Of a stretch of 40,510 nt of DNA, positions 1 to 40,510 are shown in pieces; the stretch's first letter is position 1; each line of letters begins with the position of its first letter. The translations under genes and the position numbers were made by a program. The stretch lies in assembly GCA_024276195.1 (NCBI GenBank), contig JAJRXR010000010.1, forward strand, positions 1-40,510. The letters are read 5' to 3'. The notes beneath the pieces were generated by a model that saw nothing but the letters and a program-made list of their open reading frames with translations, did not search any database and had not been told where the DNA came from. This stretch comes from Planctomycetota bacterium. GTDB taxonomy: Bacteria; Planctomycetota; Phycisphaerae; Phycisphaerales; UBA1924.

Positions 1-228
1 GGCGATGTCCCCGGAGAGCACTACTTCTACATTCCAGATGCCGTCAGCGCCGCGTCAAACACCTCAGTGCTTGTCTACACGCACCCGGACCTCTTCCTCG
101 ATGGCGGCGCCAACATCGGCTACCGCGACGGAAGCGTCCATTCGATGACCCAATGGGAATACACCCCGCTTCTCGAATCGTTTAGGAATACGGACGGCTC
201 CCCCTGGGCGCCTCACCTGCACGAGTAG
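1..228 (+). CDS. C-terminal part of a pseudopilin-like (H-X9-DG type) protein, truncated by the window edge
   Basis: An open frame runs from base 1 to a TAG at 226-228 (75 residues visible, N-terminus outside the window). The end contains a GGANIGYRDGSVHSM segment. It resembles the 'gGaN..f.DGHV' region near the C-terminus of the planctomycete type II secretion-like pseudopilins with a processing-associated H-X9-DG motif. The diagnostic N-terminal prepilin peptide is not visible, so the family call rests on this short motif only. The next gene starts 15 bp downstream on the same strand and may be co-transcribed. Confidence 0.55.
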   Translation, partial: GDVPGEHYFYIPDAVSAASNTSVLVYTHPDLFLDGGANIGYRDGSVHSMTQWEYTPLLESFRNTDGSPWAPHLHE

Positions 229-243
229 CGAGGATCTGCGCAC

Positions 244-873
244 ATGAACCATGCTCGAACCCTCCTCCTGGGACCAGCACTTGCGATCACGGCCCTCACA
301 CTGACCGCCTGCGCCACCTCCCCCTGGAGAGCCAACTTCGAGCCCGAGCCCGGGGTCACGCCGCTGGCGCCGATCCCGAGCGATGTCGTCGTGGTCCGCC
401 CCGCGCCGTTCGAGCGCATCGACGAGGCCCTGCTCGCCTTCGAGCGGGCCTGGAGCGAAAGCGATACCTACTGGGAAGACTGGCCCGAGCACGAAAAACG
501 CGCCCACGCCGACCGCCTCATCGACGCGCTCCAGCTCCCGGGCGGGTCCGACCGGTGGACCATCCTCGGCGCCTCGCGCTTCACCAGCTTCAACGCGATC
601 GACCCCGACGCCGGCGACCTGCGCCGCTTCGCCTCCGACATCGGCGCCGACCACGCGATCTGGTCGTCGTACGACCTCGGAAGGTCTGAGCGCGTCATCG
701 ATCGCCCCGTTCACTACCCCTCGTGGCACTACAGCTACGGGCGCTTCGGGCACGATGGCTACGGCGGGTACGACGGCTACGGCGGCGGGTTCGGCTCGCA
801 CACCGTCTGGGTTCCCGTCACCATCGAGGCCGACGAAACACTCTGGATGGCCTACTTCCTCGCGCGCCGGTAA
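244..873 (+). CDS. Predicted lipoprotein with Gly/Tyr-rich C-terminal region
   Basis: A 209-residue protein. The N-terminus is a lipoprotein signal peptide: basic MNHAR, a hydrophobic stretch and a lipobox LTAC with Cys23 as the lipidation site. It is therefore expected to be membrane-anchored on the periplasmic side. Residues 30-150 are mixed alpha/beta-like with no recognised domain. Residues about 160-190 are a low-complexity H/Y/G/D segment (YGRFGHDGYGGYDGYGGG), followed by a short hydrophobic end. The ATG at 244 has a weak AGGA about 10 bp upstream. The gene ends 3 bp before the stop of the convergent sulfotransferase gene. No specific function can be assigned. Confidence 0.8.
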   Translation: MNHARTLLLGPALAITALTLTACATSPWRANFEPEPGVTPLAPIPSDVVVVRPAPFERIDEALLAFERAWSESDTYWEDWPEHEKRAHADRLIDALQLPGGSDRWTILGASRFTSFNAIDPDAGDLRRFASDIGADHAIWSSYDLGRSERVIDRPVHYPSWHYSYGRFGHDGYGGYDGYGGGFGSHTVWVPVTIEADETLWMAYFLARR

Positions 874-876
874 GAA

Positions 877-2352
877 TCAATCCCCGCCCGCCAGCTCGCC
901 CAGCGCCGCGCGCAGCGGACCCAGGTTCGCCTCATAGTTCGCGCAGCGCCCGACCGACTTTGTATACAACGGCTCGCGCACCTGCTCGCTGCTCCACGTG
1001 ATCGCCGCCCGCCCGGACTCATAGAACCGCAGGCACGCGTCGTCCCACTCCAGACCCAGGAACTCGATCAGCTCGCGCGTGACCGCTTCCTGTTCACGCA
1101 CAAACCGCTCATAGCTCAGCTCGAACACCTCGATCCCGAGCGTGCGTGTCCAGTGGTCCATCAGGCGCCGGTACTGGACCGTGTACCGTCCAAGATTCTC
1201 CAGGTCGTAGGCATAATCGTGGCTGCCCGTGAAGTCGTGGAAGTAGCACGAAAGACAGGTATCCAGCGGGCTGCGCACGCAATGGATGATCCTGGCCCCG
1301 GGCAGCATCCGGTGGATCAACCCCAGAAACTGGAAGTTGTACGGCATCTTGTCCGTGACGCGCTGGGCATTTGGCCCGAGTTTTTTCAGCTTCGCCGCGT
1401 ACCCACGCCCCGCCCGCGTCAGCGACTGGCCCGTCAGCCGACCCGCCGCGTGCGCGCCCGCGATGTCATACCCGCCCTCGCCCAGCAGCGCTTCCATCGG
1501 CTCGCGCATGTGCTTGAGCTCGCCACCCGCAACAACGCCCGGATGGCTCGAGAGCACCTGCTCGCACAGCGTCGTGCCCGATCGCATCATCCCCACAACA
1601 AACACGGGCAGCTCCGTGTCCAGCGTGGACTCTGGGATCGACGCGTACAGCTCTGGCGTGATTGTTTGTACCTGCTCATCGACCGCCCGCTCGACGCGCT
1701 CGCCATCCCACCGGGCCGGGCGCAGCGCGTTGGCCTCGCTGAACGCACCGAACGCCTCGTCGTAGCGCCCCGCGCGGTCGAGCATCTGCCCGAGCTGGAA
1801 CCCCGCCTGCGCCCGGATCGGCGCGGGCAGGCCCGGGCGCGCCAGCAGCGAAGTCAGCAGCTCGATCGAGCGGTCAACCCCGTCGAACCGGCGCACGAGC
1901 ATCGCGAACATCGTCACCAGCGTCGGGTCGGCGCCGGGCGCGTCCGCGTGCGGGCGCAGCAGCTCGCACGCCGCCTCAAACTCGCCCTGCAACCGGTGCA
2001 GGTCCGCCCGCGTCCACAGCGCGAACGCCCCGCCCGCCTCAGCCCGAACCGCCTTGTCCGCCGCTCGGACGGCGTCGTCGAGCCGCCCCTCCTGGCGGTA
2101 CACCGTCGCGAGCTGGGCCAGGGCCGTCGCGTCGTTGGGCTTGGCGCTGAGCGCCTCGAGCAGATGCTTGCGGGCGCCCCGGGCGTCGCCCACGAGCGAC
2201 AGGCACTTGCCCAGGTTCAGGTGGACCCCCGGGTTTTTGGGTTCGAGCTTGAGCAGGCGCCGGTACAGCTCGACCGCCGCGCGGAAGTTTCCTGACGTGT
2301 ACGCCGAGTTGGCCCGGTCGAGGATCGCTTTTTTGGTCGCTGGGGAGGCCAT
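877..2352 (-). CDS. TPR-repeat sulfotransferase family protein
   Basis: A 491-residue protein with two parts. Residues about 8-215 are tetratricopeptide repeats with the A/G/Y/P spacing typical of TPR helices (for example residues 43-72 and 77-106). Residues about 248-485 are a sulfotransferase domain. FVVGMMRSGTTL (251-262) is the P-loop-like 5'-phosphosulfate-binding motif for PAPS, and VRSPLDTCLSCYFHDF (about 360) matches the 3'-phosphate-binding motif. The family transfers sulfuryl groups from PAPS to a sugar, peptide or small molecule; the acceptor here is unknown. TPR-sulfotransferase fusions are common in planctomycetes and proteobacteria. The start at 2352 has no clear ribosome site but fits the beginning of the first TPR. 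Confidence 0.9.
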   Translation of the reverse strand: MASPATKKAILDRANSAYTSGNFRAAVELYRRLLKLEPKNPGVHLNLGKCLSLVGDARGARKHLLEALSAKPNDATALAQLATVYRQEGRLDDAVRAADKAVRAEAGGAFALWTRADLHRLQGEFEAACELLRPHADAPGADPTLVTMFAMLVRRFDGVDRSIELLTSLLARPGLPAPIRAQAGFQLGQMLDRAGRYDEAFGAFSEANALRPARWDGERVERAVDEQVQTITPELYASIPESTLDTELPVFVVGMMRSGTTLCEQVLSSHPGVVAGGELKHMREPMEALLGEGGYDIAGAHAAGRLTGQSLTRAGRGYAAKLKKLGPNAQRVTDKMPYNFQFLGLIHRMLPGARIIHCVRSPLDTCLSCYFHDFTGSHDYAYDLENLGRYTVQYRRLMDHWTRTLGIEVFELSYERFVREQEAVTRELIEFLGLEWDDACLRFYESGRAAITWSSEQVREPLYTKSVGRCANYEANLGPLRAALGELAGGD

Positions 2353-2415
2353 GGGTGAGAGTGTATGGAGTCACAAGGCGTCGCCGTGCAAACACACGCT
2401 GAGGCATATTGGGGG

Positions 2416-3006
2416 CTAGTAGATGCTGGACCCCATCTCAAACGAGCTGAGCTTCGGTTCGAGTGGAAGCCCGAGAAGTACCGAGATTTTCTGCCCAAAG
2501 TCTTCAAGGACACTTGAGGACTGATCCACCCCGATGACAAATCCGTGGTCGTGATCTTGCAAGACAAGCGCCATCCCCAGTGACCGAATCTCTGTTGTCA
2601 CAGTAAGAAACGAACTCCTCCGACTCAACTGACCAATCGCTATGGATGTTGTGTCACGGTCAAGCTGTACAACTCGCTTGCGCATACCTCGGTTGCGCAT
2701 GATCGTGATTGGTCCCGATTCCGGGACATCGCACTGAACGACACGCGTCCAGAGATAGGCAGTCACGCAGGCACAGGCAACTCCGATCCCGAGGATGAAA
2801 AAAGCAAACGCTGTATACGCGGAGCCTGACAGAACAAACCACGCATACGCGCCGGAGCCAAGGAATGTACATGCAACCGCCGCCCACAACAGGACAAGTG
2901 ACAGAGGTCTCTGCCGGAAGCTCCAGTCTCCAGAGATGCCTCGGCGCGGCTTTGTCAGAAAGTACGAAGATGGCAGATACTCGCTGTCAAGACGAAATGC
3001 CTCCAT
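2416..3006 (-). CDS. Two-TM membrane protein, third cargo gene of the uvrC-tail array
   Basis: A 196-residue protein of unknown function. An N-terminal soluble stretch of about 35 residues is followed by two membrane helices (about residues 38-58 and 65-85). A beta-rich cytosolic domain comes next, ending in a strand and amphipathic helix (VDQSSSVLEDFGQKISVLLG). The frame is open to 3081, but the ATG at 3006 is preferred. It follows GGGGAG by 5 nt, within an 18-bp leader identical to the one before the first gene of the array (3716-4345). The fold plan (2 TM, beta domain, C-terminal helix) matches the two genes upstream although sequence identity is barely detectable. GC is lower than in neighbouring housekeeping genes. 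It could be a bPH-like membrane protein, which I cannot confirm. Confidence 0.75.
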   Translation of the reverse strand: MEAFRLDSEYLPSSYFLTKPRRGISGDWSFRQRPLSLVLLWAAVACTFLGSGAYAWFVLSGSAYTAFAFFILGIGVACACVTAYLWTRVVQCDVPESGPITIMRNRGMRKRVVQLDRDTTSIAIGQLSRRSSFLTVTTEIRSLGMALVLQDHDHGFVIGVDQSSSVLEDFGQKISVLLGLPLEPKLSSFEMGSSIY

Positions 3007-3024
3007 GCTCACTCCCCGATCGTC
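3007..3024 (-). repeat. Third, short copy of the uvrC-tail repeat
   Basis: These 18 bp are identical to 4347-4364, the end of uvrC including its stop and the following GC. They supply the GGGGAG ribosome site and TGA upstream of the ATG at 3006. Beyond 18 bp the match decays. This is a remnant of the element seen in full at 3660-3714. Confidence 0.7.
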
Positions 3025-3046
3025 CACGACACAGCCGCAGCGGCCA

Positions 3047-3658
3047 CTACAAAATGGCCACCAGCCCTTCACCCTTCTCACACGTCACCCCGATTTGATC
3101 TGAGAGGGCGTCCGCACGTTCCCGGGCTGACTCTGCGAATCCTCTCGACTCCCACAAGATCGGCGCCTCGGCGCCAGCGACACCGAGAAATACATGTGTC
3201 GGAACCTGATCGAGCATGTGCCGTAGTTTGCTGCTCAGGATCAGAGCACGCCACAACCTCTCGGCAAGCGAACTCACCGGGCGCATGACCATCCGGGCTT
3301 CGCTCAGAGGACTTGTCACGCTGGCATTCCGGATGAATCGTCGGGATACCTGCGTTTCGTTCTTCTGGAGATCAACCCTGGCGATCTCCCGGTAGCGGAG
3401 CAGCAAGATCGCAGCTGCAATTGACGTAAAGCCCGCCAGTCCCAGCCCAATCGCCAGGATGACGCCCCCGCGATCAGGCGCCCCGAGCGAAGTCATCAGA
3501 GACCAATGCACACCCAGGGCATACACCAAGATCATGCCCAATGCAGCCGGCGCCGCTGCAGCCAGGCGTGTTGTGATCACACACTCATACACGCCCGCCT
3601 CAATTTCTTGCAGCTGCCCCTTTCCACTGCCCGTGCTTTCTGGCTTGAACAGACGCAT
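3047..3658 (-). CDS. Two-TM membrane protein, second cargo gene of the uvrC-tail array
   Basis: A 203-residue protein of unknown function. About 30 polar residues precede two membrane helices (about residues 31-51 and 64-86). A soluble domain with alternating strands follows, then a C-terminal amphipathic helix (ESARERADALSDQIGV). The layout copies that of both neighbours in the array. The ATG at 3658 is chosen over the overlapping GTG at 3661. The TGA of the upstream uvrC-tail copy overlaps this ATG (TGATG), and GGGGAG lies only 2 nt upstream. The 3' end overlaps the open frame of the next gene but not its preferred start. No conserved enzymatic motif is visible. Confidence 0.75.
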   Translation of the reverse strand: MRLFKPESTGSGKGQLQEIEAGVYECVITTRLAAAAPAALGMILVYALGVHWSLMTSLGAPDRGGVILAIGLGLAGFTSIAAAILLLRYREIARVDLQKNETQVSRRFIRNASVTSPLSEARMVMRPVSSLAERLWRALILSSKLRHMLDQVPTHVFLGVAGAEAPILWESRGFAESARERADALSDQIGVTCEKGEGLVAIL

Positions 3659-3659
3659 C

Positions 3660-3714
3660 ACTCCCCGATCGTACTCTTCCGGCGCAGCACATGGTGATAG
3701 TGCTGTGCGAACCG
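3660..3714 (-). repeat. Displaced in-frame copy of the uvrC 3' end (55 bp)
   Basis: These 55 bp match 4351-4405, the last codons of uvrC, at 52 of 55 positions. Read on the minus strand they encode RFAQHYHHVLRRKSTIGE then TGA. This is the UvrC C-terminus with one residue changed (K to S, two base changes) and one silent change. The copy begins one base after the TAG of the gene at 3716-4345 and runs into the ATG of the gene at 3047-3658, so it fills the whole intergenic space and supplies the ribosome site for the downstream gene. Confidence 0.9.
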
Positions 3715-3715
3715 A

Positions 3716-4345
3716 CTATTTCGAGAGCACCCTCACCGTCGCGTTCGACCCTCGCAACCCGCACATTGCACTGAGTTCTTCCGCGATCCCACGCAACTTG
3801 TTCTCGCCCTTCTCGGTGTCGGCGAGACCAATCAACATGGCGTCTGCGCCATCATGAAGCACCAGCCCACAGTATCTGTATACACGGGCGCCGACAACAA
3901 TATGGCGAAGCGGGTTCACAATAAACGAGAGGATTGCGTTATCACGGTGCTCGTACTCGCACACGTCAAGCCTCGCTCGCTCGGGGGGGATGTCGATTGT
4001 GCGCCGCCGAAAGACCGTATTAAACTTGAGACGCGCCGATCCGTCTACATTGATGATCGCGGTTCTGCTCGCCAATAACAGGCGAATACCGATCAGGAGC
4101 GGCATAAAAGCAAGCCCGACGACAACATAGGCGAGCGGGGAGTTGAGCCGAACAGCAGACCCTGTTCTCCACAACTCGATCGCGACGAATACGAACGCGC
4201 CAAAGAACACGAGCGGGACCACAGCAGCGAGCCACGGTCGGAATGTGTACCGCACACCGCCATCCGGCGTTGCTCGCCGCCTCAGGCGGTACGCACCGCC
4301 GGGAACCAATCGGCTCTTCAGGTTGAGTTCGATCTGGCCAGACAT
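3716..4345 (-). CDS. Two-TM membrane protein, first cargo gene of the uvrC-tail array
   Basis: A 209-residue protein of unknown function. About 35 basic N-terminal residues are followed by two membrane helices (about residues 38-60 and 72-92). A beta-rich domain comes next, with a C-terminal strand-helix unit (MLIGLADTEKGENKLRGIAE). The ATG at 4345 is 3 nt after the uvrC TGA, and its ribosome site GGGGAG lies inside the last uvrC codons, so translation is probably coupled to uvrC. Two further genes of the same plan follow. A lipid-facing regulatory or immunity-like role is possible but is inference only. Confidence 0.75.
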   Translation of the reverse strand: MSGQIELNLKSRLVPGGAYRLRRRATPDGGVRYTFRPWLAAVVPLVFFGAFVFVAIELWRTGSAVRLNSPLAYVVVGLAFMPLLIGIRLLLASRTAIINVDGSARLKFNTVFRRRTIDIPPERARLDVCEYEHRDNAILSFIVNPLRHIVVGARVYRYCGLVLHDGADAMLIGLADTEKGENKLRGIAEELSAMCGLRGSNATVRVLSK

Positions 4346-4348
4346 CGC

Positions 4349-5788
4349 TCACTCCCCGATCGTCTTCTTCCGGCGCAGCACATGGTGATAGTGCTGCGCG
4401 AACCGGTGCGCCTCATCCCGGACCTGCTGGCACAACCTCAGCCCCGGGTTGTCGCGTCCGAGCCTGATCGGCTCGGACCGCTCCTGGACGTAGATCAGCT
4501 CCTGCTTCTTCGCCAGGCTGATCACCATCGGCGGCTGCACGCCCAGCGTTTCAAACGCCTGCAGCGCCGCGTGGAGCTGACCGAGGCCGCCGTCAATAAG
4601 AATCACATCCGGGTACAGCTCGCACCCGGCGCCCGCCTCCCGGTACCGACGGCTGACCACCTCGCGGATCGACGCGTAATCGTCGTTGCCGCCCTGCACC
4701 GACGTGATCCGGTACCTGCGGTACTCGTTCTTGAACGGGCGCCCATCGACGAAGCAGACCTTGCTCCCGACGGTCTCGCCGCCCTGAAGATGCGCAATGT
4801 CGATGCCCTCGACGCACCGGATCGGGCTCTCCATGCCGATGGCGCGGGCGAGCGAGCGCAGGCCTTTTTCCGGGTCGATGTACCCGATCTCGGTCTCGGG
4901 CTGCCAGGCGTCGTCGGTGCTGGCGCGCTCGTCGAGTTTTTCTATAGCCCGGATCTGGTCGCGGATCGCCGCGGCCAGCTCAAACCGAAGATCCTTCGAC
5001 GCCTGCTCCATCTCGGCGCGCATCTCCCGCAGCATCGGCGCCCGCTTGGACCCCACAAACCGCACGAACCGGTCGATGTCCGCCCGGTACGCCTCGGGCG
5101 AGATCGACTCGTTGCACGGCGCCGTGCAGCGCCCGATCGATGCCAGCAGGCACGGGCGGAATCGCCGGTTCTTCGGGTCGCCCGCCTCGATGTCGAGCGA
5201 GCACGTTCTGAACCTGAACACCCCTTGCAGCAGGTGGATCGCCTGCTTGAGCGCCCAGGCGCCGACGAACGGGCCGAAGACGCGCCCGTTCTTGACCATC
5301 AGATCGACCGTGCCGTCGTCGCGCACGCCCGAGGGGTTGCGCGTGACGATCACGCGCGGGTAGTCCTCGCCGCGCGTCACAACGAGGTAGGGGTACGACT
5401 TATCGTCCGTCGAAAGCTCGTTGTACTTGGGGCCGATGTCCTTGATCAGGCGGTTCTCAGCCAGCAGCGCCTCCCACGGGCTCGCAAACCGCAGCCAGTC
5501 AAAGCTGTGGACCTCGTCCAACATCCGCCCCTTACGCGGGCCAAGATCGGCGCTCGGGAGAAAGTAGCTCGACACCCGATCGGGCAGCCTGCTCGCCTTG
5601 CCCACGTACAGCACAACCCCCTTGCTGTCCTTCATCAGGTACACCCCCGCAGCCGGGGGCAGCTCCTTCGCCGCCCGCAGCAGGCGCCCCAGCCGCTCCT
5701 GGCGCGTCTCGCTCCCCCACGGCGGCGGCGCATCGCTCGGCGCAAAGCCCTCATCGTCAAGAAATGGAGCATCCGGGTCGTCAGGCAC
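4349..5788 (-). CDS. uvrC: UvrABC excinuclease subunit C, lacking the C-terminal (HhH)2 domain
   Basis: UvrC makes the two incisions in nucleotide excision repair after loading by UvrA/UvrB. The 479 residues carry, in order, a GIY-YIG nuclease domain (GVY 48-50, LYVGKA about 60-65), a cysteine region, a UVR helix pair (about 255-290) and the RNase H-like nuclease domain (EGIDIAHLQG about 328, ILIDGGLGQL about 395, RDEAHRFAQHYHH about 458). The family is usually near 600 residues and continues after 'RDEAHRFA..YHR..R.K..' with a linker and two helix-hairpin-helix motifs. Here the protein stops at RRKKTIGE, so (HhH)2 is absent. The GTG at 5788 is preceded by AGGA. The last 55 bp recur downstream at 3660-3714. 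Confidence 0.95.
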   Translation of the reverse strand: MPDDPDAPFLDDEGFAPSDAPPPWGSETRQERLGRLLRAAKELPPAAGVYLMKDSKGVVLYVGKASRLPDRVSSYFLPSADLGPRKGRMLDEVHSFDWLRFASPWEALLAENRLIKDIGPKYNELSTDDKSYPYLVVTRGEDYPRVIVTRNPSGVRDDGTVDLMVKNGRVFGPFVGAWALKQAIHLLQGVFRFRTCSLDIEAGDPKNRRFRPCLLASIGRCTAPCNESISPEAYRADIDRFVRFVGSKRAPMLREMRAEMEQASKDLRFELAAAIRDQIRAIEKLDERASTDDAWQPETEIGYIDPEKGLRSLARAIGMESPIRCVEGIDIAHLQGGETVGSKVCFVDGRPFKNEYRRYRITSVQGGNDDYASIREVVSRRYREAGAGCELYPDVILIDGGLGQLHAALQAFETLGVQPPMVISLAKKQELIYVQERSEPIRLGRDNPGLRLCQQVRDEAHRFAQHYHHVLRRKKTIGE

Positions 5789-5944
5789 GCACGATCCTAC
5801 GGATCCTTAGCCGGGCGCCACAATAAACGGGAGTATGTACTTGGCGCAAATGGAGAGCGGCCAGGTGTCCAGACCACAGCCCTAACTGCTAGAGGGGGCA
5901 AGTCGAAGTCCCAGTCGCCGAGGCCAATTGACATCTATCACGAC

Positions 5945-6418
5945 TCATGTACCTCGAGCTAACTGGGAGCATATAGGGCAATTGGCAACAGAATCGCTAT
6001 CGCACCCGATCACACGGACGTACCGGTCGCCTTGTTGGATCGCCCGTTCTTTATGGTCGGTTGCCGCAATTGTGATGTTCTCAACATGTCCCCCCTTGAC
6101 GAATCCAACGTGGTCGTCGAATCGACATGGTGAAACTCGGATGAGCCATCGGGGCACTGCGTCGCATTTTTTCTTGAGACCCGATCGGCACTGCCGTCCA
6201 TGATCTTCTTCGTTCGGGAGAGATACTTTGTCTGGGTCAGTTGCCTTCGTTGATATTCCGACAACCACTGCATAGTAGCGATACGGGTTGGGCTCACCCT
6301 TCTCCCCGTGCGTTTCCAGCACAACACCATAGTGTGGCTTCAGATCTTCCGTATCAAGATCAGGCATCGCCCTGAAGTAAAATATTCCACCCTTGCGTAT
6401 CGGGATACTGCCGGACAT
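5945..6418 (-). CDS. Candidate toxin of a Panacea-type toxin-antitoxin pair, MazF/PemK-like
   Basis: A 157-residue protein. Its ATG directly abuts the antitoxin stop (TAGATG), so the two are translationally coupled. The N-terminus (RKGGIFYFRAMPD), a 'KPHYGVVLE' strand and 'YYAVVVGIST' followed by 'DKVSLP' resemble the SH3-like barrel of MazF/PemK endoribonucleases ('GdIv..d..p....kpRpavVl..' and a second core strand ending in S/T). The match is by eye and no catalytic residue can be assigned safely. Two cysteines near the end (CPIC) are unusual. Panacea antitoxins pair with structurally diverse toxins, so position alone supports a toxin role and fold identity is less certain. GC is lower than in flanking genes, which suggests transfer. 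Confidence 0.55.
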   Translation of the reverse strand: MSGSIPIRKGGIFYFRAMPDLDTEDLKPHYGVVLETHGEKGEPNPYRYYAVVVGISTKATDPDKVSLPNEEDHGRQCRSGLKKKCDAVPRWLIRVSPCRFDDHVGFVKGGHVENITIAATDHKERAIQQGDRYVRVIGCDSDSVANCPICSQLARGT

Positions 6419-6919
6419 CTAGGCGATCGTAACCTGAGACAGGTTGCGAATGAGATTCGCAGATGCTTGATCTCTCATCTCTTGTACATCTCGGCCCATA
6501 TCCTTGGCCTGGATTGGAGTATTCCGACCTTGCTCAAAGGCAGCTTCGTATGCAGGCAAATCGTGGGTCAGATTGATCAATGACCCGCCGGACATACGCC
6601 CGTAACGCGCCCACACCGCTTCAAGAACTTCTAAATCGTCACCCGTTGGCACAACACGATTGTCTCGCGCCCTGACTCTCGTCATGAAGCCTTTGAATCG
6701 ATCGTATAGCGAGCGAATGACTGGACCGTTGTCCCATGCCTCGATCTGATCGGAGAACATAGGGCGATCGCAATCTGCCACACTGGCTCCCTGCGCAAGC
6801 GCAGCAAGTTTTTGTACCTTGATCTTTCCAACATCGATTTTTTCTTCCTTCCCTCGAAGGATGAAATAGTCGGCAACATCATGGACAGTCAAACACGAAT
6901 TGTTCGGATCGTCATGCAT
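6419..6919 (-). CDS. Panacea-domain (DUF4065/SocA-like) antitoxin
   Basis: A 166-residue protein with the DUF4065 pattern: 'VHDVADYFILRG' at the N-terminus, 'KIKVQKLAALAQG' in the place of the usual 'K.QKL.Y..q', and 'DQIEAWDNGPVIRSLYDRFKGF' matching 'I.AW.nGPV....Y..f'. The Panacea domain is an antitoxin module that neutralises many unrelated toxins, and it is typically encoded just before the toxin, as here. The frame opens at GTG 6964. ATG 6919 is preferred because the domain starts just after it and a plausible promoter lies at 6974-7002. A CCCGC/GCGGG inverted repeat sits immediately before the ATG and could sequester or mark the ribosome site. Confidence 0.85.
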   Translation of the reverse strand: MHDDPNNSCLTVHDVADYFILRGKEEKIDVGKIKVQKLAALAQGASVADCDRPMFSDQIEAWDNGPVIRSLYDRFKGFMTRVRARDNRVVPTGDDLEVLEAVWARYGRMSGGSLINLTHDLPAYEAAFEQGRNTPIQAKDMGRDVQEMRDQASANLIRNLSQVTIA

Positions 6920-6973
6920 GGTTCCCGCCTGCAAGCGGGGTTGAGGTCCCCTAGTACCTTCCACTATGTCATT

Positions 6974-7002
6974 CGTATAGCACTACGGCAAGTTCGGCCC
7001 AA
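6974..7002 (-). promoter_or_regulatory. Candidate promoter and operator of the toxin-antitoxin operon
   Basis: On the minus strand TTGGGC and TATACG are separated by 17 bp, a reasonable sigma-70-type pair. It would start transcription about 48 bp before the ATG at 6919. An inverted repeat GCCCA-N3-TGGGC (6998-7010) overlaps the -35 hexamer, as expected for an autoregulatory operator. Seen by eye only. Confidence 0.4.
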
Positions 7003-7066
7003 AATGGGCACAATTTTGTATGGTACATGATAGGGCTGACAAGAATTTACAGCAAGTACATATCTG

Positions 7067-7097
7067 AAAAAACGCCCCGCGCTCAGCGCAGGGCGTT
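7067..7097 (-). terminator. Rho-independent terminator of the lipoprotein gene
   Basis: On the minus strand an AACGCCC...GGGCGTT stem with an inner GCGC/GCGC stem is followed by a run of six T. It lies 29 bp downstream of the stop at 7126 and is the clearest intrinsic terminator in the window. Confidence 0.85.
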
Positions 7098-7125
7098 GTT
7101 CGGTATTGATCTGACAGCCCGGGTC

Positions 7126-7602
7126 TCAGTCCTGCGGAGCGCTCTGGACCTCGGCCCGCTGCTGGGCCTTGGTCAGCTCTTTGCGACGCTCGCGGGCGAG
7201 CTTCCGCCCCCGCCACTGCTTCCACGGCGCCAGCTTCTGGGCCTGCATCGTCTTGTCAAAGTCCGCCTGAGCCCGCGGCGAGCGCTGCTCGAACGCTGGC
7301 AGCTCCCTGACCTCGACCGCCCGGCGGTCCAGGTAGTCCTCGGCGTCCTGCACCCGCAGGGGCTCCGCCTCGGCGCTGCGGATCACCGACGTCGTCAGAT
7401 CGTGGTACATCCCCACGACCCGCTCAAAATCCTCACGCGCCACGCTGCCCTGCTCGGCCAGGCGCGCCGACTCGGCGTTGAGCACGCCCTGGATCTCTCT
7501 GGCCCGATAACGCTGCGCCCGCGTCCGCTCCACCCGGCAACCCGAGGCCAGAAACATGGTCGCGAGCAGCCCGCACGTCACGATGGTTGATGTCCGTCTC
7601 AT
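7126..7602 (-). CDS. Small predicted lipoprotein
   Basis: A 158-residue protein. MRRTSTIVTCGLLATMFLASGC is a lipoprotein signal with lipobox ASGC and Cys22 as the modified residue. The rest is highly charged and probably mostly helical, rich in Arg, Glu and Gln, ending in a basic segment (KQWRGRKLARERRKELTKAQQ). No domain is recognised. The gene is monocistronic, with a strong terminator downstream and 163 bp of non-coding DNA upstream to the M20 gene. It may be an envelope or peptidoglycan-associated protein, but nothing in the sequence proves this. Confidence 0.75.
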   Translation of the reverse strand: MRRTSTIVTCGLLATMFLASGCRVERTRAQRYRAREIQGVLNAESARLAEQGSVAREDFERVVGMYHDLTTSVIRSAEAEPLRVQDAEDYLDRRAVEVRELPAFEQRSPRAQADFDKTMQAQKLAPWKQWRGRKLARERRKELTKAQQRAEVQSAPQD

Positions 7603-7765
7603 AGTTTGATTCCCGTCGGCGCTGCGGCGCCACCACTGAAGGGCCTCCCAGGCCCAGGCGTCACGGGCCGCGAGATCACCCCGCCCATACCCGACGACCC
7701 AACCCTACGCCCGCCCTTGCCCAGACGTTCGCGCGGAACAAACTTCCTCACCCTCGCCCCCCGGA

Positions 7766-8986
7766 TTACCCCTCCGAAAGGGCCATCCGGCACAACATCT
7801 CAATCCCCAACCCCATCGCATCATCATTGAAGTCGTACTCCGCCTGGTGCAGCAGGGGCCAACTGGGCGCCCCGGGCGCCCGAACCCCCAGCACCGCGAA
7901 GCAGGCCGGGACGTGCCGCCCGTAAAACGAAAAATCTTCCCCCCCCATCGTCGGGTGCTCCACCCGGACGACCCGCTCGCGCCCCAGGGCCTCGTCGGCG
8001 ACCCCGAAGAACCGGGCCGCCTCCCCCTCGTCGTTGTACGTCACCGGGTACCCCTCCCGCTCGGTGATCTCCGCGCGGCACCCGTGGGCCTCGGCGACCC
8101 CCCCGATGATCGCCCTGACCCGCTCACGGGCCAGCGACCGCGTCTCGGGCGTGAGCGTGCGGATCGTCCCCCCCAGCGAGGCGCCGCTGGGGATGACGTT
8201 GTGGGCGACGCCCGCGTTGACCTGCCCGACCGTCACCACCACCGAATCCAATGGACCCACGTTCCGGCTGACGATGCTCTGCAACGCCGTGATGATCGCC
8301 CCCAGCGCCACGATCGGGTCCGCACCCTGGTGCGGGTACGCCGCGTGGGCCTGGCGCCCATGGATCACGGCGTCGAACTCGTCCGTCGCTGCGAGCAGCG
8401 GGCCGGGCCTGGTCCCGACCACGCCCAGCTCATAGTCGGGCCACCCGTGCTGCCCGTAGATCCGCCCGACGGGCGTGCCCAGCCCGCCCGCGCCCGCGCC
8501 TCGCAGGGCGCCGTCGTCGCACATCCGCTCCGCCCCCGCCCCGCCCTCCTCGGCGGGCTGGAAGATGAACGTCACCGGGTTGGGGCGCCGATCCAGTTTT
8601 TTCAGCACCCGCGCCGCGCCGATGAGCATCGCCGTGTGCCCATCGTGCCCGCACGCGTGCATCACCCCCGGGTTCGTCGAGGCGTAGGGCGTGCCGGTTC
8701 TTTCATCGATCGGCAGCGCGTCCATGTCCGCCCGCAGCGCGACGCTCGGGCCTTGCGCCCCGCCCGTCGCGGGCAGATGCCCGAGCACCCCGGTCCCGCC
8801 CGCGAGCCCGGGCTTGTGCGCCAGCCCGATCGCTGCAAGCTCGCGCACGACAACCCCGCTGGTGCGCCGCTCCTGGTACAGCAGCTCCGGGTGGGCGTGC
8901 AGGTCGCGGCGCAGCTCGATCAGCGAGGGCAGCTCGGGCTCGATCAGGTCTCGCAGGTGTGTGCCGGGCGGCGCGTTCGTGCTCAT
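7766..8986 (-). CDS. M20-family amidohydrolase (HipO/AmhX-type N-acyl amino acid hydrolase)
   Basis: A 406-residue metal-dependent hydrolase of the M20D group, which cleaves N-acyl or conjugated amino acids. Visible motifs are 'LRRDLHAHPEL' (25-35), 'LRADMDALP' (84-92), 'MHACGHDGHTAML' (109-121, metal ligands), 'QPAEEGGAGA' (143-152, catalytic Glu and ligand) and 'PTMGGEDFSFYG' near the C-terminus. The dimerisation lid domain lies between. Length is normal. The open frame extends far upstream, but the ATG at 8986 fits the family N-terminus. The gene follows the binding-protein gene by 20 bp on the same strand, suggesting co-transcription. Substrate is not determined. Confidence 0.92.
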   Translation of the reverse strand: MSTNAPPGTHLRDLIEPELPSLIELRRDLHAHPELLYQERRTSGVVVRELAAIGLAHKPGLAGGTGVLGHLPATGGAQGPSVALRADMDALPIDERTGTPYASTNPGVMHACGHDGHTAMLIGAARVLKKLDRRPNPVTFIFQPAEEGGAGAERMCDDGALRGAGAGGLGTPVGRIYGQHGWPDYELGVVGTRPGPLLAATDEFDAVIHGRQAHAAYPHQGADPIVALGAIITALQSIVSRNVGPLDSVVVTVGQVNAGVAHNVIPSGASLGGTIRTLTPETRSLARERVRAIIGGVAEAHGCRAEITEREGYPVTYNDEGEAARFFGVADEALGRERVVRVEHPTMGGEDFSFYGRHVPACFAVLGVRAPGAPSWPLLHQAEYDFNDDAMGLGIEMLCRMALSEG

Positions 8987-9006
8987 CTGCGATCGTAGGT
9001 GAGCGT

Positions 9007-10092
9007 TTACGGCCCCCGGCTCTCGTCCCACAGCTCCAGCGCCGGGGCGATGGCGTCGGCGACGCGCTCCAGATCCGGCAGCCACGCGTTCGGGATCACC
9101 AGGTCCGGGTGCAGCTCGATCGCGACCGGAATCACGGGCACGTTGCGCGATGCGCTCGACGCGATGCGTGATTCTGTCCGGGCGCTGAGCAGGAAGTCCA
9201 TAAACGCCCGGGCCTGTTCCGGGTTCGCCCCGCCGCGCACAACCCCGGCGGTGTTCGGGATCACCATCGCCCCGTTGGACGCCCACACCCCGTCGCCGGC
9301 GTGGGGATCTATGATCTCGTACACCAGCTCGACCGCCCAATCGTTGCGCTGCGCGCTCCAGACATCGTCGGTATCTGTCAGGCCCGCGTCGATCTCGCCC
9401 TCGGCGATGGCGCGGACTACCGAGGCGTTGCCGTCGTACAGGCGGATGTTGTTCGCCTCCATAGCCTCGCCCCAGCGCACGAACGCGGTTTTCCCCCACT
9501 GGTCCAGGAGCGCGCCCATCTGCCCGCGCGTGGTCCCGAACGCCGGGCGGGCCATGCCGACGCGCCCCTTCCATTTCGGGTCGGTCAGGTCCGCGAGCGA
9601 AACCGGGATGTCCTCCTCGCTGACGCGCTTGGGGCTGAAGGCGATCACTCGGGCGCGCTGGGCGAAGGCGTACCACTCGCCCCTGGAGGCGCGCAGGCGC
9701 GGGGGCCACTCGCCCACAAACTCCGCCTCGCCCAAGAGGCTCGTGTACGGTTCAAGCACGCCCTCGCGCGTGAGCTGGATTGTGCCGAACGCCTCGGACG
9801 ACCACCAGACGTCCGCCTTCGGGCTGTCCTTCTCCGCGATCAGGCGCATCACCAGCCCGGTGGTCTTGGTCGCCTCAGTGTCGCCCACCAGAAGCACCTT
9901 CACGCCCGATTCCTGTTCGTACGCCTCGACGACCTCGCGCAGCAGCTCGTCGTCCACGCTCGAATACAGCACCAGCTCACGCTGAGGCGCCTCGTCAGAC
10001 GGTCGGGAGCAAGCGCCGAGCATCAATGCGCACACAAGCGCGCCGCCCATGGCCAGCACATTCACGGTTCTGAGTATGGCGCTCGCAGGCAT
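9007..10092 (-). CDS. ABC-type iron(III)-like substrate-binding lipoprotein
   Basis: A 361-residue periplasmic binding protein of the FbpA/PotD-like extracellular binding family 1. It has a signal peptide with lipobox LGAC (Cys28), then 'ELVLYSSVDDELLREVVEAYE', 'KADVWWSSEAFGTIQL', 'LTDPKWKGRVGMARP' and 'VVRAIAEGEIDAGLTDTDDVW', all typical of this group. It is expected to be tethered to the membrane and to capture ferric iron or a similar ligand for an ABC importer. No permease or ATPase gene is nearby, so the partner must lie elsewhere. The frame is open well upstream, but the ATG at 10092 begins the signal peptide. Confidence 0.9.
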   Translation of the reverse strand: MPASAILRTVNVLAMGGALVCALMLGACSRPSDEAPQRELVLYSSVDDELLREVVEAYEQESGVKVLLVGDTEATKTTGLVMRLIAEKDSPKADVWWSSEAFGTIQLTREGVLEPYTSLLGEAEFVGEWPPRLRASRGEWYAFAQRARVIAFSPKRVSEEDIPVSLADLTDPKWKGRVGMARPAFGTTRGQMGALLDQWGKTAFVRWGEAMEANNIRLYDGNASVVRAIAEGEIDAGLTDTDDVWSAQRNDWAVELVYEIIDPHAGDGVWASNGAMVIPNTAGVVRGGANPEQARAFMDFLLSARTESRIASSASRNVPVIPVAIELHPDLVIPNAWLPDLERVADAIAPALELWDESRGP

Positions 10093-10133
10093 CACAAGAG
10101 AATAGCAGACGCGACCGCCCGCCCGGAGAGTGC

Positions 10134-11900
10134 TCAGTCGTCCGAATCGGCGCCCGCGGGGGTCACAGGCCCCCCGGCGCGTTTGGCTTTGGCGCGTGCT
10201 TCGAGGCGCCCGAAGTAGTGCTGGACGGCTCGCTCGTATTCGCGCGGGATGCGCTTGGTCTCGATCGCCTCGGCCGCCTCGGCCCGTCCCGCGTCCACCG
10301 CGCCCTCGAACGCCGCGACCGATTCGCCCCGGACCTGGTCCCCGAACACGAGCGTGGAGCCGATCGTCGGCCCGCCCTGGTTGAGCACCTTCTGCTTTTT
10401 CTTGTCGAGCATGAAGTCGATGGCGCGTTCGTCGGGGCTCTCGCCGTAGCCCTGGCCCGGGCCGCCCGAGCCCCGGCCTTGTTGCGAGCTGTCGCCCTCG
10501 CTCCAGTCGCCGAGGCCCTCGCCCATGCCCTCGCCGGGCGCCCCCTTGCCGCCGCCGTTCATGCACTCGCCCATCTGGTCCATCTGGCTCTGGACCTCGT
10601 TCATGGCGGACTCGAGCGATTCCATCTCGCCCTGGGCCATCTCCATGTCCGAGAGCTGCTCGCTCATCGACTCCATGCCCTCGGCGCCCTGCTCGCCCAT
10701 GCTCTGCTCGCTCATGCTCTGCGACATCTGTTGCATCGCCTGCGACATCGACTGCATCGACTCGCTCGCGCTCTGCTGCGACTGAGCCATCTGCTGGAGC
10801 TGGCTTGCCATGTCAGAGCTGATCGAGGGCATGTTCTCGAGCATCTCGGACATCTTCGACGGGCTCTGGGCCGCCTGCTGGGCTTGCTCCTCGCTCAGGC
10901 CCGCCTCCTGGAGCTTCTGCTCGAGCTCCTCGCGGCTTTCGGCCAGCTTCTCAAGCTGCTTGGCCAGGTTCTTGAGCTGCTTCTTGATCGCCTTGGCCTG
11001 CTCCTCGCTGAGCTCGCCCTGGCTGAGCTGCTCGCTCAGCTCGCGGAGCTGCTCCTTGGCCTCGCCGAAGTTGCCCCGCGCGAGCTGGCGCGCAAAGTCC
11101 GTCATCGCCCCCTCGCCCGGCTGGCGGAGCTTGCGCAGCGAGTTCTTGAGCGCCTCCATCTTCGCGCTCTTGTCCCCCGCCTGCGCCCGCTTGATCCTGT
11201 CCGAGAGCTTGGTCAGCTTCTTGATCGCGGCCCGACGGATGTCGTCGGCCTCGGTCGGCTTGTCCAGCTCATCACCGCCATCGTCGTCCGCGTCGTCATC
11301 GCCCAGGTCCACGTTTGTGTTGGCCAGCAGGTCTTCGAGGCGCTTCTCGCTCGCCTTGACCTCGCCCATCACTTCCTGGATCTGTCGCGATTGCTCGTCC
11401 GCCGCGTCCTTCTTGGCAAACAAGCCCGCGACGTCGTAGCTGGGCAGCCACCAGACAATCGCCAGCGCCAGGGCCGCCGCTAGAGCCGCGGGCCAGACCC
11501 GCGGCGGCGTCAGCGGGATCGCCTCGCGCACATCGACGCGGCGCGCCCGCTCGCTGGCCTGCTCAACAACGACGCTCGACCAGGCGCTGTTCTCGCTCTC
11601 GACACACAGCGCGGTGGAGATGGACTCGCGCAGCCCGCCGCGCTCGTCCACTTCTCGGGCGACCTCGGACGTGCGCGCGCGCCGGGCGGCGCTCCACGCC
11701 AGGGCCGCGAGAACACTCCCGCCCCCTGCACCAATGAAAAGCCAGTTCCAGGGCAGCTCGTACGGGAACAGCTTCTGCCCGATCCGCGCCAGCACGAGCG
11801 CGCCCAGCGCGATCGTCAGCGTGATCGTGATCGTTTTGAGCAGATCGACCAGGAACAGTCGCTTTGACGCGACCCTGAGCACGCGGCGGATGTCGTACAT
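10134..11900 (-). CDS. DUF4175-like membrane protein with long coiled-coil and Gln/Met/Ser-rich region
   Basis: A 588-residue protein. Two N-terminal membrane helices (about 18-40 and 53-70) are followed by a conserved soluble segment 'TSEVAREVDERGGLRESISTAL' and a third helix (about 128-148). A long coiled coil with acidic patches spans about 155-340. Residues 340-480 are a low-complexity stretch dominated by Q, M, S and E ('MQSMSQAMQQMSQSMSEQSM'). The C-terminus ends in a charged helix. The layout resembles DUF4175 family proteins often found with CoxE/BatA-type genes, but no such partners are visible. The ATG at 11900 has AGGAG upstream and a short hairpin directly before it. Function is unknown; a periplasmic scaffold is possible. 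Confidence 0.75.
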   Translation of the reverse strand: MYDIRRVLRVASKRLFLVDLLKTITITLTIALGALVLARIGQKLFPYELPWNWLFIGAGGGSVLAALAWSAARRARTSEVAREVDERGGLRESISTALCVESENSAWSSVVVEQASERARRVDVREAIPLTPPRVWPAALAAALALAIVWWLPSYDVAGLFAKKDAADEQSRQIQEVMGEVKASEKRLEDLLANTNVDLGDDDADDDGGDELDKPTEADDIRRAAIKKLTKLSDRIKRAQAGDKSAKMEALKNSLRKLRQPGEGAMTDFARQLARGNFGEAKEQLRELSEQLSQGELSEEQAKAIKKQLKNLAKQLEKLAESREELEQKLQEAGLSEEQAQQAAQSPSKMSEMLENMPSISSDMASQLQQMAQSQQSASESMQSMSQAMQQMSQSMSEQSMGEQGAEGMESMSEQLSDMEMAQGEMESLESAMNEVQSQMDQMGECMNGGGKGAPGEGMGEGLGDWSEGDSSQQGRGSGGPGQGYGESPDERAIDFMLDKKKQKVLNQGGPTIGSTLVFGDQVRGESVAAFEGAVDAGRAEAAEAIETKRIPREYERAVQHYFGRLEARAKAKRAGGPVTPAGADSDD

Positions 11901-11912
11901 GGCTCGCTCCTG

Positions 11913-11927
11913 GGGGCGATTCGCCCC
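11913..11927 (-). promoter_or_regulatory. Short hairpin before the ribosome site of the DUF4175-like gene
   Basis: GGGGCG-N3-CGCCCC lies immediately upstream of the AGGAG that precedes the ATG at 11900. It could modulate initiation, or may be a chance product of high GC. Confidence 0.3.
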
Positions 11928-12072
11928 GTGGTTTGCCCGACTGCTTCTTCGGAACCGTACCCCGCCGGGTTCGCCCCGGTTGCCCGGTGCGGCGCCAGAA
12001 CCGCGCCCGTCGGGGCGCCAGATCGAGCCCCGGGCTTGCCCATCGCCCGAAAGAGCCCCATGATGCCCCGCG

Positions 12073-13482
12073 ATGCCATCGGGCCAACACCGCACATCAT
12101 CCGAATCTTCGAGTGAAGCACAAGCCGATCGCGCCGGTTTTTTCTCGAATCTTGCCCGCGCCCCGTGGATCGACCCGCGCCAACGCGACGACGCCTTCGC
12201 CCGCCAGCACCAGCGCGACCTCATCGGCGTCCGCCTGCACTGGCTCTTTCTCACAGGCGGGCTCATCGCCTTCACCACGACCACCAGCGCCACCGAGATC
12301 GCCCTGGCGCCGGCGCTGGCCTACACGCTGATCCGCCTGAACAACACCTGGCGCTGCTACCGCTCGTGCCTGCTCCAGCCCGCGCTGATCCTGTCGGTCG
12401 CGCTGGTCGCGTGGAGCGCGCTGAGCCTGCTGTGGACCCCGAACGTCGCGCACGGGCTCGATGAGCTGGCGATGGCGCGCGTGCTGGCGATCTGGCTGAT
12501 TCTCTGGCCGCTGATCGAGTACCGGCGCTGGTTCATTGGCGCGCTGTGCGTCGGCTTCCTGATTGGCAACGCGATCCAGTTCCTGCACGCCCTCGGCGTC
12601 GCCCTCGACATCCCCGCCATCCGCTGGGACCGACACCTCGGGCGCAACTCGGGCTGGTGGGATCCCGTCGTCGCGGGCACGCTGCTCACGGGCGCACTCG
12701 GGCTCCACCTGCCCGCCGCCCTCATGGGCTCGGGCAAGTGGCGCCTCATGGGCGCGGGCGGATGCGTCATCACCGGCGTCGGCATCATCGCGACCGGGTC
12801 GCGCGGCGCCTGGATCGCCGCTGCGGGCCTGGTCGTCATCGCCCTATGTGTCGCGGGCGTTCACGCGATCCGCCACCGGTGGTCCAGCCCAAAGACACTC
12901 AGCGCCGGGCTCCTTGTGATTGTCCTGACGCTCGCCCTCGGCTGGCTGGTCGCGGGCTCAACCGTCCAGAGCCGGTTCAACGAGGCGCGGGATGAGCTCA
13001 CCCGCGCGGTCGAGGGCGATTACGACAGCTTCACCGGCGCCCGCCTGCTCATGGGACGCTGGGGCATCGACGCGATCAAGCGCAAGCCGATCACGGGCGT
13101 CGGCGTCGGCGGGTACGCCAGCGCTGTGCGCGCGCAGCTCGAACGTGAAGGATCGGATCCGGACTCGATATCGGTCCACGACCATGCGCACAACACGCTG
13201 ATCCAGATCGGCGCCACCACGGGCGCCGTGGGGCTTGTGCTGGCGCTGGGCGTGTTCGGGGTTTCGCTCGCGTCGGGGTTTGTGCGCGCCCCGGGCGAGC
13301 GGTTCGGCTCGTACGACGCCGGCCCGGCGTTTGCGCTCATCGGCCTGTTCCTGGCCGGCGGGTTTGACGTCGTCCACCTGAACTCACAGACCGGGGCGCT
13401 GCTGGGGCTGCTGATCGTCCTCTGCGCCAGCGCCCGACCGGCGCTGCGCCCGGGCGATCCGTTCAGTCATCCAGGGGCTTGA
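12073..13482 (+). CDS. O-antigen ligase family (Wzy_C/WaaL-like) membrane protein
   Basis: A 469-residue multi-spanning inner-membrane protein with about 11-12 helices. The Wzy_C region is seen in 'GVGIIATGSRGAWIAAAGL' (about 238-256), followed by a periplasmic loop with 'RLLMGRWGIDAIKRKPITGVGVGGY' and 'HDHAHNTLIQIGATTGAVGL' (about 366-385). The Arg and His residues of this loop are the ones required in WaaL/Wzy proteins. The protein probably joins or polymerises a lipid-linked polysaccharide at the periplasmic face. The N-terminal 50 residues are polar and the exact start is uncertain. It is transcribed divergently from the DUF4175-like gene and overlaps the convergent FmdB-like gene by 20 bp. 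Confidence 0.88.
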   Translation: MPSGQHRTSSESSSEAQADRAGFFSNLARAPWIDPRQRDDAFARQHQRDLIGVRLHWLFLTGGLIAFTTTTSATEIALAPALAYTLIRLNNTWRCYRSCLLQPALILSVALVAWSALSLLWTPNVAHGLDELAMARVLAIWLILWPLIEYRRWFIGALCVGFLIGNAIQFLHALGVALDIPAIRWDRHLGRNSGWWDPVVAGTLLTGALGLHLPAALMGSGKWRLMGAGGCVITGVGIIATGSRGAWIAAAGLVVIALCVAGVHAIRHRWSSPKTLSAGLLVIVLTLALGWLVAGSTVQSRFNEARDELTRAVEGDYDSFTGARLLMGRWGIDAIKRKPITGVGVGGYASAVRAQLEREGSDPDSISVHDHAHNTLIQIGATTGAVGLVLALGVFGVSLASGFVRAPGERFGSYDAGPAFALIGLFLAGGFDVVHLNSQTGALLGLLIVLCASARPALRPGDPFSHPGA

Positions 13483-13762
13483 TGGTCTTGGGGCCTTCGC
13501 TGCCCGCAACGCGCGAGAGCCCGCCGTCGGAGTTCTTCTCGTACTTGGTAAAGCCCATGCGATCGAGGTTTGAGTTGCTCAGCAGGCCCTTGGCTTTCAT
13601 GTCCGACCACTTGCCCGCAATATTCGGCGCCTGCGGCACCCGGTGCACCGGGCGCCCCTCGTGCTCGGTCAGCGCGTCCGCCGTGATCGGCTCGACGAGC
13701 TCGAAGCTCTCGCCCGTGCCCTCGCCCTTGTCATCCAGATACTCGTAAACGTACGTCGGCAT
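13463..13762 (-). CDS. FmdB-like small protein without the zinc-binding cysteines
   Basis: A 99-residue protein starting MPTYVYEY, the hallmark of the FmdB/CxxC_CxxC regulatory family, in which 'MPtYeY.C..CG..fe' precedes a zinc ribbon. Here the first Cys pair position reads 'LDDKGEGTGESFELVEPI' and the second reads 'HEGRPVHRVPQAPNI'. All cysteines are absent from the whole protein. The later part (KWSDMKAKGLLSNSNLDRMGFTKYEKN) may be a partner-binding tail. The ATG at 13762 is chosen over a GTG two codons upstream because the family starts with MPTY. The 3' end overlaps the O-antigen ligase gene by 20 bp tail to tail. Confidence 0.75.
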   Translation of the reverse strand: MPTYVYEYLDDKGEGTGESFELVEPITADALTEHEGRPVHRVPQAPNIAGKWSDMKAKGLLSNSNLDRMGFTKYEKNSDGGLSRVAGSEGPKTIKPLDD

Positions 13763-13773
13763 GCCCACATCAT

Positions 13774-13849
13774 ACGGAGGCGAGGGCTTCCAGCCCTCGC
13801 GCGATTGAGCGGGGCCAGGGGTGGGTGGGCTGGAAGCCCACCCCTCCGT
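13774..13849. repeat. Pair of inverted REP-like palindromes (GGAG type)
   Basis: Two palindromes face each other, 22 bp apart. The left one (13774-13800) is ACGGAG followed by arms GCGAGGGCT / AGCCCTCGC around TCC. The right one (13823-13849), on the opposite strand, is ACGGAG followed by arms GGGTGGGCT / AGCCCACCC around TCC. A shared 5' hexamer, the same TCC centre and inverted pairing match the REP/BIME plan. They sit between the FmdB-like gene start and the 3' end of the gene at 13859-14236. Confidence 0.75.
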
Positions 13850-13858
13850 GTGTCCGTT

Positions 13859-14236
13859 TCACCCGAACATCTGCCCCGACTCCACGTCCTGGAGCTTCCA
13901 GGCGTTTCCTCGGCACAGCTTCATGAGCACGGGGAAGGCGATGTCCGCTTCGATGACAGTGATCAGGGCTTGCTGGATGGTGTCGTGCCCGCGTGGGATC
14001 TCGACGACGATGCCGGGGCCGTGGAAGAAGATGGTGCCGCTGGACGTGCCGCCCGAGCCATCGCGGGCGGTGTTGTACGGGGCCAGGGCGTCCTCGACAT
14101 CCTCGGGTGATCCGAGCGGGGCGTACCCCGCCGATGGGTCCGACGGGTCGTTGGGGTTCAGGAGCACGAGCTGGCGTTTGGTGCGAGGGGGCACGGGGAG
14201 CATTGTTGCATCCCCATCTCGGGCGCGTCGGGCCAT
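13859..14236 (-). CDS. Hypothetical protein
   Basis: A 125-residue soluble protein with no signal peptide and no domain I recognise. A basic N-terminus (MARRARDGD) precedes a 'RQLVLLNPNDPSDPSAGYAPLGSPEDVEDALAPYN' segment. A core 'GTIFFHGPGIVVEIPRGHDTIQQALITVIEADIAFPVLMKLCR' looks like strands and a helix and may be a small alpha/beta domain. It follows the receiver gene on the same strand. The 51-bp gap between them is almost entirely a 7-bp tandem repeat, and there is no recognisable Shine-Dalgarno sequence before the ATG. Confidence 0.65.
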   Translation of the reverse strand: MARRARDGDATMLPVPPRTKRQLVLLNPNDPSDPSAGYAPLGSPEDVEDALAPYNTARDGSGGTSSGTIFFHGPGIVVEIPRGHDTIQQALITVIEADIAFPVLMKLCRGNAWKLQDVESGQMFG

Positions 14237-14239
14237 AGC

Positions 14240-14701
<462 letters not shown>

Positions 14702-14769
14702 CGTTCGTTCTCCCGCCCGTGATGGGTCAGTATCTCATGTCGCTGGCGTACAGGCAATGGGCGCCATGC

Positions 14770-15885
14770 TCAGGGCATGCGGCTGAGCCCGTGCTCGCTC
14801 AGGAACGCCCGATCGCGGTCGGACCGGTCCACGATCCGCGCCACGTCCTCATCGGTGTTCCAGGGCAGGGCCGCCAGCTTGGCCCGGAGTGGCTCCGGGA
14901 ACGCCCTGTTGAGGCGTTCGTGCCTCGGGCGACTCTTCCACATCCGGTGCATCCACAGGTACTGTTCCGGCGCGGCGCGAACCATTTTTTCCACGGCCCT
15001 GCGGTACCAGGCCGTCAGGTAGAACATCGGGTCCTCCTGGCTCCGGTACTCGCCGGCCTTGAGCACGCCCTCGATCTCGATGTGGTAATCCAGGGCGCCC
15101 GGGTGTCGGACCGCGCCCGCGCCCGAGCCGCGCGGCAGGCGCCTGGCCATCCCCGCGATCAGCGTCGCGTCGTGCTCGAGCGCCAGCAGCCCGATGGACT
15201 TGTAGCTGGAGGTCAAGCGCCCAAAGTACGGCACGAACAGCGCCCGGTCGCCCGCGTTCTGGTCGGCGACAAAGGCGGGGGCGCCCTTGCCCTCGCGGAG
15301 GATCTCGGGGAGCTGGTGCATGGCGCCGAACTTATCGAGCAGGATCATGCCGCGCCTGGAGCGAGACTCGCGGACCCAGGTGTCGAGCGGCCGGACATCG
15401 AGCGGGCGGTAGATGCTCTGGACCTTGAATCCGAGCAGGGCGACGGTGAAGCCGAGGACTTCCCAGTTGCCGCAGTGCCCGGTGATGAGGATGGCGGGCT
15501 TGCCGGTGAGCAGGACGTCGATGGCCTCTTTGATATCGCCCAGGCGGATGTGGTGGGGCCAGGCGTCCTCGGAGATGGCGCGCGAGCAGGCGGTCATCTC
15601 GACGCCCAGCTCAAACAAATGCTCGTACGCGCGGATCGCCAGCTCGTGGCGGGCAGGCAGGTCGAGCTCGGGCATGGCCTGCTCGATGTGCCCCATGGCG
15701 CGCTGCACGCGCGTGCGGTTGAACTTGGCCGAGCCGAAGGCGCGCCCGGCCTTGCGGGCGACATCGACCGATGGCCCAAGGCCGGCAACGCCCGGCGCGA
15801 CGAGCGCGCCTCGGATCGCGTAATAGAGCGCCGGGTGGATGACCGCCCGTTGGAGCGGCGTGGGCCCGGCGGGTCGGACGCCCAT
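14770..15885 (-). CDS. LpxL/HtrB-family lipid A late acyltransferase
   Basis: A 371-residue inner-membrane-associated acyltransferase that would add a secondary acyl chain to lipid A or a related lipid. The catalytic HX4E motif is 'HCGNWE' (His137-Glu142). 'RPLDVRPLDTWVRESRSRRGM' corresponds to the family's 'r.~~np.ld..l...R...g' region. 'FVADQNAGDRALFVPYFGR' is the D/Q block, and 'PEQYLWMHRMWKSRP' is the typical C-terminal motif. The gene lies downstream of the coiled-coil gene (39-bp gap) and upstream of the receiver gene. It fits with the O-antigen ligase nearby in implying LPS synthesis. Confidence 0.88.
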   Translation of the reverse strand: MGVRPAGPTPLQRAVIHPALYYAIRGALVAPGVAGLGPSVDVARKAGRAFGSAKFNRTRVQRAMGHIEQAMPELDLPARHELAIRAYEHLFELGVEMTACSRAISEDAWPHHIRLGDIKEAIDVLLTGKPAILITGHCGNWEVLGFTVALLGFKVQSIYRPLDVRPLDTWVRESRSRRGMILLDKFGAMHQLPEILREGKGAPAFVADQNAGDRALFVPYFGRLTSSYKSIGLLALEHDATLIAGMARRLPRGSGAGAVRHPGALDYHIEIEGVLKAGEYRSQEDPMFYLTAWYRRAVEKMVRAAPEQYLWMHRMWKSRPRHERLNRAFPEPLRAKLAALPWNTDEDVARIVDRSDRDRAFLSEHGLSRMP

Positions 15886-15924
15886 GCGGTGGGTCTCGCG
15901 GGTCTGGTTGAGCCGGGAAAGTCT

Positions 15925-17307
15925 CTAGCCGGGGAAGTCGCCGATGAGTGTGCGAAGTCGGTTCTCGTTGAGCACGGGGATCGCGGTGGTCGTCGCGGTG
16001 TCGAAGAGCTGGTCGTAGCGCTCGATGATGCGCTTGCGCCGGAGGTACTCCTCGACGATCTCAACGGGCGAGCCGGTGGTCGGCTCAGGCCCGAGCACGG
16101 GCTTCTCGCCCAGGACGACGAAGTCCAGGTCGCCCGTGATCTCGGTGGTCAGGTCGCCGCCCCAGCGCTGGACGAGGGCCTTGAGATCCTCGCCCTCGAG
16201 CGGGGTGGCCACGCCGTCGCCGTCAACGTCAAAGTTGCCGTAGACCAGGAACTTGTACGTCTTGTTGGGGTCGTAGACCGCGTTGGCGGCGACATCGCCC
16301 TTGACGATCGGGTTCCCGCGGGATTCTTCGATGATCCGCGCCGTGCTGAACCCGTCGTTGATCTGCGTCACCTCCACAACCGCCTTGCCCCGGGGGTAGA
16401 CGCCCGTGACCCGGTCCGGGCGGATGTCCGTCGCGTCGTTGAAGATGGCGAACGTCATGCCCAGGATGACCTTTTCGCCTCGCCCGATCGAGAGCACGAC
16501 CTCGCGCGCCACCGGGTCAACCCGGCGCACCTCGGCGTCGGCCAGCGCCTCCTCGGCCAGCGGGTGCGGGCGGTCGCTCGGGTTCTTGCCCCGAAGCCTC
16601 GCGAGCTGGGCCTGGAGCACGGTCAGCTCGGAACGCTGCTCGGCGATGGTCGTCCGCAGGCGGCGCTGCTCGCTGTCGGCGTCGCCCTGGATGCGATCGA
16701 CCCGCCCGTTCATCTCGGTCTCAAGATCCGCCACACGCTGCCAGACACCCTTGAGGTCGGCGCGCATGGTCCCGACATCGTCGCCCATTATGTCGCCGGC
16801 GATGGCGAACTCGGACTCGATCTCGGCGACCCGGGCCGCCTCGGCCGCGAGCTGCGTGAGCGCTTCCTGGCGGTCGGTCTCGGCCTGGCTCAGGCGGGTT
16901 CCCAGGTCGTCGATCGTGGTGTCGCGGTCGCGGACCATCCCGACGAGCGAGTCGCCCTCGCCCCCGCCGAGTGTGACGATCTGCTCACGCAGGCCCGAGG
17001 CGGTCAGGTCCGCCGAGCCCGGGCCGGCGGCCAGCGTCATGCTCTCGCGCATCTGCGTGAGCAGGTAATCCACCACGCTCTTGCGCTCGTCGTTGGCCTG
17101 CGTCAGCGCCCGGCGCACGCCCTCGCGCTCGCGCTCTGTACCCTTGATGAAGGACTCGGCCTCGGCCTTGAGTTGCGTCTTCTCCTGCTCCGCCTTGGAC
17201 GCGTTGCCGTAGAACACCATCGAGAGCACGAACAGCCCGAGGCAGAGCATGCCCAGGATCGTGATGGTGACGGCGACGCCGACGCTCGCTCCGGTTCGCG
17301 CTGCCAT
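15925..17307 (-). CDS. Single-pass coiled-coil membrane protein of unknown function
   Basis: A 460-residue protein. A membrane helix lies close to the N-terminus (about residues 8-33, 'VAVTITILGMLCLGLFVLSMVFYG'), followed by a long coiled coil (about 34-235) with an interrupted Gly-rich stretch. The C-terminal soluble domain (about 250-400) contains 'VLSIGRGEKVILGMTFAIFN', 'GKAVVEVTQINDGFSTARI' and 'PIVKGDVAAN'. This resembles the beta-barrel 'FlgT_C/secretin-associated' type region seen in planctomycete envelope proteins. The ATG at 17307 has GGAG 7 nt upstream. The open frame continues a further 57 codons upstream from 17478, so an N-terminal extension cannot be excluded. Confidence 0.75.
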   Translation of the reverse strand: MAARTGASVGVAVTITILGMLCLGLFVLSMVFYGNASKAEQEKTQLKAEAESFIKGTEREREGVRRALTQANDERKSVVDYLLTQMRESMTLAAGPGSADLTASGLREQIVTLGGGEGDSLVGMVRDRDTTIDDLGTRLSQAETDRQEALTQLAAEAARVAEIESEFAIAGDIMGDDVGTMRADLKGVWQRVADLETEMNGRVDRIQGDADSEQRRLRTTIAEQRSELTVLQAQLARLRGKNPSDRPHPLAEEALADAEVRRVDPVAREVVLSIGRGEKVILGMTFAIFNDATDIRPDRVTGVYPRGKAVVEVTQINDGFSTARIIEESRGNPIVKGDVAANAVYDPNKTYKFLVYGNFDVDGDGVATPLEGEDLKALVQRWGGDLTTEITGDLDFVVLGEKPVLGPEPTTGSPVEIVEEYLRRKRIIERYDQLFDTATTTAIPVLNENRLRTLIGDFPG

Positions 17308-17695
17308 AGACAAGCTCCAACTGCGCCAGCGCCGCCCGGCGCCGGGTGTTTCTATCTCTGTCTTCGGAAGGGTCGCCTCCGGGCCCCCCACGATCGCGAG
17401 CGCATCCGCGCCCGCGAAGCCCACCACCGGTACGTCCGGAGGCGGAGCGGGATCCATCCGTGGCCCCGAGGTGAGCAAGTGTCGCCCTCTCCCGGTCGCA
17501 GGTCAACCGAACGCGACGACCACACCCCCGCGTCACGCAACGAGCAACGACCCAAACCGCCCCCTTCGGTCAGCAACTCCGGAGGAAAGGCACGCCAAGT
17601 ATGCCGTACAAATACCAACCCACAAGCCCGGCGCCTCATCTCTCTCTCGGGCTCTCCCTATGCTCAGGGCTGCATCTATTTTACGGAGGATCGCG
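17308..17695. other. 388-bp divergent intergenic region
   Basis: This separates the minus-strand coiled-coil gene from the plus-strand MgtC gene and should hold both promoters. The right part (17600-17690) is less GC-rich and contains TATTTT followed by the GGAGG ribosome site of the MgtC gene. I see no RNA gene or conserved site in it. Confidence 0.5.
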
Positions 17696-18229
17696 TTGAA
17701 CGAGCTTGGCCTATTGACCCTCGCCTCCCTGACGGACACCCCCCTCGGGGGGAGCGACCGCCTGGAGCTGATCGTCCGCTTGCTGTCCGCCGGGGTCATG
17801 GGTGGGCTGCTGGGCTGGGAGCGGTCGCGCTCGGACAAGCCCGCCGACACGCGGACGATGGTGCTCATCGCGGTGGGCGCCGCCGGGTTCGCGGCTCTCG
17901 GGGTCGAGCTCACCCGTGACCACGCGATAGGCGAGACGATCCGGACGGACCCGACGCGGGTGCTCAGCTACATCATCTCGGGCGTCGGGTTCCTGGGCGC
18001 GGGCGCCATTTTGCACTCAAAGAAATCGGTGCGAGGCCTGACGACGGCGTCGGCGATCTGGGCGGTCGCCGCCATCGGAGCCGCCTGCGGGCTGGGCAAG
18101 TTCGAGATCGCCTTCTTCCTCTTCGCCATCGTCTTCGCGCTGCTCTGGACCAACTGGGTCGCGCACGCCATGTTCGGGCAGGCCAATGGCAACGGCAACG
18201 GCAACGGCAACTCCGACAACGCGAAGTAG
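17696..18229 (+). CDS. MgtC/SapB-family membrane protein
   Basis: A 177-residue inner-membrane protein. It has 'LIVRLLSAGVMGGLLGWERSRSDKPADTRTMVLIAVGAAGF' followed by 'DPTRVLSYIISGVGFLGAGAIL' and 'VRGLTTASAIWAVAAIGAACGLG', the signature of the MgtC/SapB N-terminal domain with four to five helices. MgtC proteins are linked to growth under low Mg2+ and inhibit F-type ATPase in some pathogens; the role here is unknown. The C-terminal MgtC domain is absent. The start is set to a TTG at 17696 because GGAGGA lies 6 nt upstream. The C-terminus ends in an Asn-Gly repeat made by a 6-bp DNA repeat. Confidence 0.88.
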   Translation: MNELGLLTLASLTDTPLGGSDRLELIVRLLSAGVMGGLLGWERSRSDKPADTRTMVLIAVGAAGFAALGVELTRDHAIGETIRTDPTRVLSYIISGVGFLGAGAILHSKKSVRGLTTASAIWAVAAIGAACGLGKFEIAFFLFAIVFALLWTNWVAHAMFGQANGNGNGNGNSDNAK

Positions 18230-18278
18230 CGCACGACCACGGCGCCAGTTGCTTCACGGCGCGAGCCTGCTCGTGCGC

Positions 18279-18314
18279 AAAAAAACACCGGCCCCCGTCG
18301 CGGGAGCCGGCGTG
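18279..18314 (-). terminator. Terminator of the zinc metalloprotease gene
   Basis: On the minus strand an ACACGCCGGC...GCCGGTGT stem with an inner CCCG/CGGG stem is followed by seven T. It lies 26 bp past the stop at 18340. Confidence 0.8.
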
Positions 18315-18339
18315 TGAAGATAGAGCAAGCGGGCGACGG

Positions 18340-21066
18340 TCAGCGGCTCTGGACGTACGCCGCGTCGAGCGCCCTGGCGATGCGAGCCCGAATATCACTC
18401 AGGTGGGCGCTGGTGTAGGCGTCGGGCTTGGCGCCGAGCGCCTTGTCGGCCATCGCATCGATCCGACGCAGCTCGACGTTTGCGAGCGTGCCGATCGTCC
18501 GGAGAACCGGGCTGCTCTGGTTGAGCAGCGAGAGCGTGATGAGATACTCCACATGCTGGCGCTGGAGGTTGCGCCGGAAGCTGGAGACCTCGTGAGAGGG
18601 CTTGGCGACCTCGCGCCACGCCGAATCCGTCACGCTCGTGATCAGCTCGTTGAGGGTGAAGACATCGTCCTGGCCCCGCGTGCGGAACTCGTTGTCGTAG
18701 ACGCGCCGGAGCGTGCCCGGGTTCATCACGAGCGTGAGACCGAGCGCCTGAACGCCGCCGACCATGTCGTGAACGGTCATGCTCGGATCGGCGAGCAACT
18801 CGCTCATGCCCGACGGATCCCAGTAGTACTCCTTGCCCATGTGACGGACCAGCTCGGGCGTCAGGCCCAGCGAGTCGTCCTCGAACGAGTTGTCCATGAT
18901 CAGGTTCATCGCTCGGCGCTGTCGCTCGGCCGGGACATCCTCGATCGGCGCCCGGTTGCCCGGGTCGCCCTTGAAGTCGTTGTTGGTGAACGACCCACCG
19001 ATCCAGTTTGACGCGATCACCAGCGACTGGACGTGCGTGCCGAGCAGAGCGCCGTAGCGCCGGCGCGCCTCGGCCCAGGACTCACCCTCGCCGACGATGT
19101 CGTCAACGAGGCGGGCGCGGATGCTGTTGGCCAGGCTCAAGCGCGACTCGGCAAACTCGAGGTTGTCGGCGCCGAAGTCCCACGTCATGTTCCGCGGGTC
19201 GGCGCCCACGCTCATCGCGATCTGGCTGATGTAGATCAGATCCGGCTCGCCCACGCGGGCGAGGACCGTCTCGCGGTCCTTCGCTGGGCCGTAGCCGAAG
19301 GCGATCGCCCAGCGGTCGTACGGGCCGACCGTCGGCGTCGCGTACGCCCCCTGCACCTCGCCCAGCTCGTAGTTGATATTCGGGGCGCAGTAGTCCATCA
19401 CCGAGCCGATTGTCGGTCCTTCATACCCCGGAGTGTTGATCTCTTCAAGCGTGCGGATGGTCGAGGCGGCCATGTTGTGCTGCAGGCCCAGGCAGTGCCC
19501 GACCTCGTGGGCCGTGATGTAGCGGATCATCGGGCCGATGAACTCCTCGGGGAGTCCATCGAGCAGGTCGCTCTCGTCACCCGCGTCGAGAATGCCCGCG
19601 CTCATCGCCGACATCACCAGCGACATGTCCACCGAGAGCATATTGCCGATCTTGCAGGCGCTGTTGGTCTGGTCGCTGGCCCAGCGCGTCCACGGGTGTT
19701 CGGTGTCGCCGAGCTCAAGCTCGGTCGCGGCCCTGGCATCGACGGCGCGCATCGCCAACGCCTGCGCCTTCCGCTCGGGCGAGGCGAGGATCACGCGCGG
19801 GTCCCAGTCGGGGTGCTGCTCGAACCACGCGAGCGTGTCGGGGCTGAATGTCTGCTCGGTCAGGTCATCGGTCAGGTTGGTGAGCATCCCTCGGATCGCC
19901 CGCGTCAGGCCCTGGTGCCACACCACGTCGGCGTCGAGAATCTCGCCCGTCAGCGGGTTCGTGCGGCTCGGGCCGATCGCGTACCCCTGGTTGGACGTGT
20001 TCCAACGGAAGAAGTTGTACCGCGCGTCCTCCGGATCGATATCCATAAACGCGCCCGTCTCGGCGTCCTGCTGGCGGACCTCGAGCGCCCCGTCGATCCC
20101 GATCTCGCGGTACGCCTCGTTCCACAGCTCGATGCCCTCGCGGACATACCTGCGGAAATGCACGGGCGTGGTATGCTCGATGTACCAGACCAGCGGCTCC
20201 TTGGGCGGGCTCACCTTCAGCTTCTTGCTCGCCTTCTCGATGTTCCAGCGCGAGATGTACCGCTCCGTGACGTCCTCGTTCGCCGCCTTGGCGTAGTCCT
20301 CGTGATAGTCATAGAAATAGCCCACGCGCGAGTCCGCCTTCCGCGGCTTGTACCCGGGCGTGCCCTTGAGTTCGCTCACGTCGTACGTCAGGCGGATGAT
20401 CCGCCCGTTGGCGCGCGGGACCTGGTACTCGACGATCACGTTCTTCGGGAACGCCTTGGCCTTGGTCAGCTTGGCCAGGCGCGCGTTGACGGCGCCCCCG
20501 CTCGGGCCGAACCCGCCGAAGACCGATGGGCCGAAGAACTTGGACGACTGCCCGGTCGCCATGGCGCCGAAGTCGATGACCGGGCGTGAGCCCTTCATCG
20601 AGACAATCGGGACGCTGAGGATGACGCGCCCGGTGTAGAGTTGCTTGACGGAGTCCTTGGCCTGCTTGTCGCCCTCGGTGCGAACCCCAAGGTTGGGCGC
20701 AACGAGCGCGAGCTGCTTGCCGATTTTCTCCCACTTGACGTACAGGGTCGGGCCCATGACGCCCGCCTGCGGGTCGCCGCCGGAGACCGTGCAGGAGATC
20801 ATCATCAGCTGCTTCTCATACCCGGAGTTGAGCACGGCCAGCAGCTTGCCCGTCTTGTCGTCCTTGTAGAGGTCATACAGCCCGCTCGAGCCGTCCGCCG
20901 TGGAGACGACCTTGGTCAGCCCCTCGGTCACCTTGTCAAACGGGGGGAAGTCCGGCTTCTTCGCCGCAGCCTTCGTCGCCTGGGCCATGGCCGGGCTCGT
21001 CGTTCCCGCAAAGATCACCATCGCGCCGACCAGGGCGGCTGCGCCAACTCGCACCGTGCTTCTCAT
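18340..21066 (-). CDS. Secreted zinc-dependent metalloprotease (DUF5117/DUF4953 type)
   Basis: A 908-residue protein with an N-terminal signal peptide (MRSTVRVGAAALVGAMVIFAGTTSPAMAQ). The N-terminal half (about 40-290) matches the DUF5118/DUF5117 region, including 'FFGPSVFGGFGPSGG' and 'RYISRWNIEKA'. The C-terminal half has the metzincin-like motif HEVGHCLGLQHN (about 519-530, HExxHxxGxxH) and a Met-turn 'SVMDYC'. 'PLVWYIEHTTPVHFRRYVREGIELWNEAYREIGI' is typical of the family. It is expected to be a periplasmic or extracellular peptidase; substrates are unknown. The ATG at 21066 is preferred over the adjacent GTG because AGGAG lies 7 nt upstream. Confidence 0.92.
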   Translation of the reverse strand: MRSTVRVGAAALVGAMVIFAGTTSPAMAQATKAAAKKPDFPPFDKVTEGLTKVVSTADGSSGLYDLYKDDKTGKLLAVLNSGYEKQLMMISCTVSGGDPQAGVMGPTLYVKWEKIGKQLALVAPNLGVRTEGDKQAKDSVKQLYTGRVILSVPIVSMKGSRPVIDFGAMATGQSSKFFGPSVFGGFGPSGGAVNARLAKLTKAKAFPKNVIVEYQVPRANGRIIRLTYDVSELKGTPGYKPRKADSRVGYFYDYHEDYAKAANEDVTERYISRWNIEKASKKLKVSPPKEPLVWYIEHTTPVHFRRYVREGIELWNEAYREIGIDGALEVRQQDAETGAFMDIDPEDARYNFFRWNTSNQGYAIGPSRTNPLTGEILDADVVWHQGLTRAIRGMLTNLTDDLTEQTFSPDTLAWFEQHPDWDPRVILASPERKAQALAMRAVDARAATELELGDTEHPWTRWASDQTNSACKIGNMLSVDMSLVMSAMSAGILDAGDESDLLDGLPEEFIGPMIRYITAHEVGHCLGLQHNMAASTIRTLEEINTPGYEGPTIGSVMDYCAPNINYELGEVQGAYATPTVGPYDRWAIAFGYGPAKDRETVLARVGEPDLIYISQIAMSVGADPRNMTWDFGADNLEFAESRLSLANSIRARLVDDIVGEGESWAEARRRYGALLGTHVQSLVIASNWIGGSFTNNDFKGDPGNRAPIEDVPAERQRRAMNLIMDNSFEDDSLGLTPELVRHMGKEYYWDPSGMSELLADPSMTVHDMVGGVQALGLTLVMNPGTLRRVYDNEFRTRGQDDVFTLNELITSVTDSAWREVAKPSHEVSSFRRNLQRQHVEYLITLSLLNQSSPVLRTIGTLANVELRRIDAMADKALGAKPDAYTSAHLSDIRARIARALDAAYVQSR

Positions 21067-21268
21067 CACCAGACTCCTCAGATTCAGTTGCTGACCGCCG
21101 CCGCTCCCCCCGGGATGGCGGCGTGATTCGACTCTCCGCCTGTACCGCAGGCTCTCGGGCGGGATGCACCCATCGCCTGGAACGGCTATCGGGCGTTCTC
21201 AGGCCAGTCTGAACGCAGAGAAAACAGAGGTGAGCAGAGCCCGCAGAGGGATCTGAACCGGGACAAAG

Positions 21269-21290
21269 CCGCAGGATTGGAATCCTGCGG
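21269..21290. repeat. Single palindrome downstream of purB
   Basis: Ten-base arms CCGCAGGATT / AATCCTGCGG around GG form a perfect hairpin 6 bp past the purB stop. No T-run follows on the minus strand, so it is more likely a REP-like 3' hairpin than a classical terminator. Confidence 0.6.
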
Positions 21291-21296
21291 ACCCCC

Positions 21297-22955
21297 TCAC
21301 ACCCCCCGGTCCGAATCGCCCAGGGCTTCAAGCTCGTCTGCGTACCGCTCGCGCAAGGGCTCGACGACCTCCTTGAGGAACCGCTCGGTCTGCTCGACCG
21401 CCCGCCCGACGTACTTCATCGGGTCCATCAGCCCGCCCCAGTCCAGCTCATGCTTGAGGGCCGGCGTGTGGAACGCGGGGTCGCCATTGAGGCGATCGAG
21501 CAGGTCGTTGTCGAGGCCCTCGTCCTTGACGCGCATGCCCGCCGCCTGGGCGTGGACGCGGATGATCTCGTGGTATTCCTGCCTGTCCGCGCCCGCCTTG
21601 ACGCACTCCATCAGGATGTTCTCCGTCGCGAGAAAGGGCAGCTCGGCCATCAGATTGCGCTTCACCATCGCCTCGTGAACAACCAGCCCCGACGCGACCT
21701 GGTGCATCAGGTCCAGCGCGCCATCGAGCGCGAGGAAGGACTCGGGCAGCGACAAGCGCCGGTTGGACGAGTCGTCGAGCGTCCGCTCGAGCCACTGCGT
21801 CGCGGCGGTGTCGTAGGCGTTGCCGACAAGGTTCATCACAAACCGAGTCAGGCCGCAGATCCGCTCGCACTTCATCGGGTTCCGCTTGTACGGCATCGCC
21901 GACGAGCCGATCTGCTTGTCCCCGAACGGCTCGTCGAGCTCCTTGCGGTTGGACAGCAGGCGGATGTCGGTGGCGATCTTGTGGAGGACGGCGGCGATGG
22001 AGGCGAGGTCCGCGAGATACAACGTATCAACGACCCGTGGGTACGTCTGCCCCGTGAGACCAAACGTCCGGTGGCTGATCGTCATCTCAATCTGCGACTT
22101 GAGATAGGCCTCGTATGTGCACTGTTCGAGTCGCGCTACACGCTGCTCCGCTTGCTTGATTTGGGTAGTGTCACCCTCACTTTGTCGTCCTTCTAAGAGC
22201 CGCCGGTGGTCCCTTAGGACTTGATTGCGCCATTCTTCGAAGTCCGCTTCTGTGCGCGGAGTGTCCAGAAGATTCCAGATCGCACGGGCCTCAAACTCAT
22301 CGACACGACTCGCGTCATTGTCGAAGAGCGCCAAGAACGAGGCTTGAGTACCGGTAGCGCCCCGAAATCCGCGAAACATCTGCCAATCGTTATACTTCAC
22401 CTCTAGCCGCTCGCTGTACACGTGATGAAGGGCACAAGCCTGCTCCGCCAAGCGACGACCCAGCGTGGTTGGCTGAGCTGGTTGATAGTGGGTAAAACCC
22501 AGAGTTGGGAGCCGCAGATGTGCTTCGGCAGTGCGACTCATTGCGATTACCACACGTGTGACTTTTTGAACGATCAACTTATGCGCACTGTAGATGAGCA
22601 ACAGATCCGCATTACACACCACATCCTGGCTCGTACACCCTAGATGAATAATCGCCTTTGCCTTGGGCGCGACATCGCCGTACGCGTGGACGTGCGCCAT
22701 CACGTCATGGCGCAAGTCCTTCTCATACCCTGCGGCTCGCTCCATGTCCTCATCAGTCACCTCGACGTGCGCCCGAAGCTCTGCGATCTGCTCGTCGGTG
22801 ATGTCGAGCCCGCACGCCTGCTGCGCCTCGGCGACCGCCAGCCAGATCCTTCGCCACGTCGTGAACTTATGCCTGGGCGACCAGATCCGCAGCATCTCGG
22901 GCGAGGCGTTGCGCGAGGCGAGCGGGCTGGTGTAGGTGTCGTGCGGGTTTGTCAT
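21297..22955 (-). CDS. purB: Adenylosuccinate lyase with a central insertion
   Basis: PurB catalyses two fumarate-releasing steps in purine synthesis (SAICAR to AICAR and adenylosuccinate to AMP). Of 552 residues, the fumarase/aspartase fold is clear: 'HDVMAHVHAYGDVAPKA' (84-100), 'IIHLGCTSQD' (102-111), 'TLGFTHYQPAQPTT' (151-164) and the signature 'GSSAMPYKRNPMKCER'. Usual family length is near 475. The excess is a segment of about 70 residues (225-295, bases about 22070-22280), charged and probably helical, between 'RVDEF' and 'TFGLTGQTYPRVVD'. Bases about 22070-22670 have visibly lower GC than both ends of the gene. The ATG at 22955 has GAGGA upstream, touching a REP palindrome. Confidence 0.95.
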   Translation of the reverse strand: MTNPHDTYTSPLASRNASPEMLRIWSPRHKFTTWRRIWLAVAEAQQACGLDITDEQIAELRAHVEVTDEDMERAAGYEKDLRHDVMAHVHAYGDVAPKAKAIIHLGCTSQDVVCNADLLLIYSAHKLIVQKVTRVVIAMSRTAEAHLRLPTLGFTHYQPAQPTTLGRRLAEQACALHHVYSERLEVKYNDWQMFRGFRGATGTQASFLALFDNDASRVDEFEARAIWNLLDTPRTEADFEEWRNQVLRDHRRLLEGRQSEGDTTQIKQAEQRVARLEQCTYEAYLKSQIEMTISHRTFGLTGQTYPRVVDTLYLADLASIAAVLHKIATDIRLLSNRKELDEPFGDKQIGSSAMPYKRNPMKCERICGLTRFVMNLVGNAYDTAATQWLERTLDDSSNRRLSLPESFLALDGALDLMHQVASGLVVHEAMVKRNLMAELPFLATENILMECVKAGADRQEYHEIIRVHAQAAGMRVKDEGLDNDLLDRLNGDPAFHTPALKHELDWGGLMDPMKYVGRAVEQTERFLKEVVEPLRERYADELEALGDSDRGV

Positions 22956-22964
22956 CTTCCAATC

Positions 22965-23079
22965 CTCGTGGCACGGGCGTCCCGCCCGTATCTCCGTTCC
23001 TCTGCCTTTCTCCCTCTCACTCCCCAGCCCTTTCGTATCGAGCAATGGAAGACACGGGCGGGGACGCCCGTGCCACGAG
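22965..23079. repeat. Inverted REP pair (GTGG type) between leuS and purB
   Basis: The left copy (22965-22989) and right copy (23052-23079) are inverted relative to each other. Each reads CTCGTGG then an arm CACGGGCG, a TCC or TCCC centre and the complementary arm. They are 62 bp apart. The left copy ends directly at the purB ribosome site and the right copy lies 9 bp from the leuS stop. This is a BIME-like unit, of a different sequence family from the REPs inside leuS. Confidence 0.85.
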
Positions 23080-23088
23080 TGAACGGAG

Positions 23089-26000
23089 TCAGTTCGCGAC
23101 GATATTCACAAGCCGCCCCGGCACCACGATCACCTTGCGCACCGTCTTGCCCGCGATCAAATCCTTGATCTTGGGATCGTCCAGGGCCGCGGATTCCAGG
23201 GTTTTTTGGTCCGCGTCCGCCGGGACGGTCACCCGGCTTCGCACCTTGCCCAGGATCTGCACCGGGATCTCGATGGTGTCGCTGACAAGCATCGCCGCGT
23301 CGAACTCGGGCCAGGCGCTGTGCGCGATCGAGCCGCTGGACTCAACCCGCCCGAGCTTGTGCCACAGCTCCTCGCCCATGTGCGGCGCGAACGGCGCCAG
23401 GACCCGCGCAAACCGATCAATCTGCGACCGCGTCAGCGATGCGGGCATCACGCCGCCGCTGCCCTGCGCGGGCGTGGCGGTGTTGACAAACTCGATCATC
23501 GCCGCGATCGCGGTGTTGAAGCTCAGGCGCTCGATGTCCTCGCCGACCTTGGCGATCGCCTTGTGCAGCGCCCGCTCGATCTCCTCAGACTCGCTCGGCG
23601 CCACTTTCAACTCGCCCGAGTCCTCATCCACGCACAGGCGCCAGGCGCGTTGCAGGAAGCGGTACAGCCCGATGGTGTCCTTGGTGTTCCAAGGCTTGCT
23701 CGCTTCGAGCGGGCCCATGTACATCTCGTAGAGGCGCATCGTGTCGGCGCCGTACTCCGCGATCACGTCGTCCGGGTTGACAACGTTTTTGAGCGACTTG
23801 CTCATCTTCGCGGTGATCTGCGCGACGGGCTCGCCCGTCGCGATCTCGATGTACTCGCCCGCGCCCCGCTCCTCGACCTCGTCCACCGGCACGAGGCTCT
23901 TGTCGCCCCGCTGGTACGCGAAGCTCGTGATCAGCCCCTGGTGGAACAGCTTCTGGTACGGCTCGGGCGTCGAGACGTGCCCCAGATCAAACAAAACCTT
24001 GTGCCAGAAGCGGGCATAGAGCAAATGCAGCACCGCGTGCTCGGAGCCGCCGATGTACAGGTCAACCCCGCCTTGCGTAGATCGGCTCTCCGAGCCGATC
24101 GTCTCCCTCGCGCCCCGCGACTCCCCAACACACACATCCCCGTGCAGAAACACACCCGCATACGCCGACGCCTTGCCAACCAACCCCGCCTCCACCGGGT
24201 TCCCCACGATGTACCGGACAAACTCCCCGAACCACCGCTCATCGCGCACCACATGGTCAAAGCGATCGGCCTGCCACAGACTGCCATCCGCGCCGCTCTC
24301 TGTGTTGATCTGGCGCGCCGAGTATCGCTTGACGCTGCTGACCAGTTCCCCCAGCGTGTGCCCCTCGAACGGGCGCACGAGCCAGTGGACATGGTCGGGC
24401 ATGACACACGCGCTGTACACACGGCAGCGTTCGCCATCAAAGTGCAAGAGCGAATCCAGCACCTCCTGGCGCTCCGGCTCGCTGAGCTGGCGCCCCTCCG
24501 CCGTTCGCCAGGTCACGAAGTACGTCGCGCCCGGGAGCTCGAAGTGGGGCAGGTTTCGGGTGGTCGCGATCAGGTCTTGCGCCGGGCCATACTCGCCCGG
24601 GGGGTACGGGTCTCGGGGGATGAAGCCCGCCGCGTTGATCGCACCGGGGGGGAGTGAATCCAAGGCGGATGGGGGGTGTCCATGCGCATTCGGATCGGCT
24701 CGGAGAGCCGATCTACCCATCCAGTACCGCTCGCTGTCCTCATCGACCAGGCGTGTGTCGCTGGCGCCGCAGTAGCGCAGGTGGTACCAGCACGAGCCCG
24801 CCCAGCCGGGCATGGTGTTTGTCTCGCGCGTCATCGGCGTCGCAGGATCAAGCCCCGCAACCCCCGCCTCGCCCGCGGTCGTCTTGAGCCACTCCGTCGC
24901 CTTGCCCAGCAGCGGCTGCGGCTCGTCCGACTCGACCGGCTGATAGTCCGTCATCTTCGGCAGCCGCACCGGCAGCGCGCTGTCGCCCACGGCATAGTGA
25001 TTCCCGCGCGCGTCATACACGATCGGGAACGGCTCGCCCCAGTACCGCTGCCTGCTGAACAGCCAGTCGCGCAGGCGATAGTTCACACGCCCGGCGCCGA
25101 TCCGCTTCGACTCCATCCACTCGATCATCTTCGCCTTCGCCTCGCGGACACCGAGCCCGTCGAGGAACGACGAGTTGATCGCGGCCCCGTCGCCGGCGAA
25201 CGCCTTGCCATCGAAGCCCGCCGGGGGCTGGACCGTGCGGACGATCGGCAGCCCAAACTTCTCGGCAAAGTCCCAGTCGCGCTGGTCCTGCCCGGGCACC
25301 GCCATGATCGCGCCCGTGCCATAACTCATCAGCACATAATCACTCGTCCAGACCGGGATCTGTTGTTCTGTCACCGGATTGAGCGCGTACACGCCCGTGA
25401 ACACGCCGGTCTTGTCCTGGAACTCCTGGCGCTCGATGTCCGTCCGGTTCTTGGCCCACTCGACATAGCCGCGCAGCCGCTCGGTCTCGCCGCCGTTGCG
25501 CGCGTCGTCGATCGCCATCTCGACGAGCGGGTGCTCCGGCGCCACGACCATGTACGTCGCACCGAACGCCGTGTCGGGGCGCGTCGTGAACACCCGCAGC
25601 GTCTCGCCCGAGGCCTCGCCCTCACCATCAAGCAACGGAAACCCGACCTCGGCGCCCTCGGACCGCCCGATCCACTCGCTCTGCTGCACCTTGGTCGAGT
25701 TGGGCCAGTCCACCGTCGCCAGGTCGTCGTGCAACCGGTCGGCGTACGCCGTGATCCGCAGCATCCACTGGCGCAAGGGCTTGCGCAACACCGGGAACCC
25801 CCCCCGCTCGCTCTTGCCGTCGATGACCTCCTCGTTGGCCAGGGCCGTGCCCAGCTTGGGGCACCAGTTGACCGTCTGCTGGCCCACATATGCAAGGCGG
25901 TACGAGTCCACGATCGCGCGCCGCGTCTCATCATCAAGCGACGCCCACGCCCCCGCGTCCGTCCCCCCGGGCAGGTCGCCCGCCCCGCCGTACTCCGCCG

Positions 26001-26616
26001 CCGCCGGGTTCAGGCGCACCGTCCGCGACCCCGCCTCAAACTCCGCGACCAGCTCGTCGATCGGGCGGGCCTTGTCCGCCTCGGGATCAAACCAGGACCG
26101 GTACAGGCGCAGGAAGATCCACTGCGTCCATTTGTAATAGTCCTCGTCGATAGTCCCGAACTCGCGGGACCAGTCGTAGCAGAAGCCAAATCTTTTAAGC
26201 TGCCTTCGGAAGTTGTCGATCGCGGTCCGCGTCGTCACCTCGGGATGAACCCCGGTCTGGATCGCGTACTGCTCGGCCGGCAGCCCGAACGCGTCCCACC
26301 CCATCGGGTGCAGCACGTTGAACCCCTGCATCCGCTTGTACCGCGCGATGATGTCCGTCGCCGTGTACCCCTCCGGGTGCCCCACGTGCAGCCCCGCGCC
26401 CGACGGGTACGGGAACATGTCCAGCACGTAGTACTTCGGGCGGCTCGGTACGAACGCCGGATCGCCCGGGTTGGGCTGGACGAACACGCCCTTGTCGTCC
26501 CACCACGCCTGCCAGCGCGTCTCGATCGTCTCGGCCAGCGCTGCGGTGTATCGGTGCACTGGACCAGCGGGGGTCCGGGCTTGCTCGCTCTGCTCGGATG
26601 CTGTCTGATCGCTCAC
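23089..26616 (-). CDS. leuS: Leucyl-tRNA synthetase with an in-frame RAYT transposase domain
   Basis: LeuRS charges tRNA-Leu. LeuRS elements are intact on both sides of an insert: HVGH (77-80), the editing domain ('TTRPDTAFGATYMVVAPEHPL', 'GTGAIMAVPG.DQRD'), 'MPGWAGSCWYHLRY', then 'VDLYIGGSEHAVLHLLYARFWH', KMSKS (about 934) and an anticodon-binding region. Between 'ERYWM' and 'GVDLYIGG' lie about 213 extra residues (about 634-847). They include a tyrosine transposase of the RAYT group: 'LPHFELPGATYFVTWR', 'ACVMPDHVHWLV' (HUH motif), 'LWQADRFDHVVRDE' and 'VRYIVGNPVEAGLV' (catalytic Tyr). The whole 1175-codon frame has no stop. Without the insert the length is about 962, normal for LeuRS. The GTG start has AGGAG upstream. 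Confidence 0.93.
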   Translation of the reverse strand: MSDQTASEQSEQARTPAGPVHRYTAALAETIETRWQAWWDDKGVFVQPNPGDPAFVPSRPKYYVLDMFPYPSGAGLHVGHPEGYTATDIIARYKRMQGFNVLHPMGWDAFGLPAEQYAIQTGVHPEVTTRTAIDNFRRQLKRFGFCYDWSREFGTIDEDYYKWTQWIFLRLYRSWFDPEADKARPIDELVAEFEAGSRTVRLNPAAAEYGGAGDLPGGTDAGAWASLDDETRRAIVDSYRLAYVGQQTVNWCPKLGTALANEEVIDGKSERGGFPVLRKPLRQWMLRITAYADRLHDDLATVDWPNSTKVQQSEWIGRSEGAEVGFPLLDGEGEASGETLRVFTTRPDTAFGATYMVVAPEHPLVEMAIDDARNGGETERLRGYVEWAKNRTDIERQEFQDKTGVFTGVYALNPVTEQQIPVWTSDYVLMSYGTGAIMAVPGQDQRDWDFAEKFGLPIVRTVQPPAGFDGKAFAGDGAAINSSFLDGLGVREAKAKMIEWMESKRIGAGRVNYRLRDWLFSRQRYWGEPFPIVYDARGNHYAVGDSALPVRLPKMTDYQPVESDEPQPLLGKATEWLKTTAGEAGVAGLDPATPMTRETNTMPGWAGSCWYHLRYCGASDTRLVDEDSERYWMGRSALRADPNAHGHPPSALDSLPPGAINAAGFIPRDPYPPGEYGPAQDLIATTRNLPHFELPGATYFVTWRTAEGRQLSEPERQEVLDSLLHFDGERCRVYSACVMPDHVHWLVRPFEGHTLGELVSSVKRYSARQINTESGADGSLWQADRFDHVVRDERWFGEFVRYIVGNPVEAGLVGKASAYAGVFLHGDVCVGESRGARETIGSESRSTQGGVDLYIGGSEHAVLHLLYARFWHKVLFDLGHVSTPEPYQKLFHQGLITSFAYQRGDKSLVPVDEVEERGAGEYIEIATGEPVAQITAKMSKSLKNVVNPDDVIAEYGADTMRLYEMYMGPLEASKPWNTKDTIGLYRFLQRAWRLCVDEDSGELKVAPSESEEIERALHKAIAKVGEDIERLSFNTAIAAMIEFVNTATPAQGSGGVMPASLTRSQIDRFARVLAPFAPHMGEELWHKLGRVESSGSIAHSAWPEFDAAMLVSDTIEIPVQILGKVRSRVTVPADADQKTLESAALDDPKIKDLIAGKTVRKVIVVPGRLVNIVAN
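24077..24100 (+). repeat. REP, GTAG plus palindrome (left end)
   Basis: GTAG is followed by arms ATCGGCTC / GAGCCGAT around TCC. This is the classical REP architecture recognised by RAYT proteins. Confidence 0.9.
24693..24716 (-). repeat. REP, GTAG plus palindrome (right end, inverted)
   Basis: This is identical to the left REP but on the opposite strand. The GTAG begins at 24716, one base after the first G of the codon that follows the LeuRS 'YWM' sequence. Confidence 0.9.
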
Positions 26617-26679
26617 GCCAAGGCTCCTCGGTCCATGGGGCGACTCTAGAGCGTGTTCGTCGCCGGCGGAGCCTTCGAC

Positions 26680-28029
26680 CTACATCTCCGGGTCGCCCGC
26701 AACGGGTCTCGCCCCCCCTCCGCCCCGCCTGCGGAACCACAGCGAGACGAGCGCCAGCGCGATCACCCCCGCGTAGATCGCCCCGATCCTCGCCAGCATC
26801 GCCCGCTCGTTGTCCCACAGGTGCCCGAGCAGCAGCGCAATCGTCACCACGCCCACGCCCATGCCCACGACGACCACCACCGGGCGCGCCTTGGTCAGGC
26901 GCCGGAGCTTGAGGTTGGCGACCGCCACGCCCAGCGAGACAACCAGAAACGTCAGGCTCGAAAACGCGGCGATCGTGTCGAGCGAGTCAAACGCCGTAAA
27001 CAACGCCCCGGCCCCGCCCAGCGTGCAGACCGCGACCACGGGTACGTCCGCACCCTTGGACCGAACCGAGAACACCCGCAGCATAACCCGCTCTCGCCCC
27101 ATCTCGTCCATCATCCGCGACGCGCCGAACGAGGTCGCGTTGATCGCCGACGCCGTCGCCATCAGCGCCGCAACCCCGACAAGCACACGCCCGGCATTGC
27201 CCAGCGTCGGCTCGGCCGCCGCCGCCAGCGCGTACTCCCCGCTGGCGACGATCTCGTCGTACCCCAGGTTCCCCACCGCGACGACCGCGATCACAAGATA
27301 GATCAGCGTCGTGATCAGCACCGACCCGTAGATCCCGCGCGGGATGTTCCTGTCCGGGTCGCGCGTCTCGCAGACCCCGTTGGTGATGAGCTGAAACCCC
27401 TCGAACGCGACAAAGATCATCGCCCCCGCGACAAACACCGAGCCCACCCCGTGATCGAACACGGGCGTGAGGTGGTCCCGCCGGACCGTGGTCATCCCCG
27501 CGACCCCGAACAGCGCCAGCAGCAGGATCTTGGTGTACACGATCAGGTCTTCAACCCGCCCGCTCGAGCGCGCCCCGAGCAGGTTGACGACCATGAAGAA
27601 GCCGAGCACACTCAGCGAGAGCACGACCCGGACCCGCGCCGACCCGGGGCTGCCGAGCAGGTCGGCGCCGTACGCCCCGAACGTAAACGCGTACAGCGCC
27701 AGCGTCCCGACGTACCCCACCACCACAACCCAGCCGAGAATCCCGCCGATCCACGGCTGCGAGGGGAACGCGCGCTCGAGGTAGGTAAAGCTGGCGCCAT
27801 CATTTCGCAGCGCCAGCGCGAGGCAGATGTAGGAGTACGAGGTGAGCAGGGCGATGATCCCGCCGAGCGCAAACGCCAGCGGCGCCGCGTGCCCGCTGAT
27901 CCCCACCGCGATCCCGAGCACGGAAAAAATCCCGCCCCCGATCATCCCGCCAACCCCGATCGCGATCAGCTCCGGAAGACCCAGATCCTGGCGCGTGGTA
28001 GACGAGACCTCCGGGTTCCGCTCGCTCAC
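26680..28029 (-). CDS. APC-superfamily amino acid permease
   Basis: A 449-residue inner-membrane transporter with about 12 helices. Helix 1 carries the APC signature 'GVGGMIGGGIFSVLG' (unwound substrate-binding region), followed by 'PLAFALGGIIALLTSYSY' and 'FVAFEGFQLITNGVCETRDPDRNIPRGI', the conserved helix 6 to loop segment. It probably exchanges or imports an amino acid or polyamine; specificity cannot be read from the sequence. The GTG start at 28029 is preceded by GGAGGAA. It lies 63 bp upstream of leuS on the same strand. Confidence 0.9.
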   Translation of the reverse strand: MSERNPEVSSTTRQDLGLPELIAIGVGGMIGGGIFSVLGIAVGISGHAAPLAFALGGIIALLTSYSYICLALALRNDGASFTYLERAFPSQPWIGGILGWVVVVGYVGTLALYAFTFGAYGADLLGSPGSARVRVVLSLSVLGFFMVVNLLGARSSGRVEDLIVYTKILLLALFGVAGMTTVRRDHLTPVFDHGVGSVFVAGAMIFVAFEGFQLITNGVCETRDPDRNIPRGIYGSVLITTLIYLVIAVVAVGNLGYDEIVASGEYALAAAAEPTLGNAGRVLVGVAALMATASAINATSFGASRMMDEMGRERVMLRVFSVRSKGADVPVVAVCTLGGAGALFTAFDSLDTIAAFSSLTFLVVSLGVAVANLKLRRLTKARPVVVVVGMGVGVVTIALLLGHLWDNERAMLARIGAIYAGVIALALVSLWFRRRGGGGARPVAGDPEM

Positions 28030-28085
28030 ACGAATGTTCCTCCGTCCCTAGGGCGAAACTGCCCCGACGCCACCCTCTCAAGCCA

Positions 28086-28115
28086 AAACAAGCAAGGCCC
28101 CGCATAGGGGGGGCC
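28086..28115 (-). terminator. Possible terminator of the gene at 28253-29704
   Basis: On the minus strand a GGCCCC-N8-GGGGCC stem is followed by a T-rich stretch with four T in a row. It lies about 140 bp past the stop. The remaining 28116-28252 holds a loose inverted repeat (CGGCTCACGC / GCGTGAGAGCCG) and nothing else recognised. Confidence 0.45.
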
Positions 28116-28252
28116 AAGATCGCACAGCAACTCTCCGCGCGCGGCTCACGCTCCAGGTGGGATAAGAAACAGTGCAACAAGAATCGGCGTGAGAGCCGTG
28201 CCAGAGAGTGTATCCGCCGGGGCCGAGAGCGCCATCACTCGATCAATACCGC

Positions 28253-29704
28253 TCATGGAGAACATTCCGCGATGATCGGAAAGAAGTTGAGAATCAGATC
28301 CAGATCCTCATCGCGAGCCGAGAACCACGAGGCTCGCCGAGGGCATTCTGCATCGAATCGCCCCTGGTTATCGCTGCCATCGGCCCCCACCGAGTAAACG
28401 ATGAATGGCCACGGTCGGCGAGCGTCCGCCTCCACCCTGCGATACCGCAACCCTTCCCCCGGCGCAAACGGGTCTCGGGGAATCGACCCCAAGTAATCCG
28501 GCACAAGCTCCCCGAGACTGTCCGGGTAGGCGCCGTGGTCTGTCCGGAAAAGTTCCAACGCGAGCAGCGCAATCAAACCCTGCTTCCGCGCGGCGGCAAG
28601 ACGGGTCGAGCTCACATACCTGAAATAGCTCGGCAGCAGCTCATCAACCATATCGTACGACGGGTATCGGTTTTCGGCGCTGCGCCGCTGCTCAAAGGCG
28701 TCAAACCAAGACTCGGCTTGAGCCCGTGCGTCCGCGTCGTCTTGGCAAAGCATGATCCAATGCTCGAAGAACGCTCCGATCTCGTTCATCTGAGCGTCTC
28801 GCGGCGCCAGACCCCGAATCGCCGCCCGGCGTCGCTCCCGCACTTCGCTCTCAGGCACACCCTGATATCTCTCGAGGCGCCCGTCGAGACGAGCGCGAGT
28901 GACAATCTGCCCGGCCTCAAGCCCGTACACGATATCCGCGCTCGGGTGATTCAACATCAGCCGCAGATACGAGACCAGTTGCTCTCGCGGCGGCTCGAAG
29001 TGAACGAGCAACGCATGCACCGAACCGACCGCGACGTGCTCAGTCGAAACCGCGAGCAATGGCCCCAAGGGGTCCGCCCACGAACTCGAAACACGAGCAA
29101 TCGCAAGAACGACCGCCAGATCTTGCTCGACTTGGTCCCAGTCGGCGCGCCGCGCATCCGACCAGAGCACGCCTCGCATGGTGATCGCCACCGATCTCGC
29201 GTACCGGAGCCATTCCGGGAATGAGTACCGGATATCACTGGCCAGCGATGGCACAAACCCCTCCGCCGAAACGAGCCACTCCCCGTATTCAAGGAGACCC
29301 GTCGCGTGCAGCGCCCGAACCAGGTCATCGCTCACATCGACCGCCAAGCCTTCAGCCCCGCCAGGTTCGGCGCCCGCGAACCACGCCCGCTCTGGCGCCA
29401 TGCCCGGCTCACTCGCGAGCCATTCCTGAACACGCTCATCGCCGTAAGGCAACGCTTCGATGGCGCCGCTCAGGCGAGCAACCCAGGACGCAAACTGCTC
29501 CCAGTTGCTTTCGCCCTCAACAAGGCTCGTTTCTTCCGGAAGTTTCGACACAATGAGTTCGCGTAGCGCATCAGCGTACGCCGACTGCGGCTGCACACCC
29601 GGGAAACTGAACACCGGTTGCTCTTGGGCGCTGCAGTTCAACGCCGCCGCAGCGACCACGATGATCCCGATGCCGCCCCGAAAGCCTCTCATAATCTCCA
29701 GCAT
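28253..29704 (-). CDS. Secreted protein with a pseudopilin-type C-terminal segment
   Basis: A 483-residue protein with a signal peptide (MRGFRGGIGIIVVAAAALNCSAQ). The middle is alpha-helical with no recognised domain. Near the C-terminus 'LIALLALELFRTDHGAYPDSLGELVPDYLGSIPRDPFAPGEGLRYRR' followed by 'FIVYSVGADGSDNQG' matches the region found in type II secretion G-like pseudopilins and many planctomycete secreted proteins. The start could be 29704 or the ATG 12 bp downstream. The gene follows folC by 10 bp and is probably in its operon. Function is unknown. Confidence 0.75.
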   Translation of the reverse strand: MLEIMRGFRGGIGIIVVAAAALNCSAQEQPVFSFPGVQPQSAYADALRELIVSKLPEETSLVEGESNWEQFASWVARLSGAIEALPYGDERVQEWLASEPGMAPERAWFAGAEPGGAEGLAVDVSDDLVRALHATGLLEYGEWLVSAEGFVPSLASDIRYSFPEWLRYARSVAITMRGVLWSDARRADWDQVEQDLAVVLAIARVSSSWADPLGPLLAVSTEHVAVGSVHALLVHFEPPREQLVSYLRLMLNHPSADIVYGLEAGQIVTRARLDGRLERYQGVPESEVRERRRAAIRGLAPRDAQMNEIGAFFEHWIMLCQDDADARAQAESWFDAFEQRRSAENRYPSYDMVDELLPSYFRYVSSTRLAAARKQGLIALLALELFRTDHGAYPDSLGELVPDYLGSIPRDPFAPGEGLRYRRVEADARRPWPFIVYSVGADGSDNQGRFDAECPRRASWFSARDEDLDLILNFFPIIAECSP

Positions 29705-29714
29705 ACAGGCAGCC

Positions 29715-31130
29715 TCACCCAGCCCGGCGCTGCTTCTCTTCCAGCAGGCGTTTCGCCTCGCCCGCCAGGTAGAAGCTGCCCGTCACCAGGATCAGATCAT
29801 CCCGTCCCACGGCCCGCGCCGCCATGTTGAGCGCCGACTTGAGATCATCGCCGATCTGCGCCATCTTCCCCGTCTGCTCCTCGTAGATCCGGCGCAGCTC
29901 CACCGGGTCCGCGGCCCTCGCGTTGCCCTCGGCCTGCGTGAAGATAATCTTGTCGGCGCCGCGCCCGATCTCCTCGAGCATCTTCTCCACGTCCTTGTCC
30001 GCCGCGACCCCGAAAATCACGACCATCGAGTCATAGCTGACCTGCGCCCCGACCGCCTTGACCAGCGCCGAGATGCTCTCGGGATTGTGCGCGCCGTCGA
30101 TCATGATACGCGGGTTCTGGTTGACCATCTCCATCCGCCCGTTAGGCGCCGTCTGCGCCAGGCCCAGGGCCACCTCGCGCTCGGGCGTCTCGAACCCGCG
30201 CTCGCGCAGCTTGTCGAGAATCGCCAGCGCCAAGCCGCAGTTGGGCGCCTGGTGCTCGCCGCCCAGCGGCACCGAAATATGCTCGAACTCGCTCCGCTCC
30301 GTGCTCACACAAATCCGCGCGTGCGGCCCGCGCCCGTGCGAACTCTCGAACCGGCACGAATACTCCACGTCCTCGCCCAGCACCGCCAGCGTCGCGCCCG
30401 TCTGCTCGGCCACCTCGCGGAACACCGAGATCACCTCCGGGCGCTGCGGCGTCGTGATCGCCGTCACCCCCGGCTTCATGATCCCGGCCTTCTCTCGCGC
30501 GATCTTCTCGAGCGTGTCGCCCAGAATCCGCGTGTGCTCCAGGTGAATCTCCGTCAACCCGCACACCTCGGGCATCACCACGTTCGTGCAGTCCAGGCGC
30601 CCGCCCAGGCCCGTCTCCAGGATCGCCAGGTCCACCGCCTGCTCGGCGAAGAACAGGAACGACGCCGCCGTCAGAATCTCAAAGAACGTCGCCTCGCCGT
30701 GCTTCTTCGCGATCGTCTCGCCCGCGTGGCGCACGCGCGCCATCGCGCCGCTGAGCGCCGCCTCCGGGATCGGCGCCCGACCCAGGCGGATCCGCTCGCG
30801 CACACTCACAAGATGCGGGCTCGTGAACACCCCCACCGCGTACCCGCACGCCTCAAGCGAGGACGTCAGCATCTCGACCGTCGAACCCTTGCCCTTGCTC
30901 CCGGCGATGTGAACGAACTTCAGATCTCGCTGCGGACTATCGAGCTTGTCCAGGATCGCGCGCATCCGGTCCAGCTTGAACGCGTCCGCGTCCAGGCGCT
31001 CCGGGCGCACACGCTCCATGTTCGGGCGCTCGTCGAGATACCTCATCGCCGCCTGATAGCTCGAGAACGTTCCGACTCGTTTGGATCTGGTCACGCCCGA
31101 CGTGCGGGCGCTCGCGTTTGCTTTGGGCAT
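29715..31130 (-). CDS. folC: Bifunctional folylpolyglutamate/dihydrofolate synthase
   Basis: FolC attaches glutamate to dihydropteroate or folates in an ATP-dependent ligase reaction (Mur ligase family). The 471 residues show the P-loop 'GSKGKGST' (77-84), 'VFTSPHLVSVRERI' (folate/omega loop), 'LAILETGLGGRLDCTN', 'LEHTRILGDTLEKIAREKAGIMKPG' and 'RIMIDGAHNPES' in the C-terminal domain. The N-terminus has a basic extension of about 20 residues. The gene lies 50 bp downstream of pdxJ on the same strand. Length is slightly above the usual 420-440. Confidence 0.95.
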   Translation of the reverse strand: MPKANASARTSGVTRSKRVGTFSSYQAAMRYLDERPNMERVRPERLDADAFKLDRMRAILDKLDSPQRDLKFVHIAGSKGKGSTVEMLTSSLEACGYAVGVFTSPHLVSVRERIRLGRAPIPEAALSGAMARVRHAGETIAKKHGEATFFEILTAASFLFFAEQAVDLAILETGLGGRLDCTNVVMPEVCGLTEIHLEHTRILGDTLEKIAREKAGIMKPGVTAITTPQRPEVISVFREVAEQTGATLAVLGEDVEYSCRFESSHGRGPHARICVSTERSEFEHISVPLGGEHQAPNCGLALAILDKLRERGFETPEREVALGLAQTAPNGRMEMVNQNPRIMIDGAHNPESISALVKAVGAQVSYDSMVVIFGVAADKDVEKMLEEIGRGADKIIFTQAEGNARAADPVELRRIYEEQTGKMAQIGDDLKSALNMAARAVGRDDLILVTGSFYLAGEAKRLLEEKQRRAG

Positions 31131-31180
31131 AATCAGCCGATTCTACCTGCCATCCGCCCCAAAGCCGAATCGACATCCGC

Positions 31181-32020
31181 TCACAAGTTATCAACACCCC
31201 GTGAACATCCCGCCGCCTCGATCATCAGGCGCTTCATCTCCGACACCGCCCCACGCATCCCCGTGTACACCCCGCGGCTCACGATCGCGTGCCCGATGTG
31301 CAGCTCCTCCACCCCAGGAAGCGCCGCGATCACCCCGACATTGTGATAGTTCAGCGCGTGCCCGGCGTTGAACCGCATCCCATCGCCCCGGATCGCTCGC
31401 CCCGCCGACGAAACCGCTTCGATCGCCCGGGCCAGCTCCGCCCGCCGACGATCGCCCCCCGTCTGGGCGAAAACCTCAGCAAACGGGCCTGTGTGAACCT
31501 CGCACACGTCGAACCCGGCCTCCGCCGCCGCCTCGACCTGCACCCGGTCGGCGTCGATAAACGCGCTGACGATCAGCCCGCTCCCCTTGAGGCGAGCGAC
31601 CACATCACGCATCCGTCCGATCTGCCCAGCAACATCCAGCCCGCCCTCGGTCGTGACCTCCTCGCGCCCCTCGGGCACGAGCATCGCCGTGTGCGGCTTG
31701 ATCCGCTGCGCGATCCCGACCATCTCCTCCGTCGCCGCCATCTCCAGGTTCAGCTTCACCTTGACCAGGCGGCGCAGCAGCTCGACATCCCGGTCCTGAA
31801 TATGGCGCCGATCTTCGCGCAGATGGACCGTGATCCCGTCCGCCCCGCCCAGCTCAGCCTCATGAGCCGCCCGAACCGGGTCCGGCTCGCCCAGATCCAC
31901 GCCCACCCCCCGGTACCGGGCTTGACGGACCGTGGCCACATGATCGATGTTCACGCCGAGCTGAATCACGGGGGATCGTAGGGAGCCATCCGAGCCCGCC
32001 GCGAGCCCTGTATTTTGCAT
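31181..32020 (-). CDS. pdxJ: Pyridoxine 5'-phosphate synthase
   Basis: PdxJ condenses 1-deoxyxylulose 5-phosphate with 3-amino-2-oxopropyl phosphate to form pyridoxine 5'-phosphate. The TIM-barrel motifs are clear: '[15 protein letters not shown]', '[20 protein letters not shown]', '[10 protein letters not shown]', '[17 protein letters not shown]', 'SAFIDAD', 'EVHTGPF', '[12 protein letters not shown]' and '[13 protein letters not shown]'. The ATG at 32020 gives 279 residues. A GTG at 31969 ([10 protein letters not shown]...) fits the family N-terminus better. Neither has a Shine-Dalgarno sequence. A TTGGCT-17-TACTTT promoter would start RNA near 32020, making the ATG leaderless. Confidence 0.95.
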
Positions 32021-32035
32021 AATTGAAAGTACAAC

Positions 32036-32065
32036 TTGACAATGTGAAAGCCAAAGATCAATATT
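32036..32065 (+). promoter_or_regulatory. Candidate promoter for the DUF2089 operon, with overlapping divergent pdxJ promoter
   Basis: A perfect TTGACA (32036-32041) and AATATT (32060-32065) are 18 bp apart, in the only clearly AT-rich stretch of this region. Transcription would start at or next to the ATG at 32073, which lacks a ribosome site, implying a leaderless mRNA. On the minus strand TTGGCT (32049-32054) and TACTTT (32026-32031) overlap it. Confidence 0.55.
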
Positions 32066-32072
32066 CATCAAG

Positions 32073-32414
32073 ATGGGCTCAACGATCTCAAACTCCACCC
32101 CCGGCGCCCGCCCGGGCGATCACCCCCTCCTGGCCCTCCCGCGTGAGGATCTGGACCTGATCTGCGAGTTGGTCCTCCAGTCCGGCTCGCTCAAGGGCCT
32201 CGCCTCGTCCTACGGCGTCAGCTACCCCACCATCCGAACCCGCCTCGACCGGACCATCGCCCGCCTCCGGGCCATCGTTGACGGCGCCGCCCCCGACCCC
32301 GTCTCTGAACTGCTCGCCCACCTCGTCGAGCGCGGCGAGCTCACGCCCTCCGGCGCCCGTCGCCTGCGCGACACCATGCGCGCCGACATCGCCCAGCCCC
32401 AAGGAGAATCCTGA
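32073..32414 (+). CDS. DUF2089-family helix-turn-helix protein
   Basis: A 113-residue protein with '[45 protein letters not shown]', the DUF2089 pattern. In it an HTH resembling sigma region 4 reads 'GSLK.la...gvSYPT.R.RLD.~I'. It probably regulates its own operon. The stop overlaps the ATG of the next gene (TGATG), and a third gene follows with an 8-bp overlap, so the three form an operon. In this family the HTH protein is often encoded with small membrane proteins, as here. No ribosome site precedes the ATG. Confidence 0.85.
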
Positions 32415-32776
32415 TGGACCCGTGGTGGACACAACAACAAGCCGGGATGATCGGCGGACTGCTCGGAGGCGTTGTGGTTGGCGCGATCTTCGGCGGGCTC
32501 GGCGGGGGCATCGGCGGCCCACTCGCCGCCAAAGGTATCGCCAAGCGATTCGTCGTCGGCTTTTTCATCTTCGGCATCATCACGGGCCTGGCCATCGCCG
32601 GTGTCGGCCTCACCGCCCTCGCCCTGGGCCAGCCCTTCCACGTCTGGTTCTGGCTGCTCCAGCCCGGCGCCCTGCTCGCGTTCCTCTACGCCGTCCTGCT
32701 CCCGACCGTCATTCTCAAGTCGTACCAGAGGCACGACGAGCGCAAGCTCGCCGCCGAGGAACTCCGCCGTGCGTAG
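32414..32776 (+). CDS. Small membrane protein in the DUF2089 operon
   Basis: A 120-residue protein with three hydrophobic segments. The first is a Gly-rich stretch (about 10-38, 'IGGLLGGVVVGAIFGGLGGGIGG'), and two ordinary helices follow (about 46-70 and 78-100). It ends in a charged tail (QRHDERKLAAEELRRA). The Gly-rich helix suggests tight helix packing or self-association. Translation is coupled by a one-base overlap to the HTH gene (ribosome site AAGGAG). Function is unknown; it may be the partner or target of the DUF2089 protein. Confidence 0.75.
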   Translation: MDPWWTQQQAGMIGGLLGGVVVGAIFGGLGGGIGGPLAAKGIAKRFVVGFFIFGIITGLAIAGVGLTALALGQPFHVWFWLLQPGALLAFLYAVLLPTVILKSYQRHDERKLAAEELRRA

Positions 32777-34091
32777 TGCCATGCTCATCATCGCGATCAT
32801 GCTCTTCGGCGCACGCGTCGGCGCAGAGCCCGAGCGTTTCACACTCGACAACGGCGTGCGCGTTGTCCTCAACCATGTCGATGATGCCGGCTCGATCGCG
32901 GTCATCGCCGCCTACGACACCGGGTTCTCGTCCGACCCCGCCGGCGCTCCCCAAGCCGCGCACCTCGCCGAGCACCTGCGCTGCACGAGCGCGACCGAGT
33001 CATGGGACGCGGGCGTCTCGTTCGCGCGCCTCAACGAACGCGGCGGCGCCAACGCTGAGACCCTCGCCTCGCTGACCTACTACGACATGATCCTGCCCAG
33101 CGACGGGCTCGCCCTGGCGCTGCGCGTCGAGTCCGAGCGCCTCGGGTCGCTGCGCATCACGCGCGAGGACATCGCCCGCGAAGGCCCGCGGGCCGCCGCC
33201 GAGCTGGCCGGGGCGGACCAGAGCCCCCAGCGCTTCGTCGGCAAGTTCGCCCTTATGGCCCTCATTCAGGGCTGGACGCACAACGCGACCCACGTCAACC
33301 TCATGACCGCCCTCGAGCAGACACCGATCGGAACGCTCCGCCCCGTTCTCGACCGACACGCGCCGCAGTCGCTCACCCTCATCATCACAGGCGAGTTCGA
33401 TCCTGCGGAAGCGCGCCAGCGCATCAACGCGACCCTCGCCGCCCTCCCGCGCACCGAGGCGCCCCCCGCACTCGCCCCGATTGACTGGCAGCAACAGCCC
33501 CAGACGCGGCGCATGACCTGGGACAGCACAACCACCGTCGTCGCCATCGCGTGCCCAGCGCCGGCCGATCCCGTAGAGCGCGCCGTGCTCACGGGCCTGG
33601 GGTTCGTCGCGCACATGACGAGCAACAGTGTCGAGGGCGTTCTCTCGCTGCACACCTCGGGCCAGACCGCGCCCGTGGGGGCGATACCCTTCCATGTTCT
33701 CGCCGCGATCGACGACAACGCCGACCCGCAAGCCGTCATCGACGCCCTGCACGACCGTCTCGACGCGATCATCAAGAATGTCCCGCTCTACAAGTCTCAA
33801 CTGACCATGATCCTCCGCGAGCCGCCCCGGATGAACGCGGACCAGCTGCGCGCCCAGGTCCAGGCCATCGCCCGGATGCAAAGCATCACCGAGCAGGACG
33901 CCATGGGCCTCGCGCTCGGCAACATGGCCCTGCAATCACTGATGCGCGAGCGCGCCGGCGGAGACGCAATAGCCGACGCGATCGACGCGCTCACCCCCGA
34001 GCAGCTCCGAGACATCGCGGCCCGATCACTTGCGCGCGATCAGCGGCGTGTCACGATTCTCTCGCCTCGAACGCCGGCGCCTCGCCCGTAA
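32769..34091 (+). CDS. M16-family zinc peptidase (pitrilysin/insulinase type)
   Basis: A 440-residue protein with a signal peptide (MRSAMLIIAIMLFGARVGA) when started at the GTG 32769, which overlaps the previous gene by 8 bp. An ATG at 32781 is the alternative. The inverted zinc motif HxxEH is 'HLAEH' (65-69). 'NERGGANAETLASLTYYDM' corresponds to the region after it, and the distal Glu is probably in 'EDIAREGPRAAAEL'. The C-terminal half has the second, non-catalytic M16 domain. M16 peptidases of this size act in the periplasm on small peptides. The 3' end overlaps the convergent dehydrogenase gene by 41 bp. Confidence 0.85.
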   Translation: MRSAMLIIAIMLFGARVGAEPERFTLDNGVRVVLNHVDDAGSIAVIAAYDTGFSSDPAGAPQAAHLAEHLRCTSATESWDAGVSFARLNERGGANAETLASLTYYDMILPSDGLALALRVESERLGSLRITREDIAREGPRAAAELAGADQSPQRFVGKFALMALIQGWTHNATHVNLMTALEQTPIGTLRPVLDRHAPQSLTLIITGEFDPAEARQRINATLAALPRTEAPPALAPIDWQQQPQTRRMTWDSTTTVVAIACPAPADPVERAVLTGLGFVAHMTSNSVEGVLSLHTSGQTAPVGAIPFHVLAAIDDNADPQAVIDALHDRLDAIIKNVPLYKSQLTMILREPPRMNADQLRAQVQAIARMQSITEQDAMGLALGNMALQSLMRERAGGDAIADAIDALTPEQLRDIAARSLARDQRRVTILSPRTPAPRP

Positions 34092-35031
34092 GCACCGCGA
34101 CAACGTCGCGCACCACCCAGCCCATCGCCTCCTTGGCGCCTCGCGTCGCCGAGCCGATGTGCGGCAATAGCGTCGCATTCTCCAGCCCGAGCACCGGGCT
34201 ATCGCCCGCAATCGGCTCGGACGAGTGAACGTCCAGCACCGCCCGAGCGCCCTGGTTTTTCAGCAAAAACGCCGCGCACGCCGCCTCATCAAGCACGAAC
34301 CCGCGGCTCGTGTTCACAAACACCACCCCCGCCCGCATCCGCCCGAACGCCCCGCCCCCGATCAGACCCCGGTTGCCCTCGCGCCCGTCAACGTGGACGC
34401 TCAGCACATCGGCCTGTGCCAAGAGCGTCTCCGCCTCGACCGCCTCAGCGCCCTCGCGCTGCGCCGCCGGGATCTCGCGCAGGTCGCAGTAGATCACGCG
34501 CATCCCAAACGCCCGCCCCGCCCGCGCCACGCGCCGTCCGATGCGCCCGAACCCAAACACGCCGAGCGTCGATCCCTCAAGGCTCATCGTCGCGACACTC
34601 CGCTCGCGCAGCTCGCGCCACGCCTGCGCGTCCATCGCCTCGGTGATCCGAGGCCTCGGGCGGATCGCGTCGAGCACGCCCGCGAAGACCAGCTCCGCCA
34701 CCGCCCCCGCGTTCGCCTCCGGCGTGTGGACCACACGCACCCCCCGCGCCGCGCACGCGCCCAGATCAATATTGTCCAGCCCCACCCCGGCCCGACCCAC
34801 AACCCGCACCCCCGGCGCGCGCGCCAGCATCGCCCCGTCCACGCGCGTGTAGGTGCGCACAACCAGCCCCGCCGCCCGGGCCAGCGACTCGTCCGACGGG
34901 TCGGCGCCCGCGTCGATCACCTCCGCCCGCTCGCCCAGCCACGCCCGGGCCTGGGGCGAGATCGCCTCGCAGACCACGACCACGGGCCTCGTCTCAGAGC
35001 GATCGGTGCTGGCGGGCTGGGTCTCGGGCAC
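34051..35031 (-). CDS. D-2-hydroxyacid dehydrogenase (3-phosphoglycerate dehydrogenase-like)
   Basis: A 326-residue NAD-dependent dehydrogenase. Visible are 'GRAGVGLDNIDL' (79-90), the Rossmann 'GVFGFGRIGRRVA' (157-169), catalytic Arg in 'VNTSRGFVLDE', Glu in 'VLDVHSSEP' and His in 'LLPHIGSATR'. This fits SerA-like enzymes without the ACT domain, so serine synthesis is possible but glyoxylate or hydroxypyruvate reduction equally so. The GTG at 35031 is chosen: it has GGGGAC upstream and precedes the conserved 'RPVVVVCEAIS'. The frame is open further upstream but codes for Pro/Arg-rich sequence that is probably not translated. Confidence 0.88.
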   Translation of the reverse strand: MPETQPASTDRSETRPVVVVCEAISPQARAWLGERAEVIDAGADPSDESLARAAGLVVRTYTRVDGAMLARAPGVRVVGRAGVGLDNIDLGACAARGVRVVHTPEANAGAVAELVFAGVLDAIRPRPRITEAMDAQAWRELRERSVATMSLEGSTLGVFGFGRIGRRVARAGRAFGMRVIYCDLREIPAAQREGAEAVEAETLLAQADVLSVHVDGREGNRGLIGGGAFGRMRAGVVFVNTSRGFVLDEAACAAFLLKNQGARAVLDVHSSEPIAGDSPVLGLENATLLPHIGSATRGAKEAMGWVVRDVVAVLTGEAPAFEARES

Positions 35032-35154
35032 GCCTGATTGTCCCCGCCCGGGCGCCCGAGGCCAGCCGGGGCGAGGCTGGCCCGCAGGCGAATAGGCCAG
35101 AATCTGCCCGGAAACTGGTGTGAATTCGCCCGCCGGGCCGATGGAAAGGCCTTC

Positions 35155-35203
35155 GGTGGGGCGGCGAGCCCCACCACGAACCACCCCCGGCGGGGACCGC
35201 CGG
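35155..35203. repeat. Two adjacent palindromes upstream of the HU gene
   Basis: GGTGGGGC-N5-GCCCCACC (35155-35175) and CCGGCGG-GGA-CCGCCGG (35187-35203) lie 25-70 bp before the HU start. On the minus strand the second has a TCC centre like the REPs elsewhere in the window. They could be REPs or regulatory hairpins in the HU leader. Confidence 0.55.
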
Positions 35204-35227
35204 CTCAGCGCGCAGGAGGCGCAAGCG

Positions 35228-35497
35228 ATGAACAAGACCGATCTGATCGAGGCCGTAGCTTCTCAGCTGGAATCCACCAAGGCCGACGCCACCAAGGCCG
35301 TCGAGGCCGTCATCGCGAGCATCACGACCGGCCTCAAGCAAGACGAGAAGGTCGCCATCACCGGCTTCGGCACCTTCCAACGCAAGATCCGGGCCGCCCG
35401 CACAGGCATGAACCCCGCCACCAAGCAGCCCATCCAGATCCCCGAAACCACCACCTGCGCCTTCAAGCCCTCGCAGAACCTTAAAAACACCCTCTGA
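35228..35497 (+). CDS. HU-family nucleoid DNA-binding protein
   Basis: An 89-residue HU/IHF-type protein: 'MNKTDLIEAVASQLESTKADATKAVEAVIASITTGLKQ' forms the dimerisation helices. 'DEKVAITGFGTFQRKIRAARTGMNPATKQPIQIPETTTCAFKPSQNLK' is the beta arm, with 'R.G.NP.T...I.I' and the 'AFKPS' end. It bends and compacts DNA as a dimer. AGGAGG is well placed before the ATG at 35228. A strong hairpin terminator follows. It is a full-length single-domain member without extra tails. Confidence 0.95.
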   Translation: MNKTDLIEAVASQLESTKADATKAVEAVIASITTGLKQDEKVAITGFGTFQRKIRAARTGMNPATKQPIQIPETTTCAFKPSQNLKNTL

Positions 35498-35540
35498 GCG
35501 AACGCGCGAGCCGTCACCCTCGTGGCAGGCGCCATCGAAC

Positions 35541-35575
35541 ACGGACCCGGCGTTCTTTCTGAACGCGGGGTCCGT
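35541..35575 (+). terminator. Terminator after the HU gene
   Basis: A 15-bp stem (ACGGACCCGGCGTTC paired with its complement, one mismatch) encloses a TTTCT loop, starting 44 bp after the HU stop. The T-run after it is weak (TTGTCGTTT). Confidence 0.75.
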
Positions 35576-35705
35576 TGTCGTTTGGTCGCCACCCCTCGAA
35601 TACGCATCGGACAGGGTGAAGACGACGTGCCGTAGCTCTCGATACCCGGATCTGGATTGATCCCCCCCTCATCGGCGATTACTTTGGGGTAGCAGATAGG
35701 TCACG

Positions 35706-36029
35706 GTGACACGAAAGCACTCATCAAACGGGCACTCCAGTGACGCACTATTGCGAAGTCTGGTACTTAGTCTGATTGGAATCGCACTCCATTTTACGGG
35801 ACTGTTTATCCTCATAAACTGGGTACGTTTCGTCGAATCCCCGGAGTACATCGCAGGATCCTTGCTGCTTGTTAGCGCCTTCGTGTGCGGGATGTTCTCT
35901 CGCTACTGGATCCTCCGATTCCATGGAAAACGACGTACGTTGGTTTTCGTGATCGCTGTGCTGATGGCAGCCTTCACAATCGGAAAGACGACCCTCAGCG
36001 TTATCCGCCTCTTGTCAGAAATATATTGA
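35706..36029 (+). CDS. Small three-helix membrane protein
   Basis: A 107-residue protein with a hydrophilic N-terminus (MTRKHSSNGHSSD). Three membrane helices follow (about 16-40, 49-65 and 79-98). GC is clearly lower than in trpE and HU, so it is probably an acquired accessory gene. A GTG start with only a weak ribosome site (AGGT) is used. No family is recognised. It is convergent with trpE, and 36030-36151 between them holds nothing I can name. Confidence 0.55.
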   Translation: MTRKHSSNGHSSDALLRSLVLSLIGIALHFTGLFILINWVRFVESPEYIAGSLLLVSAFVCGMFSRYWILRFHGKRRTLVFVIAVLMAAFTIGKTTLSVIRLLSEIY

Positions 36030-36151
36030 GCAACAGAAGTCGCAATCGGGCGCCGTGGAGACGCCATCTTCGGCTTCCCCCACGAACAAATCCCCGCCGG
36101 CGCAGAAATGCTGGCGCCATCTGCACGCCACACACATGCTGTTGGTGACGA

Positions 36152-37768
36152 TCAACCGGCGCCGAACGCCCGCTCGCCCACGTCGATCGCCCGCCCCATC
36201 GCCGCGGCTTTGTTGACCGTCTCGTCAAACTCCGCCCCCGCCTGAGAATCGGCCACGATCCCGCCCGCCGCCTGGATGTGATACGTCCAGTAGCCGTCGG
36301 CGCTGCGCTGCGCCGTGGGCACGACAATCGTGCGCAGGGCCAGGGCGATGTCCATCTGCCCGTCGAGCCCGACCCAGCCCATGCCCCCGCCGTATGGCCC
36401 GCGCCGGACCGGCTCAAGCTCATCAATGATCTGCATCGCCCGGACCTTCGGCGCCCCGGAGATCGTGCCCACCGGCAGCGCCGCGCGCAGCGCATCCCAG
36501 CAATCAAGCCCCGCGCGCACCCGCCCCTTGACCGTCGAGCTGATGTGCATCACATGGCTGTACCGCTCGACCTCCATCACCGGCCCGAGCTCGATCGAGC
36601 CCGCCTCGCTGACGCGCCCGACGTCGTTGCGCCCCAGGTCCACCAGCATGATGTGCTCGGCCCGCTCCTTCGGGTCCGCCAGGAGCTCTCTTTCGAGCGC
36701 CTTGTCCTGTTCGGGCGTCGCCCCGCGCTTGCGCGTCCCGGCCAGCGGGCGGTTCGTCACAACCATCGCCCCATCGCCGCCCCGGCGCACGCGGCACAAA
36801 ATCTCCGGGCTCGACGCCACCAAAATCTGCCCCCGCCCCTGCAGGTACACCATGTACGGGCTCGGGTTCACCGCGCGCAGCGCCCGGTACACGTCGAATG
36901 GGTCCGCCGCGCTCGCCCGCTCGAACCGCTGGCCAACGACAACCTGAAAGATGTCGCCCGCGCGGATGTACTCCTGCGCCCGCGCCACCATCTCCGCGTG
37001 CCCCTCACGCGTGATGTTCGAGTCCATCGCGGGCTGCTCCAGCGCCGCCCGGTCCATCCTCCCCGATCCCAGCGGCTTGGAGTGGCGCTCGATCTCGTCG
37101 ATGCGCCGCTCGATCGCCTCGATCGCGCGGTCGTACGCCTCGCCCGCGTCAGCCCCGGGCAGCGCGATGGCAAGCTGCACGACATGCACGAGCTTGTCCA
37201 CATGATCGAACACAACCACGCCGTCATAAAAACCAAACTGGACATCGGGCAGCCCGCGGTCGTCCGGGGGCGCCGCGTCCCAGGGCAGCTTCTCGCCCTC
37301 GCTGTAGCGCACCGAGTCGTACCCCGCGTTGCCGACCCACCCGCCCAGAAAGCACCCCGGCAGCATGCCCTGCGCGACCGCGTGCTCCGGGATCACCAGC
37401 TCCACCCTGTCCGAGATCGCGCGCAGCGCCGCGAACGGATCGCCGCCCGTTTCTCCCCCGGCGAGCCCCGCCAGCTCCTGACCGTGAACCTCGGTCGAGA
37501 TCGAGTTGCCCGTCGCGATGACCTCGATCGCGGGTCGGGCGCCGAGGATGGAGTGGCGCCCCTGGCGCTCGCCGCCCTCGACGGATTCGAGCAAAAACGA
37601 CGGCGCCGTCCGCTCGTCCGGGCTCACCAGACGCCGGTACGCGAGCACGGGCGTGAGCTGATCGCTGAGCAGGCGCACGCCCACAGGCGCCGCGATCGCC
37701 TTGCCCGGGCGGCGCCCGCGTTCACGCTCGACCAGATCAACAAGCTGCTGTCGGGAAAGGCTCGCCAT
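36152..37768 (-). CDS. trpE: Anthranilate synthase component I
   Basis: TrpE converts chorismate to anthranilate with ammonia from TrpG, the first step of tryptophan synthesis. Within 538 residues, 'SFLLESVEGGERQGRHSILG' carries the tryptophan feedback-site motif (LLES). The chorismate-binding domain shows 'RFERASAADPFDVYRALRAVNPSPYMVYLQ', 'RPLAGTRKRG', 'VDLGRNDVGRVSEAGS', 'GTISGAPKVRAMQIIDELEP' (about 431-450) and 'GRRGPYGG'-type residues. LLES favours TrpE over PabB. The frame is open to 37948, but the ATG at 37768 (MASLSRQQL) is the family-like start. No trpG or other trp gene is in the window. Confidence 0.95.
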   Translation of the reverse strand: MASLSRQQLVDLVERERGRRPGKAIAAPVGVRLLSDQLTPVLAYRRLVSPDERTAPSFLLESVEGGERQGRHSILGARPAIEVIATGNSISTEVHGQELAGLAGGETGGDPFAALRAISDRVELVIPEHAVAQGMLPGCFLGGWVGNAGYDSVRYSEGEKLPWDAAPPDDRGLPDVQFGFYDGVVVFDHVDKLVHVVQLAIALPGADAGEAYDRAIEAIERRIDEIERHSKPLGSGRMDRAALEQPAMDSNITREGHAEMVARAQEYIRAGDIFQVVVGQRFERASAADPFDVYRALRAVNPSPYMVYLQGRGQILVASSPEILCRVRRGGDGAMVVTNRPLAGTRKRGATPEQDKALERELLADPKERAEHIMLVDLGRNDVGRVSEAGSIELGPVMEVERYSHVMHISSTVKGRVRAGLDCWDALRAALPVGTISGAPKVRAMQIIDELEPVRRGPYGGGMGWVGLDGQMDIALALRTIVVPTAQRSADGYWTYHIQAAGGIVADSQAGAEFDETVNKAAAMGRAIDVGERAFGAG

Positions 37769-37839
37769 CGGGTCGAGTCTAGCCCCCGGGCGCCATTCCA
37801 AGCCCCGCTCCACCCAGGTCCCGGCGTCCAACCCACGAC

Positions 37840-38553
37840 CTAAGCGGCGCGATCCCCCGGCGCCCCAGCCGCCCAGATCCGGAGAATCTTCGCCGATCTT
37901 TCGTTGAGGAAGAGCTGGCTCGACCTCTCGCCGTCGGAGACAACGCACTGGTACATCTGCTTGCTCCTTCTCTGAATCCAGACAGACGTGCCCGGACTGC
38001 CTCTGTCATACACGATGACCCTGCGAAAGCAAGGAACGCGCAGACTCTCTCTATCAACTAGCACGGCGCCCGCACGAAGCCACCCGAACTTATACAGAAC
38101 AATAATCGGTATGGCGCCATACATGCCATCGATCAGCGCAGCGGACATCGACAACGACTGCCTGGGGAAGTTATTCGCGAAGTAAAGTCGAAACAGAATG
38201 AACAGTATACCGGTCACAGGAAGTGAATATAAGAAGATCCCATAGCTACCAATACTCCAACCCGTTTCGAGCCTGTGGATCTCGTTTAGGGCCTCGTCAT
38301 CCACACCGAACCCTCTTGTCACCAAGGCCGAATCGACCTGCATGCACTTCTTCTTTATTATTGTAAAACGCCAAATGGCGATGAGCATAAGGGCGCCAAT
38401 AGTCGCTGCGATCAGCACAACTCTTGGGAGTATCCCCCCCGTTTCTTGCTGTAATAAATCACTCGACATCGAAAGGGCGATGAGTAGGCCGAAACCTCCA
38501 CCCGCGACACCCTGTACGATTCTTGGTGGTATTTTTTCCTTGTTGAAGATCAC
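37840..38553 (-). CDS. Membrane protein, second paralog of a tandem pair
   Basis: A 237-residue protein with about four membrane helices (about 12-32, 42-62, 98-122 and 138-158). The soluble C-terminal domain of about 75 residues (GAVLVDRESLRVPCFRRVIVYDR...NERSAKILRIWAAGA) is rich in strands. That domain is 58/76 identical to the paralog at 38688-39329, whereas the N-terminal part has drifted strongly. 'LVTRGFGVDDEALNEIHRLETG' is a second conserved block. A GTG start at 38553 is used, with GGAG 11 nt upstream inside the tail copy at 38567-38660. Function is unknown. Confidence 0.75.
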   Translation of the reverse strand: MIFNKEKIPPRIVQGVAGGGFGLLIALSMSSDLLQQETGGILPRVVLIAATIGALMLIAIWRFTIIKKKCMQVDSALVTRGFGVDDEALNEIHRLETGWSIGSYGIFLYSLPVTGILFILFRLYFANNFPRQSLSMSAALIDGMYGAIPIIVLYKFGWLRAGAVLVDRESLRVPCFRRVIVYDRGSPGTSVWIQRRSKQMYQCVVSDGERSSQLFLNERSAKILRIWAAGAPGDRAA

Positions 38554-38566
38554 GAATGATATTACT

Positions 38567-38660
38567 CCGGATCCTCCGGGCAGTTCTCTTCACCGAAAAT
38601 CAACCTCGCGGCCTCTCTGTCTGCCTGGCGGATAATGGCCGCGTTTCCCACCGCTGCAGG
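38567..38660 (-). pseudogene. In-frame copy of the 3' end of the secreted-protein gene
   Basis: These 94 bp match 39367-39460 at 79 of 94 positions without gaps. Read on the minus strand they encode a peptide ending 'EAARLIFGEENCPEDPE' then TAA. It is 25/31 identical to the C-terminus of the 354-residue protein at 39362-40426. The frame and stop are preserved although there is no start. The copy sits 27 bp after the stop of the first paralog and 13 bp before the second, the same arrangement as the uvrC-tail copy at 3660-3714. Confidence 0.85.
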
Positions 38661-38687
38661 AGTGATGAACGACGACCGGACCCGGTC

Positions 38688-39329
38688 CTACGCGCCCCGA
38701 TCCCCAGCCGCCCCAGCCGCCCAGATCCGGAGAATCTTCGCCGATCTTTCGTTGAGGCAGAGCAGGCTCGACCGATCGCCGTCTGAAACTATGCACAGGT
38801 ACGTCTGCTTACCACCTCTCTGGATCCAGACAGAGGTACCAAGATTGTCTCTGTCATACACAGCGACCTTGCGAAAGCAAGGAACACGCAGGCTTGCCTT
38901 GTCAATCAGCACAGCCCCTCTACCCACGCGCGGCATCCACAGGAACATGCACACAACGACCATCAAGCCAATAAGCATACTATCGGAAACCACGATTACG
39001 CCGCTATCGGGAATCATTACGCCGCTGGCTCCTCCACCGGGGAGAACCTTGGCGGTAATAATATCGACTTGGTATCCGATATAAGTCCGGTACAAAAGAT
39101 ACGCGACACCCAGCACCAGAAACAGATACCAGATGAGCTTGAAACCATCAATCTGCAAGCCCATACCAAGTCTGTGTGTCTCATTCAGAACCTCGTCGTC
39201 CACGCCTGGCTTTCGTGTCACCAAGGTCGAAGCAACCCGCATGCTATCCTTTGTGATTGCAAAGAACCAAATGGCGGCAAAGTACCAAACGGCGGCAAAC
39301 ACTGCGGTCAGCGCAATTCTTGTCAGCAT
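38688..39329 (-). CDS. Membrane protein, first paralog of a tandem pair
   Basis: A 213-residue protein with three membrane helices (about 4-26, 57-80 and 108-130). It has the same conserved 'LVTRKPGVDDEVLNETHRLGMG' block and strand-rich C-terminal domain (GAVLIDKASLRVPCFRKVAVYDR...) as the downstream paralog. The N-terminus is shorter than in the paralog. The ATG at 39329 has AGGAA 6 nt upstream. It follows the secreted-protein gene by 32 bp, so co-transcription is likely. A Gly/Ala-rich secreted protein beside a membrane protein could be a toxin/immunity pair, but this is only an idea. Confidence 0.75.
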   Translation of the reverse strand: MLTRIALTAVFAAVWYFAAIWFFAITKDSMRVASTLVTRKPGVDDEVLNETHRLGMGLQIDGFKLIWYLFLVLGVAYLLYRTYIGYQVDIITAKVLPGGGASGVMIPDSGVIVVSDSMLIGLMVVVCMFLWMPRVGRGAVLIDKASLRVPCFRKVAVYDRDNLGTSVWIQRGGKQTYLCIVSDGDRSSLLCLNERSAKILRIWAAGAAGDRGA

Positions 39330-39361
39330 CTACGTTTCCTGCAGAAAATCACCGGCTGACT

Positions 39362-40426
39362 TTATGCCGGATCGTCCGGGCAGTTCTCTTCCCCAAAGAT
39401 CAACCTCGCGGCCTCTCTCGCGCCCTGGCGAGTGATGGCTGCGTTTCTCACCGCCGCAGCAAACTCCCCACGACATGCCGCGACCGCAGCAATAGCAGCT
39501 CCAGACGCCAGAGCTGCACAGGTTCCAAACGCATACAGTGCTGCCATTACAGCGCCAGGCCCTGCTGGCGATGCAGCCAGGCCCGCAAATCCCCCGACGA
39601 TACCACAGATGACGCCGACACCGAATCCACCAAGAAATAACCCGCTGGCTCCGTTGAGACAACCTTGGAGGTTCGACGCCGCGATCTGAACGGCCGTCCC
39701 GTACGCGATCTCCGCAAGAGCAAACTCCGTCTCGCAGTCTTCGCGCGCCGTATCAGTGCCGCCCGGTGTGGGCGGGGACGGCGGATGAACCGACAGCAGG
39801 TAAGCCTCTTCCAGAGTATCGATCATCTCCTCATCGACAAGGACCAGAGGAATCATCCCCCTGTTCCTGCCGCCATCGGGCCGCGTGGCCTGAAAGATAA
39901 AGCCGGTGACGTGCTCCGACCCGAGCGCCGTGAAGATGGTTCCGGTGAAGACAAAGAGGCTGAACTCGACCGCCGCAAGCTCCGCAACAGCGTCCGCAGG
40001 CAACGATGAATCGTTCTGGTAGTCATACTCGACGATGAGCGAAAAATGCACCGAGTACTCGTACCCGAGAATCGTCGATCCGGTGCTCGTCGCGTGCTCA
40101 TGCCCAGCGGTGGTTTCGCTGTCCATGATGTAGACCGCGTCGGCGATGTCGAAGGTCTCACCAAAGAGGTTCTCGTAGATATCCCGCTGCGTCGATATCC
40201 AATGGCGATAGGGCACCGACGAGGCCCCGAACGCATCCAGGGGTGAAACCCCGGCTTCGACGGTGTCGATCGCGTTCGCGATCTGCTGCGAAGTTTGCGC
40301 CACCGGCTGGATGGGCTCCTCGCTGGCGCCCGCCGCCCGGAACCCCGGAAAGATCGTGAGATTCAGCAGAAGCATGATCCCGAAGATTGAGTTGCCAATG
40401 CCGATCCGTTGTGACGTTTGCGTCAT
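39362..40426 (-). CDS. Secreted protein with Gly/Ala-rich hydrophobic C-terminal region
   Basis: A 354-residue protein. An N-terminal signal peptide or anchor (about 10-34) precedes a soluble domain (about 40-235) of unknown type with many strands. The C-terminal region (about 240-335) is hydrophobic and Gly/Ala-rich with regularly spaced Cys ('GCLNGASGLFLGGFGVGVICGIV', 'GTCAALASGAAIAAVAACRG'). The end is 'EAARLIFGEENCPDDPA'. GG-rich hydrophobic stretches occur in pore-forming bacteriocins and in unrelated planctomycete proteins; I cannot tell these apart. The ATG at 40426 has AAAGGAA upstream. Its 3' end is duplicated at 38567-38660. Confidence 0.75.
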   Translation of the reverse strand: MTQTSQRIGIGNSIFGIMLLLNLTIFPGFRAAGASEEPIQPVAQTSQQIANAIDTVEAGVSPLDAFGASSVPYRHWISTQRDIYENLFGETFDIADAVYIMDSETTAGHEHATSTGSTILGYEYSVHFSLIVEYDYQNDSSLPADAVAELAAVEFSLFVFTGTIFTALGSEHVTGFIFQATRPDGGRNRGMIPLVLVDEEMIDTLEEAYLLSVHPPSPPTPGGTDTAREDCETEFALAEIAYGTAVQIAASNLQGCLNGASGLFLGGFGVGVICGIVGGFAGLAASPAGPGAVMAALYAFGTCAALASGAAIAAVAACRGEFAAAVRNAAITRQGAREAARLIFGEENCPDDPA

Positions 40427-40463
40427 TGATGCGTTCCTTTCGCGCCTGTGCTGGCCGCAACCT

Positions 40464-40510
<47 letters not shown>

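Follow-up and report, generated by a model that had tools for sequence, protein, structure and literature searches.

Inteins with homing endonucleases carry the enzyme of a mobile element within an essential host protein, occupy recurrent sites, and vary in presence and absence among relatives. IStrons are IS605-type elements with group I introns. REPtrons, which encode the transposase TnpAREP (RAYT), have been described in E. coli, Stenotrophomonas and Marinomonas (PMC8266576, PMC6006769, PMC3733652). They have in common with the insert analyzed here an HUH-Tyr transposase, inverted GTAG-type REPs on both sides, REP-only copies in the genome, and the fold of structure 4er8. In the cited sections of these papers the REPtrons are separate genes, whereas the present one lies in frame inside a synthetase ORF; a few unexpectedly long proteins were discarded there as gene fusions or annotation errors (PMC6006769).

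Functional genes, among them ones for repair and for tRNA synthetases, can harbor palindromes within their ORFs, as either Rickettsia palindromic elements or intragenic GTAG/CGTC REPs (PMC3733652). The intragenic palindromes in the cited sections are REP-only inserts, the largest of 43-82 amino acids; a palindrome within an ORF is common to these elements and our locus, but those sections do not describe a transposase inside a host ORF. Nor did the top matches in openly licensed PubMed Central articles include a report of a RAYT within a host ORF. REPs inside ORFs have already been published, whereas a transposase in that position is apparently unreported.

A REPtron within the leuS reading frame

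The window analyzed is a stretch of 40,510 nucleotides from a Planctomycetota genome, here called G000 (GCA_024276195.1, contig JAJRXR010000010.1). On its minus strand, a chimeric leuS ORF of 1175 residues (23089..26616) starts with GTG at 26616 and contains no internal stop codons. The NCBIfam model leuS_bact (TIGR00396) matches it with 935.8 bits (cut-off 548.4). LeuRS motifs stand on both sides of an insert, as the original prediction had stated: the N-terminal part, residues 1-633 (24718..26616, minus), includes HxGH (as HVGH) and the CP1 editing domain, and the C-terminal part, residues 850-1175 (23089..24069, minus), includes GVDLYIGG, KMSKS, the anticodon-binding domain and the stop codon. 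The TTRPDT motif is present as well. In the alignment with T. thermophilus LeuRS (1h3n), chimera residues 241-633 correspond to 148-530 and residues 850-1174 to 531-876. Because these halves abut, the insert lies between the consecutive 1h3n residues 530 and 531. The spacing from YWM to VDLY is 217 residues in the chimera; as read from the alignment, the same site is a short loop of 4 and 9 residues in the congeners G200 and G171, which have no insert. The insertion point is thereby defined, and the proposed surface loop just before VDLYIGG is indeed variable in length.

The RAYT core (24160..24546, minus) was identified by the REP_Tyr_transpos model (NF047646), which matches chimera residues 691-819 with 88.3 bits (cut-off 80). 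It contains HVH at residues 742-744 and the catalytic Tyr in YIVGNP, from residue 802; both His residues and the Tyr are invariant in a 12-row alignment. The RAYT part also matches the TnpArep structure 4er8 (E 2.5e-11), and a Foldseek search with the predicted structure of the insert returned 4er8_A as its best match (E 1e-9, TM 0.66 by target). Modeled alone, the insert has a pLDDT of at least 90 in 124 of 216 residues; the core is good, and the region ahead of it is predicted to be disordered (pLDDT <50). The presence of an in-frame RAYT inside leuS is thus confirmed.

To call the insert a RAYT was correct but incomplete. The proposed bounds, 24077..24716 on the minus strand (640 bp, GTAG to CTAC), correspond to the outermost bases of a pair of inverted hairpins, of which that proposal made no mention. 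The left REP (24693..24716, minus) consists of a GTAG tag and a palindrome with a 9-bp stem and a 3-nt loop, and reads RSALRAD in frame; the right REP (24077..24100, minus), an exact inverted copy of these 24 bp ending in CTAC, reads IGSESRST. The palindrome core, with at most one mismatch, occurs at 31 places in the genome, versus 0 for a reversed-pattern control, and a longer pattern at 26. The insert is a REPtron, namely an HUH-tyrosine transposase gene (RAYT/TnpAREP) between two inverted REP hairpins; it is not a Rickettsia-type palindromic element, because it has a transposase gene inside. Its RAYT is not a free-standing gene that begins and ends with codons of its own: the frame is free of stops from host to host, and the only in-frame ATG before HVH is the Met of VMPDHVH, although GTG and TTG codons are present.

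The original prediction had also raised the question of a second leuS; a scan of the draft genome (88 contigs, 91% complete) found none. Because the chimera is the sole leuS found, its LeuRS aminoacylation activity is argued for, and the chimera is predicted to be a working LeuRS. Structure prediction for the whole chimera, from a 22-row alignment, gave a mean pLDDT of 51.5, with the LeuRS part not confident.

Embedded RAYTs in congeners and other genomes

Further in-frame RAYTs lie in the valS and rdgB genes of G000, and another eight of its enzymes have inserts that consist of REPs only; these eight ORFs fit the Rickettsia-type element, i.e., a short in-frame palindrome with no gene of its own. 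Among congeners, leuS is RAYT-empty in G171 and G200, valS carries a RAYT in G171 but not in G200, and rdgB is filled in G000, G171 and G200. Assignments of this kind are based on match spans and, for the genomes G171, G092 and G212, on reading of the sequence. No more than a weak match was obtained for a third congener, G222 (60% complete), and the valS match of G107 contains a stop codon. Presence and absence thus vary among congeners, in a manner that gain or clean loss would produce alike. For rdgB, dS between G000 and G171 is 0.78 for the RAYT and 0.69 for the host; this roughly equal divergence indicates co-inheritance rather than recent movement. At the VDLY site of leuS, where insertion may have been independent or ancestral, the phase of the left REP differs between G000 and G197, and their fork in the RAYT tree is an open one.

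A RAYT inside a synthetase had been described as unusual. It is not an isolated case: the arrangement recurs in valS, rdgB, leuS (three sites), alaS, thrS, recG, metH, purH, HsdR and others; the synthetase hosts are of five kinds, namely LeuRS, ValRS, AlaRS, ThrRS and IleRS. Of 30 long-frame loci followed up in relatives (frames of at least 360 residues), 21 have a RAYT in frame in a host enzyme. Host sequence borders the RAYT on both sides at 20 of these; at L083, the N-terminal half of rdgB is followed by the contig end. The remaining nine (L091-L099) were not fusions on sight, and long frames alone are therefore no evidence. Embedding is shown for 22 of at least 107 RAYT matches over the cut-off. 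The named genomes contributed 80 loci with 47 long frames, of which 39 were scanned for hosts (L172, L174, L181, L188, L201, L203, L206 and L209 were left out). A RAYT was in frame in a host enzyme in 35 of the 39, and no host family was found at E 1e-18 for L137, L183 and L200. At L144 the RAYT leaves the host domain undivided and stands ahead of it, and at L157 the contig ends before the second half of alaS. One carrier, with the RAYT in metH (L148), is the culture-collection strain Rubritalea marina DSM 17716.

In 17 relatives, eight with a valS chimera and nine with a leuS chimera, no place other than the chimera exceeds the family cut-off; two of these genomes, G061 and G068, are single-contig, and the RAYT was confirmed in 9 of 9 leuS-chimera genomes. 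Among the embedded RAYTs, 45 of 61 have flanking inverted REPs that exceed the 99th percentile set by mismatched-flank controls, as do 2 of 183 controls; the other 16 miss this threshold. Such REPs do not distinguish embedded from free RAYTs, since 39 of 74 free rows also pass.

The phylogeny of the RAYTs was assessed with a quick tree of 144 columns, in which many forks are open. L131 and L180 (the same loci as L087 and L086), L095, L096 and RAYT matches of fewer than 110 profile positions were excluded; L137 was labeled free, and L183, L200 and L209 embedded without a named host. One supported clade (SH-aLRT 96) of 17 RAYTs mixes the hosts alaS, thrS, recG, metH and priA, and the valS RAYTs L070 and L081 group with the leuS/miaA lineage instead of with other valS ones (supports 94 and 89). 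The mixed-host clades speak for switching between host genes. The starred branches require no more than a single origin for each host label, and recG hosts cluster no more than expected by chance. In the RAYT part, pN was lower than pS in 15 of 15 pairs computed, although the pairs share some members and several dS values are saturated.

Explanations for the embedded state

The RAYT lineages to which the leuS insert belongs are best explained as lineages of which many members live inside host protein-coding genes. With a probability of roughly 0.7, we propose that these REPtron lineages are adapted to life inside host coding sequences and are translated as an internal domain. REPtrons would persist where a conserved enzyme has a tolerant loop and they land there in sense and in frame, and the ribosome would read host, REP, RAYT, REP and host as one polypeptide, which we infer to be uncleaved. 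The REPs, nearly stop-free in all frames, may serve as linkers, and the transposase would fold as a separate domain. Translated with its host, the element could dispense with a promoter, a start codon and a stop codon, and embedded REPtrons probably lack such expression signals of their own; frameshift or nonsense decay of the RAYT would be purged through the accompanying loss of the host enzyme. Both the LeuRS and the transposase activities are presumably intact, and movement may proceed by single-strand cleavage at the REP hairpins, by analogy with studied TnpAREP.

Domestication or a recent tolerated insertion, the two options first offered, is too narrow a choice, although both retain some probability; the original interpretation as a whole is partly supported. 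The congener presence/absence, the supported mixed-host clades and the purifying selection together fit mobile lineages in coding sequences.

Passive tolerance, whereby REPtrons land anywhere and those in frame in important genes survive without niche adaptation, is unlikely. In its favor, over 45 inserts, the left arm is in the three phases 16, 15 and 14 times, and insert length modulo 3 is roughly evenly spread; these counts are approximate, since the arm ends are heuristic and may overrun the REP. As all three phases are used, the frame is not fixed by the element, and selection after insertion explains it. The spread of the REP-only inserts of G000 over eight enzymes is also as expected, as are the many free-standing RAYTs in the same clades as embedded ones and L137, where a probably dispensable DUF1156-like gene is frame-broken. 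Against passive tolerance, embedded RAYTs cluster on the tree, with 15 changes between free and embedded state versus a shuffled mean of 44.7 (the starred branches force only 5), and the valS and leuS sites are recurrent. Moreover, in 37 of 45 inserts the stretch from the left REP to the RAYT core is free of ATG; the other 8 have one, and GTG or TTG starts are possible.

If instead the RAYT had been domesticated, it would now be a working part of the host enzyme, e.g., a nucleic-acid-binding or regulatory domain, kept for host benefit. The excess of pS over pN, the retention of the rdgB RAYT in three congeners, and the many hosts that act on tRNA, DNA or nucleotides are compatible with this idea. 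Yet congeners manage without the insert, the hosts are as diverse as MetH, PurH and HsdR, the REP pairs are retained, and the placement of L070 and L081 cuts across host identity. We therefore consider domestication rather improbable.

Still less probable is removal of the insert before the enzyme works, through protein splicing, proteolysis, IStron-like RNA splicing, or ribosomal bypassing between hairpins. The REP hairpins might in principle mark boundaries, and the stretch ahead of the core is the one predicted to be disordered. The insert resembles inteins in its recurrent sites and patchy occurrence among relatives, and in placing a mobile-element enzyme within an essential host protein, but Pfam and NCBIfam scans at E 0.001 revealed no intein or Hint family in the chimera, the insert is apparently retained, and its enzyme is a single-strand transposase rather than a homing endonuclease. 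Like IStrons, it is an IS200/IS605-superfamily element tolerated inside a gene; unlike them, it has an open frame throughout, and Rfam found no intron family over 23000-26700 at E up to 1, with one chance-level match over leuS. Removal would require no open frame, yet among 74 free rows checked for split host genes already known in the analysis, only L137 was found; its RAYT and the host part upstream of it are in different frames, as removal would allow, and more frame changes follow downstream. An assembly chimera or pseudogene can be practically dismissed, despite the draft state of the genome, because like chimeras occur in many genomes that are independent of one another, including two single-contig ones, and because the frame is open, the catalytic motifs are present and pN is lower than pS.

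Significance for RAYT biology

Transposons are expected to break or avoid genes. Here, a transposase appears to persist as a translated domain of enzymes that the cell can hardly lose. With odds slightly better than even, we suggest that these elements constitute a transposon class with an intragenic, translational life cycle, which would occupy tolerant loops in conserved enzymes, chiefly aminoacyl-tRNA synthetases, as an internal domain with no expression signals of its own, and which would have spread across host genes, species and several phyla. If true, an intein-like niche would have been gained without splicing. Proteins of this sort were earlier treated as fusions or annotation errors (PMC6006769). 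The proposal is directly testable in R. marina DSM 17716. It would point to a way in which RAYTs survive at low copy number, would show a route by which large domains enter essential enzymes, and would identify sites in many proteins that naturally tolerate insertions.

A complete REPtron within leuS

The chimeric leuS frame (minus strand, 26616..23089) is open over its whole length and codes for 1175 aa. It scores 935.8 bits against the bacterial LeuRS family (cut-off 548.4), and its residues 691-819 match REP_Tyr_transpos with 88.3 bits (cut-off 80); the in-frame REP-associated tyrosine transposase (RAYT) of the original prediction is therefore borne out. According to a phmmer search against the PDB, the break separates what are residues 530 and 531 in T. 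thermophilus LeuRS. The LeuRS motifs HVGH, TTRPDT, VDLYIGG and KMSKS are all intact, and the insert retains HVH and YIVGNP. Insert and host part have a GC content of 66.5% versus 66.8%, and a GC3 of 0.80 versus 0.90. It had also been proposed that the cell depends on this gene for its LeuRS, and indeed a search for a second leuS returned a single place over the family cut-off in the draft genome (3.04 Mb, 88 contigs, 91% complete), the six weaker matches being other frames, including those of valS and metG.

From end to end, the insert (24716..24077) measures 640 bp. It is bounded by GTAGATCGGCTCTCCGAGCCGATC and GATCGGCTCGGAGAGCCGATCTAC, which are exact inverted copies of each other and represent the GTAG-tagged type A REP. 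As single-stranded DNA, each end forms a hairpin (9-bp stem, 3-nt loop), and none of 200 shuffles folds equally well. This arrangement matches the TnpAREP REPtron layout, a RAYT between two inverted REP hairpins, described in passages of PMC3733652 and PMC8266576; the insert is a complete REPtron. PDB entry 4er8 (TnpArep) is the top match of our A2 profile (E 2.5e-11) and also ranks first in a fold search with the predicted structure of the insert, whose core has a pLDDT above 90. Five of the six frames of the type A REP are stop-free, the G|TAG phase alone being closed. Ahead of the HVH motif the sole in-frame ATG is the Met of VMPDHVH, and GTG and TTG codons also occur. Elsewhere in the window, a 1066-aa open frame (14719-17919, plus strand) has no Pfam match at E 1e-10; it may encode a large protein of unknown kind, or be spurious.

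Site occupancy and REPs in the genome and its congeners

The chimera has a match in all 121 genomes of the family. A RAYT is present in three of the 30 leuS loci that this search returned, each time at the VDLY site, the loop just before VDLYIGG. Whether relatives share the insert, as the original prediction asked, has a divided answer: a RAYT occupies this site in the relatives G197 and G036 as well as in the genome of the window (G000), but the site is empty in the congeners G171 (YWM-GPGEEGRGG-VDLY) and G200 (YWM-GGGG-VDLY). The loop is variable in length throughout the family. The valS gene holds an insert in G171 but none in G200; judged by match spans, further genera are likewise mixed (G122 filled versus G195 and G219 empty; G113 and G092 versus G107; G068 versus G211), and one genus is filled in both members (G101, G212). 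The rdgB gene is filled in all three congeners, apparently with the same REP type. Because these patterns differ, the leuS, valS and rdgB insertions of G000 have different histories; the occupancy fits gain of inserts as well as their clean loss.

The two further RAYTs of G000 nearest to that of leuS are those in valS (contig C7, which ends soon past the insert) and rdgB (contig C39), both in frame and lying between copies of a second (type B) and a third REP, respectively. Seven RAYT matches were counted in this genome, and one of the four listed has a separate frame, of 173 aa. Allowing up to one mismatch, the palindrome core was located 31 times, and a reversed-pattern control not once. Open frames holding the core include metG, clpB, an mmdA-like carboxylase, uvrA, serS, carB, gltX and fumarylacetoacetase, and other copies lie outside such frames. 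The second REP type has 94 matches with at most two mismatches, versus 13 for its control.

Several REP arrangements were observed in passing. In carB (L029:514-4314, contig C55) one open frame contains a type A pair and, elsewhere, two type B palindromes; in metG (L024:4636-5716, C81), four type A palindromes lie within the coding sequence, and another three closely precede the likely start. Six type A palindromes at L031:2833-3170 (C34), with no containing ORF of at least 400 aa reported, apparently form an intergenic REP cluster. In the window, a type B copy with one mismatch (22972-22990) lies in the predicted N-terminus of the adjoining adenylosuccinate-lyase-like ORF (21297-23045), whose true start probably lies further downstream.

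Embedded RAYTs within and beyond the order

The NF047646 profile was run over 151 genomes of the order, of which 100 matched, and all 30 listed relatives' loci with open frames of at least 360 residues were followed up. In 21 of these, the RAYT lies inside valS, leuS, rdgB or miaA, one of them (L083) comprising only the N-terminal half of rdgB before the contig ends; nine of the 30 are, on sight, no fusions. By hand count among the matches listed, at least 22 of the 107 over-cut-off matches are embedded, in at least 19 of the 151 genomes. In eight valS chimeras, the left family match extends to profile position 365-394, whereas the right one starts at 374-378. The leuS inserts occupy two sites, ~233-240 and 520-523 of TIGR00396; each of the nine leuS chimeras has its RAYT confirmed by HMM, at the VDLY site in two of them and in the editing domain (CP1 site) in seven. 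Each of the eight valS-chimera and nine leuS-chimera genomes, including the single-contig G061 and G068, has one place over the family cut-off, namely the chimera.

Beyond the order, named genomes were scanned with alignment A1, confirming 366 relatives; the 80 best of them were retained, picked by RAYT similarity, not by frame. Long frames were found in 47 of the 80, and 35 of the 39 scanned have a named host family: alaS (7), thrS and metH (4 each), recG and rdgB (3 each), leuS and cca (2 each), with one each of ileS, miaA, purH, priA, a RarA-type ATPase, L-threonylcarbamoyladenylate synthase, yoaA, ispG, hsdR and a DUF1156 protein. Taxa named in these records are Planctomycetota, Verrucomicrobiota, Kiritimatiellales and a Chlorobium MAG. 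The handiest carrier for bench work is the culture-collection strain Rubritalea marina DSM 17716 (L148, NZ_KB899256.1), with a RAYT in frame inside metH. Such counts, from selected loci, are lower bounds.

Among the free RAYTs of the tree set (74 rows, both surveys mixed), one splits a host gene of a kind met in these surveys: at L137:3744-6701 the upstream part of a DUF1156-like gene is in another frame, with more frame changes downstream. This is the sole frame-broken case seen, and the gene is probably of a dispensable type.

Reading frame, host switching and proposed mechanism

With the 99th percentile of mismatched-flank pairs as the threshold, 45 of 61 embedded RAYTs have inverted flank repeats above it, versus 2 of 183 controls. 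So do 39 of the 74 free rows; such repeats are therefore a property of the REPtron, not of embedding. In the 45, the left arm is spread over the three codon phases (16, 15 and 14), and insert lengths modulo 3 are 0, 1 and 2 in 13, 14 and 18 cases. The frame is thus not dictated by the element; it is most likely set by selection on the host. No ATG lies between left arm and RAYT core in 37 of the 45. The flanking REP tags vary among embedded loci (L070-L090, L131-L210): GTAG at the leuS VDLY site, in miaA and at L132; GTGG in many valS and several rdgB, purH and priA; and a GGGGAGC-like tag in most alaS and thrS. The TAG that turns one GTAG phase into a stop is missing in GTGG, a tag that may be suited to being translated.

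A quick tree was built from 135 RAYTs, 61 of them embedded (144 columns, many forks open). On it, host labels require 32 changes (shuffled mean 59.9; no shuffle out of 200 as low), and the embedded/free states require 15 (shuffled mean 44.7). Starred branches alone force only one origin per host label and five free/embedded changes. Host switching is visible in supported mixed-host clades, one of 17 RAYTs (support 96; alaS, thrS, recG, metH and priA) and another with leuS and hsdR (support 99). In the RAYT part pN is below pS in 15 of 15 pairs (NG86 counts; pairs share members and several dS are saturated); for rdgB between G000 and G171, dN is 0.11 and dS 0.78 (NG86). A complete REPtron lies in frame in the sole leuS found, the arrangement is repeated across hosts, and the RAYT is under selection. 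Enzyme and transposase are presumably made as one protein; in the structure model of the whole chimera, the LeuRS part is unusable.

In 2013, PMC3733652 reported REPs within ORFs, among them those of repair genes and tRNA synthetases, and a large TnpAY1 survey states that unexpectedly long proteins were dropped as fusions or annotation errors (PMC6006769). In the library literature searched, we found no report of a transposase-bearing element repeatedly inside conserved enzymes. The element family is already known; the novelty is the niche.

TnpAREP cleaves single-stranded REPs at CT or CA, guided by a tetranucleotide, as described in PMC8266576. Given this biochemistry, a transposase made within its host enzyme could retain its action on REPs, giving rise to REP-only copies and, on rare occasions, to complete REPtrons. 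An insertion in an important gene would persist only if it lies in sense and in frame, within a tolerant loop. We consider this overall mechanism probable, at roughly 70%; under it, the host enzyme would supply the expression of the RAYT and would also guard its frame from decay.
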